Below, piece after piece: positions 1 through 64,000 of a stretch of DNA of 64,000 bases. The stretch lies in contig JAAHFU020000001.1 in the NCBI GenBank assembly GCA_010672825.2, positions 1,984,001-2,048,000 of the forward strand. Direction: 5' to 3'. The position numbers and the translations under genes are program-made. Each line of letters opens with the position of its first letter. The stretch's first letter is position 1. The notes below the pieces were generated by a model. The model was given only the letters and a program-made list of their open reading frames with translations, had not been told where the DNA came from and did not search any database. The DNA is from Leptolyngbya sp. SIO1E4 (GTDB lineage: Bacteria > Cyanobacteriota > Cyanobacteriia > Phormidesmidales > Phormidesmidaceae).

Positions 1-2
1 TT

Positions 3-2447
3 AAGGCCGGATACCGATTTGGGGACTTAGCCTTAAAAGTGTTAGATCGCTTCGATGCCCGTGCGATCGAAGCCAAAACCCTTTTAGTGGTCAACGCCTT
101 TGTGCGCCACTGGAAGGAACCCCTCAAAAATACGCTACCCGCGTTTCAATCTGCCTTTCAAGTGGGCTGTGAAACCGGAGATACCGAATATGCCTCATTT
201 GCAGTGCAGCTAGCCGTCATGCATGGCTTCTATAGCGGTCAAGACCTGGCTGCCTTGGAAGAACAGGCTGTGACGCAAGTCGAAGCGGTACAAAAATTTA
301 AGAAGCAGCCCATCGTAGAACTGATTCAGATTCATTGCCAGGCGATCGCCAATCTGCGGAGCCAAAATCACAATCCTCGCCAGCTCAGCGGGAAACTCTA
401 TGATGCTCCTGCCATGTTGCCGGGATATCTGGAGGGCAACTACCGCACTGCAGTGTTCTACATCTATTCCCACTGTGTCTCGCTGAACTATTGGTTCGAA
501 GATTATGCCGCCGCCGTTGACTATGGTGAGCAGGCCATCCCGTTCTTGGATTCTGTGATTGCCTTGTTCGTGGTGCCCGCATTTTACTTCTACGATGCCC
601 TGGCTTGTTTAGCCCTCGCGGATGAGGTCGCTGATCTGCAGCGGCAAACGGACTTAGTGCAGCGGGCTAAGAACACTCGCAAGCAGTTCCAGCGATGGGC
701 CAAGGCAGCGCCAGCCAACCATGGCCATAAGCTGGCTTTAATTCAGGCAGAAATCTATCGACGTCAGGGAGAAACAGCTCTGGCCAGCAGTGCCTACGAC
801 CGCGCTATTGATCTGGCCTTAGCGAACGATTATGGACACGAAGCCGCCTTAGCCAATGAACTCGCAGCCAAGTTCTATCTGAAGCAAAAACGCCCGAAGG
901 TGGCGTCGGTGTATTTGCAGGATGCTCACTATCTCTATGCCCAGTGGGGAGCCACCGCCAAAGTCCAAGCTTTAGAAGATACCCATCCTCAGCTTCGCCG
1001 TCGGGAATCGAATCTCGGCACCCTATCAACCCTCTCGGCGAGTACCACCAGCACGTTACCGTCGCTCTTTACCACCAGTGGTCATCAGGATGACACCCTA
1101 GATTTGGCCACAGTGGTCAAAGCCTCTCAAACCCTCTCGCAAGAAATCCAGCTAGATCGGCTGCTGTCTAACTTGATGCGGCTATTGATTGAAAATGCTG
1201 GTGCCCAGCGGGGATTTTTGCTCCTAGAAACTGACCAAAAACTGTGGGTCGAGGCCCAGTGGAATGTAGATCAAGAAACCGTTGAGGTGTTGGAATCCCT
1301 CGACTTAGAAAGCTGTGACATGCTGTCTCCCGCGATCGTCAACTATGTCGCTCGAACCCAGTCGAGCGTGGTGCTCAGCGATGCGACAGCAGATGGCGGC
1401 TTCATTCAAGATGCCTATATTCGCCAGCACCAACCCCGCTCTGTGCTCTGCGCCCCTTTAATCAACCAAGGAAAACTGGCAGGCATTGTCTATTTAGAAA
1501 ATAACCGCACAACGGGAGCCTTTACGGCAGATCGGCTAGAGCTGCTCAACTTGCTCTCGGCACAAGCCGCAATTTCCATTGAAAATGCTCGCCTCTACAC
1601 TAACCTTGCAACCCTGAACCAAGAGTTGATTACCCTCAACAAGTCTTATGAGCGCTTTGTGCCGCGTCAGTTTCTCAAGCTGTTGGGCAAAGACAGCATT
1701 ACAGAAGTAGAACTGGGAGATAACGTCAAACAGGATATGTCGGTTTTGTTTTCGGACATTCGAGATTTCACCAGCCTTTCGGAAAGAATGTCCCCAGAAG
1801 ATAACTTTCGACTTATCAATGCGTTTCTCTCTCGCATGGATACCGTCATTGCTGAGCACAATGGCTTTATCGATAAATATATTGGGGATGCCCTGATGGC
1901 CCTCTTTAGTGGCCCTGCCGATGATGCAGTTCAGGCGGGCATCGACATGCTCGAGACATTGAAGACCTACAACCGCAAGCGCATTAAAGCCAACTATCAG
2001 CCCTTGCGCGTTGGCATTGGCATTAATACAGGGTCGCTCATGTTGGGGACTGTGGGTGGACGCAACCGCATGGACAGCACGGTGATTAGTGATGCTGTGA
2101 ACTTAGCCGCTCGCATGGAGGGGCTGACGAAATTTTATGGGGCTCCACTCTTAATTGCTGAAAATACGTTTAAGCGGTTGAGGAACTATAACCGGTACTA
2201 TTTCCGGGTTATCGATCGCGTCAAAGTCAAAGGTAAATCGGTCCCGGTCACGGTCTATGAAGTTTTTAATCACGAAGAACCGGCCCTACGGGATGCCAAA
2301 ATGCGCACGAAGATGACGTTTGAAGAAGGGCTTTTGCTCTACAACAATCAGCGCTTTGCCGAAGCTTATCGGTGTTTTGATGAGTGTTTTGCCTATAATC
2401 CAGACGATCTGATCTCTCTGAACTATGCCCAGCGATCGCGGCGATAA
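3..2447 (+). CDS. Multi-domain sensor with GAF and class III adenylate/guanylate cyclase domains (5' truncated by window)
   Basis: The frame is open to the window edge, so the N-terminus is missing; 814 residues are visible. The first ~340 residues are all-helical, like the linker that follows the kinase/AAA part of cyanobacterial multi-sensor proteins (inference). A GAF domain covers about residues 365-525, followed by a short coiled coil near 535-560. A class III nucleotide cyclase domain covers about 575-745. Its metal-binding aspartates are seen in FSDIRDF (near 583) and YIGDAL (near 627), and the motif DSTVISDAVNLAARM follows. The C-terminal ~60 residues look like one TPR-type helical hairpin. 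It probably makes cAMP in response to a GAF-sensed signal; the substrate cannot be fixed from sequence. A single cNMP-binding protein lies at 21250-21618, but no link is shown. Confidence 0.88.
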   Translation, partial: KAGYRFGDLALKVLDRFDARAIEAKTLLVVNAFVRHWKEPLKNTLPAFQSAFQVGCETGDTEYASFAVQLAVMHGFYSGQDLAALEEQAVTQVEAVQKFKKQPIVELIQIHCQAIANLRSQNHNPRQLSGKLYDAPAMLPGYLEGNYRTAVFYIYSHCVSLNYWFEDYAAAVDYGEQAIPFLDSVIALFVVPAFYFYDALACLALADEVADLQRQTDLVQRAKNTRKQFQRWAKAAPANHGHKLALIQAEIYRRQGETALASSAYDRAIDLALANDYGHEAALANELAAKFYLKQKRPKVASVYLQDAHYLYAQWGATAKVQALEDTHPQLRRRESNLGTLSTLSASTTSTLPSLFTTSGHQDDTLDLATVVKASQTLSQEIQLDRLLSNLMRLLIENAGAQRGFLLLETDQKLWVEAQWNVDQETVEVLESLDLESCDMLSPAIVNYVARTQSSVVLSDATADGGFIQDAYIRQHQPRSVLCAPLINQGKLAGIVYLENNRTTGAFTADRLELLNLLSAQAAISIENARLYTNLATLNQELITLNKSYERFVPRQFLKLLGKDSITEVELGDNVKQDMSVLFSDIRDFTSLSERMSPEDNFRLINAFLSRMDTVIAEHNGFIDKYIGDALMALFSGPADDAVQAGIDMLETLKTYNRKRIKANYQPLRVGIGINTGSLMLGTVGGRNRMDSTVISDAVNLAARMEGLTKFYGAPLLIAENTFKRLRNYNRYYFRVIDRVKVKGKSVPVTVYEVFNHEEPALRDAKMRTKMTFEEGLLLYNNQRFAEAYRCFDECFAYNPDDLISLNYAQRSRR

Positions 2448-2472
2448 CGCTAACACTGGTTAAGCCTCGACG

Positions 2473-2524
2473 ATACCCTAGACCCCAGGCCCTAAACCCT
2501 AGACCCTATCTTCACCGAGATGCC
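2473..2524. repeat. CCCTA-rich dispersed intergenic repeat, copy a
   Basis: Runs of CCCTAGACCCC, CCCTAAACCC and TAGACCCTATCTTCACC lie between two convergent genes. Related copies occur at 23458-23490, 51022-51120 and 53579-53660, sharing the order CCTAGACCCC, CCCTA, ACCCTGCCTTCACC and ATGTACTGG in whole or part. The function is unknown; it is probably a small mobile or REP-like repeat. Confidence 0.6.
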
Positions 2525-2557
2525 CGGGTCTCAACCGAAAACCCCGATAAAAAGCCA

Positions 2558-3583
2558 CTAATATCGGATGCGAGGGTCAATATAAGCATTGAGAACATCG
2601 ATCGCAATGCTGACAATCACCACAATCATCGAGAAAAAGACCATTAACCCCTGAACAACCGGATAATCACGCTGGGTAATTGCCTCATACAGTCGATTGG
2701 CAAGCCCTGGCCAAGAAAACGTCACCTCTGTCAAAACAGCGCCGCCCAGCAGAGAGGCAAACGTCAATCCCAAAACCGTTACGACAGGGATGAGGGCATT
2801 CTTGAGAGCGTGGGCCAGCACAATGCGCACTTCTGGGATGCCCCTTGCCCTGGCAGCCTCTACATAATCGGCGCGCAGAGTCTGCTTCAGGTTGACCCGC
2901 ACGATACGCTCAAATACACCACTGATCAAAATGCCCAGGGTCATACTAGGCAACGCCAGATGGTGCACCGTCGTCACAAAGAGATCCAGGCGCCCCATCA
3001 ACAGGCTATCGAGCAGATATAACCCAGTCGGGCCTGCCGGAGGTGTGATGCTCAAGGGAAACCGCGTGCCAATGGGAAACCACCGCAATTGAACCGCAAA
3101 CAGCAGCTGTAACAGCATGCCAAACCAATACATCGGCACCGCATAGGTCACGATGCCAAATAACCGGCCCCCAGCATCCAAAGGGGAATTGGGACGAGAC
3201 GCCGCGATCGCCCCCACACTCATGCCGACCCCAGCCGCCACTAATAAACCACACAACGTTAATTCCACTGTGGCCGGAAAGTGATCACCAATGATCTCCC
3301 AAACCGTGTTGCCTTGGCTAGCAATAGACGTTCCCAAGTCAAAAGACAGCAGATTGCCTAAATAGCGCAGATACTGAACAATCAGGGGGGCTCCTAACCC
3401 CAGCTGTTCTCGCAGGTTATCCTTAGCCGCGTCCGGCGCGCGGGGGCCGAGTAGTGCATCAATCGGATCTCCAGGAGTAGCCCTTAGTAACAGAAAAACG
3501 ACTGTGGTAATCGTCCAAATCATCAGAGGAGCCAGCAACAGCCGGGTCATGATGTAATAGCGCAGGGCGTTAGAACGAGCCAT
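2558..3583 (-). CDS. ABC transporter permease, DppB/OppB family (peptide or nickel type)
   Basis: This is an inner-membrane permease of the dipeptide/oligopeptide importer type. About six membrane segments are visible, starting with LLLAPLMIWTITTVVFLLL, followed by the family-typical GDPIDALLGPRAP stretch. The conserved EAA loop that docks to the ATPase is present as ARARGIPEVRIVLAHALKNALIP. The end DVLNAYIDPRIRY is typical of the family. Translation is placed at the ATG at 3583, giving 341 residues, the usual length; in-frame starts further upstream (3598, 3703) would add an unlikely polar extension and none has a strong Shine-Dalgarno. No partner permease, ATPase or binding protein lies next to it, so the rest of the transporter is encoded elsewhere. 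The substrate is not predictable. Confidence 0.9.
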   Translation of the reverse strand: MARSNALRYYIMTRLLLAPLMIWTITTVVFLLLRATPGDPIDALLGPRAPDAAKDNLREQLGLGAPLIVQYLRYLGNLLSFDLGTSIASQGNTVWEIIGDHFPATVELTLCGLLVAAGVGMSVGAIAASRPNSPLDAGGRLFGIVTYAVPMYWFGMLLQLLFAVQLRWFPIGTRFPLSITPPAGPTGLYLLDSLLMGRLDLFVTTVHHLALPSMTLGILISGVFERIVRVNLKQTLRADYVEAARARGIPEVRIVLAHALKNALIPVVTVLGLTFASLLGGAVLTEVTFSWPGLANRLYEAITQRDYPVVQGLMVFFSMIVVIVSIAIDVLNAYIDPRIRY

Positions 3584-3949
3584 CGAGATCCCAGACATGA
3601 ATGAGACGTCACAAGAATCCACCATACAGCGAAAGCTTGAATGGCACAGCCTCCATATCGCAGCTAAACTGTCGCTAAACTGTGGATAGCTTGGATCCTT
3701 CACGTTTGAACCCCCTCAGATGCCCTCCCCAAATTTTGGAGATCCAGGAAGGTGCATTCCAAGCGGTCTTGACGCTGCATTGAGGTTGCGTAAAAACCAG
3801 GCTAAATGGTATCAAGGAGGCCTAATAAACTCAGTCTTGTGTAGATATCCGGAACTTCAAACTGCTGTTCTAAGCTGTCGTCGCCTTTCATCCAGCCCGT
3901 TTTCGGAGCTTGAGAACAGTTGCTTTTGCAAATACCCACAGACTATTAG
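3584..3949. other. Intergenic region between divergent genes
   Basis: The 5' sides of the ABC permease (minus) and the ComFB-like gene (plus) face each other here, so promoters for both are expected. I see no convincing gene. The 83-residue open frame at 3720-3971 runs into the next gene in another frame and has no recognisable content. Confidence 0.4.
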
Positions 3950-3958
3950 GTGCATTTT

Positions 3959-4570
3959 ATGGAAGAGTTGAGCCTGCCCACTGAACAGCGCAGTTATCTC
4001 AATGTTATGGAAACCTTAGTTGTCCAAGAAGCCGGGCAACAGCTAGAGCAGCTTCCTGCCAAAACACGCCAGCATATCAAACTCGAAGAAGTCATTACCT
4101 ACGCTCTCAATCGTCTTCCTACGCTGTATGCCTGCAGCCAGAAAGGTTTGCAACATCAACATCAGCTCGCGGAGCATAATCTTCAGCACAAAATTGAAGA
4201 TACCGTTCGTCAGGCAATCTCTGCAGTGCAGGTGGACCCCATCCGCCTTTCAAAACCCCTCCAGATGGGTCAGGATAAAGATGCTGAGGCCGTTTTACAG
4301 GCACTCCGAGTGTTCTTGAAAGTGCCTGATTTAGACTGGGCAACAGCGCTTAAGCAGGTCAATGCCCTCAAGCAACGGTCCCAAGGCGCGCGGCAAAGAA
4401 AGGCCGGCCATCGCCCCCAGACCTGGCAACCCGATGCCCATGGCAGCGAAGTCGCTTGGACTCCTCGCCATCGTCAACCCGAAACCGGTTCTGGCCAGCC
4501 TCCATCGAACCCACCAGAGTCTGAGTCGAAGCCTCAAACCGGGTGGGATGATGCCCGTTATCGTTTGTAA
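3959..4570 (+). CDS. ComFB-family protein (late competence development / cyclic-nucleotide minireceptor family)
   Basis: Residues ~12-70 match the ComFB family core: N-V-M-E-x-L-V near the start, then [20 protein letters not shown] (residues ~41-60). Cyanobacterial ComFB-type proteins have been reported to bind cyclic (di)nucleotides and to affect natural competence and cell size (established for the family). This protein is 203 residues long; its last ~65 residues are an unstructured, Pro/Ser/Arg-rich tail. The ATG at 3959 is preferred over the GTG three codons earlier because the family starts just before the NVME motif; the Shine-Dalgarno is weak either way. It is followed at 41 bp by menB in the same direction, but a functional link is not implied. 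The effector bound by this copy is unknown. Confidence 0.8.
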
Positions 4571-4611
4571 TCGACTCTAAGCTAGTCCATGACATCATTT
4601 CATCAAGTGAC

Positions 4612-5445
4612 ATGGATATACAGTGGCAAGTCGTCAAAGCTTATGAGGACATTCTGTACCACAAGGCTGATGGGATTGCAAAAATCACCATCAATCGCCC
4701 CCACAAACGCAATGCCTTTCGGCCCAAAACCGTTGTAGAGCTATACGACGCATTCACAGACGCACGAGAAGATACCCAGGTGGGGGTCGTGCTACTGACC
4801 GGTACAGGCCCCCACACCGATGGGAAATACGCATTCTGCGCGGGTGGCGATCAGAGTGTCAGGGGTAAGGGGGGCTATGTCGATGAGGCAGGAATGCCTC
4901 GGCTCAATGTGCTTGACCTACAGCGATTGATTCGCTCGATGCCCAAAGTTGTGATGGCATTAGTGGCTGGCTACGCGATTGGAGGGGGTCATGTATTACA
5001 CGTGATGTGTGATCTCACGATCGCCGCCGATAATGCCATTTTTGGGCAAACTGGCCCTAAGGTTGGCAGCTTTGATGGCGGGTTTGGGGCGAGTTACCTT
5101 GCTCGGATAGTCGGTCAAAAAAAAGCGCGGGAGATTTGGTTTCTCTGCCGTCAATACAGTGCCCAAGAAGCTTTGGAAATGGGGTTGGTGAATGCTGTAG
5201 TCCCGGTAGAGTCCTTGGAAGCAGAAGGGGTAAAGTGGGCCCAGGAAGTGTTAGCCAAGAGCCCGATCGCAATTCGCTGCTTAAAAGCTGCATTCAACGC
5301 CGACTGCGATGGGCAAGCAGGCTTACAAGAGCTCGCAGGTAATGCAACGCTGCTGTACTACATGACAGAAGAAGGAGCCGAAGGTAAACAGGCCTTCTTA
5401 GAGAAGCGATCGCCTGACTTCCGGCAATATCCCTGGCTGCCCTAG
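4612..5445 (+). CDS. menB: 1,4-dihydroxy-2-naphthoyl-CoA synthase
   Basis: This is a crotonase-fold enzyme that closes the second ring of o-succinylbenzoyl-CoA in phylloquinone synthesis, needed for photosystem I in cyanobacteria. The 277 residues match the family length. Hallmarks are [17 protein letters not shown] (residues ~24-40), the oxyanion-hole region [17 protein letters not shown] (~79-95), [20 protein letters not shown] (~121-140) and the MenB-specific [20 protein letters not shown] segment. The C-terminus, [11 protein letters not shown], is also family-typical. Other men genes are not in the window, which is common because they are scattered in cyanobacteria. Confidence 0.97.
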
Positions 5446-5481
5446 CGCCGCTAACGCCAGTCTTCAAGTAATAGCAGTCTT

Positions 5482-5511
5482 CAAGCCCACCTTCTGCAGA
5501 GGGTGGGCTTG
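5482..5511. terminator. Hairpin between convergent genes, possible terminator
   Basis: The arms CAAGCCCACC and GGTGGGCTTG pair perfectly over 10 bp around a 10-nt loop, 36 bp after menB and before the stop of the convergent Cys-rich gene. There is no U-tract on either side, so it may act as an mRNA-stabilising hairpin rather than an intrinsic terminator. Confidence 0.4.
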
Positions 5512-5554
5512 AGAAAGGGCAGGCACCTGCTCAAGAGACCGAGGAGGGACAGGA

Positions 5555-5821
5555 TTAGGAATGCCTAGTGCCTAGCTCCGCTAAGCAGGCACTTTCTGCG
5601 ATCGCAACTTCTCGATGCGGCAACACCAAACCTTCAGACCACACCGGAAGTTGGGTCACCGTACTCATCGACTCCATAAACACGGGAGCCGCTAAAGAAC
5701 AGGCAGACCATTTACCCTGGACAGGCACATTAAGTTGGCCACAATGCCCACCGCGTCGTCCTTCTAAGGTGTAGTAACGGCAGCGCTGACAGCATGAGAT
5801 ACCAAACTGAGTTGCGTCCAT
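5555..5821 (-). CDS. Small Cys-rich conserved cyanobacterial protein, function unknown
   Basis: An 88-residue soluble protein with five cysteines. The first four lie in the block ISCCQRCRYYTLEGRRGGHC (residues 8-27), followed by QLNVPVQGKWSACSLAAPVF. The spacing suggests a metal-binding or redox site. I recognise this as a small family conserved among cyanobacteria without assigned function. The C-terminal half is hydrophilic and variable. The ATG at 5821 is the first methionine and gives the whole conserved block. It stands alone on the minus strand between convergent menB and the DUF721 gene. Confidence 0.75.
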   Translation of the reverse strand: MDATQFGISCCQRCRYYTLEGRRGGHCGQLNVPVQGKWSACSLAAPVFMESMSTVTQLPVWSEGLVLPHREVAIAESACLAELGTRHS

Positions 5822-6026
5822 GGGGATATTTCCAGTTAATAGGCTATCCCCATTGTCACTAGCACCATTTTCTCCTTCCTAAGGATAAAAACCCAGCAGT
5901 CTCAATGCTGCCAGCGATTTCATTCCACGAACCGGCTGGCGAATTTTTTATATTCTCTTCATGATTTCTTTAAAAATATATAGGCGGTCTGTTTTGGAGA
6001 GAAACTCTTCTCTAATCTTCCCTACC

Positions 6027-6290
6027 CTATTGGGGATCGTTTAGATCATGGAGGGAAACTATATCAAAAACAGCAATAAACTCTCTTCTTGTCTGTAGCT
6101 GATTGATCAAAGCGAGGATCCTTTGATTTTTATTCGGTTCAAAAAAGGGTCGTGATCCCACATTTCTGAGCCGCAGTTCTCTAACACAGTAGATCGCTGC
6201 GCGCCCATAGTCTGCCTGCATTAATCTATCGGCTCCATCGCTGCCTATTTCATAGAAAAACACGGGGCCATGGGGGCTGATCGCAGACAT
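6027..6290 (-). CDS. Hypothetical small protein, possibly translationally coupled to the DUF721 gene
   Basis: An 87-residue frame that begins at an ATG overlapping the stop of the upstream DUF721 gene (TAATG, 6288-6292). The longer frame reaching back to 6434 lies wholly inside the DUF721 gene and is a shadow. The protein has a globular look (start MSAISPHGPVFFYEIGSDG, later CVRELRLRNVG and EFIAVFDIVSL) and no membrane segment. I do not recognise the family. The overlap and composition argue for a real gene, but homologues would be needed to be sure. Confidence 0.45.
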   Translation of the reverse strand: MSAISPHGPVFFYEIGSDGADRLMQADYGRAAIYCVRELRLRNVGSRPFFEPNKNQRILALINQLQTRREFIAVFDIVSLHDLNDPQ

Positions 6291-6850
6291 TATTTGGCGG
6301 TTGAAGTTTGCCAGTGGTGGGTCATACAAATGGCGCAGGCGGGCCAACGCTGAAGTTCTTGGGTCGGGCAAGGGCGCTGGCATTCTGGACAAAGACTTTG
6401 ATCGGCTAACTGCCGCTGCAGCCGTTGTGACCACCCGTGAAAAGCATCATCTGCCGTGTTTGGAGACAGGGTTGCCTGGCGCTGGGGCACTTGAGCCCAA
6501 CTCGGATGTTCGCGCAGCTGTGGGGAAGCCAGAGGGCGAGAACGCTGTGTAGTTTGCCGCCAGCGAGCGGTGGCGAAACGCAATTCCTGAATTTCAGTCA
6601 CAGTTGCCGGAATTTGCCGATGTAGCTTTTCTAAAATCCTGCATCGTTCAAATGTCAGGGTTTGTGCCCAAGCTGCGCTAGAAACCGAAACGTGCAAGAT
6701 GCCCCTCTGAACCTGATGAGGCCAACTGTGTTGAGCCACAGCAGTTCCTACAAGTTGTGGCCAGAGGGTCAAAAGCTGGCGAAACGAAGCAGACGCCTGC
6801 CAGCGAGGCGAGCGCTCTAGCTGCTGCATTAACGTTTGTAAGGATTGCAT
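6290..6850 (-). CDS. DUF721 (DciA-like) domain protein with C-terminal zinc ribbon
   Basis: 186 residues. The N-terminal ~95 residues match the DUF721 family: a helix with a W-Q/F-R-Q-L pattern, the segment WPQLVGTAVAQHSWP (residues ~30-44), then LHVSVSSAAWAQTLTFERCRIL typical of the KH-like fold. The family includes DciA, which helps load the replicative helicase in many bacteria (established for DciA; inference for this protein). The cyanobacterial form shown here adds a C-terminal CPECQRPCPTQELQRW...CAIC cluster, a likely zinc ribbon (residues ~152-174). The stop codon overlaps the start of the 87-residue frame downstream. Confidence 0.8.
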   Translation of the reverse strand: MQSLQTLMQQLERSPRWQASASFRQLLTLWPQLVGTAVAQHSWPHQVQRGILHVSVSSAAWAQTLTFERCRILEKLHRQIPATVTEIQELRFATARWRQTTQRSRPLASPQLREHPSWAQVPQRQATLSPNTADDAFHGWSQRLQRQLADQSLCPECQRPCPTQELQRWPACAICMTHHWQTSTAK

Positions 6851-7080
6851 GAGGATTCTGGGTCAAGCCAGCAATTTTACAAAGACTATCTTTTAGATTA
6901 AACGCTGATAATTGCTCATTTTTCCGCAGACCTTGCTATAACTAGATGCGAGTTGACGGGAAGCAAAGCAAATCAGCGCAGGTACTGAGTGCTTGTGCTC
7001 TGAATGATGCTTTGACCTGACTAATTTCAACACCCGATATTTCAACGGTTGTATTGGCGTCTTAACGAGAAGATATCCCC

Positions 7081-8463
7081 ATGAACCCCTCAACTGCCCC
7101 CCAGCAGGCACACCCTTCACCTACTCATGCCGGTGCTCTCTTGGATAGTCTGCAACCAGTGCTACGGAACACCCTCAGCAGCCTGAACGTTCAGCTAGAG
7201 CATGAGCTAGCCCGTTATCGCTATGCCAAACGAGGGGAAGCGCAGCCCGCACCCCCCCCTCAATTACGACCTCGGCGTCGCCCGTTAGAGCTGATGGGGG
7301 GGCGCGCTCAAGCCAGCCCTCAAGCCCACCCTCAACCGGCTCCGCGCCCTGCTGTCACACCGCCTCCACCGCCCCCGAACCCCCGGATACAGCGAGAAAC
7401 CCAGACCCCACCTGCATCTGTAACCCCGCCTGTTGGTGGAGCGATCGCCCCTGCAGCCAGTGCATCGACACCCGCGTCAGAGGTTGCGGCCCTGAGAAGT
7501 GCCCTCGTGCGTCAGCCAGAACCCTCCTCAGAAGAATATATGGCCTCTTCTGAAGCCTTGTTGGAGAGCTTCGCCCAGCCCTATGGGGGGCAAGCGCCGG
7601 AGACAGAGGTTCATCCCCCCGAGCCCAATTGGACAGAACGCTTCAATACGCCGCTGGGCTTAGGGGCACTCATCCTTTTACTGGTTGCCAGTGCCGGGTT
7701 TGGCTTTGTCTTAGTCAACCCTGCTGCAGTGAGGCATTTAGTGGACCGTACGCCCCTTGCTCGCGTATGGCCGGCTCCCTCTGATGAAACGAGCGAGGGG
7801 GATGCAACGGTGGCTGCCTCCGGTGAAACCGATCCTGCAGCACCATCAGACGGCAAGCCGCTCAATCCTTTGAGTCCTGATTTATCTCAGCAAGAATTTA
7901 CAGACTTAGATTTTAATAGCCTCAGCAATTTGCCCTCCGGGGCTACGCAGGCAGATCGAGAGGCCCTGGCTCCCAACCCTGAAGCACCCGAGCCCGCGCA
8001 ACCCTCACCCGCCAACAACAATACAGCCAGCGCACCGACAGCAACGAGCCCGGCGACGAGCCCAATTCCAAGCACAGCAGTGCCAGTCACGACGGCACCG
8101 CGACCCACCCCTTCTACGGCAGCCCCCCCCGCCAGCACTGCCCCGACCCCGGCACCAGCCGCGAGTCAACCGGCTCCGCCGTCAGCGCCATCCCCAGAAC
8201 CGGCTACTCAAGCAGCACCGCCAACAGCGGCAACTGTTAATGAGGCAAGCGGCCTACCCGCTAGCCCTTATTACGTTGTGACTGATTACACAGGGGATCC
8301 CTCATTATCAGCAGCTCGCGAAGTGGTTGAAGATGCCTACTTACGTAACTTTGATGATGGCAGCTTTATTCAGATGGGAGCCTTCAGTAGCGAAGATACC
8401 GCGGCAGCGCTCGTCGAAGAATTAGAGAATCAAGGTATTAATGCCCAGGTATATAACCCCTAA
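7081..8463 (+). CDS. SPOR-domain, proline-rich single-pass membrane protein
   Basis: A 460-residue protein with a cytoplasmic Pro/Ala-rich N-terminus (~1-180), one membrane segment near 193-213 (GLGALILLLVASAGFGFVLV), a long Pro/Ser/Thr/Ala-rich periplasmic linker (~220-390) and a C-terminal SPOR-like domain (~395-460). The latter includes GSFIQMGAFSSEDTAAALVE, the canonical start of the second half of the fold. SPOR domains bind denuded peptidoglycan at division sites (established), so a role in the divisome or cell wall is likely. GAGAAG lies upstream of the ATG at 7081. The low-complexity linker explains the long open frames on the opposite strand. Confidence 0.85.
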   Translation: MNPSTAPQQAHPSPTHAGALLDSLQPVLRNTLSSLNVQLEHELARYRYAKRGEAQPAPPPQLRPRRRPLELMGGRAQASPQAHPQPAPRPAVTPPPPPPNPRIQRETQTPPASVTPPVGGAIAPAASASTPASEVAALRSALVRQPEPSSEEYMASSEALLESFAQPYGGQAPETEVHPPEPNWTERFNTPLGLGALILLLVASAGFGFVLVNPAAVRHLVDRTPLARVWPAPSDETSEGDATVAASGETDPAAPSDGKPLNPLSPDLSQQEFTDLDFNSLSNLPSGATQADREALAPNPEAPEPAQPSPANNNTASAPTATSPATSPIPSTAVPVTTAPRPTPSTAAPPASTAPTPAPAASQPAPPSAPSPEPATQAAPPTAATVNEASGLPASPYYVVTDYTGDPSLSAAREVVEDAYLRNFDDGSFIQMGAFSSEDTAAALVEELENQGINAQVYNP

Positions 8464-8495
8464 GGGTGGACACTGCTAGACTCTTACGCTTTGCC

Positions 8496-9308
8496 TTAAT
8501 TCCAGGTGAGCTGGGCTGCAGCGTTGAAGAAGCGACGCTGTAATCCAGTTGTGATTAAGACTGACGCTAAGAGATCTGAAAAGGCCAACATCAGCATAAT
8601 CAGCATTTGGTACAAGGCCGCATTCTGAGGATTCTCATTGGCAAGCAGTTGCCCTGTAATAATCCCCGGTAGCTTCACAACGCCGACCACCATCATGGAA
8701 TTCAGGGTTGGAATTAATCCAGCTTTAATGGCTTCTCGACGATATTCTGCGATCGCCTGGGCAGGCGTTGCGCCTAAATTCAGGTGCGTCTCAATCTCAA
8801 CCTGATAGCGCTTAAGGCTGCTGACTAAGCGATCGCCAGCAATAGAGGCAGCACTCATGGCATTTCCCAACACAATCCCCGTGAGCGGAATCACATACTG
8901 AGGGTCGTACCAAACGGCAGGGCGGACAACCACTCCCAGCGTATAGATGAGGGTGATAGCAGTACTCGTGAATAAAACGCCTCCGACTAACGGGAACACT
9001 CGTTTCAGCTGTTTGCCAATGCGGTTGCGGGCAACCATCGTAGCCACTAAGAGCATCACAAGCAGCACCGCCAACACACTCCATGGGGTCCGCCAAGCAA
9101 AAACCACCGCTAACACATAGCCCACAGCCAATAGCTGGAAAACGGTTCGGGCAGTGGCCATAACGAGGGTCCACTCCAATCCCAAGCGCTGCCATCGCAC
9201 CAGGGCGATCGCCCCCACAATCAGGCCTAACGCCAACCCCAGTTGTACAAGTCCCAGCTCAATCACTGTTTTGCCGATTCCCCCAATCAACGCAGCGAGT
9301 CTCTTCAA
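8496..9308 (-). CDS. ABC transporter permease, FetB/YbbM (UPF0014) family
   Basis: A 270-residue protein with about seven membrane segments. Family signatures include GLALGLIVGAIALVRWQRLG (~residues 25-44), the stretch TARTVFQLLAVGYVLAV, the NAMSAASIAGDRL motif (~149-161), the conserved cytosolic helix ATPAQAIAEYRREAIKAGLI, and MMVVGVVKLPGIITGQLL. E. coli FetB with FetA exports iron; the role here is inferred only. No ATPase partner is adjacent. The annotated start is a TTG at 9308; a GTG at 9266 would give a shorter protein closer to many relatives, so the N-terminus is uncertain. Confidence 0.85.
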   Translation of the reverse strand: MKRLAALIGGIGKTVIELGLVQLGLALGLIVGAIALVRWQRLGLEWTLVMATARTVFQLLAVGYVLAVVFAWRTPWSVLAVLLVMLLVATMVARNRIGKQLKRVFPLVGGVLFTSTAITLIYTLGVVVRPAVWYDPQYVIPLTGIVLGNAMSAASIAGDRLVSSLKRYQVEIETHLNLGATPAQAIAEYRREAIKAGLIPTLNSMMVVGVVKLPGIITGQLLANENPQNAALYQMLIMLMLAFSDLLASVLITTGLQRRFFNAAAQLTWN

Positions 9309-9601
9309 GATACCGAAGTCTGCAATGTCTCCAATGTCTCCCAGAACAAGAGATACCCAGAATTGAGAAGAATCAATAGCTAGAGTAAAACACGTTTATT
9401 TAACTATTCTTAAGAAGAATGAGAGGCAGCTGTAGTTTTCTATACTATTGTTAAGGGCACTGAAATACGCCTTCCTCGGTCTTAAATGCTAAATTGGCAG
9501 GCTTTGCGGGTGCCTATCTAGGAGTGTGCAGCGGTAAGCGTCTCTTCTGTATGTAACGTCTCAATGAAGTCTTCTTCCGCTGCTCAAAGTGTTCCCACGA
9601 A
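9309..9601. other. Intergenic region between divergent permease and UbiB-family genes
   Basis: This must carry promoters for both divergent genes. An AT-rich stretch around 9390-9450 includes the dyad ATTCTTAAGAAGAAT near 9406-9420 and TATACT near 9442, which could be a -10 box for the plus-strand gene. No further gene is seen. Confidence 0.35.
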
Positions 9602-11332
9602 ATGAGGTATTTCGCGATGCAGTCTCAGGTATTTCCGTTTCGGACTTATGACCCCACCGCCATTGCGAAATACTACAGCCGACGCCCCTGGAAAGTGATT
9701 TGGCGTTTTGTTCAAGTGCTGTGGTGGTTAGGCGGTTTTGTACTGGGGTTGCAGAGCGATCGCTGGTTTCACCGCGAAGAGCAAAATAAGTACAAGCGCG
9801 CCGCTCAGCTCCGCGAACTCCTGACTCATTTAGGGCCCACCTTTATCAAGGTGGGGCAAGCCCTGTCTACCCGGCCTGACTTGGTGCGCAAAGACTTTTT
9901 AGAAGAGTTGACGAAGCTGCAAGATCAACTCCCACCCTTTTCTAACAAAGTTGCCATGGCTACCCTTGAGCAAGAGCTGGGGCTGACGCCAGAAGAAATC
10001 TACAGCTTTATTTCACCAGAGCCGGTTGCTGCAGCAAGCTTGGGACAGGTTTATCGGGCTCGTCTGTTCAGTGGCGAAGAGGTGGCTGTTAAGATTCAGC
10101 GTCCTAACTTGATCCCTATCTTGACTTGCGACCTCTACCTCATGCGCTGGACCTCAACCTGGTTAGGGCGGTTTCTACCCCTAAATTTAGGGCACGACCT
10201 CACCATGATTGTGGATGAGTTTGGTATCAAGCTCTTTGAAGAGATTGACTACCTCAATGAAAGTCGCAATGCCGAATTATTTGCGGCTAATTTTCAAAGT
10301 GATCCCCTGGTGAAAGTGCCTTGTATTTACTGGCGCTACACCAGCGCTAAAGTGCTGACACTGGAATGGATCAATGGCTTTAAGCTAACCGACGTAGACC
10401 GTATTCAAGAAGCTCATCTCGATACGGATACCTTGATTGAAATTGGTGTGACGACTGGTCTGCAGCAGCTTTTAGAGTTTGGCTTTTTCCACGCCGATCC
10501 TCACCCTGGCAACCTGTTCGCCATGGCAGATGGGCGGATGGCTTATATTGATTTCGGCATGATGGATCAGCTGAACCAGACAACCAAAGAGACCCTGGTA
10601 GATGCAGTCGTCCATCTGATTAATCAGGACTATTCGCGATTAGCGCAAGATTTTGTCAGTTTAGGCTTCTTAACCCCTGATACTGACATTGAGCCCATTA
10701 TTCCAGCTTTAGAAACTGTCCTTGGGAGTGCCTTGGGAGCCAAGGTGAGAGACTTTAACTTCAAAACGATTACCGATAGTTTCTCAGAGCTGATGTACGA
10801 GTATCCTTTTCGGATTCCAGCTAAGTTTGCGCTGATTATCCGCTCTCTGGTGACTCAAGAAGGGGTTGCTCTGAGTCTCAATCCCGATTTCAAGATTGTT
10901 GATATCGCCTATCCTTATGTAGCCCGGAGGCTGCTGCGAGGCGAGACACCCTCGCTGCGACAGCGACTGCTAGAGGTCCTCTTCAAAGATGGCAAGTTTC
11001 AATGGCAGCGCCTCGAAAACCTGCTGAAAATCGCACGTAATGATAATGGGTTCGACCTCTTGCCAACCGCGAGTCTGGGCCTACAGTTTCTCATGTCTGA
11101 AGAAGGGCAATACCTCCGCCAAAAGCTAATTCTGGCCCTCACAGAAGACGATCATTTACACACAGAAGAGGTTCAGAAGCTCTGGGAGCTAGTCAAAGAA
11201 GATATCACGCCTGCCAAGATCCTAGGCGCTGCTTGGGATGCGTTCCTCACATCCTCAATGGAGCAGGCTGCGGGTTGGATGCCTCCTGTTGCGGCTTTAG
11301 CCGCTAACTTCCAATCGCCCCAATCCTCCTAA
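9602..11332 (+). CDS. ABC1/UbiB/AarF-family atypical protein kinase
   Basis: 576 residues. The UbiB-type N-terminal signature (KxGQ) appears as FIKVGQALSTRPDLV (~residues 81-95). The nucleotide-binding elements follow: AAASLGQVYRARL, the catalytic lysine in EEVAVKIQRP, FHADPHPGNLF in place of the usual HRD loop, and YIDFGMMDQL as the DFG equivalent. Members support ubiquinone/plastoquinone metabolism; cyanobacteria and plastids carry several ABC1K paralogues (established), and which one this is cannot be said. A hydrophobic C-terminal region is typical. Two starts are possible (ATG at 9602 or 9617); the first is used. Confidence 0.92.
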   Translation: MRYFAMQSQVFPFRTYDPTAIAKYYSRRPWKVIWRFVQVLWWLGGFVLGLQSDRWFHREEQNKYKRAAQLRELLTHLGPTFIKVGQALSTRPDLVRKDFLEELTKLQDQLPPFSNKVAMATLEQELGLTPEEIYSFISPEPVAAASLGQVYRARLFSGEEVAVKIQRPNLIPILTCDLYLMRWTSTWLGRFLPLNLGHDLTMIVDEFGIKLFEEIDYLNESRNAELFAANFQSDPLVKVPCIYWRYTSAKVLTLEWINGFKLTDVDRIQEAHLDTDTLIEIGVTTGLQQLLEFGFFHADPHPGNLFAMADGRMAYIDFGMMDQLNQTTKETLVDAVVHLINQDYSRLAQDFVSLGFLTPDTDIEPIIPALETVLGSALGAKVRDFNFKTITDSFSELMYEYPFRIPAKFALIIRSLVTQEGVALSLNPDFKIVDIAYPYVARRLLRGETPSLRQRLLEVLFKDGKFQWQRLENLLKIARNDNGFDLLPTASLGLQFLMSEEGQYLRQKLILALTEDDHLHTEEVQKLWELVKEDITPAKILGAAWDAFLTSSMEQAAGWMPPVAALAANFQSPQSS

Positions 11333-11411
11333 GGGGACATGCCGCCAGATATAATAAGCGGGAATTTACACTTCTTTGCCTAGTTAATCTGATTTTAAGA
11401 GGCCAATATTC

Positions 11412-11774
11412 GTGTACCCACAGCCCCCTTATGTTCTGTTTCTTGCAGGTTTTTTAGTCGCGATCTCAGCGGGTTCTGCTTTTGGTGCCACCCTGCAAGA
11501 GTCGATTCGCGACTGGTCCAAGAACCGTAACACCCAATCCCTCGAAAGCATTCGAGGCTTATCTTTACAACTCCCGTATTTGGGTATTTGCACAGGTACC
11601 TGCATCTTCTTAGCATCGGGGATTCAGTTTTTTGGCTTTCCAGCTAACGCGGCCTATGGACTCGGTGCAGTTCTCACAATTCTGATGGCTTTGTTAGTTT
11701 GGCGGCAATTAGGGGTTATCTTGTCTCAAATTCAGCGGGGCGGCTCCAAAGCTCTTGACCTAGACATCTTCTAG
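11412..11774 (+). CDS. Small membrane protein, conserved hypothetical
   Basis: A 120-residue protein with three predicted membrane segments: VLFLAGFLVAISAGSAFGA (~8-26), LQLPYLGICTGTCIFLASGI (~51-70) and AAYGLGAVLTILMALLVW (~79-96). The start is a GTG at 11412 (GTG TAC CCA CAG). It sits 79 bp after the UbiB-family gene and 8 bp before the AEC transporter, so it is probably cotranscribed with the latter. I do not recognise a named family. The length and clean topology make a real gene likely. Confidence 0.65.
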   Translation: MYPQPPYVLFLAGFLVAISAGSAFGATLQESIRDWSKNRNTQSLESIRGLSLQLPYLGICTGTCIFLASGIQFFGFPANAAYGLGAVLTILMALLVWRQLGVILSQIQRGGSKALDLDIF

Positions 11775-11782
11775 CGTGCTCT

Positions 11783-12757
11783 GTGTGGTTTCTTGCTCGC
11801 CTTTACTTGCCTATCTGTGCGGCCGTTCTCGTCGGTACGGTTATCAGCTTTTGCCTGAGTCTGCCTGCTGTACAACAGCGATTTAAGCGGCCTCTGCACC
11901 AACGTTTACCGGCTTATTTAGGGCGCTTTCTCTTCCTCATTGGGGTGCCTCTCAGCATCGTGAATTTTCTGCATCGCGCAGACCTCTCAGGGGGAGTTCT
12001 GCTTGCCCCCGTTGTTGCTTGGGCGGCTATTTTTCTAGCCTTGTTTTGTAGCTGGCTCTGGATACGCCCTCATTCCGCAAGTTGGTCACCTCCAGCACAG
12101 GGGTCTTTTTGCCTGGCAACCATGCTGGGTAACACCGGCTACATTGGCTTTCCTGTGGTTTTACTGTTACCCCAGTTAGGGCCAGATTACTTTGGCTGGG
12201 CACTGTTCTACGATGTTTTAGGCACGCTCTTAGGGGCTTATGTGTTGGGCGTGCTGCTAGCCTCCCAGTTTGGCGGCCGCGTGACGGCGCGATCGCAACC
12301 CCGTTGGCGTCAGAATTTGCAAGAATTGGTCAAAAATCCGACGATTCTGGCGTTCTTTTTGGGGCTAGCGCTACGCCCAGTGCCGTTCCCAGAGCTTCTG
12401 GATACAGGGCTCAACGGGTTTGCCTGGTCGATGGTCATGTTTTCTCTGGTGCTCATGGGAATGCGACTGCAGCAGTTGCGGTCTTGGGGCAATTTAGCTC
12501 CTGCCATGGCTGCCATTAGCATTCGTATGGTATTGATGCCATTGGTGGTCGGCATGGTGCTCACTGCCTTGGGAATCGCTGGCCCGCCTCGTCTGGTTAT
12601 GGTTTTACAAGCTGGCATGCCTTCTGCCTTTGCCACATTAGTGCTTGCTGAAACCTACGATCTAGATAGGGAGCTAGCAGTCACCTGTGTCGGCGTTAGC
12701 TCTGGCGTTCTGCTCTTAACCCTACCGATTTGGCTGTGGGGCTTCGCTACCTGGTAG
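11783..12757 (+). CDS. AEC-family (auxin efflux carrier-like) transporter
   Basis: 324 residues with about ten hydrophobic segments arranged as two halves. The first half has LGNTGYIGFPVVLLLPQLGP, the family motif with conserved N and P in the broken helix; the second half ends with LVMVLQAGMPSAFATLVLAE, the matching motif. Bacterial members export malate or related compounds, but substrates are poorly known. The start is a GTG at 11783, 8 bp after the preceding small membrane gene. Nothing nearby indicates the substrate. Confidence 0.88.
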   Translation: MWFLARLYLPICAAVLVGTVISFCLSLPAVQQRFKRPLHQRLPAYLGRFLFLIGVPLSIVNFLHRADLSGGVLLAPVVAWAAIFLALFCSWLWIRPHSASWSPPAQGSFCLATMLGNTGYIGFPVVLLLPQLGPDYFGWALFYDVLGTLLGAYVLGVLLASQFGGRVTARSQPRWRQNLQELVKNPTILAFFLGLALRPVPFPELLDTGLNGFAWSMVMFSLVLMGMRLQQLRSWGNLAPAMAAISIRMVLMPLVVGMVLTALGIAGPPRLVMVLQAGMPSAFATLVLAETYDLDRELAVTCVGVSSGVLLLTLPIWLWGFATW

Positions 12758-13063
12758 GAGACATTAACGGGACATTAACATAGCAATCATTCAGTTAGGC
12801 GTTGGCTCTGGTCTTAACCAACATCCCTCCATGCCGCGTCATTTCCTAAGTTGGCAATGCCTTTAATCCTGACCTTCTCTGTCAATTTATGGAGAAGTAA
12901 CAGAGTGCATTTTGGGAATCTGGGCACATTATTTCTATGATTGCGGTGGCAAGGGTGCATGACAGCAGGTGGGCAAATGAAGCTCAAGCATGCTCTACCC
13001 TTAAGATTTCCAGATTTCTCAATATATCAGTGCAGACAAGGCAAACCGAGGGTTGATATTGGC
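12758..13063. other. Intergenic region before the solute-binding/Cache operon
   Basis: Holds a short direct repeat (GACATTAAC twice near 12759-12780) and presumably the operon promoter. The open frame upstream of 13064 continues in frame but lacks features of a signal peptide. No other gene or clear operator was recognised. Confidence 0.35.
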
Positions 13064-14467
13064 ATGAGTGGGTTGGTTCAGAGGCTTTGCAAGCTGTATT
13101 CTCCTGTTTTACGCAACCTTGCAGGCGTCAGTCTTCTGGCCCTCACAACGTTGGTTGCTTGTCAAACGACCCCTGGCACAACAGGGGGCAATCGAGGCGC
13201 TGATGACACCCTAGAAATTTGGTGGAGTGAAGGGTATTACCCTGAAGAAACAGAAGCCATTCGACAGGCCGTGAATAACTGGTCTGCAGAAAGCGGGATC
13301 GAAGCCGAAATCCTGTTTTATAGTGAAAAAGATTTAGCTCAGCAGAGTGAGAGTGCGATCGCCGCTGGCAACCCTCCCGACATCTTGTATGGCTATACCT
13401 TTGACTTTTCGCTTATTCCTCGCCTAGCTTGGGAAGGCAAACTAGCAGATACTACCGATATTATTGAGCCTCAGGCCAGCCTCTATAGCCCGGAAGCGCT
13501 AGAAAGTGTTTCTTATCAGAATAACCAAGCAGGCAGACGGAGCTATTATGCGGTGCCGATTTCTCAACAAAGTACTCATATTCATTACTGGAAGCCCCTC
13601 TTAGCTCAGATCAATCAATCTGAAGCCAGCCTCCCAACTGACTGGGATGGCTTTTGGCAGTTCTGGGCAGATGCCCAAGCCGCCATCCGAGCCGAGGGTT
13701 CCGATATTTATGGCTTAGGTTTACCAATGTCGACGGCTGCGACTGATACCAGCTACCAGTTTGAACAGTTTCTAGAAGCTTATAACGTCACCTTACTTTC
13801 TGAGGACGGAGAGTTACGGGTAGATAACGCCGATGTGCGAGCCGGCATCATTCAAGCACTTACTGACTACACACGTCTTTATTTAGATGGCAATGTGCCC
13901 ACCAACGCATCAGATTGGGGCGACCCGGATAACAACCAGTTCTTTTTAAGTCGCCTGACCCTGATGACGGCCAACCCCACAATGTCAATTCCTGGCTCCC
14001 AGCGGCAAGATCCCAGCACATATAATGAACAAATGGTTACCACCCCATGGCCCAATAAACCAGACGGTCAGCCAATGCGATATGTAACCTCCACCAAGCA
14101 GGTGGCTATCCTAGCAGACTCCCCTCAACTAGAATCCGCTAAGTCTTTTGTGGCTTACCTGATTCAGCCAGAGGTGCTGGGGGCATATATTGAAGGGGCC
14201 CAAGGGCGGTTTTTCCCTGTCATGCCTGAACTGCTTCAGAGTAGCTTTTGGACAGATGCATCTGACCCACACACTATGATTGCAGCTCAACAGTTCGAGC
14301 GCACGCGCCCCTTCCTGACAGCATATAACCCTGCTTACAGTCGCGTGCAGGCTGAAAATGTTTGGGGAGCCACCATTCGCAGTGTGGTCATCGATGGAGT
14401 TGCTCCTGAGGAGGCTGCAGATACTGCGATCGCAACCATTAAACAGATTTTCTCTGAATGGGAATAG
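13064..14467 (+). CDS. Extracellular solute-binding lipoprotein (family 1-like)
   Basis: 467 residues from the ATG at 13064, chosen because it gives a proper lipoprotein signal: basic start, hydrophobic AGVSLLALTTLVAC and lipobox L-V-A-C with Cys near residue 28; GAGGG lies upstream. The in-frame ATG at 12941 would put 41 polar residues before the signal. The mature protein starts with DDTLEIWWSEGYYPEETEAI and contains GNPPDILYGYTFDFS, like carbohydrate-binding proteins of ABC importers. No permease or ATPase follows; two Cache-domain membrane proteins do (4-bp gap, then an ATGA overlap). This suggests a ligand-presenting sensor role rather than import (inference). Confidence 0.85.
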   Translation: MSGLVQRLCKLYSPVLRNLAGVSLLALTTLVACQTTPGTTGGNRGADDTLEIWWSEGYYPEETEAIRQAVNNWSAESGIEAEILFYSEKDLAQQSESAIAAGNPPDILYGYTFDFSLIPRLAWEGKLADTTDIIEPQASLYSPEALESVSYQNNQAGRRSYYAVPISQQSTHIHYWKPLLAQINQSEASLPTDWDGFWQFWADAQAAIRAEGSDIYGLGLPMSTAATDTSYQFEQFLEAYNVTLLSEDGELRVDNADVRAGIIQALTDYTRLYLDGNVPTNASDWGDPDNNQFFLSRLTLMTANPTMSIPGSQRQDPSTYNEQMVTTPWPNKPDGQPMRYVTSTKQVAILADSPQLESAKSFVAYLIQPEVLGAYIEGAQGRFFPVMPELLQSSFWTDASDPHTMIAAQQFERTRPFLTAYNPAYSRVQAENVWGATIRSVVIDGVAPEEAADTAIATIKQIFSEWE

Positions 14468-14471
14468 GTCA

Positions 14472-15983
14472 ATGGGATGGGGCTGGCGTCAAAAGATCTG
14501 TACCCTTGTTGCCACACCAATCATGTTGGTTGGAGCAGGCAGTCTCGTGCTGGCCGCAGCAGCGAGCCCAGCTGCCGTAACCCTGCAGACACCTCGACGC
14601 CTTGAGGTACGGCAGAGTCATCAGTTGCAGCAGGGCATTATCCTTGCGACAGAGGAGTCAGCAGATTCCGCCAACCTGCCAGAAGCGCCTTCTCCCTGGT
14701 GGCTGATCGTGATGCCAGCCATTCCCCTCGTCGGGGGTGGGTTTATTTATTTCAAGCGACGATGGTTAACGCCAGTACCTAACCCACTCAAGGGGGCGTC
14801 TCCTGCTTATCCCCTGGATGCTGATACAGAGGTGCCTGCAACATCCAGTGAACCTAACATCACCGAGTCACCGGAAACAGAGGCCAGTATTTCTGTTTCA
14901 GATAGGGCCATAACCTCTCAGAGATCCGTCAGCCCGACCATCGCCGCGATCGCGGGGTACTTTCCGCTGATTGGCATCGCTTCTGTAACGCTGGCTGCTT
15001 TTGGGGCCTATATCGGGATGCGCAGCCAGCTCGTACTCCCAGTGAGACGAGATTTAGACGCGGTTGCCGATGCTCAAAAGACAGAACTCGACACCTGGTT
15101 TCACCAGCAGCGGCAAGCTCTGTTAAGTGTCAATACGCTGCCAGAGACCTTACCAGACGTGGAAAAACTTTTGGTTTCTGGGGAAACAACTGCCGAAGCG
15201 GAGGCACTTTACCAAGCGTTTGACCAATATATTCATGCCTTACCGGCATTTCAAAATACCCATGTCGATATTGCTCTACTCACCAATGGGGGTATCGTCA
15301 CCTACGCCACAGACGCCCAACGAGAGGGGCAGTATCAACCTCTACAGAACACAACCACGTACATTACCCGTGAAACCACTGATACCCTGCCCAATCTCTA
15401 TGTCTCGCCCCTAACTGACGAGTTACAGATCACTTTTGCGACGCCGATTTTATCCACACAAGGCGAGCGCCTGGGGGTTTTCGCTGTTGACCTAGACTTG
15501 GCTCAACTTGCAGAGAACATTGGACAGATGCGGGGGGTTGATACAGAATCCATCGTTGAAAACGCTGATTCCCATGAAATTTATCTAGTCGGGCGGGCAT
15601 CCTTAGTAAAGAATCAAATTGTCTCCGCCGATCAAGACTTTCGGGCCAAATATCGTGACGGAGTCACGAGCTATGGCATTCAGCAAGCCACCAGCCGCAT
15701 GAATGGTTCGGGTCTCTACCTCAACTATGCCAAGGTTCCCGTCATCGGGGTCTATCGATGGGCACCTCGCCATAATTTGGCATTACTGGTAGAAGTGGAG
15801 CAAGCTGAGATTTTTCAGCCTGCCCAACGCCTCGTCAGGCAAATTTTAGGCATTGGTTTTATCAGCACAGGCATTTTGACCTTACTCCTGGCGCGGTATG
15901 CCAAAAACCTCCCTAAGACAGAGACAACACCTATCGAGTCAGACGCTAGTTCTCCCCCTTGGTCACCAGGCGCCCGCGAATGA
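14472..15983 (+). CDS. Cache-domain membrane protein without recognised output domain (gene 2 of operon)
   Basis: 503 residues from the ATG at 14472, 4 bp after the preceding stop; the frame further upstream overlaps the binding-protein gene. A signal-like segment near the N-terminus (LVATPIMLVGAGSLVLAAAA) is followed by a membrane segment near 74-92 (WWLIVMPAIPLVGGGFIYF), a polar linker, another near 158-185 (FPLIGIASVTLAAFGAYIGM), a periplasmic double-Cache domain (~190-455) and a last membrane segment (GIGFISTGILTLLLARYA). There is no HAMP, kinase, cyclase or methyl-accepting domain after the last segment, only ~30 residues. Its Cache domain is clearly related to that of the next gene (shared NTTTY, TITFATPI-like and GLYLNY/GLYRNY blocks). 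Confidence 0.8.
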   Translation: MGWGWRQKICTLVATPIMLVGAGSLVLAAAASPAAVTLQTPRRLEVRQSHQLQQGIILATEESADSANLPEAPSPWWLIVMPAIPLVGGGFIYFKRRWLTPVPNPLKGASPAYPLDADTEVPATSSEPNITESPETEASISVSDRAITSQRSVSPTIAAIAGYFPLIGIASVTLAAFGAYIGMRSQLVLPVRRDLDAVADAQKTELDTWFHQQRQALLSVNTLPETLPDVEKLLVSGETTAEAEALYQAFDQYIHALPAFQNTHVDIALLTNGGIVTYATDAQREGQYQPLQNTTTYITRETTDTLPNLYVSPLTDELQITFATPILSTQGERLGVFAVDLDLAQLAENIGQMRGVDTESIVENADSHEIYLVGRASLVKNQIVSADQDFRAKYRDGVTSYGIQQATSRMNGSGLYLNYAKVPVIGVYRWAPRHNLALLVEVEQAEIFQPAQRLVRQILGIGFISTGILTLLLARYAKNLPKTETTPIESDASSPPWSPGARE

Positions 15984-17251
15984 AGATCTTCCGCAAAAGC
16001 CTTCTTAATCAGCTCGTGAGCTCTTTTTCATTGCTGTCTCTGGTGACAGTGAGTTTAGTCTCCTATAGTGCTTATGTTCAAGCTCGTAAAGCACTTGAGC
16101 AATCAGTCTATGAGCGCCTTAAAGTCGCGGTTGCACTCAAAGAAGACAAACTGAATCAGTGGTTTGAGAGCCAGCGTCGGGAAGCGATCGTCTTAGCGCG
16201 ATCGCCTATCGTAGTCGACACCGTTGATGAGCTGTTAGCCGCATCCGCAAGCGGTGACCTTAACACGGCATCCATCGCAGCACTGCAGGATTACTTTGAC
16301 CTCGTCTTAGACATCAAGACTGACATCCAAGGGGTTGAGATTTTGAGCACCGGCGGAATTGTTGCGCTGTCCTCAGATCCCAAACAGGTTGGGGTATACA
16401 TGGGGTTGGGAAATACCACGACTTATTTTGAACCCAGTCAGACGACGGTTGTCCCCAATATTTATTTCTCTTCAATTACAGGAAAGCCCACCATTACTTT
16501 TGCCACCCCAATTATGAATGAGGCGGGCGAACGCAAAGCGGTGCTGGCTATCACCCTCAACCTGGAGGCAGTCAATCAAACTATCCGAGAGAAGACTGGC
16601 TTGGGGCAAACTGGGGAGACTTATTTAGTCAGAGAGCTGGTCAATCGCAATGTTTTTGTCTCCGGCGAAGATGAAGCCATCGACCAACACGATATCAGTC
16701 TTTCCAGCCAGGGCATTGATTTAGGCATTCAGGGGAAAGACGGTCAAGGTCTTTACCGCAATTACAACAATATTCCTGTTTTGGGCGTTTACCGCTGGCT
16801 AGACAATAACAACGTGGCTTTGCTGGCAGAACTTCACCAAAAAGAGGCCTTTAAACCTGCGGTCAACTTGGGTCGAGGTATTTTTGCCATTGGTGTGAGT
16901 GCAGCGGGTGTTTTATTAGTGCTGGTTTATCTGTTGGCCCGTCAAATCGCCCGACCTGTTTTAGGGATCACCGATGCGGCAGCCGCGATCGAGACTGATC
17001 AGTTTCAAACATCGATGCTAGATGCCGTCCTTCATCGCCCAGATGAACTCGGACGGTTGGCCCGTGTGTTCAAAAAAATGGCTGACCAGATTTATGCTCG
17101 GGAAGCTCAACTCAAGCGTCAGGTCGCAGAGCTCAAAATTGAAATTGACCAATCTCGAAAAGAGCGAGAAGTGGCTGCGATCGCAGAGACAGATTACTTT
17201 TTACGCCTCACTCAAAAAGCAAAAGCCTTACGGCAGCAACGGAAAAAATAA
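15980..17251 (+). CDS. Cache-HAMP membrane protein ending in a coiled coil (gene 3 of operon)
   Basis: 423 residues; the ATG at 15980 overlaps the previous stop (ATGA), implying translational coupling. The order is: membrane segment ~12-34, periplasmic double-Cache domain (~38-295) containing QTTVVPNIYFSSITGKPTIT and FATPIMNEAGERK, second membrane segment (GIFAIGVSAAGVLLVLVYLL, ~299-318), HAMP domain (~320-372; ARPVLGITDAAAAIETDQF, then DELGRLARVFKKM), coiled coil (~375-405) and a basic tail (ETDYFLRLTQKAKALRQQRKK region). No enzymatic output is present. It may signal by contacting a separate kinase, cyclase or phosphatase (inference). Confidence 0.85.
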   Translation: MKIFRKSLLNQLVSSFSLLSLVTVSLVSYSAYVQARKALEQSVYERLKVAVALKEDKLNQWFESQRREAIVLARSPIVVDTVDELLAASASGDLNTASIAALQDYFDLVLDIKTDIQGVEILSTGGIVALSSDPKQVGVYMGLGNTTTYFEPSQTTVVPNIYFSSITGKPTITFATPIMNEAGERKAVLAITLNLEAVNQTIREKTGLGQTGETYLVRELVNRNVFVSGEDEAIDQHDISLSSQGIDLGIQGKDGQGLYRNYNNIPVLGVYRWLDNNNVALLAELHQKEAFKPAVNLGRGIFAIGVSAAGVLLVLVYLLARQIARPVLGITDAAAAIETDQFQTSMLDAVLHRPDELGRLARVFKKMADQIYAREAQLKRQVAELKIEIDQSRKEREVAAIAETDYFLRLTQKAKALRQQRKK

Positions 17252-17332
17252 GCCCTGGGCTCAACACCTTCAACTGGTTGATGCCAGCACCCCCAACCCA
17301 GAGGGTGCAAGATATAGCTATAACCAACATAA

Positions 17333-18200
17333 TTAGGACGCTGCCTGCTGAAGTGCCGCTTCCATCGCTGCGCGCAAATTGGCTGCCTCTGAGAGGCGTT
17401 TACGAATTCGAGTTTTCAACCATCCCCAGCATTTCTCGATGCGATTGAGGTCTGGGGAATAGGGCGGCAGATATAGCAGTTGACAGTTAGTCGCCGCCAT
17501 CAATTCGGCAATTTGTCCCCCATGGTGAAACGTGGCATTATCCAGAATTACCCAGTCACCCGGTTCTAGGGTGGGAATTAAACAGGTTTCTAACCAGGTC
17601 TCGAAAACGGTACGATTGCAAGCTCCCTCAATGGTGAACGGCGCAATCAGGTCCGTCCCTCGATAGCCCGCAATCATATTGAGGCGACCTTGACGGCGTC
17701 CTGACTTCAAATCGTAAACCCGCTCTCCTGCTGGGGCGTAACCGTAGCCGTAGTCGTCCCGCTCATCCATGCCCGCCTCGACCAGATGCGGGGCTCGCGG
17801 GTCGCTCACTTTGGCGGTGAACTCGGCACGTTTCGCCTCGTCCCGTTGCCGATAGCCAGACGTCTTTTTTTCGCGTGAAGCCAATTTTCTGGAGTGCCCG
17901 TGAGATGGTGCGTTGACTAATCGGCTCCGGCCACAACGCCGCCATTTCTGCTTGGGTTTTGTCTTGATGGGTGTAGGCAAAGGTGCGGAAAGTTTCCCAG
18001 TCGGTGATTTTGGCTGCTCCTCCAGAGGGCCGATAGACTTTGGCGCGATAGTCGCCAGTGGCCGCTTTGCGCTTCAGCCATTGGTCGATGGTGTTGCGAC
18101 TGAGGTGAAACATCTCGCTAGCTTCGCTCTTCTTCAGACCATCGAGTTTGATCGCCTCAATGACTTTTTGGCGGAGGTCATAACTGTACGCATTGGACAG
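17333..18200 (-). pseudogene. IS630-family transposase 1, out of frame at an A7 run
   Basis: Two overlapping frames together make one IS630 transposase. The N-terminal part (to about 17763) reads NAYSYDLRQKVIEAI, then FHLSRNTIDQWLKRK, a helix-turn-helix. The C-terminal part (from about 17980) contains VILDNATFHHGGQ and YLPPYSPDLNRIEKCWGWLK, carrying the second Asp and the Glu of the DDE triad. The frames join at the run of seven A on the minus strand (17874-17880 region); six A would restore one frame, so it is either a slippage/programmed frameshift or a mutation. No ATG precedes the N-terminal homology; a CTG near 18200 is the only candidate start. I could not find matching terminal repeats. 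Confidence 0.8.
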
Positions 18201-18307
18201 GGTGGATAGGGCTCAAGCACTCCCTTCATCTTGACACTCCATGTCCTGCTTGGGCTGGCTACTGCCATAGCAGCGCTCGTCAACACTATAGCGGTGTGCA
18301 GATCAAT

Positions 18308-18556
18308 CTGGATTTTGGACAAAAAGGCACCCGCAGGAGTCACGAATTTAACGAGTTTCCGGTGGTTCTAGCCGCCAGGAAGCTCTCAGATTGGAGATAT
18401 TCGAGATTTTGAGGCTCAAGCCAATTTTGTCTAACTCCTAAATATCTCCCAAGCCAAAACTTTTCGACGGGCTGAGAATTTCTACAAAGCCTTCTATACA
18501 AGGTTCTTAGGAATTCAGTCCGGCCCATAGTCCTCTCAAATTTGTCCAAAGTCCAA
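18308..18556. mobile_element. 249-bp MITE-like element with 6-bp target duplication
   Basis: The left end CTGGATTTTGGACAAA (18308-18323) and the right end TTTGTCCAAAGTCCAA (18541-18556) are inverted repeats matching at 14 of 16 positions. The element is flanked by ATCAAT on both sides (18302-18307 and 18557-18562). The ends match the left end of the neighbouring DDE element at 18578, so it is probably a non-autonomous derivative mobilised by that family. The 73-residue minus-strand frame inside (18340-18561) has no recognised homology. Confidence 0.8.
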
Positions 18557-18577
18557 ATCAATCAAGCACAGTAGCAA

Positions 18578-20151
18578 CTGGACTTTGGACAAGCGGTGTG
18601 AGTCAGAGCCAGGAAAGTGGTAGTGGATATAAATTGCCATCCGCTACCACCATGCAAGATCATCTTGAAACGCTGCAGCAATTTCGCCAAGCTCTGTACA
18701 GCAGTTTTCGGTATCGCCGCGATAGTCTTCTGGATTTGATTGATGCCCTCAGCAGCAACGACCGGGCTCAAGCGCCCGTCGAGTTAAGCCTCAATCCGCT
18801 GTTCCGCCGCCGATACAGTGCCTTGTATCGGGCTATCAGCGCAGCCTACCTGGAAAGTGAGTTTCCGGTATGTAGCCTCGAGTCTGACAAACAGGAGCAG
18901 GCCATCTTAGCCACGATTCCCTTGCCTTCCCGGCAGTCCTATCAAGTTTTCGGCATTGACGAAACGCCCACCGAGCGGTTGTATGCCAGGTGTCTTGCGG
19001 ATCGCCAAACGGTGCATCGCTCCACACCTGTACCGGGTCAATTGCCGATCAGCTTGGGGCATAACTACTCAATTCTGGCGGTGATGCCTGAGGCCAGCCC
19101 CGATGAGTGGCCGCGTTGGGCGGTGCCTTGTAGTGTCGAACGAGTCAGCACCCTGAGCAATGCCATCACCGTGGCCCAGAGCCAAGTTGCCCAACTAATG
19201 CGCTCCCCCCGTGTCCAACTAATGCCCCTGAAAGTCTTAACCGTTGACAGCCGCTATCCCACGCCTGCCTTTCTCCACCCACTCAACGGCTATCGCGATT
19301 TGGTGATTGTGGCTCGCCTGCGGGGCAATCGGGTGGTCTTTCAACACCCTGACTCCCGCCAGGACAAAACCCGCCCCCGCTGGTACGGTGAGCGCTTTTG
19401 TCTGCAGGAGGAAGCCACTTGGCCGGCAGCGCAGGAGGAAGCAACCGTGAGCCTCACGGATAGTCAAGGGCGAGCCATCGCACTGCAGTTGCGACGCTGG
19501 TCGAATCTATTGATGCGAGGCACCCGCCTCTACCCCATGCATCGCTTTCCGTTTGACCTCGTGCAGGTGCAATCCCTCAATGATGACCAGCACCCCAAGG
19601 GCCGACCCCTGTGGTTATTGGTATGGGGACAACACCGCCAGCAGTTGCCCCTCGTCGAAGTCCGCCAAGCCTACAGCCAACGCTTCAACCTCGAACACTT
19701 CCTGGGCTTTGCCAAGCCCCATCTATTGTTGAGTGCTTTGCAAAGCTGCCTGACGGCCCACGAAATCAATTGGGTCCGCCTCAGTTGTTTGGCTTACGTC
19801 CAACTCTGGTTAGCGCGAGACTTGGTCAGTATTCTCCCGTTACCTTGGCAGCGCTACTTAGCTCAAGGCCGCAAGCGACAGGCAACCCCACGCTCGGTTC
19901 AACGGAGCTTTGCAAGACTAATTCAGCAAATGGGCTCGATTGCGGTGTCTCCCAAACCTCGGGGTATCTTGCCGGGACGCGCTCGAGGGACACGACTCAC
20001 TCCCCGGGCTCCCTGCCCGCAAGTCAAATTTCATCCGTCGCGCAAGCGGTGTCGTTGCCAGAACGCTCAAAAAACATCTTAAGCCCCAACACTTTCGCCC
20101 TAGACTCCTGCGATTCAACCGCAGGGACAGAGCCGTTTCTCCAAAATCAAA
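18578..20151 (+). mobile_element. 1574-bp DDE insertion sequence inside the IS630 element
   Basis: The left end is CTGGACTTTGGACAAG (18578-18593) and the right end is TTTCTCCAAAATCAAA (20136-20151); the two inverted ends agree at 11 of 16 positions. TAGCAA is found immediately outside both ends (18572-18577 and 20152-20157), a 6-bp target duplication. Joining the outer sequence across the insertion restores the last codons of the host IS630 transposase, which independently supports these borders. It carries one intact transposase. Confidence 0.85.
18652..20082 (+). CDS. DDE transposase (IS701/DDE_5-like cyanobacterial family)
   Basis: 476 residues from the ATG at 18652; a GTG at 18598 would add 18 residues. 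The reading frame is intact. The start LETLQQFRQALYSSF... and the catalytic-site candidates QVFGIDETPTER (first Asp), KVLTVDSRYPTPAF (second Asp) and SQRFNLEHFLGFAK (Glu) fit a DDE transposase of a family widespread in cyanobacteria; exact IS-family naming would need a database comparison. The C-terminus is Arg/Lys-rich (a region with many RK residues near 455-470). It lies within the 1574-bp element and is probably the enzyme that also moves the adjacent 249-bp MITE-like element. Confidence 0.85.
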   Translation: MQDHLETLQQFRQALYSSFRYRRDSLLDLIDALSSNDRAQAPVELSLNPLFRRRYSALYRAISAAYLESEFPVCSLESDKQEQAILATIPLPSRQSYQVFGIDETPTERLYARCLADRQTVHRSTPVPGQLPISLGHNYSILAVMPEASPDEWPRWAVPCSVERVSTLSNAITVAQSQVAQLMRSPRVQLMPLKVLTVDSRYPTPAFLHPLNGYRDLVIVARLRGNRVVFQHPDSRQDKTRPRWYGERFCLQEEATWPAAQEEATVSLTDSQGRAIALQLRRWSNLLMRGTRLYPMHRFPFDLVQVQSLNDDQHPKGRPLWLLVWGQHRQQLPLVEVRQAYSQRFNLEHFLGFAKPHLLLSALQSCLTAHEINWVRLSCLAYVQLWLARDLVSILPLPWQRYLAQGRKRQATPRSVQRSFARLIQQMGSIAVSPKPRGILPGRARGTRLTPRAPCPQVKFHPSRKRCRCQNAQKTS

Positions 20152-21088
20152 TAGCAACAGTGGGTGAACCAGTGGCGTACATCCTGGAGGGTGATCAGAG
20201 TGAGTCCCTGAGAGATCGCTTCATGCAATGCCTCTGGGGTGCGCGCCTCAACCGCTCTCAAATGCCCCTTCAATTTCGCCCAGAGATTTTCGATAGGATT
20301 GAAATCCGGTGAATAGGGGGACAGATAAAGGAGTCGTGCGCCCACCGCTTCAATCGCCTGACGCACCCCATCAACTTTATGGGCCGGTAAGTTGTCCATC
20401 ACCACGACCGCTCCGCGCCACAAGACTGGCGACAGAAGCGTTTCGATAAACCACAGAAAGACATCGCCGGGAGTGCCGCCCGTGAAGCTCAGGCCCTCTA
20501 GGAATCCGGCCTTAAGACTCATTGCACCAATAATGGAAAGATTCTTACCTCGACCTTTCGGTTGCTGGGCATAGGCTCGTTGGCCTCGCGGCGCACGTGC
20601 GTAAAGCAACACCATCGCCAAGTTGACGCCCGTTTCATCGAGAAACACCAAATCTTCGGCCGCGATATCCCGAATGCTTTGCCAATAATCGCGGCGTTGC
20701 TGCTGTTTCGCCTGGCTATAAACTTCACTGGCTTTGAGACTTCTTTTTGCGTGATGCTCAGTTTGCTTAGGGTCCGGCTGATCGTACTGCCGCTCACTTG
20801 CACCCCGGTCTGGGCCTCTAAGCGCTGAGCCAGTTGGACCAAAGTCGCATCATTGTCGGCTTCCACCAACTCCCGTAACACCTCATGGTGTGTCGCTTGG
20901 AGGGTTGCTTGAGGTCCCCCAGCATGCGGTTTCGGGTCAAGGCTGCCAGTGGTTCGATACTGTTTAAGGAGGCAGCGAATGCTTTCCTGACTCACTTGAA
21001 AGCGTTTGGCGAGGTATCAGATGGACCCTTCACCTTGTTCGTAAAGGGTAATGATGCGTTGACGTAAATCGGCCGAGTGAGGACGCAT
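20152..21088 (-). pseudogene. IS630-family transposase 2, inactivated
   Basis: The gene starts at an ATG at 21088 (MRPHSADLRQRIITLYEQG) but has an in-frame TGA at 21017-21019, then continues with YLAKRFQVSQESIRCLL. A second fault is at 20744-20748, where a run of five T (A on the coding strand) needs one extra base to join the N-terminal part to the catalytic part (VFLDETGVNLAMV, VVVMDNLPAHK, YLSPYSPDFNPIENLWAKLK). A third fault is the 1574-bp insertion that removed its last codons. It is therefore dead. The DDE residues themselves are intact. Confidence 0.88.
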
Positions 21089-21161
21089 TATCAGTACCAG
21101 AGCAGTACAAATGAGCGTACCGCAGCAGCTTGCACACCGCTATATATAAAAACACTTAGAA

Positions 21162-21207
21162 GAGTGCAGTCCGCTCCACCAATTTGCTGATGGAGCAGAC
21201 TGCACTC
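21162..21207 (-). terminator. Long hairpin downstream of the cNMP-binding gene
   Basis: Arms GAGTGCAGTCCGCTCCA (21162-21178) and TGGAGCAGACTGCACTC (21191-21207) pair over 17 bp with one mismatch. On the minus strand it follows the stop of the cNMP-binding gene by ~43 bp, and a run of U appears about 10 nt later. The IS630 right end lies only 18 bp beyond it. Confidence 0.55.
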
Positions 21208-21249
21208 GCTGGTTGTCTACTCAGAGACAATAGGGGACTGAGCGCAACA

Positions 21250-21618
21250 TCACTGTGGATGTTTAAAGTGACGTAAGCGGTTGGAATAACTCCGCATAAC
21301 TTCTAGGGCAAACATAGGCGTGTTTTCAATCAAAAATCTGAAACGGGCCTCATCTACCACTGCCAGTTTACAATCCGTCTTCGCGATCGCGGTTGAGGCT
21401 CTGAGGCTATCAGGCTGCACCAGTGCTCCTTCTCCAAAGACATCCCCTATCTTAATCAACTCAACAGGTTTGCCATCCACCTGCAATTCAACGGTGCCCT
21501 CGATGATGCCATACATGACGCGACCGATATCTCCGTGTCGAAAGACCGTTTCACCAGTCTTAAACGTCAAACTTTCTGGCACGGTAGAAAATAGCTCAAC
21601 GGTACGAGCGACAGTCAT
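21250..21618 (-). CDS. Stand-alone cyclic nucleotide-binding domain protein
   Basis: A 122-residue protein consisting of one CRP/cNMP-binding domain with no DNA-binding or catalytic part. The beta-barrel start LTFKTGETVFRHGDIGRVMY is followed by the phosphate-binding cassette FGEGALVQPDSLRASTA, which has the Glu and Arg that bind cyclic nucleotide in true receptors. A C-terminal helix (FLIENTPMFALEVMRSYSNR) completes the fold. Such single-domain proteins often act through partner proteins. It is next to the helicase gene on the same strand but 126 bp downstream of it. The window also has a class III cyclase at its left end; no direct link is shown. Confidence 0.88.
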   Translation of the reverse strand: MTVARTVELFSTVPESLTFKTGETVFRHGDIGRVMYGIIEGTVELQVDGKPVELIKIGDVFGEGALVQPDSLRASTAIAKTDCKLAVVDEARFRFLIENTPMFALEVMRSYSNRLRHFKHPQ

Positions 21619-21744
21619 GGCATCGCCTCCAACAAATTGTGATATCTATAATTCTCTGCGGCTCTGAAAGCAGCATGTCGCGTTTGCAATATTCTGCCGT
21701 AATCCTTATCAAAACAAAATTTTTCGTGGGCAGTTCTGCCTCGA

Positions 21745-23358
21745 TCACCCTGCAGGATGCCGATGACTGCGCCGCTGCGGCTGCATGCGCGCCATTTGCT
21801 CCCAGCTACCGGGACCAAACTCCTTTTCATATTCGCGCATAATCCAGTCGGAACCTTTACCAAGACGGCGGGCACCGCGATGTAAGTATTCTAAAAAGGC
21901 TTGTTGCTGTTCCCAAGTGGGGCGGTTGCCAAAAATGGAGCCGAAACACCAAGCATCGCGGGGCGATCGCCCAGTATGTTCAAAGAAGTTGTGATCGGCT
22001 AAGGTCACCGCATATCCACTCTTGAAAACACGACGGCGATGGCCATGGAAAATCTCGATTAGCGTGGGAATATCCTTAATTTGGTGACCCTGCTCACGGG
22101 AGTAGATTTCCACCATATCCTCTAAATTCAAGGGTCGCTCTGACACCCACTGATGGTTACAGTCTGGACACTTCGCAAAAAAGGCATAGACCATGCGCCC
22201 ACACTGGGGACAAGCTTTCATGGGTGGGGGTTTGCCCCCGCCGCTGCCCTCCTTCCGCATAGGCAGATGATATTCTTCAATATCTTCTGGAAAGCCTAAT
22301 CGCTCTAAGTTACCAGCTTGATCCAGAATGATGCCATAGTGCTTACCCGTCTGGGGTGAAATCCTCATCACCCGACCGATTTGCTGAAAATGAAGCGCAC
22401 TGGACTGAGTCGGACGCAACATCAACCCTACTTCTACGCTGGGTTCATCAAACCCGATACTGATCACATTGCAAGAGGTCAGAATCAGAATGCGCTCATC
22501 CCGCAAGTCAGCATACATGCGCTTGCGTTCCTTAATCGGCGTGCTGCCCTCTACAGTATCTGTGGGCACTCCTGCCTGACGAAAAGCTTCTGCCACATGG
22601 CGAGCATGCTCAATGTCTACACAAAAAGCGATGGTGCGTTTGCCTGCCGTTAAACGACGCCACTCACGAACGATTTTAGAAACGAGTTCGGGGCGATCGC
22701 AAGCATGCTTCAAGCCTGCCTCGTCATAGTCCCCGCGCACCGTTTTGACCCCTTTCAGATTAGCAATGCCGTCCGGCGGCATACTGAAATACTTCATTTG
22801 GGATAGGAAGCCCATCGCTTGCAGGTCGCTGGGTACCGGGGACGCCACTAACGTGTCCAAGTGCTCGCCTAGTTGGTCTTTCCCCAATCGTTCTGGGGTA
22901 GCCGTCATCGCTAGATGCACAGCCTGAGGATGGGTCTTGTAAAGGACGGACTTACCAATGCGGCTAAACAGTGTGGTGTGGGCTTCGTCATAGAAAATCA
23001 CGTCTGCAGGCCAAGTCCGCCACCATTTACGTTGAGCCATGGTCTGCACGCTAGCGATTTGAATAGGAGCCTGCCGATCTTCCTCCCATCCAGCTTTGAT
23101 AAAGCCACAGTGCAGCCCAAAGGACTTCATTTTTTCATAGGTCTGCCCCACCAGCACATCCAGATGCACCAGAAACATTAACCGCTTGCCCGCACCCTCT
23201 GCATGGGCGCAGATTTGCCCACTAATGACAGTTTTACCGGCCCCGGTTCCCGCAATAATGGCCACTTTCTTATGCCCTTCATTGAGCTTGCGATATAAAG
23301 CATTAATTAGCTCAACCTGGTAGGGGCGCAGCCTAGGGTGCTGGGGTTTAGCAGACAT
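21745..23358 (-). CDS. DEAD/DEAH-box superfamily 2 helicase with zinc ribbon
   Basis: 537 residues. The motor motifs are all visible: Q-like RPYQVELINALY, Walker A AGTGAGKTVISGQ, motif II DEAH (VIFYDEAHTT), motif III MTATPERLG, and motif VI QQIGRVMRIS. It resembles the UvrB/Ssl2/RAD25-like group of SF2 helicases. After the motor core comes a zinc ribbon CPQCGRMVYAFFAKCPDC (~residues 386-403) and a ~130-residue C-terminal region. It could work in DNA repair or in mobile-element biology; no nuclease or methylase is adjacent. The ATG at 23358 begins just before the helicase core, as in relatives. Confidence 0.88.
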   Translation of the reverse strand: MSAKPQHPRLRPYQVELINALYRKLNEGHKKVAIIAGTGAGKTVISGQICAHAEGAGKRLMFLVHLDVLVGQTYEKMKSFGLHCGFIKAGWEEDRQAPIQIASVQTMAQRKWWRTWPADVIFYDEAHTTLFSRIGKSVLYKTHPQAVHLAMTATPERLGKDQLGEHLDTLVASPVPSDLQAMGFLSQMKYFSMPPDGIANLKGVKTVRGDYDEAGLKHACDRPELVSKIVREWRRLTAGKRTIAFCVDIEHARHVAEAFRQAGVPTDTVEGSTPIKERKRMYADLRDERILILTSCNVISIGFDEPSVEVGLMLRPTQSSALHFQQIGRVMRISPQTGKHYGIILDQAGNLERLGFPEDIEEYHLPMRKEGSGGGKPPPMKACPQCGRMVYAFFAKCPDCNHQWVSERPLNLEDMVEIYSREQGHQIKDIPTLIEIFHGHRRRVFKSGYAVTLADHNFFEHTGRSPRDAWCFGSIFGNRPTWEQQQAFLEYLHRGARRLGKGSDWIMREYEKEFGPGSWEQMARMQPQRRSHRHPAG

Positions 23359-23457
23359 AAAAGAGCGTTACCGATTTTTCCTGAGAACAGTCAACACACT
23401 TTTAACAATATATAGGTACTATCTCAATATGTAGTGGCTTGCATTCGGAGAAAGTCC

Positions 23458-23490
23458 ACCCTAGACCCTGCCATGACCCAGATGTACTGG
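23458..23490. repeat. CCCTA-rich dispersed repeat, copy b (short)
   Basis: Contains CCCTAGACCCTGCC and CAGATGTACTGG, matching parts of the copies at 51022-51120 and 2473-2524. It abuts the remnant of a GNAT acetyltransferase gene, suggesting that the repeat arrived by insertion into or next to that gene. Confidence 0.5.
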
Positions 23491-23605
23491 AGCCAGAGGA
23501 GCCAGTATCATCGCCGAGACGACATCTTTAGCTTCCGCAATCTGTAACAGGATGTGCCCAATGACTTGACCATTATCCACAGCAAGCAGGGATAGGTAGG
23601 GCATT
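23478..23605 (-). pseudogene. GNAT-family N-acetyltransferase fragment
   Basis: The minus strand reads YLSLLAVDNGQVIGHIL, then ILAPLAP, typical of the strand-beta4/beta5 core of a GNAT acetyltransferase (substrate strand, then L-A-P-L-A-V before the acetyl-CoA loop). The acetyl-CoA-binding loop is absent because the CCCTA-rich repeat begins there, and the N-terminal half is also missing. Borders are approximate. It is a decayed gene. Confidence 0.5.
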
Positions 23606-23620
23606 GCTTTCTAAATAACT

Positions 23621-23650
23621 AAAAAGCAGGCACCATCAGGCCCCTGCTTC
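23621..23650 (-). terminator. Intrinsic terminator of the LysM/M23 peptidase gene
   Basis: On the minus strand AAGCAGG and CCTGCTT pair (7 bp) around a GC-rich loop, followed by a run of U. It lies 25 bp after the stop of the peptidase gene. Confidence 0.7.
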
Positions 23651-23674
23651 AATCTTGCCAAAGTTTACCGTCAC

Positions 23675-25633
23675 TTATTGAGCGGGGAGATAAGCCATGG
23701 GATTCACCGTACCCTCGTCAGGCAAATGAATCTCGAAATGTAAGTGAGGCCCAGTGCTGTACCCGGTACTACCCATTTCAGCAATCTGCTGCCCTTGGCG
23801 AACCTGCTGACCTTCCTGCACTAGAAGCCGACTGTTATGAGCATAACGAGTCATGCTGCCATCAGGATGGCGGACATCAACCATGTTGCCATAGCCCCCA
23901 GAATTCCATCCAGAGCGCACAACTACTCCAGGACCCGCTGAGAAAATTGGTGTTCCTACAGGGCCTGCGATATCAATACCGCGATGCATACGCCCCCAAC
24001 GCCAACCATACCCAGATGTCAAAACACCCTGCGCAGGCCATGCATACCCACGGAAGTGAGCGGGTGCCTCTGGTAGATACTCCCCTTGATCAGGCAATAC
24101 CGGCATACTGGGAGACACAACACGCCCCTCAGGATTCTCAATGATAGGAGAGTAAACTTCAGACCCTAAAGGAGCCGCTGCGAGCAAGTTCTCTGAAGAC
24201 AAAGAACTTTCATCAACATCATCCACAGCATCTGTTTCTGCTGCCGGAGAGAACTGTGGGTTGACAACCTCAACCTCAGGTAAACCATAGGCAGCCTCCT
24301 GAGAAGATGCTTCAGAGGCTGTTTCCCTTTCAGCTCCAGGTAGAAGCCCAACAAACTCAGGCAACTCTTCATCGGCACTGGCAACAACAACCGCTTGTTG
24401 TTGTCCCTGATTTGCCTCGGTCACGTCTGACAGTAAACCCACAACGTAAGGATCTACAGCCTCTTCACTGATGTCATCTACCGCAGAGTCAGCCTCAGCA
24501 GCCGGAAAAACGCCAGCCAGTGAAATTTCAGCTTCATTCACAGCCTTAACTTCGGGTTCTGCATCATAGGCACTCAGCACTTCAACAGGCTCTTGCCCAG
24601 GTCTAGCCTCAATTTGAGACTCAACCAACTCATTCAGCTGAGGCAGCTTAGCAGTCCGCTCATCTCGTCCTATCAGGGCATCAGTTGGAATAACCAAACT
24701 ATCCCCTGGGAATATAAGACGAGGATCAGCAACACCATTTGCTTTCCTCAACATCTCTGGCTCAATGCCGTGAGAACGAGCAATTGACCAGATAGTCTCA
24801 CCCACTCCGATTCGATGGACAACCTGACCTTCCGATATCGAAATATCTTCCATTGATGCTGTAGAGGTGAGTTCTGACTCCTCAACAGCACTGAACTGCT
24901 CTGGGAAATCTTGGGAAAGGTCTTCAGTCGGGAGCGCGGCGACAGAGTCAGAAAGTCTGGAGTCCTCACTGACTGGATCTTCATCAGCAGCAGAAAGACT
25001 TGACTCCTGCTGAGCACTCGAAAGCTCACTTGCCATCCGTTGGGCTTCTAAAAATGCCGATAAGCTTGAAGGCGCAACTCTGCTCTCAGCACCAGACAGA
25101 TGCTCAGGCTCCTCAGCGGTGGACAGAGAGTTGGTTGATAGAGAGCTTGCAGCTACCAAATCGGGAGAATCACTGTGCAACGACTGCTCAATAGCTGGCT
25201 CAGACAAAGCTGAAGAGGGAACTTTCAAGACTTGGCCCGCTTGAATAACTTGATCCTCAGCGATACCGTTAGCAGTCTTAATATCTTCAATTGCCACCCT
25301 GTAGCGTTTGGCAATATCCCAAACAGTCTCTCCCTCAGCGACCGTATGATAGGTGGCTGCTGCCCCACTTGGCCTATCGGATCCGTAAGACGGCAACGCT
25401 CCTGGTACATCTGCGACGGAAGGCAATGCCGCAATTTCCATGGAATCAGCCGCTTCAGCACTGGAGAATAGGGCTCCAGAAACTCCTAGGGAAATCGCTA
25501 AGCTCAGAACCGTAGCAGAAGTACGTACCTTCTGGCTAGTCTCTACCGATCCCCGAGCGCTCTGTAAAGGTAAAGAGCAACTCCATAGACCTTGCGCGTC
25601 TGGGACAAGCTCCTGAGTAAATACAGGCTTCAA
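23675..25633 (-). CDS. LysM and M23-family (NlpD-like) cell-wall protein
   Basis: 652 residues. A signal/anchor segment is seen near 40-62 (TVLSLAISLGVSGALF, then AEA), preceded by an unusually long polar start. Two LysM domains follow at ~94-138 and ~272-316, then an acidic Ser/Glu-rich spacer, and an M23 domain at ~540-650. The M23 part has MHRGIDIAGPVGTPIF and GPHLHFEIHLPDEGTVNP, so the metal/catalytic residues H, D and HxH are kept and an active endopeptidase is plausible. Translation starts at a TTG at 25633, supported by GAGGAGG nine bases upstream. A leader of up to ~700 bp precedes it. It has its own terminator. Confidence 0.92.
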   Translation of the reverse strand: MKPVFTQELVPDAQGLWSCSLPLQSARGSVETSQKVRTSATVLSLAISLGVSGALFSSAEAADSMEIAALPSVADVPGALPSYGSDRPSGAAATYHTVAEGETVWDIAKRYRVAIEDIKTANGIAEDQVIQAGQVLKVPSSALSEPAIEQSLHSDSPDLVAASSLSTNSLSTAEEPEHLSGAESRVAPSSLSAFLEAQRMASELSSAQQESSLSAADEDPVSEDSRLSDSVAALPTEDLSQDFPEQFSAVEESELTSTASMEDISISEGQVVHRIGVGETIWSIARSHGIEPEMLRKANGVADPRLIFPGDSLVIPTDALIGRDERTAKLPQLNELVESQIEARPGQEPVEVLSAYDAEPEVKAVNEAEISLAGVFPAAEADSAVDDISEEAVDPYVVGLLSDVTEANQGQQQAVVVASADEELPEFVGLLPGAERETASEASSQEAAYGLPEVEVVNPQFSPAAETDAVDDVDESSLSSENLLAAAPLGSEVYSPIIENPEGRVVSPSMPVLPDQGEYLPEAPAHFRGYAWPAQGVLTSGYGWRWGRMHRGIDIAGPVGTPIFSAGPGVVVRSGWNSGGYGNMVDVRHPDGSMTRYAHNSRLLVQEGQQVRQGQQIAEMGSTGYSTGPHLHFEIHLPDEGTVNPMAYLPAQ

Positions 25634-26333
25634 AGGAAAATCCTCCTCACAACCAGAATTCGACAGTTCCGCAGGTCTTTACCGCTAAAGCAAATGCACT
25701 AGACGTGACCAGACCTTAGAAACCCACAAAACAATGTCCGCAGTTTTAAGGCGAGCTTGCAGCTCTGAAACGTTACGATACATTGCCTATCTGATTTAAG
25801 CAAGTTCACATAACTTGCTTGAAAGATCAAGAAATACAGCCACTTAAAACAGAAGTAAGCCCTCCCTTGAGGCAGACACAAAGCCTGAAATCGTTGTCTA
25901 GACTTGACCACGTCTTTCAATACTGATTAATTCCCAAATTGATAGGTTCCTTATCAGGAGATTCTTGGCCAGGATCTATGTATTCTTGCTGAAAGCCTTG
26001 AATAGAGAGCATTAGAACGATTATTTTTTAATCTAAAATCCCTTCTTCCCTAGGTTCCCAAAGGCAATAGACGTTTACCCAAGTATCGATTCCAATTCGA
26101 ATAGTCAGTAATAGGAAATTCTTATTCTGTAGAAGTTGAATTTGTAGCTTGCCGAACCGATCCATAGAGCCACTAGGGTAGCGGCAATCATTGATCGTAA
26201 TCTTCTACAGTGCTGATCATTCTTGAGATACCTATGGCATCCGATATATCACTCTCAGGCGATAAAAGTTGTGATGCTATCGTCATCTACCCGCATCCAG
26301 TCAACCAGGGTATAAAAGGTATCTAGACTCGCT
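25634..26333. other. 700-bp intergenic region, long leader of the LysM/M23 gene
   Basis: No gene is recognised; the 73-codon minus frame at 25699-25920 has no coding character. A perfect 9-bp hairpin (AAGCAAGTT, loop CACAT, AACTTGCTT) lies at 25798-25820. I looked for the ydaO/c-di-AMP riboswitch that precedes some cell-wall peptidases and did not find its core motifs. The region 25940-26330 is AT-rich and probably holds the promoter. Confidence 0.4.
25798..25820. promoter_or_regulatory. Perfect 9-bp dyad in the peptidase leader
   Basis: AAGCAAGTT-CACAT-AACTTGCTT is an exact inverted repeat 165 bp upstream of the TTG start. It could be an RNA hairpin in the leader or a repressor-binding site. 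There is no U-tract, so a terminator is unlikely. Confidence 0.35.
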
Positions 26334-26795
26334 TTAAGTAAGCTGGTGGGTCTGTCGCAGCGCTTCAAACAAGCCAATGGCTACGCTGACCGATAAATTG
26401 AGGCTCCGCACTCCTGGTTGCTTCATCGGGATACAGGCAGTAATGTTACAGGCTGCCAAAATTTCGGAGGGGAGCCCAGCCGTTTCCTTGCCGAACAGCA
26501 ACCAATCATCAGCCTGGTAGGGAACCTTTATATAGCTGCAAGTTCCTGAAGTGCTAAAACCAACCAGCTGCCCCCCCATGGCGGTGGCTATCGTCTGAAA
26601 TGCCTGCCAAGATTCATGGATATGGAGGTCCACATAGGGCCAATAGTCTAGTCCAGCTCGCTTCAGGTAGCGATCGCTGAGGTCAAACCCCAGTGGCTTA
26701 ATGAGGTGCAGCTCAGTCGCTGTAGCCGCACAGGTGCGGGCAATATTGCCAGTATTCGGCGGAATTTCTGGATAAACAAGAACAACCTTGGGCAT
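26334..26795 (-). CDS. trmL: tRNA (cytidine/uridine-34-2'-O)-methyltransferase, SPOUT family
   Basis: A 153-residue SPOUT methyltransferase of the TrmL/YibK type that methylates the wobble ribose of tRNA-Leu isoacceptors (family function). Signatures: VVLVYPEIPPNTGNIARTCA (residues 4-23), LHLIKPLGFDLSDRYLKRAG, LLFGKETAGLPSEIL in the knot, and CIPMKQPGVRSLNLSVSVAI, which carries the AdoMet-binding knot end and RSLNLS. The length equals the family norm. A tRNA-Leu gene lies 1.5 kb away, probably by chance. Confidence 0.95.
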   Translation of the reverse strand: MPKVVLVYPEIPPNTGNIARTCAATATELHLIKPLGFDLSDRYLKRAGLDYWPYVDLHIHESWQAFQTIATAMGGQLVGFSTSGTCSYIKVPYQADDWLLFGKETAGLPSEILAACNITACIPMKQPGVRSLNLSVSVAIGLFEALRQTHQLT

Positions 26796-26943
26796 AAAGC
26801 GCGAAATGTCTGCTGAGTGCCTTTAATTCACATGTCAGGTTTAGGATCCATAAAGCAGCAGTCATACAACTTCTTTATGAGTCTGAACTAATTTTGTTTT
26901 TGCCCCAAAGATCCCGGTTGACATAGATTTCAACTTGTGATCT

Positions 26944-28095
26944 TTAAACTAAGCATGGCAAGCATAGATCTTCAATCAGTGCCTGATCCTGTTGCTCAGC
27001 TTCCTGGATGGCAGCGGCCATGATTTCTGGGATGCTATAGCCCTTATCGTAGAGCGACAGCCACTGCTGGGCTTCATTGCCCTTGTCTAAAATCCGCCCT
27101 ACGGGCGTTAAGAAACAGCTAAAGCCATGTTGATGGGCAATCGGCCAGAGCGTTTCATACAGGTCTTGAATCCAACTCCTGGCAGAAAGAATGCGGCCGT
27201 CATACCAATGGCGCACCTGGGCATCCAAACTATATTGGGCGACGGTCTGCTCATTAGCGTCAGCGATCGCTAACAGATCTGCCTGGCGGGTGTGTTCTGG
27301 GAGGTTACTGGTGCTGAGCGGATCTAACGCTGGATTCGCCATTAGCTGTAGCAGGCGCGCTTCTAATAGAGCGGTGACGGCCAGCAGGTGTAGGGGGTTA
27401 ATCACCAAATCACAAATTCGGAGTTCCAGACGGTTCAAGCAATAGGGGCGGCGATCGCCATTCGGCCGCACCGAACTCCAAAGGTGCCTCACATTACGCA
27501 TGGTGCCTTGGGTTAACTGTGCTTCAGTCCAGTCAATATGATGCTGGTGGCTTTCAAATAGGGGAACGTGCTGAGGTGTCTTTGGGAAAAGGTGCCACCG
27601 AGTTGAATGGTATCCAGTGACTGCATTATCTAAGAAAGGGGAAGAGGCTGTTAACGCCAGGTATAAAGGCGCTTCCATCCGCAGCAAACGGCAGGCCCGC
27701 ATCAGGATTTCTGGATCTGCAATCCCAATATTGATATGAATGCTAGCAGTCACCACATCGGTATGGTAAGTCTCCTCAATATAGGCGTGATAAGGGTTCT
27801 GAGGGTCAGAGCGGTAAAATCTGCGAGTATCCCCTAAGGATAGTGTGCTTCCTGGAATTAGCGTGTAATCGCCCAGCGTTCGTAAGTATTGGCGTAGCGT
27901 TTGCCGTGGCCGCACGAGTTCACAGAGGAGTTGCTCGTAACGCAGCAGAGGGGCCGTTGTATATTCCACATTGCGCGCATCAGGTTCTCGAACAAAACCA
28001 TTCAGATTTGCCACAATCTGGTCAGAAAATCCAACAATGTCCCCTGATGGTTTTCCTGTGTAGATTTCAACTTCAAACCCTTTTGACAGCGACAC
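26944..28095 (-). CDS. gshA: Glutamate-cysteine ligase, cyanobacterial type
   Basis: This makes gamma-glutamylcysteine, the first step of glutathione synthesis. At 383 residues it matches the cyanobacterial gshA family, which is only distantly related to the E. coli enzyme. Family features: start MSLSKGFEVEIYTGKPSG, the ATP/metal region ASIHINIGIADPEIL, a central ALTASSPFLDNAVTGYHSTR and NRLELRICDLVINPLHLLA. Translation begins at a GTG at 28095; no ATG gives the conserved N-terminus. gshB is not adjacent. A second, distinct GCS2-like ligase is found at 34457-35629. Confidence 0.93.
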   Translation of the reverse strand: MSLSKGFEVEIYTGKPSGDIVGFSDQIVANLNGFVREPDARNVEYTTAPLLRYEQLLCELVRPRQTLRQYLRTLGDYTLIPGSTLSLGDTRRFYRSDPQNPYHAYIEETYHTDVVTASIHINIGIADPEILMRACRLLRMEAPLYLALTASSPFLDNAVTGYHSTRWHLFPKTPQHVPLFESHQHHIDWTEAQLTQGTMRNVRHLWSSVRPNGDRRPYCLNRLELRICDLVINPLHLLAVTALLEARLLQLMANPALDPLSTSNLPEHTRQADLLAIADANEQTVAQYSLDAQVRHWYDGRILSARSWIQDLYETLWPIAHQHGFSCFLTPVGRILDKGNEAQQWLSLYDKGYSIPEIMAAAIQEAEQQDQALIEDLCLPCLV

Positions 28096-28300
28096 TGCTT
28101 ACTTCCCTGCTAAAACACTGCATCTATAGTATCGGGCAAGGATGAGTTCTCTGGTATTGGGTGAAGATGAGTTCTCGCTGAGAAGACTTGCGTCTAATCA
28201 ATCATCAATGACTGTTGAACCGTTTGGGAGACTGGTAAAAACCTTCGCCCCTTGAACAGCCAAAGATCAGCAACACCCAGGCTACAGAACTATTTAAGTA

Positions 28301-28383
28301 TGCGGATGAAAGGACTTGAACCTTCACGCCACGAGGGCACTAGAACCTAAATCTAGCGCGTCTACCAATTCCGCCACATCCGC
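28301..28383 (-). tRNA. tRNA-Leu (anticodon TAG)
   Basis: The acceptor arms GCGGATG (5' end at 28383) and CATCCGC with discriminator A pair fully. The anticodon stem CTAGA/TCTAG holds the loop TTTAGGT, giving TAG (reads CUN codons). A long variable arm (TGCCCTCGTGGCGT region) is typical of class II tRNA-Leu. The T arm contains GGTTCAAGTCC. CCA is not encoded. Length 83 nt. Confidence 0.96.
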
Positions 28384-28871
28384 GCGCTTATCTATATTAT
28401 CTGACAGCTTCACGATTGAATAGCACACGGGCAGTGTTTCCCTAATCTAGCCTGTGAAGAATCTTCAAGAAGACTCTGCCAACAGCAACATGATACAGAG
28501 AGAGATTGTCCTGAATGACAGTGAAACGTTTGTACGCTAGACCATGAAGCCTCGTTTCATGGCAACAGCTTGGAAAAACCAGATCGATAGAGTATCTGCA
28601 ATGTTTCGGTAATCCCGTCTGCAGATGCCCCTCAAGGAGAGAAAGCGAGCGACTACTATATATAGTTAAGTTGTTGTAGTGAGATGCGGGTAAGTAAGCG
28701 GGAAGATTTTGACTCCCTGTTGCCTGGTGGATGCCTGAAGTATCTGCTGAAGGAAGCAATCATCACTTGTCTGTTGTACTCCATACAGCACGGTTTTCAT
28801 CACCATCGCAGGCTTATACAAGCCTCTTAAAGCATCACTGACGCGGCAGCAAACAAGGAGACACGAGTCGA
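28384..28871. other. 488-bp intergenic region upstream of dnaK3
   Basis: Probably the dnaK3 promoter region and tRNA-Leu upstream region. A TATATATAG stretch at ~28656-28664 could be part of a promoter. The two minus-strand frames (28442-28759 and 28666-28905) show no protein-like features and one overlaps the dnaK start, so I do not call them. No CIRCE-type dyad (TTAGCACTC-N9-GAGTGCTAA) was found. Confidence 0.4.
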
Positions 28872-31352
28872 ATGGGAAAAGTTGTTGGTATTGACCTGGG
28901 CACAACCAACTCAGTGGTCTCTGTGATGGAGGGAGGCAAGCCAGTTGTCATTGCCAATGCTGAAGGGATGCGAACGACGCCTTCAGTGGTTGCATTCAGC
29001 AAAGATGGCGAGCGTTTGGTGGGTCAAATGGCGCGGCGTCAGGCTGTCCTTAACCCTCAAAATACTTTTTATGGCGTTAAGCGGTTTATTGGTCGCAAAT
29101 ATTCAGAGCTGACGGCTGACTCTAAGCAAGTCCCGTATACGATTCGCAGAGGGGAAGCAGGCGAGGTTCGCGTTCAATGCCCACGATTAGAAAAAGAATT
29201 TGCTCCCGAAGAAATTGCAGCCATGGTGCTGCGAAAACTTGCTGATGAGGCCAGCCGTTACTTAGGCCAGCCTGTGACCGGTGCTGCAATTACGGTACCC
29301 GCCTACTTTAATGATGCGCAGCGACAGGCGACTCGGAATGCAGGCCGCATTGCTGGGCTAGAGGTAAAGCGTATTCTCAATGAACCGACGGCTGCCGCTT
29401 TAGCCTATGGGCTCGATCAGCGATACAGCCAAACGGTTTTAGTCTTCGACTTAGGGGGTGGCACATTCGACGTCTCCATTTTGGACGTGGGTGATGGCGT
29501 CTTTGAGGTCAGGGCCACCTCTGGAGACACGCAGCTAGGGGGCACCAACTTTGACAAAAAAATTGTGGATTGGTTGGCGGATCAGTTTCTGGAAGCAGAA
29601 GGGGTTGATCTGCGGCGCGATCGCCAGTCTTTGCAAAGGCTGACAGAAGCTGCTGAAAAAGCCAAGATCGAGCTGTCTGGTGTCAACACAACAGAAATTA
29701 ACTTGCCGTTTATTACGGCGACTGCCGATGGCCCTAAGCATTTAGAAACGGCCCTAACCCGACCGCAATTTGAAGGGCTCTGCGGCGATTTACTGAGCCG
29801 TTTGCGAGGCCCCTTAAAGCAGGCATTGTCAGATGCAGGGTTGGCCCCCGACCAAATTGATGAGGTCGTAATGGTCGGGGGGGCCAGCCGCATGCCCATG
29901 GTGCAAGACATGGTGCGATCGCTCATCCGTCGCCCCCCCAATCAGAACGTCAATCCCGATGAAGTTGTCGCCATTGGCGCAGCCGTGCAAGCAGGGATTC
30001 TCACCCAAGAAGTACAAGATATTTTGCTCTTAGATGTGACGCCGCTTTCCTTGGGGCTTGAAACCATTGGCGGAGTCATGAAAAAAGTCATTCCTCGCAA
30101 CACTACCATTCCGGTTCGGCGCTCTGATATTTTCTCGACCTCAGAAAATAATCAGACCATGGTGGAGGTACATGTGCTCCAAGGGGAGCGGGAAATGGTA
30201 GCCGATAATAAGTCCCTCGGACGCTTCAAGCTGATGGGGATTCCCCCAGCTCCCCGTGGCGTCCCCCAGGTACAGGTCTCATTCGACATTGACGCGAACG
30301 GTATCCTGCAAGTCTCGGCGATGGATCGCACTACCGGGCGCGAACAGAGCCTGACGATCCAAGGCTCTTCGACGCTTAGCGAAGAGGAAGTTCAGGTCAT
30401 GATTCGGGAGGCCGAGGAATTTTCTGAAACGGATCGCCTAAAGCGCGAGCAAGTGGAAAAACGCAACCGCGCCGAAGCCCTAACCTATCAAGCGGAGCGC
30501 GTGCTGCGGGAGGTGGTTTTAGACTTTGGTATGCAGTTTGCTCGCGATCGCCGCCGCCGCATTGAACGGCTGATCCAAGAGCTGCGGGAATGTCTGGAAC
30601 AAAACGACGAACGGGGAATCGATATCACCCAATCTGAACTGCAGGATGAGGTGTATGAACTGAATCGCGAAGCCTATCTGTACGAAGATGACACTGAAGA
30701 GACAGACTTTTTAGGACAGATCGGTGGCACCCTCCGACGCACCTTTAGCGGGGGAGATGATGCAGGCGATCGCTATGAAGATAGTTGGACTCGCCGACCG
30801 GCTTGGGAAGAGGATGCATGGGATTATGATGCCCCCCCTTACCGGGGCGATCGCCGCTCCAATGATTACTACGGAGCCCCACCCCGTTCTCAGCCAGATC
30901 CCTACGCCCCTCGAAGAGACGCTTACCGGCCTGAGCCCCCTCCTTATCGGGATGATCCTCAGCCCTACGATCGCGCCCGGAATGCCCCCAACTATAGCCA
31001 ATCATCACAGGCTCCCGCCCGTGGATATCGGGATGAGTCCTATCCTCCAAAGTTTGAGGATAGGGGGTATCAGGAACCTCGTCGCTATCGGGATGATGCC
31101 TACCGAACACCCCCAGAAGCCGACCCTTGGAATGACTCCAACAATCAATACCCGTCGGAGAGACCCCCTGCTCGCCCCCGCAACGATCGCGATTGGAACC
31201 GTTCACCCGAACCTAATCCCCCTCGCTCGTTCCGCGAAACTGATCGCTCCTGGGATGCATCGGTGGGCAAGAACCGCGACTACGATTCTCCCAGGCGTGG
31301 AGCGAGCGATCGCTTTGAGAACGACTGGGGAGATGAGGACGAGTGGTTATAG
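28872..31352 (+). CDS. dnaK3: Hsp70 chaperone DnaK3-type with long Arg/Tyr/Pro-rich C-terminal extension
   Basis: 826 residues against ~640 for a standard DnaK. The ATPase domain has [16 protein letters not shown] (residues 6-21), [19 protein letters not shown] (~190-208) and [16 protein letters not shown] (~335-350). The substrate-binding domain begins near 390 ([15 protein letters not shown]). From ~615 on, a low-complexity tail rich in Arg, Tyr, Pro and Asp runs to the end EDEWL. This tail and the dnaJ gene directly downstream (51 bp) fit cyanobacterial DnaK3, an essential, membrane-associated paralogue. The ATG follows AAGGAGA. The tail's function is not known from sequence. Confidence 0.92.
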
Positions 31353-31390
31353 CAGGGTCGGATAACTCATCGTGATCATCTTCATCGTGG

Positions 31391-31412
31391 GTGACTCATA
31401 AAAATGAGTCAC
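31391..31412 (+). promoter_or_regulatory. Hairpin covering the dnaJ start codon
   Basis: GTGACTCAT (31391-31399), loop AAAA, ATGAGTCAC (31404-31412) form a perfect 9-bp hairpin in which the annotated ATG at 31404 is paired. It may control translation of dnaJ (for example by temperature) or favour the second ATG at 31428. Confidence 0.45.
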
Positions 31413-32414
31413 GATAACACTGCCTATATGCAAAACTTTCGAAACTATTTTGAACTGCTAGAGGTTACCCAAGACGCTTCTTTAGAAGAGGTGAAACGGT
31501 CTTATCGCCAATTAGCTCGAAAATATCATCCTGATTTGAATCCAGGCGATAAGCAAGCAGAAGAGCAGTTTAAGCTTCTAGGTGAAGCCTATGAAGTGCT
31601 CTCTGATCCAGAAAAGCGGTCTCAATATGAGGAATACAGCAGCTTTTGGAAGCAGAAGGGCTTTCGCAAACGGGTTAGCAAGTTTTCGTTTAATAACATT
31701 GACTTTAGTGACCTAGGAGACTTCAACACCTTTGTAGAGCAATTGCTCAATCGCCGCAGCGATGCTGCTCCCAACAGCAATAACGGGCGTTCCCCAGAGC
31801 CTTCACCCTATCGCCCCCGCCAGACCAGCCCTAGCCAGCCCAATGGCAGTCGCCGGGCACCCGCCCCCCGCACGAGCAGTAACCGACGGGATGCGGAGGC
31901 CAGTCTAACGGTTCCTTTAGAGCGCGCCTATGCTGGAGGACGAGAACGAATTCGGTTGGAAGATGGCCGCTCGTTAGAAGTCGATATGCCCGCTGGCATG
32001 GTCACAGGGCAGCGTATTCGTCTCAAGGGACAAGGCATTGGCGGCGGCAACCTATACTTGCGCATTGAGGTTGAGCCTCATCCATTTTTTGCCCTGATCG
32101 AGAATGATCTCCATTGTCGAATTCCCATAACGCCCAGCGAAGCGGCCCTCGGCAGCACAATCACCGTGCCAACATTAGAGGGGCCGGTGCAGTTAGCGAT
32201 TCCGGCCGGTGCACAAACCGGTAAACGGTTACGGCTAGCTGGCCGAGGATACCCCATTGGACGAGAACGCCGGGGCGATCAGATTGTAGAAATCGAGGTG
32301 GTTGTACCACAGCAACTGAGCGATCGCGAGCGCGCACTATATGAGGAATTACAGGCAATTTCAACCTTTACCCCTCGGGATCAGCTGTATTTACAGCAAA
32401 CACCCCTAGAGTAA
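31404..32414 (+). CDS. dnaJ: J-domain cochaperone, CbpA-like type III/II DnaJ, partner of DnaK3
   Basis: 336 residues. The J domain starts around residue 10 (NYFELLEVTQDASLEEVKRS) and carries the HPD motif (RKYHPDLNPGD, ~35-45) needed to stimulate Hsp70. A Pro/Ser-rich linker (~115-165) is followed by the C-terminal peptide-binding domains (~168-330; LEVDMPAGMVTGQRIRLKGQ, LEGPVQLAIPAGAQTGKRLR). There is no CxxCxGxG zinc-finger region. The ATG at 31404 is embedded in a hairpin; ATG 31428 would remove 8 residues and still keep the J domain. Its position after dnaK3 matches the known dnaK3-dnaJ pairing. Confidence 0.92.
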   Translation: MSHDNTAYMQNFRNYFELLEVTQDASLEEVKRSYRQLARKYHPDLNPGDKQAEEQFKLLGEAYEVLSDPEKRSQYEEYSSFWKQKGFRKRVSKFSFNNIDFSDLGDFNTFVEQLLNRRSDAAPNSNNGRSPEPSPYRPRQTSPSQPNGSRRAPAPRTSSNRRDAEASLTVPLERAYAGGRERIRLEDGRSLEVDMPAGMVTGQRIRLKGQGIGGGNLYLRIEVEPHPFFALIENDLHCRIPITPSEAALGSTITVPTLEGPVQLAIPAGAQTGKRLRLAGRGYPIGRERRGDQIVEIEVVVPQQLSDRERALYEELQAISTFTPRDQLYLQQTPLE

Positions 32415-32434
32415 GCAAAGTCATTGGCATGCCG

Positions 32435-33301
32435 TCATGCCTCATCCAGCTTTTTTACAGAGATCTGAGTGGTGAGGGTAGATTGAGCCGGTTGCCCTCC
32501 TCTTAGGCTGCCGGTTACAGGCGCAGCTTGCTTTGGATCGGCACCAATCGCGAGGGCAATGTGTCGATCTGCAACCGCTAAACCATGGGTTGGGTCAAAC
32601 CCTCGCCAGCCACCACCGGGCACATAGGCTTCAACCCAAGCATGCAGATCGTGACTAGCCTGATCGGGGTCTCCCTCTTGGTAACCGCTGACAAACCTGG
32701 CTGCCACTCCCACAGCACGACAGGCATCCATAAACAGCACGACAAAATCACGGCAGGTTCCCTGTTTTTGCTGCCAGGTAATGCCAGAAGGTAAAGGGGC
32801 TCCCTGTTCACGTACGACATAGGTGCAGCGATCGTAAATATGCTGGTTCAGGGTTGTTAGAAAGAAGCTGAGATTATAGTCAACCTCGTACAGAATTTGC
32901 TGGGCGAGATCTGCCACAGTCGCTGCAATGGTCCCCGGCAGCGGACGGTGTAAGTAGGGCATCAGCCCCGTCAAAACAGATGTTGGATAATCTAATGGGA
33001 GTGTCGTGGCCCAAGGCTCAATCAGGTAGTTGAAGGGAAGCGTGCAGTGGGTCTCTACCTCAGACCGCGTCTGGATTTTAAGACAAGAAGTTTTTTCATT
33101 GGGAAACCACACACCTAAGCAGTCTCCTCCCAGCAAATCAATCTGTTCGCTAGCGATGTCAGGGGTTGGGGAAATTTCAATCGCAAATTTGCGCAGCGTC
33201 TGATGGCTATCGCTTCGAGGACGCAAACGTAAAATATGCCCCCCTAAAAATACCGCCTGACTATAGGTGTAATGGGTGGTGTGTGAAATCTGATATCGCA
33301 T
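32435..33301 (-). CDS. Transglutaminase-like cysteine protease family protein
   Basis: 288 residues. The N-terminal part (YQISHTTHYTYSQAVFLGGH) is the transglutaminase-associated beta domain (~1-90). The catalytic core at ~150-245 shows the nucleophile in QKQGTCRDFVVLFMDACRAV (Cys), then ASHDLHAWVEAYVPGGGWRGFDPTHG with the His and Asp, so the triad is present. Proteins of this family are usually amidases or peptidases rather than cross-linkers. It lies 108 bp downstream of the S51 peptidase gene on the same strand, and ends 20 bp from the convergent dnaJ stop. Confidence 0.9.
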   Translation of the reverse strand: MRYQISHTTHYTYSQAVFLGGHILRLRPRSDSHQTLRKFAIEISPTPDIASEQIDLLGGDCLGVWFPNEKTSCLKIQTRSEVETHCTLPFNYLIEPWATTLPLDYPTSVLTGLMPYLHRPLPGTIAATVADLAQQILYEVDYNLSFFLTTLNQHIYDRCTYVVREQGAPLPSGITWQQKQGTCRDFVVLFMDACRAVGVAARFVSGYQEGDPDQASHDLHAWVEAYVPGGGWRGFDPTHGLAVADRHIALAIGADPKQAAPVTGSLRGGQPAQSTLTTQISVKKLDEA

Positions 33302-33409
33302 AGTGGACGAGTACGGCGCTAAGTTTAGCCATGATCATGAGTGGTCTTAACCGTCATTAATCAGGCACAAACTCCACCCATCATTGCATCACAGTTCCAA
33401 TTTGAGGGC

Positions 33410-34138
33410 TTAATCAACATTACCTTCTAGGTGTCCTAAATAATGGGTCGCGATCGCCGCTTCAAGAATCTGATCATCTATTTTATTCACCTTATAAACC
33501 TTGGCGTGGGCCCGCGAACTGACCGCACAAGCAAACTCACCGTTAATAAAATGAGCGGCCGCTCCATCATCTGCAGCATACCCGTTGAGGATCTTATTTT
33601 CACTTAATAACTGATGGAGTGACGCGCGTCGTCCAACTTCTCCATCATAGTGAGGGCAAAAACTACCCTGAATAATCCCTAAACAAGGCAACATATTAAA
33701 CTCACCCGGAATTGAATCTGTACTACATTGTTGAAACCAGCAATTTGCACCAGCACTGACACCAGCCAAAACGGTTCCGTTCTCATAGGCTTTGTATAGC
33801 AAGTCATCTAAGTTCCATTCACGCCAGAGTGCGATCATACTTTTTGTATTACCGCCACCCACATAGATGACATCTTGCTCCATCAAAAATGATTCGAGGT
33901 CAGCTGTTTCAGGATGAAATAATGAAAGGTGAGTCGGGGTCACCTCTAGCTGTGTGAATGCCTTAAAAAACCTGAACGTGTACCGAACCGCATCATCTGT
34001 GGCATGGGGCAGAAAACAAACGGTGGGTCTGCTTTTACGCGCCTGTTGAATCACATATCGATCAAGCAATTGATTCTCCGGCTCCATAGAAAACCCGCCA
34101 CCGCCCATGGCGATCACTTGCCGCTTAATCTCAGACAT
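33410..34138 (-). CDS. Peptidase E-like (S51 family) protein
   Basis: 242 residues starting at ATG 34138 (MSEIKRQVIAMGGGGFSME); a GTG nine bases upstream is the alternative. The class I glutamine-amidotransferase-like fold of S51 peptidases shows VIYVGGGNTKSMIALWRE and the nucleophile elbow LAGVSAGANCWF, with Ser as in PepE and cyanophycinase. PepE cleaves N-terminal Asp from dipeptides and tripeptides; cyanophycinase cleaves cyanophycin. At this length it is closer to PepE-like proteins. It sits between the transglutaminase-like gene and a GCS2-like ligase. Confidence 0.9.
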   Translation of the reverse strand: MSEIKRQVIAMGGGGFSMEPENQLLDRYVIQQARKSRPTVCFLPHATDDAVRYTFRFFKAFTQLEVTPTHLSLFHPETADLESFLMEQDVIYVGGGNTKSMIALWREWNLDDLLYKAYENGTVLAGVSAGANCWFQQCSTDSIPGEFNMLPCLGIIQGSFCPHYDGEVGRRASLHQLLSENKILNGYAADDGAAAHFINGEFACAVSSRAHAKVYKVNKIDDQILEAAIATHYLGHLEGNVD

Positions 34139-34147
34139 CTTGATCAC

Positions 34148-34456
34148 ATGTTTGCTTGAACCTTTCGGGAAGTAGGAGTATTTTGCTCACGGATAACTTC
34201 TCGGGTACAGCTCTGACTACAATAGCCGCACGCTACAAAAACAGAATATTTGTAGCAGTCACCAGTTCGAATAGGGCAAGATTGCGAGCCATTTTGCTGC
34301 TTTTTTAAACGTCAGAACGACACCCGGTATCTTAACAAAATCGCCAGCGCTATCATGCCCTTGCCAACCGTCCCTGCACAAGGCTATCTGGACACCATTT
34401 TTTCTGGATGCCAGCGTTTAAGTATCACCCTCTCTAAGCCTTGTATCGCTCATGGC
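34148..34456. other. Intergenic region with a Cys-rich open frame lacking a start
   Basis: The minus-strand frame 34144-34311 reads GSQSCPIRTGDCYKYSVFVA, then CGYCSQSCTREVIREQN and stops within the next gene's start region (ATGTGA overlap). Five cysteines are spaced C-x6-C-x8-C-x2-C-x3-C. No ATG, GTG or TTG precedes them in frame, so it is either a decayed small gene or uses another start. The rest of the interval shows nothing. Confidence 0.3.
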
Positions 34457-35629
34457 TTAAGGGAGTGCAGGTTCAGAGGCTGGGGCCAATTGCGCTGTGG
34501 CATAGCCCGCATTAAGAATTTCAGCCAGCCCTGCACCCGAGTGCCAGCGATCGCGCATCTCCTGAGCGGGTGTTGTTTTTTGCTGGGCGAAGCGCCAGAG
34601 GGGCTGTAGCAGAGCTTTTTCTTGAGGCTCTGTGAGGGTTTGTTCTGCAGCAGCCAGCAGCGCTAAGGCTTGGTGACGTAGCTCAGGATCCTGAAAACCA
34701 TAGCGGGCTGCTCTCTGGTGGCGTTTAGCGTCGGGTATCAAGGCTAGCCCCGGCAGCGTTTGATCCAGAACAAGACCTTTCATTAAGGCTAAGAGACCCC
34801 CATAGAGTGCAAAATCACCACAGCTATCACATGCTTTAAATTCAATCCGCCCGACTTCGGCAGGGAGACGGGCGATTTTGGTTAATGAGGGAGAACTGGC
34901 AATGAGATCTTCAGAACGTTCTACAAAAACCATGACTGCAGGACGCAACCCTGTACGGAGGTGGGTGCGAACCGATAGCCCTGACCACAGCTGTTGTCCA
35001 TAAAACGGTGAGCTAAAGCTGAACGGAACGATCGCAGGACTATAGTAAGTCAGCTTTTTACCCACCCGAATCAAATCGCCAACGGTCATATCGCACACCG
35101 AAAAATTGAGATCTGGCCCATAAGTAAGCATCGGAATATGGGCAGTCCGCTTTTCAGGGGAGGAATCGCGTCGCCGGGTTTCATACTGATTTAAGGGGGG
35201 TTCAGGCACAAAAGCCGTCCAGATTGGATTAAAACTCGTCAGCACAGGCAATAAACCCACAGGGCAAGCGACGGAACAAAGCTGTGCAAAGCTCTCTCGC
35301 AGTTCTTGTACCGCACCGGCAATTGTCGGCTGGAGGGTGGTGCGAATTTCAATACCTTTCGGAGTGCAGCCAACCAATTTACCGGTCTCAGAAAATCGCT
35401 CATATCCCTCGATATACCAGCGTTTTCGCTTAATCCCTGCATCCCCTATCCGCAGCTGCGGATAGTCGGAAGCGTATTCAGGCAATTGATCAATCAGGTG
35501 TTCGAAGCATTCAAACGCAGTGTTCGAAAAGTCGGCAAATTGATCTGCTTGCGCATCCCAAAAGGCTACTTCATGCTCCAAACCAAACCGATAGCGCCCC
35601 ACAGGGCCATTAGCAGACGGATAATTCAT
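34457..35629 (-). CDS. GCS2-like carboxylate-amine ligase (glutamate-cysteine ligase family)
   Basis: 390 residues with the gamma-glutamyl ligase fold: RFGLEHEVAFWDAQADQFAD at residues ~13-32 (catalytic Glu in GLEHE), IEIRTTLQPTIAGAVQEL (~93-110), and VGRIEFKACDSCGDFALYGG (~254-273), where the Glu and Cys-rich turn would line the ATP site. It differs clearly from the gshA gene at 26944-28095. It may ligate another amino acid or peptide. The neighbours are an S51 peptidase and a transglutaminase-like protease on the same strand (gaps of 318 and 108 bp), so a linked peptide pathway is possible but unproven. Confidence 0.85.
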   Translation of the reverse strand: MNYPSANGPVGRYRFGLEHEVAFWDAQADQFADFSNTAFECFEHLIDQLPEYASDYPQLRIGDAGIKRKRWYIEGYERFSETGKLVGCTPKGIEIRTTLQPTIAGAVQELRESFAQLCSVACPVGLLPVLTSFNPIWTAFVPEPPLNQYETRRRDSSPEKRTAHIPMLTYGPDLNFSVCDMTVGDLIRVGKKLTYYSPAIVPFSFSSPFYGQQLWSGLSVRTHLRTGLRPAVMVFVERSEDLIASSPSLTKIARLPAEVGRIEFKACDSCGDFALYGGLLALMKGLVLDQTLPGLALIPDAKRHQRAARYGFQDPELRHQALALLAAAEQTLTEPQEKALLQPLWRFAQQKTTPAQEMRDRWHSGAGLAEILNAGYATAQLAPASEPALP

Positions 35630-35931
35630 CTCGATACACCCTAATCTTCCAAAAACATCTGGCAGAAATCACACAAGGCTGCGCCAACAGACGACAGTCA
35701 CTGCAACTCATTTGCAACATAACTGACAATTTAGCATCAACAAAATTTGGTATTTAAGACGCGAACTCTATAGATTTCTTATGTAAAAGGTAGCGTTAAA
35801 TCAATAGTTAAAGTCAACATTGATCTAAAAAACGTTTCCTGAGGCACCTCGTTTGCTAATGCGAATGTATATCATTAAAGTAGCGAAAAGATGATTTTTA
35901 TTCTCAGCAGCATTAGGAAGGTAGTCCTGCG
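35630..35931. other. Intergenic region between divergent ligase and Suc/Fer-like genes
   Basis: An AT-rich control region. It contains a Fur-box-like dyad at 35857-35877 and presumably promoters for both genes. AGGAAGG precedes the GTG start of the Suc/Fer-like gene. No further gene is seen. Confidence 0.4.
35857..35877. promoter_or_regulatory. Possible Fur-type operator
   Basis: TAATG...CATTA is an imperfect dyad in the AT-rich sequence TAATGCGAATGTATATCATT(A), 55 bp before the Suc/Fer-like start. It resembles, but does not match well, the Fur consensus GATAATGATAATCATTATC. Confidence 0.25.
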
Positions 35932-36915
35932 GTGAAGCAACCTACGAGTCCACCCACATTTCCCCAGACCCGCTCTGAATCTCTAATCGGTACAGCGGTT
36001 TCTGCTGATACCTTTATTCTGATTGAGACTCCCCAGCCATGGCTGAAGCCAGCGCTGCTTTCAGAGGGGGTGCCCGAATCGTTACGGCAGGTGCTGAAGT
36101 CACTGTTAGGGCCAGCATCTGGGGTGCGGGTTCATCTCATCGCCAATGAGCAAACTCCCCATCAGCAGCAACGACGTATCCTGATTTTTCAACGGGTATC
36201 CACTTCGACCCTGGTAACAGGGGAACAACCCTTGCGAAACCGCCTGAGTGGAGGATACAAGGCTTGGGAAATTCAAGTCGAAACGCCAGCAGAGATGGCG
36301 CCGGCCTTAAATGAGTTTTTGAGTGCAGCCCCATCAGCCAAACGATCTGGGCAGAGACGATTTCGCGCAATAGCGCGTCGACATCTGATGATTTGTACTC
36401 ACGCCAGCCATAATGAGTGTTGCGGTGTCTATGGCTATCCGTTTTATCGTCAGACGATCAAGCACATCAAGCGCCTAGGACTAGAGCAGCAAGTTCAACC
36501 CTGGCAAATTAGCCACGTTGGCGGGCATCGGTTTGCCCCAACGCTAATCGATTTCCCTCAGGGTCGCTATTACGGCAATCTTGATGAGATGTCTCTGCTA
36601 TGTCTGCTTAAACAACAGGGTGCGATCGCACCTTTACTGCCAACCTATCGGGGCTGGAGCTTATTGCCAAAACCGCTCCAAATTTTAGAAGGTGAACTGT
36701 TGTGCCAGTACGGTTGGAAATGGTTTCAAGGGCGGGTTGCTGGCCGCATTTTAGACCGCAATGAAGAACGTAAGCAATTCGGCGTTGAGCTCTGGTTTGA
36801 ATCGTCAGAATATCCGCTATTTCGCTATACAGCCGAGATTCAAAATAACGTTCTCCAGAGCTATCAGCTTGAGCCTCCGCATTTAAATCCGTTACTCCAG
36901 CGAAAAACGGGATAA
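35932..36915 (+). CDS. Sucrase/ferredoxin-like (thioredoxin-fold, 2Fe-2S) family protein
   Basis: 327 residues. The family signature is the conserved C-terminal block: ICTHASHNECCGVYGYPFYR (~residues 153-172) and ISHVGGHRFAPTLIDFPQGR (~193-212), which carry cysteines and histidines proposed to bind an iron-sulfur cluster in Apd1/Suc-Fer proteins. The N-terminal half (IETPQPWLKPALLS and RVHLIANEQ) matches the family. The cellular role in cyanobacteria is not established. The start is a GTG at 35932 after AGGAAGG. A bidirectional terminator separates it from the convergent porin gene. Confidence 0.87.
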   Translation: MKQPTSPPTFPQTRSESLIGTAVSADTFILIETPQPWLKPALLSEGVPESLRQVLKSLLGPASGVRVHLIANEQTPHQQQRRILIFQRVSTSTLVTGEQPLRNRLSGGYKAWEIQVETPAEMAPALNEFLSAAPSAKRSGQRRFRAIARRHLMICTHASHNECCGVYGYPFYRQTIKHIKRLGLEQQVQPWQISHVGGHRFAPTLIDFPQGRYYGNLDEMSLLCLLKQQGAIAPLLPTYRGWSLLPKPLQILEGELLCQYGWKWFQGRVAGRILDRNEERKQFGVELWFESSEYPLFRYTAEIQNNVLQSYQLEPPHLNPLLQRKTG

Positions 36916-37029
36916 CGCTAAGCCATGTGAGCGAAATACTCACACTGTTTTGGGTTAGGGCACCCAAACGAGTGCGAGCATCTTGTCTACGATTGGAGTT
37001 GCTCCCCAAAAAACTTACATATACACATC

Positions 37030-37059
37030 AAAAAGGCTCCGACATGTCGGAGCCTTTTT
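37030..37059. terminator. Bidirectional intrinsic terminator
   Basis: AAAAAGGCTCCGAC and GTCGGAGCCTTTTT are perfect complements around the AT loop, with A- and T-runs on both sides. It lies between the convergent Suc/Fer-like and porin genes and can serve both strands. Confidence 0.92.
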
Positions 37060-37091
37060 GTTTCAGAAATCAGCTAAGCCGCATGAACGTC

Positions 37092-38516
37092 TTAGAAGCT
37101 GAAGGTAGCTCGAATAGCACCGTAGAAGCTATCGTCATCGCCACCGGTATCCAGGTCACCGTAGATGACAGCAGGCGTAATGGTGAGGAACTGGTTAACA
37201 GGAACTTCGAAGTAACCCTCAATCATGTAAGGATCATCATCGTAGTCAGGTAAGTCAGCGTAGTAAACACCCAGCTGTGCACCTTCGATGAAGATATCAG
37301 GGACCGCAACACCTGCCATCCAGGAGACATCATCATCGTCGCCGTTGTCATGGTAAGCCACTGTACCTGATACCATGAAGCCACCAAAGTCTAGGTTTAA
37401 CAAACCTGCAAAGGTGTCAGTGAAATCATCATCGTCGCCGTCGTTACCCCGGAGGTAAGCAAAAGCAGCGTTGAAGAGACCATCAGATAGGTAGCTAATC
37501 TGACCAATGTAGGACTGTGAATCTGCGCCAAAGATGCCACCGTCGTCAGGGTCGTTAGAGCCACTACCGCCATTATCAGCAGAGTAACCAGCATCAATAA
37601 CGATGTTGTCAGTCAGCGCAAAGCTCAAACCACCGGCAAAGCCACCGCCACCCATGTCAAAGTCATAGAGGGCAGGACCGCCTGGGTCAGCCACGCTAGG
37701 ACCATCAAAAGGAACGATGGTGGAGGTAACAAAGTCGTCAGTCACGATGCTGTTAGCAGCAACGATGGCATCAATACGACCACCCAGCGGGAAGCTGTAG
37801 TAGAAGTCGTTGATCTCAACATCGAAATCACCACCTGCAGAGTTTGCTAGGCCACCACCTGCAGAAAGAATACCGAAGTCATCATCCCCGGCTTGCAAGC
37901 GAACGCGCAAACGGTCTTCACCAGTGAAGCTAGCATCAAAGTTCAAACGAGCCCGAGCGGTAAACGCGGTTTCCTCGTCAGTATCGATATCGCCAGCGGG
38001 CACAACCAGGTTAGCGTCCACTTGAGCACGTAATTTAGTCGTGGTGGAGAACTGCTGATCACGCAGCTCCTGCACTTCAGCTTCTAACGCATCAACACGA
38101 CCGCGTAGGGTTGCAAGCTCAGCTGCAAACTCTTCTTGCAGACGCTGAATCGTTGCCAGGTCAGACTCAGAAACGCCACCCAAGCCAATTGCGGCAGCGA
38201 TGACGTCTAAACAAGCATTCAAACCGGCTGCAAATTCATAACGGGTCAGAGGCTGCCCACCTCGGAAAGTCCGGTTAGGATAACCTTCGATACAACCGTA
38301 CTGGTTAACCAGATTTTGCAGAGCAGTGTATGCCCAATCAGTAGGCGATACATCTGTTAGCTCATCAATACTTGTAATTTGAGCCAGCTCACGAGATTCA
38401 TGAGCTGCTTCTAGAGACTCAATGCTAGTCGCTTCAGCTGCGACTGCAGAGCCACCCATGCCCATACCGATAACGGCAGGGCTAGCCAAAAGAAGTTTCC
38501 ACAGTTTGTTAGACAT
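37092..38516 (-). CDS. SOM-type outer-membrane porin with SLH domain (iron-uptake porin family)
   Basis: 474 residues. A signal peptide is seen at ~1-27 (LLLASPAVIGMGMGGSAVAA). The SLH domain at ~50-110 contains DVSPTDWAYTALQNLVNQYG, then GYPNRTFRGGQPLTRYEFAA. A coiled coil at ~118-155 (LQEEFAAELATLRGRVDALE) links it to an OprB-like beta-barrel with many Asp/Gly-rich loops (e.g. GNDGDDDDF, NGDDDDVSW), ending in the typical aromatic TFSF. Such porins are the major outer-membrane proteins of cyanobacteria; the SLH part binds the peptidoglycan-linked polysaccharide. Large acidic loops may give cation preference (inference). Confidence 0.96.
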   Translation of the reverse strand: MSNKLWKLLLASPAVIGMGMGGSAVAAEATSIESLEAAHESRELAQITSIDELTDVSPTDWAYTALQNLVNQYGCIEGYPNRTFRGGQPLTRYEFAAGLNACLDVIAAAIGLGGVSESDLATIQRLQEEFAAELATLRGRVDALEAEVQELRDQQFSTTTKLRAQVDANLVVPAGDIDTDEETAFTARARLNFDASFTGEDRLRVRLQAGDDDFGILSAGGGLANSAGGDFDVEINDFYYSFPLGGRIDAIVAANSIVTDDFVTSTIVPFDGPSVADPGGPALYDFDMGGGGFAGGLSFALTDNIVIDAGYSADNGGSGSNDPDDGGIFGADSQSYIGQISYLSDGLFNAAFAYLRGNDGDDDDFTDTFAGLLNLDFGGFMVSGTVAYHDNGDDDDVSWMAGVAVPDIFIEGAQLGVYYADLPDYDDDPYMIEGYFEVPVNQFLTITPAVIYGDLDTGGDDDSFYGAIRATFSF

Positions 38517-38773
38517 TGACCTTACACTCTCCTCACACCTTGAGGTAAAGGTTTACAGCTATCCAGCTCAATACCGGATAACTCAGAGTCATCAATCCAA
38601 GCAAAGACTACTTAGATCTAATAACCACACATACGGATGGTAACAGATCTCCCTTGAGCAGACTAGGCTGTAGACCTCAAAAATTTCTGTCACAAGGCAG
38701 TCTTTACGAGAATTTTTTCTAGATCCTAAGACCCCAGCTTTTAATAGGTCTATTAGGAGGGCTCAATTCTCCC

Positions 38774-39055
38774 TTAAACGAGGCGATTGATTTGAGCCGC
38801 CATGTCAAAGTCTTTTTGTGTTAAGCCACCCGCATCATGAGTCGATAAGCTCACAGTAACTTTGTTATAAGTGATTGCAATATCGGGATGATGCCCAGCA
38901 GCTTCAGCAGGCTCCACGAGCTTATTAACAAAGGCGATCGCGCTGGGAAACCCATCAAAGGTTTTCTCAATTTTAATGGTGTTGCCTGCTTGAGACCAGC
39001 CATTGAGCTGATTGAGTTGGGTCTGCACCTCTGTATCGCTTAATAGGGCTGTCAT
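38774..39055 (-). CDS. phhB: 4a-hydroxytetrahydrobiopterin (pterin-4a-carbinolamine) dehydratase
   Basis: A 93-residue protein with the family active-site block EAAGHHPDIAITYNKVTVS (residues ~51-69) and STHDAGGLTQKDFDMAAQIN near the end. It recycles pterin cofactors or acts in related pterin chemistry; cyanobacterial copies are common but the physiological role is open. The gene lies ~120 bp downstream of a minus-strand terminator and structured RNA (39174-39425), which may form part of its leader. Confidence 0.9.
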   Translation of the reverse strand: MTALLSDTEVQTQLNQLNGWSQAGNTIKIEKTFDGFPSAIAFVNKLVEPAEAAGHHPDIAITYNKVTVSLSTHDAGGLTQKDFDMAAQINRLV

Positions 39056-39173
39056 AATGCATCCTTGTGATCGCTACACGTGCTGCCAGCATTCTCTGAA
39101 CAGGAGAAGTCGGTCGCTGTGCAGCACAATCTTATTTTAATCAGCGCCCTTTCTCAGCGTGGTGCGCCCCTTT

Positions 39174-39226
39174 AAAAACTATCCGCCCCTACTCGTGGAA
39201 GGAAAATCCTTCAAAAGTAGGGGCGG
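39174..39226 (-). terminator. Intrinsic terminator on the minus strand
   Basis: AGTAGGGGCGG (39216-39226) pairs with CCGCCCCTACT (39183-39193) over 11 bp, with an inner stem GAAGGA/TCCTTC. On the minus strand it is followed by UAGUUUUU. It ends the structured transcript described at 39227-39425 and lies ~120 bp before the pterin dehydratase start, so it may attenuate that gene. Confidence 0.7.
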
Positions 39227-39425
39227 TGTAGCGGGTCTCAGGCTGAAACCAGACTGCCGGGAGGAACTCCGGGATCCAGTTTCAATCGGTCAGGCAATCT
39301 GCAACGAGATTGACACTGGTTCCTAGCGAACAGCCCCGGCACACAGCCGGCTTACCTCAACCTGGAGACCCATGCGTTTACTACTATCTTGCATGGGCAT
39401 CACCTCCTTGTTTCCTGGACGGTTT
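39227..39425 (-). ncRNA. Candidate structured RNA with a 23-codon leader ORF
   Basis: On the minus strand, AAGGAGGTGATG (near-perfect Shine-Dalgarno, ~39401-39412) precedes an ATG that opens a 23-codon frame (MQDSSKRMGLQVEVSRLCAG, then AVR-stop). The ATG lies in a stem: CCCATGC pairs with GCATGGG. GGGTCTCCAGG near the ORF pairs with CCTGAGACCC ~130 nt later with one bulge, enclosing smaller stems (CCGGC/GCCGG, AATCT/AGATT). A terminator follows. This could be a leader-peptide attenuator, a riboswitch or a free small RNA; I could not match it to a known class. Confidence 0.45.
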
Positions 39426-39723
39426 TATCTCAGGTAACTGTGCAGTTTCCTGCACTGGGCTTAAGCTAGCACAGTTTTTAGGTAGTCAGCAGGAAATTTG
39501 GCATTTTCATCTCAAATTCGCTTCAGTTGCTGCTTGTAGCTGGGGCCACAAATTTACTGATGTGATAGATGTGTCCGCTGTTTTCGATGTCCGCTGTTTT
39601 CAGGAGATGCCGGTCACCAAAATTTGGTATCTCTAAAAGTCGCGACCGGGTGCCCTCTGCATCGCCAAAGGGTCACGATGCAGAGGGTAGAGTCACATCA
39701 AAAGCTGAAACAGGGAGGCGACT

Positions 39724-40572
39724 ATGTTGCCACTAAATATAGTGTTAGATCCAGTCTTAACGCAGTGGTTGCAAGAAGATATTGGGCGAGGTGATTTCAC
39801 CACCGCAGGATTAGGAACCATCACCCATCAACCAGGGGAAGCTGTGTGGATAGTCAAAGCTCCAGGGGCGATCGCAGGGCTCCCCATCGCGCAGCGAGTC
39901 TTTCAACTTTTGAGTGCTGACACCCACTTTAATGCCCTAGTGCCGGAAGGCACGCAATGTTCTCCAGGCACCGAGATCGCTACCATCCAAGGGCCTTTAT
40001 GGGCGTTATTAACCGGGGAACGAGTGGCGCTGAACTTAGCAATGCGCCTCAGCGGCATTGCCACCCTAACCCGCCAATATGTCGATATGCTTACCGACTT
40101 ACCCACGCAACTGGTGGATACCCGTAAAACCACACCAGGATTACGCAGTCTTGAAAAGTATGCGACGCGGGTAGGAGGGGCCACCAATCACCGATTGGGG
40201 CTTGACGACGGCGTCATGATCAAAGACAACCACATTACTGCAGCTGGGAGCATCCCAGCTGCGGTGGCATCGATTCGCAATCAAATTCCCTATCCGCTCA
40301 CCATTGAAGTTGAGACCGCTACGCTTGATATGGTGCAAGCAGCTCTGGCAGCTCGTGTAGACATCATCATGCTGGACAATATGGTTCCATCTATGATGAA
40401 AGAGGCCGTCGATCTCATTCGCGCAGACACAGCCCATATCAAGATCGAGGCGTCGGGTAACATCACGCTAGATACTCTCCGAGCAGCCGCAGAAACCGGG
40501 GTGGACTACATCTCCACCAGCGCACCCATCACACGATCGCCGTGGTTAGACCTGAGTATGCGAGTGGTTTAA
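39724..40572 (+). CDS. nadC: Nicotinate-nucleotide diphosphorylase (carboxylating)
   Basis: 282 residues, the usual length. It converts quinolinate and PRPP to nicotinate mononucleotide in de novo NAD synthesis. Signatures: QEDIGRGDFTTAGL near the start, VALNLAMRLSGIATLTRQYV (~99-118), VDTRKTTPGLRSLEKYATRV (~131-150), DDGVMIKDNHITAAG (phosphate/quinolinate-binding) and IKIEASGNITLDTLRAAA near the C-terminus. GGGAGG precedes the ATG. nadA and nadB are not adjacent. Confidence 0.97.
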   Translation: MLPLNIVLDPVLTQWLQEDIGRGDFTTAGLGTITHQPGEAVWIVKAPGAIAGLPIAQRVFQLLSADTHFNALVPEGTQCSPGTEIATIQGPLWALLTGERVALNLAMRLSGIATLTRQYVDMLTDLPTQLVDTRKTTPGLRSLEKYATRVGGATNHRLGLDDGVMIKDNHITAAGSIPAAVASIRNQIPYPLTIEVETATLDMVQAALAARVDIIMLDNMVPSMMKEAVDLIRADTAHIKIEASGNITLDTLRAAAETGVDYISTSAPITRSPWLDLSMRVV

Positions 40573-40589
40573 GGGCTGCACCTGCTCCC

Positions 40590-40970
40590 TTAGGTGCTAG
40601 TTTCTGCGCCTAAGGCATGCTGTTTAAGCGCGTCAAGGGAAAGATATTGCAACGCTGCTTCGTGCGTGGCCTCCAACACCACAGGCGGAGCCACCCCATC
40701 ATCCAAAGCTTCCTTCCAGCGCAAGGCACACAAACACCAGCGATCGCCCGGTTCCAAACCCGGAAAGTTATACAGTGGCACCGGAGTACTTAAGTCATTC
40801 CCTTGGGCACGGGTATACCGGAGAAATGATTCGGTCATTTGAGCGCACACAAGGTGAGCGCCAACATCTTCTGGCCCTGTATGGCAACACCCATCTCGAT
40901 AGAACCCTGTCATCGGCGAGGTGCAACAGGTCTCTAGTGAACCTCCGAGGACGTTTTTTGCATCAGCCAT
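40590..40970 (-). CDS. DUF2237 family protein
   Basis: 126 residues, compact and Cys-rich: KNVLGGSLETCCTSPMTGFY (residues 5-24), RDGCCHTGPEDVGAHLVCAQ, and GDRWCLCALRWKEALDDGVA near 75-94, then the A-P-x-V-V-L-E-A-T-H-E end. This matches the conserved DUF2237 pattern found in many bacteria and plants; its function is unknown. The conserved cysteines and histidines suggest a metal or redox site. It is convergent with nadC (17-bp gap). Confidence 0.9.
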   Translation of the reverse strand: MADAKNVLGGSLETCCTSPMTGFYRDGCCHTGPEDVGAHLVCAQMTESFLRYTRAQGNDLSTPVPLYNFPGLEPGDRWCLCALRWKEALDDGVAPPVVLEATHEAALQYLSLDALKQHALGAETST

Positions 40971-41217
40971 AACGGTTTCGCAAGCTCACTCTTTGAACAA
41001 CATCTCAACTACTATTGTCCCAACTTTTAACCCGACTGATCCTCTTCTACTTTCCATATGGATAAAAAAGCGCACGCTTTTGCAAGGGCTGAGGAGATCG
41101 ACAGAACACTCGCATCATTTACCGCTGGGTTCGGGCAAGACCAAACCCGGCGGTAAGTGTTTTCATCCATTGAAATGTGATTGAATACAGCTCCTGAGAG
41201 ACAGCGCCCCATATTCG

Positions 41218-41451
41218 TTAGGCCAACATCACTCGCTTTTGACTGCCATCGAATTTAACCCGGTGTAAAGCCGCTAACGTTTGCAGTGCCTCTCCCATAG
41301 GAGTCAGGATTTCACACAGGGGGCACTCAAATTCTCCCGCCAATTCCTGTGCTAACTCTAAGATGCTATACGAATGGTCTTGCAGGCGGCTGGGCAACAT
41401 TTTCACCAGAGACAAGGCTAAGAGTGATTCACAGTCATGCTTAGTCTTCAT
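41218..41451 (-). CDS. Hypothetical small protein
   Basis: 77 residues, helical, with a globular pattern (LLALSLVKMLPSRLQDHSYS, ELAGEFECPLCEILTPMGEA, then HRVKF). Two cysteines are spaced CPLC. It could be a small winged-helix-like protein, but I do not recognise it. A 71-codon plus frame (41437-41652) overlaps its 5' end and looks spurious. Confidence 0.45.
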   Translation of the reverse strand: MKTKHDCESLLALSLVKMLPSRLQDHSYSILELAQELAGEFECPLCEILTPMGEALQTLAALHRVKFDGSQKRVMLA

Positions 41452-41703
41452 GAGTATTTATCCCTAACGCTGTCTCTATTAGGCGTTACCTTGAGCGCTC
41501 ATGCAGCCATATTTGCTAAAAGATCAGTGAAATCACATCTTCTTCAAAAAGCGTTTCAGTTTGTCATCACTCTCTCAGATAATGCTGGCGTATCTCAGGC
41601 TAGCGATGGTACCTACACAATGGCCTGTGCTGCAGCAGGTTCAAGCTGCTAATCTTAAGGTTCTAAATTGCAACCTTGATTTGATAAACTGATTACCTAA
41701 TAC

Positions 41704-41775
<72 letters not shown>

Positions 41776-42462
41776 TTATTCAAGAGCAGCTAAGCTGAGC
41801 AAGCTTGCTGAGCACCCTTAAAGATGTCAAAAGTCCCAGCCGCCTACCCTCTGACGTCGTCTGGAACCTCCCTTCAAGCAACGCGTCCTTGATCTACAGC
41901 GTCGTCTTTCTCCCCTAGGTAGGCGCTTGACACGCGAGGAACGCTCCAGAGAGCACAATGATTAACAGGTGTTTGCTAGAGACACAGCCAATAATAGTAG
42001 GCTTACAGAGTGTGGAGAAATCCGACATTATCACGCGGGTGAATTTCTACTCCATTTCACACATGCGGGTTCTACCATCACTCAGGAACATTGGGACAGT
42101 CAGCAAAAACCACTTTAGATAAGATTGAAGTTTTAATGAACTGTCCAGAATTCCATAAAAACCTGTGGGACAGGGTTGATACAGTCAAATCAAGCCAGAT
42201 ACGTTCCTGCGGCATGAGCTGCTCGACTCAAATAGCCTTGTCTATTCGTCGGGGTATATGCTCATCGAGCTGGGTGACGGGAAAACTCGGTTTTGGGAAA
42301 ACCGATCGATTGTTTAGAGAACTGTTCAGACGCTACATATGGCGAAATCAGGGCATCCATTGTTTTGATTAGACTGTGCGTTTTAGCGTCCTAACACCAT
42401 GGAAATTCTCTGCGCGATCGCGGGAACCCTTATGTAAATGTCCCTTTAAATAGTGGATACCT
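41776..42462. other. 687-bp region before the UXS gene, with a possible gene remnant
   Basis: The plus frame 42180-42317 reads KPDTFLRHELLDSNSLVYSS and GYMLIELGDGKTRFWENRSI before a stop, which looks protein-like, but its start is lost (a TGA lies just upstream). The 93-codon frame at 42091-42372 is in another phase and unconvincing. A decayed gene is likely. The promoter of the sugar-nucleotide genes should lie near 42380-42450. Confidence 0.3.
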
Positions 42463-43422
42463 ATGCGAATTCTAGTAACTGGTGGTGCTGGGTTTATCGG
42501 GTCACACCTGATTGATCGACTCATGCAAGCTGGCCATGAAGTTCTTTGTCTTGATAATTTTTTTACGGGTCATAAACGGAATATCCAACATTGGTTTGGA
42601 AATCCTAATTTCGAGTTGATTCGTCATGACATTACTGAACCTATCCGCTTAGAAGTCGATCAGATTTATCACTTAGCCTGTCCGGCCTCACCGGTTCATT
42701 ACCAATACAATCCCGTCAAAACCATCAAAACAAATGTGATGGGAACCCTCTACATGCTGGGCTTAGCAAAACGCGTTAAGGCCAGGTTCTTACTAGCCTC
42801 AACGTCTGAGGTCTATGGTGACCCTGAAGTTCATCCCCAGCCTGAAGAATATCGTGGCAATGTGAACCCCATCGGCATTCGGAGCTGCTATGACGAGGGA
42901 AAGCGTGTCGCCGAAACCCTGGCCTTTGATTACCATCGCCAAAATGGCGTTGATATCCGAGTTGCCCGCATCTTTAATACCTATGGGCCTCGCATGCTAG
43001 AAAACGATGGACGGGTTGTCAGTAACTTTGTGGTACAGGCCCTCAAAGGCGTGCCCTTGACTGTCTACGGTAATGGGTCTCAAACCCGCAGCTTCTGCTA
43101 TGTCTCAGACCTGGTTGAAGGTTTGATGCGCCTGATGAACGGCGAGATGATTGGGCCTGTCAACTTAGGCAATCCTGATGAATACACCATTCTGGAACTG
43201 GCCCAAACTGTTCAGTCCATGATTAATCCAGACGTTGAGGTTAAGTTTGAGCCTCTTCCTCAGGATGACCCGAGGCGACGTAAACCTAACATTGCTCGCG
43301 CCAAAGCCAACTTAGGTTGGGAACCAACTATTCCGTTGAAAACAGGTCTTCAAAAAACCATTGAAGATTTTCGCAGCCGTGTACAGACTGAAGGGATACC
43401 CTCTCTACAAACAACGGTCTGA
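42463..43422 (+). CDS. UDP-glucuronate decarboxylase (UDP-xylose synthase)
   Basis: 319 residues, an extended SDR enzyme converting UDP-glucuronate to UDP-xylose. Rossmann motif [15 protein letters not shown] (residues 6-20); the catalytic Ser/Tyr/Lys are in [14 protein letters not shown] and [13 protein letters not shown] (YxxxK). UXS-typical sequences include [40 protein letters not shown] and [13 protein letters not shown]. It is followed 182 bp later by UDP-glucose dehydrogenase, which supplies its substrate. A role in exopolysaccharide or cell-wall sugar synthesis is likely. Confidence 0.95.
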
Positions 43423-43604
43423 TAGCACGAGATAGCTGCAATGAGATCCGTATCTTTCAGGAAAAATACGCTTTTTATCCCGATTCTTCTGTTTCGATTA
43501 TTGCTTCCTTCTAGTTGATGGGAATGCTAAACCTGTCTGGGATGATTCCTAAGATGGGTATCGTCTTTGATAACTCACCTTAGTGCAAAGAGGACTTGAA
43601 CCCT

Positions 43605-44990
43605 ATGCGTGTATGTGTCATTGGAACTGGCTATGTTGGCCTGGTAACAGGTGTGTGTTTATCTCATATTGGACATGATGTTGTCTGCATAGACAACAAT
43701 GAAGAGAAAGTCAAGCTTATGCAGTCTGGGCAATCTCCTATTTATGAGCCAGGATTGTCAGACCTAATGAAGTCATCCATGGAAGCTGGCAGACTAAAAT
43801 TTACAAGTGATTTGGCGTTAGGAGTCGAGCACGGTGAGATTCTGTTTATTGCAGTAGGCACACCGCCGCTCCCCACGGGTGAAAGCGATACCCGCTATGT
43901 TGAAGCTGTTGCCCGGGGTATTGGGGCTCACTTGAACGGTGGCTATAAGGTAATTGTCAATAAATCTACGGTCCCCATCGGCTCTGGTGACTGGGTACGT
44001 ATGATTGTGATGGATGGTGTAACCGAGCGCAAAAAGTCCCTTGTGGGTGCGGGGGCACCTACGGTTGAATCTGAGGAAATCTCGGCAGACTTTGATGTCG
44101 TTAGCAATCCAGAGTTTCTGCGGGAAGGCTCAGCCGTTTATGACACCTTCAATCCCGATCGGATCGTCCTCGGGAGCAATAGCCCAAAGGCTATTCAGCA
44201 AATGGAAGCGTTATATGCTCCTCTAGTAGAGCGTAAATTTGCTGAGGATCCGTCCTTACCGCCAGTGCCTGTGGTCGTGACTGATCTCAGCTCTGCCGAA
44301 ATGGTGAAGTATGCCTCGAACGCTTTTCTAGCAACCAAGATTAGCTTCATTAATGAAGTGGCGAATATCTGCGATCGCGTCGGGGCAGATGTCACCCAAG
44401 TGGCGTTAGGCATTGGCCTAGACTCTCGCATTGGTAGCAAATTCCTACAGGCTGGCATTGGTTGGGGTGGCTCTTGCTTCCCCAAAGATGTGCTGGCTCT
44501 GCTGCACACCGCTGATGACTACGGCTATGAAGCCGAGCTACTGAAAGCGACTGTGAGTGTTAACAAGCACCAGCGTCTGATTGCCCTTGAGAAGCTGCAG
44601 AAAGAGCTGAAGATTCTGAAAGGGAAAACTATCGGTCTGCTGGGGTTAACCTTTAAACCCGATACCGATGATATGCGGGATGCGCCGGCTTTGATTTTGA
44701 TTGAGCAACTAAACCGATTAGGGGCAAAAGTCAAAGCTTACGATCCAATTGTGTCGCAAAGCGGGCTACGAGATGGTCTTTCAGGGGTCATTGTTGAAAC
44801 TGATCCCGAGCGACTAGCAGATAGCTGTGATGCCCTAGTCTTAGTAACGGATTGGCAGCAATTTAAGTCTCTTGACTATGCCAAGATGGCTGCTCTCATG
44901 AACACGCCTGTATTAATTGATGGACGGAATTTCCTTGATCAAGCTCAAATGGAGGAAATGGGCTTCCGGTACTTAGGGATTGGTCGCTAG
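43605..44990 (+). CDS. ugd: UDP-glucose 6-dehydrogenase
   Basis: 461 residues, oxidising UDP-glucose to UDP-glucuronate with NAD. N-terminal Rossmann MRVCVIGTGYVGLVTGVCLS; NKSTVPIGSGDWVR; SNPEFLREGSAV; the catalytic Lys/Asn region KYASNAFLATKISFINEVAN; the catalytic Cys in GIGWGGSCFPKDVLAL (~residue 290); and LTFKPDTDDMRDAPA. The ATG at 43605 is preferred to the TTG three codons earlier, as AGAGGA lies at a suitable distance and the Rossmann start is at the N-terminus. A hairpin with short U-tract follows at 45032-45058. It pairs with the upstream UXS gene. Confidence 0.96.
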   Translation: MRVCVIGTGYVGLVTGVCLSHIGHDVVCIDNNEEKVKLMQSGQSPIYEPGLSDLMKSSMEAGRLKFTSDLALGVEHGEILFIAVGTPPLPTGESDTRYVEAVARGIGAHLNGGYKVIVNKSTVPIGSGDWVRMIVMDGVTERKKSLVGAGAPTVESEEISADFDVVSNPEFLREGSAVYDTFNPDRIVLGSNSPKAIQQMEALYAPLVERKFAEDPSLPPVPVVVTDLSSAEMVKYASNAFLATKISFINEVANICDRVGADVTQVALGIGLDSRIGSKFLQAGIGWGGSCFPKDVLALLHTADDYGYEAELLKATVSVNKHQRLIALEKLQKELKILKGKTIGLLGLTFKPDTDDMRDAPALILIEQLNRLGAKVKAYDPIVSQSGLRDGLSGVIVETDPERLADSCDALVLVTDWQQFKSLDYAKMAALMNTPVLIDGRNFLDQAQMEEMGFRYLGIGR

Positions 44991-45404
44991 AGACTAACCA
45001 TCTGCACAGCGGCTTTGACTGTGGGGAGAGTGCAGACTTTCCTCACAGTCTGCCTTTAAAGGAGCAGAGTCAGCCAGTTTTGCTGATGGCGAAGGACCTG
45101 TGAGTAGAAGGAGCGCACCGAGGCAAAGTAGAGCAGTCAGGAAACAGTTAAAGTTCATGATGGCAGAGGCTTGCTTGCTTGCTCATCATGACACCGGGCA
45201 TGACCGTACTCCGTGAGGAATATCCTGATGCAACGGTGATATCATCGACATTTTTGTTTGACGATGATCACGCAGGGACAAACGATTTGACTTCAGCACT
45301 GACCCTGCTCGATGAAGCCATTTAGCCCCATGAAGCCCATTTATCAGTCTGGAGTTCCTTAATTAACGAAACGGACACGTGGGGCTGGAGCTACCTGAAA
45401 CCCC
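44991..45404. other. 414-bp intergenic region after ugd, with a short open frame
   Basis: Besides the terminator at 45032, the plus strand has a 45-codon frame (45188-45325) starting MTPGMTVLREEYPDATVISS and ending TSALTLLDEAI. It reads like protein but has no clear Shine-Dalgarno and no recognised homologue; it may be a small gene or a remnant. Confidence 0.3.
45032..45058 (+). terminator. Terminator of ugd
   Basis: GCAGACT and AGTCTGC (7 bp) pair around TTCCTCAC, followed by CTTTAAA. It starts ~40 bp after the ugd stop. The U-tract is short, so strength is uncertain. Confidence 0.5.
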
Positions 45405-47654
45405 TTACCGAAGCCGTTGCGTGATATCCGGAGCGTCATTAAACGGCAGAATATCTGAGACCACCTCAACTTCAATCAACTGGCCAGGTTGAATAATCAC
45501 AACCCTGGGATTACCCGCCATCGTAGTGGCTGCCCCCATAGCCGCTCCACCGATCAGGCCAACCCCTGAAAAACCAGACAGCACAGTTAATGCCACTGCA
45601 CCAATACTAGTGTTGGTAAGCAGATTGCTGCCATCGGGTTGAGAGGAGCCGAGGAGCCAATCTGACTCCGCTAAGAGCGGATGGCGATCGCTGCCTTCCA
45701 TAAAAGCCTGGGTCACAAATCGACGACCACTGTCGTCAAACCCTTCAAATCGACCAACAACATGGGTTCCTTTAGGTAGCAATTGCCCATTGGTTTCTGG
45801 ATGCCAGACATCTTCAGCAACCACCAAGACTTCATACCAAGGCTCCTGCTGTTCTAGCGTGAGGGGTTCGGTGCCAGGATATTGCAACACCAAACGCGTG
45901 CCCACTGGAACTGCACTGGCGGCCTGAACATTCGGAGCAACCGCTGCACTATCAAGGGCTTTGGATTGAGGAGGTAACGGTTCACCAAAGGGTATCGTGC
46001 CATCACTTTGGGGCAGGGAGGGTGGGGGTGGAATAGTCGGTTGCTCTATTCTGGGGGTTTCCCCCGTCCCAGCTAAGAATGGTGGCTGTGTCACTGGAAT
46101 CTCTACAGCGGCTTCATCTGGCGCTGCTCCTGGTGGCGACGTCGGAAGCGATGCGATAGAAGGGGGAGCTGATGCAGGAGGCGTTGGAACTGGCAGCCCA
46201 GCTTCTGGCAAGGGGGGCGGTGGCGTCGCGTGTGCTGTAGAATCAGGCCCCGTCATAGTAGTCGTGGGAGGCGGCAACTCGTTATCAGCGGGTTGAGGGG
46301 TCGGAGGCGTTGACTGAGAGGCACCACGACCATCGGTAGTCGGTGCCTCAATCGGCACTTCTGCAGGCGATGCAGTCACTTCTTCGGGTGGCGGCGTATT
46401 CTCTGCAGTCGCGATCGCATCTGGCTGGGGGGGAGGAACTTGATTTGGCGGCAGAGCAGACCCTGAAGAATCGGGCCAAGTCTCTGCCGGTAAGGGTAAG
46501 GCTGGCACCTCTATCGTAGAAGCCGCGATCGCAGCGTCTGCAGAGTCAGAATCAGGGGCAGGAGGAGTCGGATTTTCCACGACAGATCCAGCGGCAGGAG
46601 GAGTTGTTAGGTCAGGGGCAGGGGGAGCTTCAGGCACTTCTGCTAAGGAGGGAACAGACACCTGAGGAGAAGACGCGCGGGGGCCATCGTTGGATGGCAA
46701 TTCTGCACCCGATGACTGCGCTACAGGTGCCAGGGGATCAATCGGCAACTGATCTGAGGGAAGCGTTGACAAGTCTTCTGACCCGACCCCAGCCAGTGCC
46801 GCAGCATCTGTACGCACCCCTTGCAGGGAGTCTGAGGCATCGGGTAATGCTTGAGCCGCCCCAACGGTAGCCGAGTGAGCAACCTCCGGCAATTCCGGTA
46901 ATTCAGGCGATGCGGGTGTAGTGGTAACCGCAGGTGGGCCTGATTCTACAGGAGTTTCAGAGGGCGGCGGCAGTGGCGCTGTGGCGGCTTCTGTAGAATC
47001 GGGAGCCTCTGGAGAATCAAGCGCATCAGACTCAGAAGAGTCAGAGGGTGATGCGTCACCAGCAACGGGTGTGGAAGGTAGGGGAACAGGGTCTGTTTCA
47101 GACGTTTCTGGGGCGGAGTCAACAGGAATGGGCACTGTCTCAGCAGGAAGTTCAGGGGGCCGGGCGGAGGGTTGCGGGTTGGGTTCTGCAGCAATTGGAC
47201 TCACAGCATCCCCTTCTTGAAGCAAAGGTTGCAAGACCCAGCGAGTGCGGCCATCACCAACATCCGTGGATGTCAGCTCGGCATGGCGAGGATCTAGCAG
47301 CGTGTTGCGAGCTAATTCAATGACAACTCTGGAACCACTCTGCAGTTCCGAGATTCTAATGTGGCTGACAGCACCTGTGTATTGTTCTTCTAGCGGAATG
47401 GAGCCTAAAGTCGTATCCGGCAATTCGAGGACAATGCGGGCCGGTTCTGCCAACAAAAAGTAACGAGGTGTGATTCCGTCAGGTAGCGTGAGCGTGAGTT
47501 GGCGAGTATCAGGCTCAAACGTCCATTCACGCAAAACCGCTGCCCGAGCTGGAGCCACCATCGCGACATTCGTAACCATGCCAGCAATTGCCAGCAGCGA
47601 TCCGCTCTGCTGCCAGAAACTAGATTTAGATTTTCGACGGTTCCGGGGTTCCAT
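45405..47654 (-). CDS. AMIN-domain, proline-rich secreted cell-envelope protein
   Basis: 749 residues from the ATG at 47654; the longer frame to 47714 adds residues before the signal peptide and is not used. A signal sequence (SLLAIAGMVTNVAMVAPARA) ends near residue 39. An AMIN domain follows (~40-150; LREWTFEPDTRQLTLTLPDG, then RIVLELPDTTLGSIPLEEQY). A ~400-residue Pro/Ala/Ser/Glu-rich linker leads to a C-terminal globular part (~570-749) with GTRLVLQYPGTEPLTLEQQE and a glycine-rich hydrophobic stretch (TVLSGFSGVGLIGGAAMGAA). AMIN domains localise proteins to the envelope. No amidase domain is present. Confidence 0.85.
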   Translation of the reverse strand: MEPRNRRKSKSSFWQQSGSLLAIAGMVTNVAMVAPARAAVLREWTFEPDTRQLTLTLPDGITPRYFLLAEPARIVLELPDTTLGSIPLEEQYTGAVSHIRISELQSGSRVVIELARNTLLDPRHAELTSTDVGDGRTRWVLQPLLQEGDAVSPIAAEPNPQPSARPPELPAETVPIPVDSAPETSETDPVPLPSTPVAGDASPSDSSESDALDSPEAPDSTEAATAPLPPPSETPVESGPPAVTTTPASPELPELPEVAHSATVGAAQALPDASDSLQGVRTDAAALAGVGSEDLSTLPSDQLPIDPLAPVAQSSGAELPSNDGPRASSPQVSVPSLAEVPEAPPAPDLTTPPAAGSVVENPTPPAPDSDSADAAIAASTIEVPALPLPAETWPDSSGSALPPNQVPPPQPDAIATAENTPPPEEVTASPAEVPIEAPTTDGRGASQSTPPTPQPADNELPPPTTTMTGPDSTAHATPPPPLPEAGLPVPTPPASAPPSIASLPTSPPGAAPDEAAVEIPVTQPPFLAGTGETPRIEQPTIPPPPSLPQSDGTIPFGEPLPPQSKALDSAAVAPNVQAASAVPVGTRLVLQYPGTEPLTLEQQEPWYEVLVVAEDVWHPETNGQLLPKGTHVVGRFEGFDDSGRRFVTQAFMEGSDRHPLLAESDWLLGSSQPDGSNLLTNTSIGAVALTVLSGFSGVGLIGGAAMGAATTMAGNPRVVIIQPGQLIEVEVVSDILPFNDAPDITQRLR

Positions 47655-47839
47655 CACTTTCCCCCATGTATTCCCCTTACACACAAAGGATATGCAGAAT
47701 TTCGCCAAATGCAAGCATAACGTCCGATGACGCTAAATCTAGAGGAGCAGGCTGTTCTCTTTTACCGAACTCAATCGTCAGTATGGAAGATTGATAGGAT
47801 GAAACCACTAGGATGCAGAAACACAGGAGGAAGACCGAT

Positions 47840-48424
47840 ATGGTAATGGTTAGCTCAACCATGTTGGCATTGGGCACACCTGCCCCTGACTTTTCGTTGG
47901 CTGATGTGGTTACAGGAAAGCCGATTTCTCTAGAGACTTTTGCCGGTAAATCTGCATTGCTGGTCATGTTTATCTGCCAGCATTGTCCTTTCGTAAAACA
48001 TGTTCAGGCTGAAATTGCTCGTCTTGGTCAAGACTATGGCCCTAAAAATATGGGGATTGTTGCCATTAGCTCCAACAGCGTAGAGACACACCCCCAGGAT
48101 GCACCTGAACACCTCAAGGCCATGGCGGAGAAACTGCGGTTCACTTTTCCCTATGGTTATGACGAGTCCCAAGCTGTAGCAAAAGCCTATACTGCTGCCT
48201 GCACACCCGATTTTTTCGTGTTTGATGGCGATCGCAAATTGGTCTATCGCGGACAGCTAGATGACAGCCGCCCAGGGAATGATATGCCTGTCACAGGAAA
48301 GGACCTCAGAGCAGCCTTAGATGCAGTGCTGGTGGGTCAAGCAGTTGATCCCAATCAGCAGCCTAGTATCGGTTGCAATATCAAGTGGAGCCCAGGTAAC
48401 GAGCCTGATTATTTTGGGGCGTAA
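47840..48424 (+). CDS. Thioredoxin-like AhpC/TSA-family redox protein
   Basis: 194 residues from the ATG at 47840, chosen because AGGAGG lies seven bases upstream; the earlier ATG at 47813 precedes that site. The fold begins LGTPAPDFSLADVVTGKPIS, and the redox site is ICQHCPFVKH, a CxxC motif in the peroxiredoxin-like position. The downstream region (YDESQAVAKAYTAACTPDFF) contains a third Cys and the cis-Pro region. Proteins of this group are common in bacteria and usually annotated thioredoxin family; the substrate is unknown. Confidence 0.9.
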   Translation: MVMVSSTMLALGTPAPDFSLADVVTGKPISLETFAGKSALLVMFICQHCPFVKHVQAEIARLGQDYGPKNMGIVAISSNSVETHPQDAPEHLKAMAEKLRFTFPYGYDESQAVAKAYTAACTPDFFVFDGDRKLVYRGQLDDSRPGNDMPVTGKDLRAALDAVLVGQAVDPNQQPSIGCNIKWSPGNEPDYFGA

Positions 48425-48527
48425 CCTTGCCCTAACAGCTATCCCTAGCAACTATATGGAAGATCAATGAAGCCAATAGATTTTGCAGCTCGCCATTGGT
48501 CTCTCTCCATTGGTTGCTAGACCGTCA

Positions 48528-49037
48528 ATGTCTATGCTGTCGAGATCGCCTGCTGCCTACCGCCATCCTTTAATCCTGTGTGCCAGCCTGATACAAAATC
48601 CGATGAATCTAGGCGCCCTCTGCCGCACAGCCGAGGTGTTTCGTCTCCAAACATTGGTGTTACCCACGTTGCAAATTGCGGAAAATCGAGAGTTTCGTAA
48701 GCTTGCAGCCTCTGCCCATGCCTGGCAGCCCTTGGCAGAATGTTCTACGGATCACCTGCCCCAGTGGATGATCCAGCAGCAAGCAAACGGTGTTACCGTT
48801 CTGGCTCTTACGCGTCATGCTCGAGCTGTCTCGCTGCCTGAATTTTGCTTTCCTAAACGGTCGGCTCTGATCTTAGGACGTGAACTCACAGGTATTCCAG
48901 AAGCGCTGGTGAGTCAGTGCGATGGGGTGTTGGAAATTCCACAGTTTGGGTATGTGGAGTCGTTGAATGTGGCCATGGCAGGGGCGATCGCCGCCTATGC
49001 GTACCTCTGCCAGCATGCGAACCACCAGTCCTCATGA
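48528..49037 (+). CDS. SpoU-family RNA 2'-O-methyltransferase
   Basis: 169 residues from the ATG at 48528, chosen because relatives start near the RHPLILCASLIQNPMNLGAL motif; a TTG at 48483 would extend it. SPOUT-type motifs are present: NPMNLGALCRTAEVF, then SALILGRELTGIPEALVSQC and EIPQFGYVESLNVAMAGAIA (with the knot residues N and E/S). It lacks the L30-like substrate-binding domain, so it is the short tRNA/rRNA methylase type. The target nucleotide is not predictable. Confidence 0.9.
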   Translation: MSMLSRSPAAYRHPLILCASLIQNPMNLGALCRTAEVFRLQTLVLPTLQIAENREFRKLAASAHAWQPLAECSTDHLPQWMIQQQANGVTVLALTRHARAVSLPEFCFPKRSALILGRELTGIPEALVSQCDGVLEIPQFGYVESLNVAMAGAIAAYAYLCQHANHQSS

Positions 49038-49173
49038 AGACTCCATTACGCGTGACTATAGACCTGGACTGAGAAACTCTAATTCTTACGGTTGGGACAT
49101 TTCACGGACAAATTCGGGCGTTTCCCCAGTCCAGGTATGAAAGGCTCAAAAAAAAGGAACCATTGGATCGTGG

Positions 49174-49470
49174 GTGGTGAGTCTGACCAGATGCGCAAAA
49201 AACGCCAGTTTTATTGCACCGATCGCACCTGACTTTGTTGTGGAGCTACGGTCTAATAGTGATACATTAGCGAGTCTGCAAGAAAAGATGACAGAGTATA
49301 TTGCCAATGGCGTGCGGTTAGGCGTGTTAATTGACCCCAAGAATTGTCAAGTCCATATCTACCGACCTGATCAAACACCGGAAATTTTAGATCATCCTGA
49401 GTCTGTGAATTGCGAACCCGAAATGCCATTATTTCAACTAAAGATGGCGAAGGTCTGGAGAAAGCTTTGA
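49174..49470 (+). pseudogene. Uma2-family (DUF820) nuclease-fold fragment
   Basis: The frame contains APDFVVELRSNSDTLASLQE and NGVRLGVLIDPKNCQVHIYR, which match the C-terminal core of Uma2/DUF820 restriction-fold proteins (catalytic E/D and QxK region in this block). About 80 N-terminal residues of the family are absent, and the first ~15 residues are of unrelated origin. It is probably a truncated copy and non-functional. Uma2 genes are very abundant in cyanobacteria. Confidence 0.65.
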
Positions 49471-49489
49471 TTCTTTGTGGGATAAGGCA

Positions 49490-49864
49490 GTGGTGAATCT
49501 ATTCAAAAATCTGCGTGGTGGCGCACTGATGAGTATTGGTTATATGCTGTCTCCCCTCTCGTGGTGGAACGATCTTTTTTTTAACCTGCCGATCGCTTTA
49601 GTCTTTGGCTATGGGATAAGTTGGATGAATCCCCACTGGTTTTTCCCTGGAACCATGATTGGTTACTGGCTTTCCAATGTGTTAGGGATGGTCATGATGC
49701 AGTTTGGGGCGATCGATCTTTTTCTACCTGAGGATAAACAGAACATTACAAGAGACATCTTGATTGGCTTCGGCAGCGCCACACTGTATACCGTTATTTG
49801 TTCTGCCTTAGTTTATTTCCACATATTGGATATCCCTGATTTTCTAACGGATTTACATCCCTGA
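49490..49864 (+). CDS. Small integral membrane protein, conserved hypothetical
   Basis: About 124 residues (GTG at 49490) or 111 (ATG at 49529). Three or four membrane segments are visible: LFFNLPIALVFGYGISWM, FFPGTMIGYWLSNVLGMVMM and IGFGSATLYTVICSALVYFH. It resembles small cyanobacterial membrane proteins of unknown function. The upstream start region overlaps the end of the Uma2 fragment by a few bases. I cannot assign a role. Confidence 0.55.
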   Translation: MVNLFKNLRGGALMSIGYMLSPLSWWNDLFFNLPIALVFGYGISWMNPHWFFPGTMIGYWLSNVLGMVMMQFGAIDLFLPEDKQNITRDILIGFGSATLYTVICSALVYFHILDIPDFLTDLHP

Positions 49865-50195
49865 ATCATGCCCCAATTCTCAGCAGTAGGAGATGGACAA
49901 CTGAATGTCTCTAAACCTGAAATGTCAGCAGATATTTTTCAGAATACGACCCTAGCGATCGCTGAAGACATTAGAAAATCTCTCGCCAACAAAGTATAGG
50001 TACGGACAGTTTTTACAGAAATTGAGAAGTTTTGAACCTAGCGTCTGGCCAATACCCATGCCAACGAAACGGTATTTTCTTGCTTAAGAGTCTTCTTACG
50101 TCGTGTCTCCCAAACGAGTCCCTTTGAGTTAAATGACAAAGGTCAGAAAGAATCGGCCAGCAAGATTCTTTGCTCCCTTCCCCACAGTACTGCTG
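49865..50195. other. 331-bp intergenic region
   Basis: A 43-codon plus frame (49868-49999) starts MPQFSAVGDGQLNVSKPEMS and ends within IRKSLANKV; it is plausible as a small or truncated gene but unsupported. The remainder towards the convergent HipA-like gene shows no terminator or gene that I can identify. Confidence 0.25.
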
Positions 50196-51005
50196 TCAAG
50201 ACTGGTTGGCTAACCATGTAGCCATAAACGGCCTGGGCGATTTTAATCGCTTCCACAAAAATGCAGCATAGGATTGCCTCCTGCGTTCAATCTTCTCCGC
50301 CGAGGCCTGTCGCGCCAGCAACGGTTGCAGAAAACATGCCGGAATTTGCGCAACCGCATTCTGCAAAACTGTAGCTGGCAGTTTCGTGACTAATTCATCG
50401 TCCCAAATGTCTAAATTGCGTGCTTTGTTCCAAAAGAGATGGCGCTCCATGGCATAGTCTGGCGTGCGGGGAGACTCCTCCAAAACCGCAGGCCATTGGT
50501 ATTGAAAGGGCAGGGCAGCACCGTGATCAATCACCCACAATTTATTTTGACACCGCATCAGGTTGGGATTTCGAGTCGTGCGATCGACATTCATCGCCAA
50601 ACTATCCAGCCACAGCACTTGGCAAGCAAAATCCTCATCAATGGCATCAACCTCATCAGCGCGGATGTTTCTCGCTCCGGCTAAGTATTGAAACCCTAAG
50701 TTAATCCCCTGGCTGGCCGCTAGCAGATCCATCAACTCATCTTCACAGACTTCACTCTCTAGCGCCGTGTCGATCGCGATCAGCACCCGACTCGGCACCC
50801 ATAGTCCCAGCGCCTCAGCGATCGCAGCCACCAAAACTTCAGCGACTAAGGCAGAGGTTCCTTGTGCTGCCCCCCGCAGTTTTGTCAAAAAATATCCGGC
50901 ATCGGTTTCGATGACCACAGGTCGCGAACTTCCCTGGTTATTCACTGCGACGACACGGCGAGCTGAATATAGCGGCATGCCTTGATCCATTAACCAGGAA
51001 CACAT
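50196..51005 (-). CDS. HipA-like family kinase
   Basis: About 269 residues (ATG at 51005; other starts at 50990 and 50978 are possible). The kinase core shows GSSRPVVIETDAGYFLTKLR near the N-terminus, AEALGLWVPSRVLIAID, the catalytic loop LDSLAMNVDRTTRNPNLM (Asp and Asn of HxDRHxxN-type sites), and LWVIDHGAALPFQYQW as the DFG equivalent. HipB-type antitoxin or a second HipA-like half is not adjacent, so this is a stand-alone member of the HipA_2-like group. The substrate and role are unknown. Its 5' end lies only 17 bp from a copy of the CCCTA-rich repeat carrying the IS630 terminal repeat. Confidence 0.85.
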   Translation of the reverse strand: MCSWLMDQGMPLYSARRVVAVNNQGSSRPVVIETDAGYFLTKLRGAAQGTSALVAEVLVAAIAEALGLWVPSRVLIAIDTALESEVCEDELMDLLAASQGINLGFQYLAGARNIRADEVDAIDEDFACQVLWLDSLAMNVDRTTRNPNLMRCQNKLWVIDHGAALPFQYQWPAVLEESPRTPDYAMERHLFWNKARNLDIWDDELVTKLPATVLQNAVAQIPACFLQPLLARQASAEKIERRRQSYAAFLWKRLKSPRPFMATWLANQS

Positions 51006-51021
51006 CACGTTGCCCCACAAC

Positions 51022-51120
51022 TATAGCGGTGTGCATTTGGATCAAGTACATCCTAGACCCCAAACCCTATCTCCCAAACTCTAGACCCTGCCTTCACCAA
51101 AATGTACTGGATTGAACTAA
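51022..51120. repeat. CCCTA-rich dispersed repeat, copy c, starting with an IS630 terminal repeat
   Basis: Begins with TATAGCGGTGTGCA (51022-51035), identical to the ends of the IS630 element at 18287-21144, then GGATCAAGTACATCC, CCTAGACCCCAAACCCTA, CCCTGCCTTCACC and ATGTACTGGATTGAAC. The GATCAAGTACAT and ATGTACTGGAT parts are partial inverted repeats. It may be a MITE or solo end of that IS family. Confidence 0.6.
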
Positions 51121-51226
51121 GTCATAGTTATGTAGCCCCGTGCATTTGGGTTTGCGAAAAACACTTCCCGGCACAATCTTTGCTTGCTACACTCAACGAA
51201 AATTAGCCAAATCCATACGTCTGACG

Positions 51227-53572
51227 ATGAGCAAGGGGCAACGGAGAGTCACGATCGTGGGAGGTGGGGCAGCTTCCTTCTTCCTGGGCATTTATCTACG
51301 AGAACACTGCCCAGAGGTAGAAATCGAATTACTGGCCTCTGAGAGTGAGGGCAATTTGGGCGGGCATTTAGCCTGCTCTCCAGAAGCTGATTATCTGACC
51401 GAGCACGGGTTCCATGCCTTATTTGCCTGTTATCGAGAAGTGCTGCCACTGTTAGAGCGTATTGGAGCCATGGGAAACTTTACCATGGGCCCTAAGCACC
51501 TATTTTTGTGGGGCAATCACCAGCTGCATTATGCCCATCCCCATCAGATGCTATTTTCCCCAGCTTTTGATTGGGAACAGCGATGGGAACTCCCGAAGCT
51601 CATCGGCTTGCTGTTGAAGCATCAGATGGACGTGTCTCGCGATGGGTTTGACAGCTTAAATCGCTATGATGCCATGGATTTCCGGGAATATCTGCGGCGG
51701 GAAGGAATTGCAGAGTGCCTGGTCAACAGCCCACTCGTGCAAATGTACTATGATTTTGGGTTTAACGGGTTCGACCCCATGTCGGCAGCCGTGGGGCTCA
51801 AAAATCTGATATTTCTGACTGCCAAGCCTCAACTCTACCAGTTCGAATTTCCGGCCACCCAAGCGCTACTACTTCCCCTCGTTCGCTATTTTCAGCAACA
51901 ATGCCGAGGGCAAATCCGCTATCACCATCATGTGGATAAAATTCACTGGGGTACGGAAAGCCAGCGCATTACGGCTCTCGATGTACGGGATACGGCCACA
52001 GGTAGGTCTTATCGGCATCGTGTAGATATTGTGGTCTTGGCCGTGGGCCTGGAAGCCTTTAAGCATTTGATCTCAGGAATTCCTCACCACGACAGCCTCT
52101 GGCCCAATGTGCAAACCCTAGAGGCAGTTCCCAGTATCTCTTTGCAGGCCTGGTTCAAAGAAGATCCTGTGCCGCGCCATATTAATAGCGTCATTGCTGG
52201 GCTGCCTGAACCGCTAAGTGTTTTAGCACCGCTCACCCGCTTACGGCGGCACCCCAGTACCACACCGTTACCCTACGAAATCATCGCGGTGGGGCCAGAA
52301 AGGGGATTTGAGCACGTTGAGGATGACATCCTGATCGAGTCGTTCTGGCAACGCCTCCGTTACCTGGGCTTTCGGATTCCTCACGCCCCCGAGGAAAAGT
52401 ATGTTCACTTTCACCGCAATCGCGCGGCCCATGAACGTTACCTGCTGACACGACCGGGTCAATTTAGCGATCGCCCACTTCCGTTAACCCATATTCCCAA
52501 CTTGTTTTTAGCAGGAGCCTGGCTACAAACCACGTTTTCAATGCCCTCGCTAGAAGCAGCCGCTGAAACGGCAAACGCCTCTGCCCTCGGTATCCAGAAA
52601 TTAGTGCGGCGGGAAGGCGCGATCGCCCTTTCCTGGGGGATGCCCAAAACCCATCCCCTGGTGACGGCACCCACTTACCACTTGCGAGAAGTGCGGGGAA
52701 GATTCTTTGTGGTTCCTTTGCAACGAGACATGGTGCAGCGTGAGTTACCGGCTTGTCTCCAAGAGATTCCAGCCCTGGCAGGCTATGGTCTGCTGACATT
52801 GATGGATTATCAACGCGTCTATAGCGAGCAGGATGAACAGGGATTGGAACGGTCTTACCAGGAACTGGTACTGAATGCGTTTGTTGAAGAGCGACACCAC
52901 CCTGGGCTCGACCACATGGGCTTATATCCCCTCGCGGTGTATCTGAATGATGATGTGGCGCTGGCCGCTGGCCGCGAAGTATATGGATTCCCCAAAAAAC
53001 TCGCTGAGATTAAGCTAGGGGATCATCATGTGCACATGCGCCGAGCCGGACGATTTCCAAATGAAGGGCCAGGTCCCGTATACCCCATCGAACTGGTACA
53101 AGGGGAATGGCAGGGCGCGACAACGGATGCGAGCGATCGCCCATTCTGGGAGCCCTGGCTCAACCAAGCAACTGACCAGGCAGTTCCCAAACTATTCAAC
53201 CGTTTGCCTGCGCTACCGTTTTATCTCCATCAAGTATTCGTAACCCCCGATGCCAGGCAAACCCCACAACGAACCGTATCGAGGGTGTTGCGAGTACCGG
53301 TGCATCATTTACGGGTTCACCGATCTCGTCAACTCAGCCAAGGCTACTTTCGTCTCACACCCTCCAGCGCCGATCCTTTATATCGTTTCGTGCCTAGCCC
53401 TAACCTCACGTGGGTGATCGAATCTGGACTCGAGATAGATTTCGAGTTTACCCTCAGCGAGGCAGAAGCCATTGCTCAATATGGCAGCTTGGTTTCCCAC
53501 CTCCCAACCTCTCCAGTATCTTGGGGGGCTGCAACACCCTCTTCTGCTCAGATAACCCCCTCTGCCGAGTAG
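51227..53572 (+). CDS. FAD-dependent oxidoreductase fused to acetoacetate decarboxylase-like domain
   Basis: 781 residues from the ATG at 51227, where the FAD-binding motif VTIVGGGAASFFLGIYLREH begins at residue ~8; the earlier ATG at 51140 adds an unlikely lead. Residues ~1-460 form a flavin amine-oxidase/desaturase-like domain (C-terminal FAD motif NLFLAGAWLQTTFSMPSLEA). Residues ~480-750 are an acetoacetate decarboxylase (ADC) family domain: PLAVYLNDDVALAAGREVYG then FPKKLAEIKLG, with tandem lysines at 590-591 in the place of the Schiff-base Lys pair of ADC. Neither substrate is known. A two-step reaction on one ligand, oxidation then decarboxylation or the reverse, is inferred. Confidence 0.85.
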   Translation: MSKGQRRVTIVGGGAASFFLGIYLREHCPEVEIELLASESEGNLGGHLACSPEADYLTEHGFHALFACYREVLPLLERIGAMGNFTMGPKHLFLWGNHQLHYAHPHQMLFSPAFDWEQRWELPKLIGLLLKHQMDVSRDGFDSLNRYDAMDFREYLRREGIAECLVNSPLVQMYYDFGFNGFDPMSAAVGLKNLIFLTAKPQLYQFEFPATQALLLPLVRYFQQQCRGQIRYHHHVDKIHWGTESQRITALDVRDTATGRSYRHRVDIVVLAVGLEAFKHLISGIPHHDSLWPNVQTLEAVPSISLQAWFKEDPVPRHINSVIAGLPEPLSVLAPLTRLRRHPSTTPLPYEIIAVGPERGFEHVEDDILIESFWQRLRYLGFRIPHAPEEKYVHFHRNRAAHERYLLTRPGQFSDRPLPLTHIPNLFLAGAWLQTTFSMPSLEAAAETANASALGIQKLVRREGAIALSWGMPKTHPLVTAPTYHLREVRGRFFVVPLQRDMVQRELPACLQEIPALAGYGLLTLMDYQRVYSEQDEQGLERSYQELVLNAFVEERHHPGLDHMGLYPLAVYLNDDVALAAGREVYGFPKKLAEIKLGDHHVHMRRAGRFPNEGPGPVYPIELVQGEWQGATTDASDRPFWEPWLNQATDQAVPKLFNRLPALPFYLHQVFVTPDARQTPQRTVSRVLRVPVHHLRVHRSRQLSQGYFRLTPSSADPLYRFVPSPNLTWVIESGLEIDFEFTLSEAEAIAQYGSLVSHLPTSPVSWGAATPSSAQITPSAE

Positions 53573-53578
53573 CCTTCC

Positions 53579-53660
53579 ATAGTGGTTTGCATGGGGATCA
53601 AGAAGCTCTATACCCCAAACCCTATACCCTGCCTTGATCAAGGTGTCCTGAACTCACCTG
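53579..53660. repeat. CCCTA-rich dispersed repeat, copy d
   Basis: Contains ATAGTGGTTTGCA, GGATCAAG, TACCCCAAACCCTATACCC and CCCTGCCTTGATCAAGG, parallel to copy c at 51022. It lies between the FAD/ADC fusion gene and the convergent DUF4349 gene, 2.5 kb from copy c. Confidence 0.55.
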
Positions 53661-53687
53661 AACCAAGCTATCCGGTAAGCTGCGCGG

Positions 53688-54569
53688 CTAAGAGGTGCGT
53701 TGACGCTGCCAGCGCCGTCCGGCCCAGCCCAGCAGCACTAATACCGCAATGTAAGGGCTAAATGCCATGAGCCACAATAGGAGCTGCAGCAGCCCTATAC
53801 TCATAGCCCGCACAGAAGCAGTGGCTGATTGCCAGGTACGGCTCATTGTTTCCCCAACGGGAGAGGTCGTTGGGGCGGGTTGCTGACGACTCACCAGTAT
53901 CAGAGAAATCGTAGAATAGGCAACCCGAGTTTGCAGCGCTTTCAGTTGCGCATCCGAGCGCTCAATAGCCTCTCTGACTGTACTGAGTTCCCGCGAGACT
54001 TCTAGCACATCTGAGATCGAACCTGAGCGCTCCATAATGCCGAGTAACGTTTCCTCGGATTTGCGTAAGTTCCGAACCCGAGCCTGCAAATCGACTAGTT
54101 GAGTAGAGACATCTTCAGCCGTAATCGACTGCTCCTGAACCGTTCCCAGCGCTTGTAGCTGCTCCAGCACAGATTCTAAGTTGTCTTGAGGAATCCGTAA
54201 CTCTAGCGCCACCTGACGAGGGGCACGAGCGTCATTTTCTTGATCTGAGAGCTCTAGCAAATCTCCTTGGGACTGCTTCAAGATATCTGAGATGACTTTC
54301 ACAGCGGCATCAATATCAGCCAGCTCAATCTGCAAGAAAGCATTTTTAATGAGCTGTGGGCGACGCTGCCCGGCTTCAGTGGGGGCAGACTGACTCTGTG
54401 TCTCATCTTCAGTCAGAGAAATAATATCTGCTGAGGGAGCGCGCGCTGCCTCGTCCGCACCCTGAATTGTTTCTACAGGCGCACCGCTGCAGCCGACTAA
54501 AACTGCGGTGCTCAACAGACCCATGAGCCAGGGGACACGCTGTCTGAAATGGTGACTATCAATACTCAT
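53688..54569 (-). CDS. DUF4349-domain lipoprotein
   Basis: 293 residues from the ATG at 54569; a GTG at 54581 is the alternative. A lipoprotein signal ends in LSTAVLVGC (lipobox LVGC, Cys near residue 27). The DUF4349 domain covers ~75-290: IKNAFLQIELADIDAAVKVI, RQVALELRIPQDNLESVLEQ, a central coiled coil (VDLQARVRNLRKSEETLLGI, then REAIERSDAQLKAL) and RVAYSTISLILVSRQQPAP, ending with a membrane segment LLLWLMAFSPYIAVLVLLGW. Function is unknown; members are widespread in the cell envelope. Confidence 0.9.
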   Translation of the reverse strand: MSIDSHHFRQRVPWLMGLLSTAVLVGCSGAPVETIQGADEAARAPSADIISLTEDETQSQSAPTEAGQRRPQLIKNAFLQIELADIDAAVKVISDILKQSQGDLLELSDQENDARAPRQVALELRIPQDNLESVLEQLQALGTVQEQSITAEDVSTQLVDLQARVRNLRKSEETLLGIMERSGSISDVLEVSRELSTVREAIERSDAQLKALQTRVAYSTISLILVSRQQPAPTTSPVGETMSRTWQSATASVRAMSIGLLQLLLWLMAFSPYIAVLVLLGWAGRRWQRQRTS

Positions 54570-54663
54570 AACAATGCTCACTTCCCAATCAAGATGTGTC
54601 TAGTATGGGAAGTGAGCCATCGTATCCACGCACAGTTTCAGGAACTGAAACCAGAGCGCTGCT

Positions 54664-54864
54664 CTAGTAAGCTAAGGTTTCTAATGTTTCGCGTAAATAG
54701 CGACGTACAAGCTTATCCAGAGACTGGGTTTCTAAAGACCGATCGCCTTGCTGCTGCTTCCAACCTTGGAACCCAGAACTGCTTGCGATCGCTTCTCTGA
54801 GACTTGCCCAAATTTCGGCATCCTCAGAATTGCTGCGCATCGATACCGAAGAAAAGGTGGCCAT
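54664..54864 (-). CDS. Small conserved cyanobacterial hypothetical protein
   Basis: A 66-residue soluble protein from the ATG at 54864 (a GTG at 54876 would add 4 residues). The C-terminal half (SLREAIASSSGFQGWKQQQG, then LDKLVRRYLRETLETLAY) matches a recurring cyanobacterial pattern that I recognise from unnamed proteins. No known domain. It is unlinked to its neighbours. Confidence 0.65.
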   Translation of the reverse strand: MATFSSVSMRSNSEDAEIWASLREAIASSSGFQGWKQQQGDRSLETQSLDKLVRRYLRETLETLAY

Positions 54865-55081
54865 ACGCGCTTCCACAGTGAGAGAACAAACTGTCTTGGA
54901 AAGTCCGTACCATTAACCACATCGCTTCAGAAAGATGCCGTCAGCGTACGAAATTCCAGGACAATTCAAGGATAACGCACTCAATTATGGTGACATTGTG
55001 TGAACAACCACACTTTAGTCAAAATTTGAAAATAGACTAAAGAATTTTCCCTGGAATTCCAATAAATTTAGTGATACTCAG

Positions 55082-56131
55082 CTAAGACGGATCTTGATGA
55101 GAACCTGATTGATCAACTGTAGGGAGTTCTGACCCTGGCATAGATTTCATGCCGCTGCCTTTTGAGACCGTTGAAGTGAGCTCCTCCGTCTCAGGAAACA
55201 CATCTTCTAAGGCATGGGCAGCCTGCACAGGAACTGTTTCCAGGGTCGTCTCTGCGTGCCTGGTATTTGGCCCAGGCATATCTGGCACCGGATGAACGCT
55301 GCGGGCAGCGATCTCATCGGCTGAACCATGACCCGTCTCGACCGGAATAGCATGTTCTCCCAAGGAATCTAAAGCAATCGGATCGGCATGGCTAGAGACG
55401 ATTTCAGAATCAGTACTAGCAGGAATAGATGCCATCTCAGGCGCAGCAGCCTCTAAAGACCTAGACAACGCCTGATCTGAGCACTGACCTAAGCGCTCTT
55501 CTGAGGGTTCTGAGGCAGGCATTACAAGGTCGGCTTCTGCCTCAGCCAACTCTGGCAATAGGCGAGATATCCTCAATCCAATGACAGTAAAGTCATCAAG
55601 AATGGATGCAGGTTCATAGGGTTGAGCCTTTTGCAGGGTCGCTGGTGAGACAATCAGTAAAGATACAACGGTAGCGGGCACCTGCACAAACAGATTGGCA
55701 AATAAGAACGCGATCGCACAAATCAACCATCCCAGCACCCGAGGCTGACCGGCAAAGGGGGTCATCTCAGCGGAGATCGGAGCGAGCTGATATAAAAATG
55801 ACAGAATTAACAGCAACCCCGTGGCACTAGCCAAGCCAATCACTCGGCTGAGCCAGGTTCGCTGTAGCGACAATAAACGTCGCCGATCATCACTTAAGCT
55901 ATCAGGCCGAACCGCAAGGATCAGTAAGCTGAAAATGTAGAAGGGCCGTTTCCACTGCATCCATAGGATGGGTAAGCTGCCGACTAACCCTAATGCCCCC
56001 AATTCCAGCCAAGCCGGAACAACCGGATCCCCTACCGCCAAACCAGCAAGACACACATCTAACCAGATGGGAACAACCGCTAAGCCAGCGAGATGTATCC
56101 AAAGATAGGGGTCACGGTGAAACGAAGTCAT
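55082..56131 (-). CDS. Low-complexity-tail membrane protein downstream of infB
   Basis: 349 residues. Four to five membrane segments occupy ~10-165 (HLAGLAVVPIWLDVCLAGLA, ELGALGLVGSLPILWMQW, LASATGLLLILSFLYQLAPI, WLICAIAFLFANLFVQVPAT). The second half is an acidic, Pro/Ser/Glu-rich unstructured tail. This arrangement is the cyanobacterial 'low-complexity tail' membrane protein found next to infB. It starts only 7 bp after the infB stop, so it is cotranscribed with it. No function is known. Confidence 0.85.
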   Translation of the reverse strand: MTSFHRDPYLWIHLAGLAVVPIWLDVCLAGLAVGDPVVPAWLELGALGLVGSLPILWMQWKRPFYIFSLLILAVRPDSLSDDRRRLLSLQRTWLSRVIGLASATGLLLILSFLYQLAPISAEMTPFAGQPRVLGWLICAIAFLFANLFVQVPATVVSLLIVSPATLQKAQPYEPASILDDFTVIGLRISRLLPELAEAEADLVMPASEPSEERLGQCSDQALSRSLEAAAPEMASIPASTDSEIVSSHADPIALDSLGEHAIPVETGHGSADEIAARSVHPVPDMPGPNTRHAETTLETVPVQAAHALEDVFPETEELTSTVSKGSGMKSMPGSELPTVDQSGSHQDPS

Positions 56132-56138
56132 GGCATTA

Positions 56139-59099
56139 TCACACAGGGGACAGGGTACGACGTTGAGTAACCAGGCGGAAGGCTTGAATCACATCACCTT
56201 CCTTCCAAGCATTAAATTTGTCTATACCGATCCCGCATTCAAAGCCAGCAGCGACTTCTTTAACGTCGTCTTTCATACGTTTGAGGGAGTCAAGATTCCC
56301 TTCGTATACCATGTCACCCCCCCGACGTACCCGTACTCGACAGTTACGGTTGACCTTGCCAGAGAGGACATAGCAGCCAGCCACGGTACCACGACGAACC
56401 GGGAAGACAGCTCGCACTTCGACTTCGCCCAAGGGATCTTCGACCAATTCAGGTTCGAGAAGGCCTTCCATTGCCCCTTGGATGTCATCCAGTAGGTTAT
56501 AGATGATGTCATAATCTCGGACGTCTACACCCTGGCGATCAGCCGCTTGACGAGCCCCAGACGCAAGGGTGGTGTTAAAGCCAACGAGGACAGCTCCACT
56601 AGCAGCAGCTAGGTCCACGTCTGTTTCGCTAATTTCCCCAGGTGCTGCTAGCAAGACACGAATTTGCACTTCGTTTTGGGGAAGCTGTTGCAAAGCCGCG
56701 AGAATGGCTTCGACGGATCCCTGTACGTCGGACTTGAGGATGAGGTTCAACTCTTTGAGTTCGCCCTCTTGAGCCTGAGCTGACAGACTGCTGAGGGTGA
56801 CTCGGCGAGAGGCCATGGCCTGCTGGAGACGAGACTGACGCTGTTGATCCGAGCGAGAATCTGCTGTGCTGCGAGCCTCTTTTTCATCGGCAAACACATC
56901 AAATTCATCGCCAGCGGCAGGCACATCGCTAAGTCCTAGAACCTCAACCGCAAAAGAAGGAGAAGCCTCACTGACGCGCTGACCGCGATCGTCAATCATG
57001 GCACGAACTTTACCGAAAACAGAGCCGACAACCAGACTATCGCCAACGTGTAAGGTGCCATTTTGTACCAACAACGTTGCAACCGGCCCCCGGGCTTTAT
57101 CCAAATTGGCCTCGATTACAGTTCCTTTAGCCAATCGGTCGGGGTTGGCGTGGAGATCTTCTACCTCAGACACCAAGAGCAACATTTCCAGCAGGGTATC
57201 CAGGTTTTCCCCGGTCACTGCACTCACCGGCACCATGATGGTATCGCCGCCCCATTCTTCAGGAACCAAACTATGTTCCATCAATTCCTGCTTGACCCGA
57301 TCAGGTTGAGCAGTCTCTTTATCGATTTTGTTGACTGCTACAACAATAGGAACTTTGGCAGCCTTAGCATGGCTGATGGCTTCAATGGTTTGTGGACGAA
57401 CCCCATCGTCTGCTGCCACAACCAGAATGGCAATGTCAGTCACCCGGGCACCCCGCGCTCGCATCGCCGTAAAGGCTTCGTGACCCGGGGTATCTAGGAA
57501 GACAATTTGCTGTTCTGCGCCACTGTGTTCTACGTCAACGTGATAGGCACCGATGTGTTGGGTAATACCCCCCGCTTCCCCTTGCGCAACCTTTGTCTCA
57601 CGAATCGCGTCCAGCAGAGTCGTTTTGCCGTGGTCTACGTGCCCCATGATAGTAATGACAGGGGGGCGCCGAGAGAGATTCTCTAAGTCACCAGCCTCCA
57701 GCATTTCAGTGACTTTCTTCGCTTCAGATTCGACCTCAGCCGTCTCAACCAGAATCTCAAATTCCTCTGCCACCATCTTGGCAGTCTCTAAATCCAATGT
57801 CTGGTTGATATTCGTGGCAATCCCCTTGAAAAACAGAGATTTAATAATTTCTGTTTCTGGTACCACAATTAGGTTGGCCAGTTCGTGGACGGTTAACCCT
57901 CCGGTTAGGGTAATAATTTCAGGCTGATCTTGCTTGACAGCCTGCTCACGGCGATCGCGTCGCTGATTGCGCCGATTATCCCGCTGTTGAGGTTTATGCG
58001 ATTTAGGAGTACTCGCTGGCTTAGGAGAAGTTTTTGACTTCGGTTTGGGCGGGCGAGCCAGCGAAACACTGAGTGCCGATGAAGCAGAATCTTCTTGATC
58101 GTCTCCAGCTACTTCATCAAGATCTGCCAGGACATCGTCGTCATCATCAACAAAGTTGTGACCCCGTCGCTTTCCTTTATTCGCCTTCGTCGTTTTAGGC
58201 TGTTCCTGTTCATCTTCCTCCCGCTCTTTACCCTTACGCTTCTGGCGGGGTGGAGACGGTCGACGCAGAAGAGGCTCACCGACCACCTCACCTGGAATAG
58301 CAGGTGTTGCATCAGCTGCATCATTCTGAAGCTCTTCGTCTGGCTGATCAACGCGCTTTGGACGCGGACGCCGCAACTCTGGTTTAGGCTTCAGCTGAGG
58401 CGTTTCTTCCTCGTCCATCTCGCGAATTGCGATTCGGGGTTGAGAGGGTGAAGCAGCATCCCTAGATGGGGCTTCACTACGATCGCGCTTCCTTAAGACA
58501 GGTCTGCTAGGCTTGCCAGGTTTTACAGGACGGCTGGGCGGACTCACCAACTCCAGTTTGGGTTTACTGGGTGCCTCTGGTGCCACAGGTCTCACCGCGG
58601 CAGGCTCATTGGGTAAATCCGGTTCTCGAACCTCAGCCGGTTGAGGGCGAAGCGGCTTAGAGCGCGGCTGAATAGGAGGAGCCTTCACTGGCTCTGAAGA
58701 GGGGCGTTGGGGCTCAGCATCCATAGCCTGAGGCGCAACTTCCTGGGGGGCTGGCGCCGTCGGCTTTGTCGGCTGAACTGCATTCGGTGCCTTCGCAACC
58801 GGCTTTGGTCGATGTCGTCGAATCTCCAAGATCTGCTGTTTCTTAGCCGGTCGTGCAGCGTCTTTGGCCCCAGTCTCAGGTTTGCGGAGACGAGGAGGAG
58901 AAGGTTTTACAGGTTTTCTGAATACTTTTCCACCAGATTGTTTCACTTCACCGCGAATACGAAGCGCGTCTTCATCTGTAATTGTGCTGCTGTGACTCTT
59001 TGCTGCTATATCTAAGCGCTCACAGATCGCCAGAATATCCTTATTTTCCAAATCGAGTTCCTTTGACAACTCATATATTCTGACTTTGCCGTTGTTCAT
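56139..59099 (-). CDS. infB: Translation initiation factor IF-2
   Basis: 986 residues from the ATG at 59099 ([20 protein letters not shown]), preceded by GAGGGAGA; the longer frame to 59156 is not used. An N-terminal IF2N helix (~1-50) is followed by a very long Pro/Lys/Arg-rich linker (~60-410) and a second IF2N (~425-475). The G domain begins with [14 protein letters not shown] near 483, then [20 protein letters not shown] near 535 and VAVNKIDKE near 590. Domains II-IV and the fMet-tRNA-binding C1/C2 part follow to [10 protein letters not shown]. It recruits initiator tRNA to the ribosome. The linker explains the open frames on the opposite strand. Confidence 0.97.
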
Positions 59100-59370
59100 C
59101 CAAATCTCCCTCGTCAATACCGCTATGTCATAGAACAAACCTGCTTTGCTAGACAAAACTCACATTTACCCATTGTGGCAGGTCACCACAACATCCAAAC
59201 TCAAGCTATCAAAACCAGGCTTAAAACGCCTAAAGAGAACATAAATGTCTACTCTTTAAGCTAATCCAGCGCTCCAGAACCGAGCATCATGCTACCCAAC
59301 CTTTCCGAAAATGTAATCAGTCAGTGGGCTTAGCCTCCCAGAAAGAATGGTTTGATCAGAGATGGCCTGA

Positions 59371-59655
59371 TTAGTCAGCCCCTCCCTCGTGCTCAGCATT
59401 CGATGATGAAGGCATCAACCGCTGCCAGAGCTGATCATAAAGACCATTCGGTATCGTCGTTCGCAAGGAACGCCCTATCCGATCCTTTTTTTGAGCGGCC
59501 TTGAGGCAAGCCGCATTAGGGCAAAGGTAGGCTGAGCGTCCCGCTCCCTCTTCTAATTGTACTGTTCGAGTTGGATAGACCCTTACAATACGCCAAAAAG
59601 CTTCTTTAGGGGCGATCGTTCGGCAGCTAATACAGCGCCGATAGTTAGGTTTCAT
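59371..59655 (-). CDS. YlxR/RnpM-type RNA-binding protein (DUF448)
   Basis: 94 residues. The family core is KPNYRRCISCRTIAPKEAFW (residues 2-21; R-C-x-x-C-R) then GRSAYLCPNAACLKAAQKKD, with conserved residues for RNA binding. YlxR/RnpM binds RNase P RNA in Bacillus subtilis (established for that species), role here inferred. It lies 15 bp downstream of nusA and upstream of infB (271-bp gap), the standard order of this cluster. Confidence 0.92.
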   Translation of the reverse strand: MKPNYRRCISCRTIAPKEAFWRIVRVYPTRTVQLEEGAGRSAYLCPNAACLKAAQKKDRIGRSLRTTIPNGLYDQLWQRLMPSSSNAEHEGGAD

Positions 59656-59670
59656 AACATCAGGTTCAGC

Positions 59671-61167
59671 TTATTCTTCCTCATTAACAACTTCATCATC
59701 TGCTTCAGCAGAACTCATACCCTCAGCTAAAGATACCGGGTCTGCTGTTGTCGGTTCTTCCTCTGGGTTCACCGTGGCTGCGATCGCGGGCGCTTCATCT
59801 ACCAAAGCTTCTTCATCGACCTCGGGCAAGTCATCGCCTTCCTCAAGAGGCTCCTCTGCCGATACTTCAGCTAAAGCAGCAGCGAGGGCTGCAATCTTCG
59901 CGGCCGTTTTAGCGGCTTCTTCTTCAGCTTGTCGGGCCGCTTCTTCTTCGGCTTGACGAGCCGCTTCTTCTTCGGCTTGGCGAGCCGCCTCCAGTTCGGC
60001 TAGTTTGCGATCCTCTTCAGCATGATCGTACTTCGCGGTATCTTTAATATCGATTTTCCAACCGGTCAGTCTCGCCGCCAAGCGAACATTTTGTCCTTCT
60101 TTACCAATGGCTAAACTTAGCTGGTCTTCTGGCACAAGCACATGGGCTTGACGCTCTTCTGGATTCATCAGGCGCACTTCATCAACCCGTGCTGGACTCA
60201 AGGCATTGGCAATGTAGGTGGCTGGATCCAAGGAATATCGAATAACGTCAATTTTCTCGCCTCGCAGTTCGTTGACCACCACTTGAATGCGAGAACCTCG
60301 TGCCCCAATACAGGCACCCACTGGATCAACATCTCGCTCAGCCGTGTCTACTGCAATCTTAGTGCGAGGCCCTACCGAACGAGAAGGGGGGTTAGCCTCA
60401 CGAGCTACAGCCACAATGCGAACAATTTCATCTTCAATTTCAGGAACTTCGTTCGAAAATAACTCCACCACTAATGCCGCATCGGCTCGTGAGACGAGCA
60501 ACTGAGGGCCTCGATGAGAGCCTTCGGAAACACGTTTCAGGACAACACGAAACTTTGAGTTAGGACGATAGTTATCGTTGGGCAGCTGATCACGCTTCAG
60601 GAGTTCGGCTTCTACTTCGGGTTGGCCTGTCCCGCTGCTAATCGTCATGATGACAGACTGTCGCTCAAACCGCTGCACTGTCGCCATCAAAATGGTGCCT
60701 TCTAAATCCTGGAATTCTTCCTGAATCAATTTGCGCTGCTGATCTCGAAGCTTTTGAGCGAGGACTTGCTTGGTTTGAATGGCCGCCATACGGCCAAATT
60801 CTTTTTGCTCTGGGGTCACATCCAGGACCACCGTATCGCCAACCTGTGCCTCGGGAGCCACCTCTAACACTTCTGCCAGGGAGATTTGATGATCAGCGTT
60901 GTTGACTTCTTCTACGATGGTTTTCGTGGCTAGCACGCGAAATCCTTGGTCGTCTTCGTACTCGGTATCTAGCTCAACATCGAAGTTATCAAAATAGTCT
61001 TCGTCAAAATGGAACCCCTCGGCCAAGCGCTGAGTCCGACGAAACCGCTCATATCCTTTGATTAACGCCTCTCTCAATGCGTTCTCGACCGCGTGCTTAG
61101 GCAGGTTTCTTTCTCGGCTAATGCTGTCAATTAGTTCCTTTAGATTAGGCAGGCTGACTAAAGACAT
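59671..61167 (-). CDS. nusA: Transcription elongation/termination factor NusA with acidic repeat tail
   Basis: 498 residues. NusA N-terminal domain ~1-125 ([20 protein letters not shown]), S1 ~135-200, KH1-KH2 ~230-345 ([40 protein letters not shown]). Beyond ~365 comes a cyanobacterium-style acidic C-terminal tail that starts with about three tandem EAARQAEE units (~388-410), then an Ala-rich and a Glu/Asp-rich part. The tandem protein repeat is matched by a 24-bp DNA repeat (59938-60000). NusA binds RNA polymerase and nascent RNA. The S1 and KH parts look complete. Confidence 0.96.
59935..60002. repeat. 24-bp tandem repeat inside nusA
   Basis: Three near-identical units of GCTTCTTCTTCGGCTTGRCG with adjoining bases encode EAARQAEE three times. 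In-frame units allow length variation without frameshift. Confidence 0.75.
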
Positions 61168-61260
61168 CTTGGAACTCCCTTAAATACAAGACTCTTTCAC
61201 GGTTGCGATCGCGCAATCCAAACAATTGAAACCTTAGAGATGCTCAAAGCCCGATGGGAA

Positions 61261-61731
61261 TTATTCAGGCGGCTGATCGCTCAGGCACACCCGCTGCACC
61301 AGGGCCCTTGGCAGCTTAATCGGTCTTCCTTTACGGCTGAGATACAGCATGCCTTCGTCGCGCCGAACCAGTTGCCCTAGCCAGGTCTGATGGTTTTTGT
61401 AGGGCTCCATTAACTGCACCTCGACCATAAATCCTTTGAAAACGGTAAAGTCACGATCAGAGGACAGTAGGGAAGAAATCCCAGGGCTAGACACTTCTAG
61501 AACATAGGCATCTGGCAGTAACCCAGTCTCATCAAGAGCGGTTTCCAGGACTTGGCTCATCTGCTCACAGTCTTCGAGGCTCGTATCTTCTCGCTGACAG
61601 TTACGCACATCGATACGTAGCACTGGAGGCGAATGGTTCGTTTGAAACACTGCATCCACTACGTCCAAACCTAAGCGCTCCGCTAGCGGAGCAGCCAGAT
61701 CCAGAACGTGTGGAATAAGCGGATGAGTCAT
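61261..61731 (-). CDS. rimP: Ribosome maturation factor RimP
   Basis: 156 residues from the ATG at 61731 (MTHPLIPHVLDLAAPLAERL), with GGAGT upstream; a longer frame starting at 61824 encodes a hydrophobic lead that is not part of RimP. Family features: LRIDVRNCQREDTSLEDCEQ (~42-61), YVLEVSSPGISSLLSSDRDF (~76-95) and LVRRDEGMLYLSRKGRPIKL in the SH3-like C-terminus. It binds the 30S precursor. It heads the cluster with nusA 93 bp downstream. Confidence 0.94.
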   Translation of the reverse strand: MTHPLIPHVLDLAAPLAERLGLDVVDAVFQTNHSPPVLRIDVRNCQREDTSLEDCEQMSQVLETALDETGLLPDAYVLEVSSPGISSLLSSDRDFTVFKGFMVEVQLMEPYKNHQTWLGQLVRRDEGMLYLSRKGRPIKLPRALVQRVCLSDQPPE

Positions 61732-61878
61732 GCAAAACTCCAATAAAAAAGTGGGTGCAGCCCCACTTCCCATGAATTTCAGAATCAGGGAGAACGGATA
61801 AATCAATATCCATCCAATCAGCAATAGTAGCGCACATTGAGGGATGAATTGCTGATTTTGAAGTCATTGCAACTCAAC

Positions 61879-63315
61879 TTACCCTTTTTGTCGCTCCTGA
61901 GTAATGTTGTAAATCTGATAATTTTTTTCCATCAGGCGCTCTACGTCTTCCACGGAAAGTTGCTTCACATAGTTAATCTTGATTTCCTCTAAAAGCGCTA
62001 CGGTCCAGATTTGGAGCTCTTCCATTGTCTGCTCTTGTTTGACTTCCGACCGTAAAGTGTCTCCGATTTTGTCAACTAGCTGCTGAGTCAACGCAGCCCC
62101 TTTCTCATCCTTTAAAACCCCTGTCATCGTTTGATAGAGGTTTTGAGAGACCAAACTGACAACCTGCTGAGCCACTTGGTCAGGGAGGTTGCCGATACCA
62201 GGTAGTTGCCGGAAGCCTTGATAACCGGGAGCCTGGTTAAATGCTTGGCGGATATTGTGGTGCAACAGAGCATCAATTTCTGGCTTCACCTTGGGCAAAA
62301 CCTGGTAAAGCATCAGAGAAACGAGGCGACCCGATATCGCCTGAATTTCGTTGACGCCATTGATATCGATATAGCGATTACCTGACCCTGTTGTCAGTAA
62401 CCAGCGGGCAATATCTCCCTCCTGAATCAGGTTCTGGATTTGATCAACAATCCGCAGCACGACGACTTCCGTCAGCTCTACAGCAAAATTAGTGATGAAG
62501 ATGCGATTGATGCGATTTCTCAGGGGAACCAAATTGACCAGCTGCGACTGGTTGAGGCGAACGGTCACAGGGACAATGCGCAACCAACGCCAGAAGGGAA
62601 TCAGTAAAAACAGGTCGTACCACCGCAAGAGCACCGCATCTAGCCACGTATAGTTTTTGTAGCGACGACTCACATAAAACGTCCTAGCGAGTAGTTCGAG
62701 GCCGAAAAATAAGACAAACCAGCCATCCAGTCTCCAGAAGTTATCCCTAGGGCCTCCATCTTCCCCGATGTTTCGGAAGTAGTTGGTTTCTATGAGGGGC
62801 TTAATTTCAGTGTTGAAGTAGACAATCTCTTGTGACCAGCTGGCGTCGGTGAGATACTCGGGACTCCAAAAAGTTTCAAAGGCAGCCTTAGCAGACTCTA
62901 CCCCGATGCGATCGCGCATCATATTTTTGATGCGCTCTAAGGTGCCTGACTTGTTGGCAATGGCAAAGGGATTTTCATCAATCATGGCGATGCTGCGTTC
63001 TTGCAGATCGTCTAGCAACGTTTCTGCTTGAATAGACTGCAGCCCTGTTTGGGCAACCTGTTCCTCCAGTCTTTCGACCGCAGCTAAGTAGCTCTCGGTA
63101 GAACGCTCGGGTTCAATTCCTTTAAAGAGGGCCCCATAGCGCTCCGTCCACTCTGGAAAATACCGAAAATAAAAATCTCTAAAGCGGATATAGCTGAGAT
63201 CAAAGAGCACAAGAATCAGATTACAGAGTGCTATCAGGGCTACAACGCGCTCAAACCACAGCGCAGTTGCCTTGACTACAGGACGTCGTTTCCGGGAGCG
63301 AGAAAGAGCAGCCAT
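61879..63315 (-). CDS. Large cyanobacterial membrane protein, function unknown
   Basis: 478 residues. A hydrophobic segment near 20-43 (FERVVALIALCNLILVLFDL) is followed by a soluble helical part (~60-195), then two to three membrane segments near 200-285 (WFVLFFGLELLARTFY, LLRWYDLFLLIPFWRWLRIV) with a basic stretch of the voltage-sensor-like type, and a long helical C-terminal part (~290-478). It resembles conserved cyanobacterial proteins of unknown function; some channel-like similarity is possible but weak. It is the first minus-strand gene of its group and stands apart from rimP (147-bp gap). Confidence 0.75.
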   Translation of the reverse strand: MAALSRSRKRRPVVKATALWFERVVALIALCNLILVLFDLSYIRFRDFYFRYFPEWTERYGALFKGIEPERSTESYLAAVERLEEQVAQTGLQSIQAETLLDDLQERSIAMIDENPFAIANKSGTLERIKNMMRDRIGVESAKAAFETFWSPEYLTDASWSQEIVYFNTEIKPLIETNYFRNIGEDGGPRDNFWRLDGWFVLFFGLELLARTFYVSRRYKNYTWLDAVLLRWYDLFLLIPFWRWLRIVPVTVRLNQSQLVNLVPLRNRINRIFITNFAVELTEVVVLRIVDQIQNLIQEGDIARWLLTTGSGNRYIDINGVNEIQAISGRLVSLMLYQVLPKVKPEIDALLHHNIRQAFNQAPGYQGFRQLPGIGNLPDQVAQQVVSLVSQNLYQTMTGVLKDEKGAALTQQLVDKIGDTLRSEVKQEQTMEELQIWTVALLEEIKINYVKQLSVEDVERLMEKNYQIYNITQERQKG

Positions 63316-63527
63316 AGACTTTGAAACTCATATCTTTATTCAGAACCATGCCGCCAAGCCACATGATTGTCATCTGCTTGTGAGAATAGACTGCTTGGGC
63401 TCTCTACACCGGCGATTTGAGGATCTTTCTTCAAAAATTGCAAGAGTCTAAAGGATTTGGCATCAGTCTCCCAGTACCTCGAAATTCGCTAGGATGAATT
63501 CATATTTCGTTACATCTTTGGGCGTTT

Positions 63528-64000
63528 ATGACGATGCCGATCGCAGATAGTCTCCACGATACCGCTGCTCCCGCTGGGCAAACTTGGCTTTGGCAAGGGC
63601 ACCCCATTTACTACGTCAAAGCTGGAAGTCCTCGCAGCGATCGCCCACCCCTTTTACTTATCCATGGGTTTGGGGCATCTACCGACCACTGGCGCAAAAA
63701 TATTCAAGATCTCAAACAGGATTTTGAAGTGTGGGCGATTGATCTCCTGGGTTTTGGGCGCTCCGCCAAGCCCGATCTGCAATACAGCGGCACCCTTTGG
63801 CGTGATCAGCTCCAAGCATTTATCACCACGGTCATCGGGCGGCCCCCTGTGCTAGCGGGCAACTCCTTGGGAGGCTATGCCAGCTTATGCGTCGCGGCCG
63901 ATCACCCCGATGCAGTAGCTGGGGTTGTTTTGCTCAACAGCGCTGGCCCCTTTCATGAAGCACGTCCTGCCGCCCCCTCTAATCCTTTTAAGCAGGCAAT
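63528..64000 (+). CDS. Alpha/beta-fold hydrolase (3' end beyond window)
   Basis: The ATG at 63528 opens a frame that runs off the window, 157 codons visible. The fold is clear: LLLIHGFGASTDHWRKNIQD (oxyanion-hole HGFGAS), VWAIDLLGFGRSAKPDLQYS, and the nucleophile elbow VLAGNSLGGYASLCVA (Ser in GNSLGG). This matches the cyanobacterial chloride-peroxidase/epoxide-hydrolase-like hydrolases often annotated in plastid/cyano lineages. The catalytic Asp and His lie beyond the end. It is divergent from the membrane protein gene (212-bp gap). Confidence 0.88.
   Translation, partial: MTMPIADSLHDTAAPAGQTWLWQGHPIYYVKAGSPRSDRPPLLLIHGFGASTDHWRKNIQDLKQDFEVWAIDLLGFGRSAKPDLQYSGTLWRDQLQAFITTVIGRPPVLAGNSLGGYASLCVAADHPDAVAGVVLLNSAGPFHEARPAAPSNPFKQA

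Follow-up and report, generated by a model that had tools for sequence, protein, structure and literature searches.

Fusion of a desaturase-like flavoprotein with an acetoacetate-decarboxylase-family domain in Leptolyngbya sp. SIO1E4

Related systems and the fusion gene

The acetoacetate decarboxylase (ADC) superfamily (PF06314) includes ADC itself (3bh2, 3bgt and 3c8w), MppR, Swit_4259 and an aldolase-dehydratase from S. bingchenggensis. We take 3bh2 to be the C. acetobutylicum enzyme and Arg29, Glu61, Glu76 and Lys115 to be the catalytic positions of acetoacetate decarboxylase, in both role and numbering, with the Arg29/Glu61 pair presumably handling the substrate carboxylate. The plant ADC-family protein NXD1 is described as needed for neoxanthin without an established activity; its Anabaena homolog all0736 is reported in purified lipid droplets and plant NXD1 itself as cytosolic, so that it may contribute to neoxanthin formation only indirectly (PMC12923008, PMC8770946, PMC8151144). 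The window domain described below has the ADC family, a cyanobacterial setting and a possible lipid/carotenoid context in common with NXD1 and the cyanobacterial single-domain ADC-family proteins (PMC12923008), and differs from them in being fused, with the NXD1-like proteins falling outside its group in our ADC tree.

We analyzed a 64,000-nucleotide stretch of the Leptolyngbya sp. SIO1E4 genome (hereafter the window, to which unprefixed positions refer), in which an earlier note made from the letters alone had proposed a fusion of a FAD-dependent oxidoreductase with an ADC-like domain. This fusion is real: the gene is a single intact frame (51227–53572, + strand) encoding 781 aa from its ATG; the frame is already open from a GTG at 51140, which is an alternative start, and both halves exceed their Pfam cut-offs, Amino_oxidase (PF01593) at aa 39–449 (1.3e-17, 64.7 bits vs. 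a cut-off of 19.8) and ADC (PF06314) at aa 493–600 (3.1e-14, 53.5 bits vs. 29.8). It represents known parts in a new arrangement, and the earlier note's remark that no characterised protein is known to carry this pair agrees with our literature search, which had most subscription journals outside its coverage and returned no description of the flavoprotein/ADC pair.

The flavoprotein domain (~aa 1–458; 51227–52600, +) was recognized through Pfam (Amino_oxidase and NAD_binding_8), NCBIfam, profiles and a tree. It contains a dinucleotide-binding loop, IVGGGAAS (51254–51277, +), with GxGxxS replacing GxGxxG and with G12 and G14 invariant in five aligned rows, and we infer that it binds FAD. The description of this half as flavin amine-oxidase/desaturase-type stands as far as the Amino_oxidase match goes and needs one correction, in that the nearest named NCBIfam families are a dehydroxylase and isoprenoid desaturases, all far below cut-off: hydroxysqualene dehydroxylase HpnE (48.9 bits vs. 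283), 15-cis-phytoene desaturase CrtP (41.1 vs. 569) and zeta-carotene desaturase CrtQ (37.3 vs. 622). The structural model of this half is poor (pLDDT 52.4).

Upstream lies a divergent HipA-like kinase gene (PF20613; 50196–51020, −) and downstream a convergent gene for a DUF4349 protein (53688–54581, −); both are on the opposite strand, giving no sign of an operon, and no evidence ties either of them to the fusion. The codon usage of the fusion gene (0.765) is close to the mean (0.775, sd 0.017) for a set of 25 ORFs in the window that we treated as genes, and as both of its halves resemble those ORFs, the gene is not set apart.

The ADC-fold half and its catalytic positions

The C-terminal half (~aa 470–757; 52634–53497, +) is predicted to have the acetoacetate-decarboxylase fold, an assignment drawn from Pfam, an AlphaFold2 model and structure searches. 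The model, built from 53 rows, has a mean pLDDT of 78.5, and all 24 of its Foldseek matches against the PDB at E<=0.001 are ADC-superfamily chains. VIA-align places this predicted model closest to 3c8w (Z 26.2 over 240 residues, rmsd 3.2), followed by 3bh2 (25.0), MppR (24.7) and Swit_4259 (23.9). Its likeness to the superfamily structures is one of fold (Z 23.5–26.2) and of shared Lys115 and Glu76 counterparts; it differs from them in its fusion to a flavoprotein and in having no counterparts of Arg29 and Glu61, and identity in the structural alignments is 15–19%.

The motif GREVYGFPKK (aa 582–591; 52970–52999, +), seen in the sequence and the alignment, ends in the tandem lysines that had been placed at the Schiff-base position. 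K590–K591 do align on Lys115–Lys116 of 3bh2, in a printed alignment consistent with the Lys115 numbering, and K590 (52994–52996, +), the counterpart of the Schiff-base Lys115, is K in all 53 alignment rows. The position of K591 is K in 47 of the 52 other rows, and becomes Y in L041, Q in L091 and R in both L044 and L072, four relatives whose ADC domains are linked to flavoproteins (see below), so the tandem lysine is not diagnostic and does not characterize these relatives. E546 (52862–52864, +) aligns on Glu76 and is E in 51 of the 52 other rows and D in the remaining one. At the Arg29 position 38 of the 52 other rows have R, and at the Glu61 position 38 have E; in the window these positions are occupied by V489 (52691–52693, +; with R487, R490 and R492 close by) and M526 (52802–52804, +), and the same alignment leaves L041, L091, L044 and L072 without these two counterparts as well. 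The earlier note had staked its reading on placement in the ADC superfamily and on a second active-site Glu/Arg; the placement holds, and of the acidic and basic residues E546 is kept while the Arg29/Glu61 counterparts are missing, so on this second point the note's own test goes partly against its reading.

Since this pair is missing from the window domain and the four linked relatives, plain beta-keto-acid decarboxylation is unlikely, and retention of the Schiff-base lysine with one acid instead points toward a different Schiff-base reaction, like those of MppR or the aldolase-dehydratases. A motif lying upstream of the active site was also tried as a regular expression, written after inspection of the alignment; it matched the window (1/1), 26/26 linked, 8/69 stand-alone and 3/11 NXD1-like proteins, along with 8/8 of a mixed candidate set that includes one stand-alone ADC and three paralogs, and no conclusion rests on these counts.

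Recurrence and kinship of the flavoprotein/ADC pairing

Among sampled cyanobacterial genomes, the fusion occurs only in the window genome. The ADC of a genome of the same class is identical to that of Gloeocapsopsis crepidinum, which puts the window's genome in the class of Gloeocapsopsis and so among the cyanobacteria. A search with the ADC half gave the window as the sole match among 63 genomes of its order, and 3 of 386 phylum genomes matched, the other two through frames of 254 and 225 aa; the Pfam ADC model matched in 29 of 244 phylum genomes, with 35 listed frames measuring 213–423 aa except for the window's 814. The whole protein as query matched in 26 of 39 relatives, and outside the window's own, all but one of the listed places matched through the flavoprotein half. 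An empty-site comparison was uninformative: of 29 genomes, counting that of the window, 20 have a match to the DUF4349 neighbor, the fusion was present only at the window's own locus, and even at that locus the flanks did not extend as far as the HipA-like gene. No relative came from scanning viral contigs and genome contigs with the single protein, or from searching plasmids by tblastn; two further viral scans with ADC alignments gave no match, and in Actinomycetota 3 of 208 genomes had weak matches to the linked-ADC alignment.

The fusion, alone among the cyanobacteria searched, recurs in distant bacteria in both domain orders, and besides the cyanobacteria the pairing is present in Pseudomonadota, Myxococcota and Verrucomicrobiota, counting named phyla. 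A genome-contig scan with an alignment as query yielded at least 592 stretches, 196 of them confirmed; the best 80 of 196 were taken, so the scan is no census. In four of these best 80 a flavoprotein matches strongly and is either fused to the ADC or no more than 300 nt from it: L041 (Azohydromonas lata), a single 1050-aa ADC-flavoprotein protein; L091 (Spartobacteria), an ADC gene followed by a flavoprotein gene; and L044 and L072, where a gene joining a cyclic-nucleotide-binding (cNMP) domain to ADC precedes a flavoprotein gene. L091 entered through its flavoprotein match and the other three through ADC. Seven more of the best 80 have weak flavoprotein matches 1.6–5.5 kb away. A 311-aa flavoprotein beside an ordinary ADC at L090, a weak match that looks like a renalase by eye, was not counted as the same pair.

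With the Azohydromonas fusion as query, the family of Azohydromonas lata gave matches in 17 of 250 genomes (seven of them full length in one frame, Azohydromonas lata itself included), the phylum to which L072, a Myxococcales record, belongs in 23 of 195, and the phylum of L091 in 1 of 240, the L091 genome itself; as scoring in these searches was confined to the first few candidates of each genome, absences were not counted. We then have 30 loci picked by their matches to a flavoprotein-ADC query, so that the linked share among them is no frequency. Eight are flavoprotein-ADC fusions in the window's order (L180–L183, L185 and L187–L189, Myxococcota), and eight are ADC-flavoprotein fusions (L041 and L164–L169 from the family of Azohydromonas lata, and L172 from Myxococcota). 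Unfused relatives do also occur as gene neighbors, a possibility raised earlier: nine loci have separate adjacent genes (L091, L173–L179 and L184), seven of them (L173–L179) in the order ADC-flavoprotein-flavoprotein. The ADC and flavoprotein lie ~3.5 kb apart in one locus (L170), and the remaining four (L171, L186, L190 and L191) gave no clear ADC match in this survey. All sixteen fusions carry the same domain pair as the window, with flavoproteins of ~670–730 aa compared with 460 in the window and with low identity to it. Those of L172 and L041 are 52% identical across phyla, which suggests gene transfer.

A less biased test of linkage came from searching the window protein against 193 and 140 genomes, scoring at most 5 and 7 candidates per genome, respectively. 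Each search gave one ADC-half match at E<=1e-6, at L190, a stretch chosen earlier for its flavoproteins, and at L274, from the phylum of L044's genome. Both matches adjoin flavoprotein genes: the L190 cNMP-ADC gene (L190:11612-14185) is convergent with its two flavoprotein genes, and the L274 cNMP-ADC gene (L274:1015-2595) directly follows one, as the cNMP-ADC genes of L044 (L044:9494-10810) and L072 (L072:8237-10795) likewise adjoin theirs.

Phylogenetic analysis of the ADC domains favors kinship of the window domain with this linked group. In a 47-row tree, a starred branch (98/91; support of 81 in a first quick tree) separates the window, the four cNMP-ADCs and 13 linked ADCs from 29 stand-alone, NXD1-like and paralog rows, and a reduced set of 35 rows with the longest left out again places the window with the linked group (93/85), with the alternative of a window domain among stand-alone ADCs not rejected on that set (p-AU 0.245). 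Profile scores of the window ADC were higher for stand-alone ADCs (60.6 bits) than for a first linked set (40.0), while in single-sequence comparison L274 (39.1 bits) and L190 (34.2) scored best of the set, with a stand-alone ADC at 34.1. An independent origin of the window fusion, suggested at first by the profile scores, lost ground once the cNMP-ADC genes moved the window ADC next to the linked group, with that alternative, as above, not rejected. The best ADC identity over tree columns is 26%.

For the flavoproteins, a 45-row mixture-model tree groups the window half with flavoproteins from Myxococcota (starred, 100/98), beside the ADC-linked long flavoproteins (92/87, with a program warning of long branches), and separates it from cyanobacterial CrtP-type rows, a label given by adjoining phytoene-synthase-like frames; grouping with unlinked Myxococcota rows was not rejected (p-AU 0.34). 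The window shares 25–26% identity with the CrtP-type proteins in the alignment, and its profile score for the CrtP-type set (103.6 bits) exceeds that for the linked long set (63.1), a comparison biased by the selection of the CrtP-type set through its matches to the window. The best flavoprotein identity over tree columns is 25%, and best local matches to the window domains reach 31–37%. The closest single flavoproteins, L236 (31%) and L237 (37% over 187 residues), had no ADC in their examined stretches.

The flavoproteins beside the L044 and L072 cNMP-ADC genes group with cyanobacterial rows L017, L018 and L020 (99/95), off the branches of both the window and the long flavoproteins, so the flavoprotein partners do not form one clade. 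Either one flavoprotein partner was exchanged for another, or the pairing has more than one origin. Common descent of the window's pairing and the others is favored by the trees and not shown; repeated origin, if common descent were false, would also argue for a functional link.

A candidate two-step reading and its alternatives

The occurrence of the pair as fusions in both orders, and as neighboring genes, is strong circumstantial evidence of a shared pathway for the two enzymes, and the fusions in both orders support one shared substrate or pathway. We give an even chance to a reading in which two active sites act in sequence on one lipophilic substrate, a flavin step being followed by a Schiff-base step, and we count for it the two domain matches, the predicted fold, the catalytic positions, the recurrence of the pairing and that the best trees appear to put both window domains with linked families. 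Against it stand the great distance of both window domains from every relative, the alternative trees that were not rejected, the profile scores, the split of the flavoprotein partners over more than one clade, the stretches of L236 and L237 with no ADC in them and the poor flavoprotein model. The FAD domain, whose nearest named families are squalene/phytoene-type desaturases and dehydroxylases, would dehydrogenate, oxidize or isomerize a lipophilic (prenyl- or acyl-lipid-like) substrate, yielding a carbonyl or enone. The C-terminal domain would then bind this carbonyl at K590 as an iminium, with E546 as acid/base for an aldol-type cleavage, dehydration or isomerization rather than a beta-keto-acid decarboxylation, so that the ADC-fold domain would be a Schiff-base lyase, dehydratase or isomerase. 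The earlier proposal of oxidation and decarboxylation, or another Schiff-base reaction, on one substrate thereby gains from the recurrence in both orders and loses its decarboxylation branch, which the missing Arg29/Glu61 counterparts do not favor.

Several alternatives bear on this reading. It is conceivable, though on balance unlikely, that the ADC-fold domain is a non-catalytic lipid- or carotenoid-binding partner presenting a hydrophobic substrate to the flavin domain. The window domain lacks two of the four classic active-site residues, and PMC12923008, PMC8151144 and PMC8770946 give NXD1 its neoxanthin role without an established activity and place all0736 in lipid droplets, although the reported cytosolic location of plant NXD1 again allows an indirect role. 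Against such a partner, the counterparts of K590 (all alignment rows) and E546 (nearly all) are conserved, and the window ADC has no convincing match to an NXD1-like cyanobacterial profile (E 0.032; 11 rows, labeled by the motif GLPK[EQ]). As the window domain is not NXD1-like by this profile, NXD1 serves only as a lead toward lipophilic substrates.

A chance fusion of two functions in one lineage, with no shared substrate, seems improbable to us: while the window is the sole match in the 63 genomes of its order, and no other long frame turned up when an ADC match was obtained in 29 of 244 phylum genomes, the pairing recurs in both orders and as neighbors in Pseudomonadota, Myxococcota and Verrucomicrobiota. 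We think it distinctly improbable that the protein joins an acetoacetate (or other beta-keto acid) decarboxylase to an oxidase, with oxidation preceding decarboxylation; an ADC domain with Lys115 and Glu76 counterparts would suit this, but the window, L041, L091, L044 and L072 all lack the Arg29/Glu61 counterparts, and the C-terminal half fails the NCBIfam acetoacetate decarboxylase model NF002614 (30.4 bits vs. a cut-off of 150). An assembly or annotation artefact is hardly credible, for although this exact form was found in only one genome among those searched, the gene is an uninterrupted frame within a 2.7 Mb contig, both halves share the codon usage of their neighbors, and fusions of the same two domains exist elsewhere.

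Returning to the two-step reading, we tentatively extend it, with less than even confidence, to a conserved, undescribed two-step system in cyanobacteria, Myxococcota, the Azohydromonas lata family and Verrucomicrobiota, which would make a carbonyl-bearing isoprenoid or lipid product, maybe a signal or stress lipid, and which would be fused in both orders and accompanied in places by cyclic-nucleotide-binding, kinase or GGDEF proteins. The cNMP-ADC genes possibly encode an ADC-fold enzyme under cyclic-nucleotide control, and in the L044 gene the cNMP part is matched by PADLOC models of cyclic-nucleotide-sensing effectors. Desaturase-like flavoproteins are here linked to a fold that also includes the plant carotenoid gene NXD1, and the fusions provide single polypeptides in which flavin/ADC coupling can be assayed.

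Large kinase/AAA or GGDEF signaling proteins lie beside linked pairs in several lineages (L173, L185, L164, L044 and L091). By Pfam, the L173 neighbor is a protein kinase/AAA/GAF/histidine-kinase protein, that of L185 a kinase/AAA protein, that of L164 a 7TMR-DISM/GGDEF protein and that of L180 a NAD-binding reductase; the kinase-like proteins adjoining the L044 and L091 pairs were recognized by eye. Kelch, SWIM and DUF1801 proteins are among the other neighbors and suggest nothing, and no such signaling neighbor stands beside the window gene at its locus. The fusion, the L041 protein and the L091 flavoprotein gave no PADLOC match; the HipA-like kinase gene at 50196–51020 (−) has a further match, at 2.5e-20, to PDC-M66A, a candidate model for phage defence. 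Finally, a second, weak ADC paralog is present in Myxococcota clusters (L173:12488-13294, L176:12714-13514 and L189:6237-7205), that of L173 scoring 28.5 bits vs. the Pfam cut-off of 29.8, and one tree groups these paralogs with the NXD1-like proteins (89/84), though the program warned of long branches.
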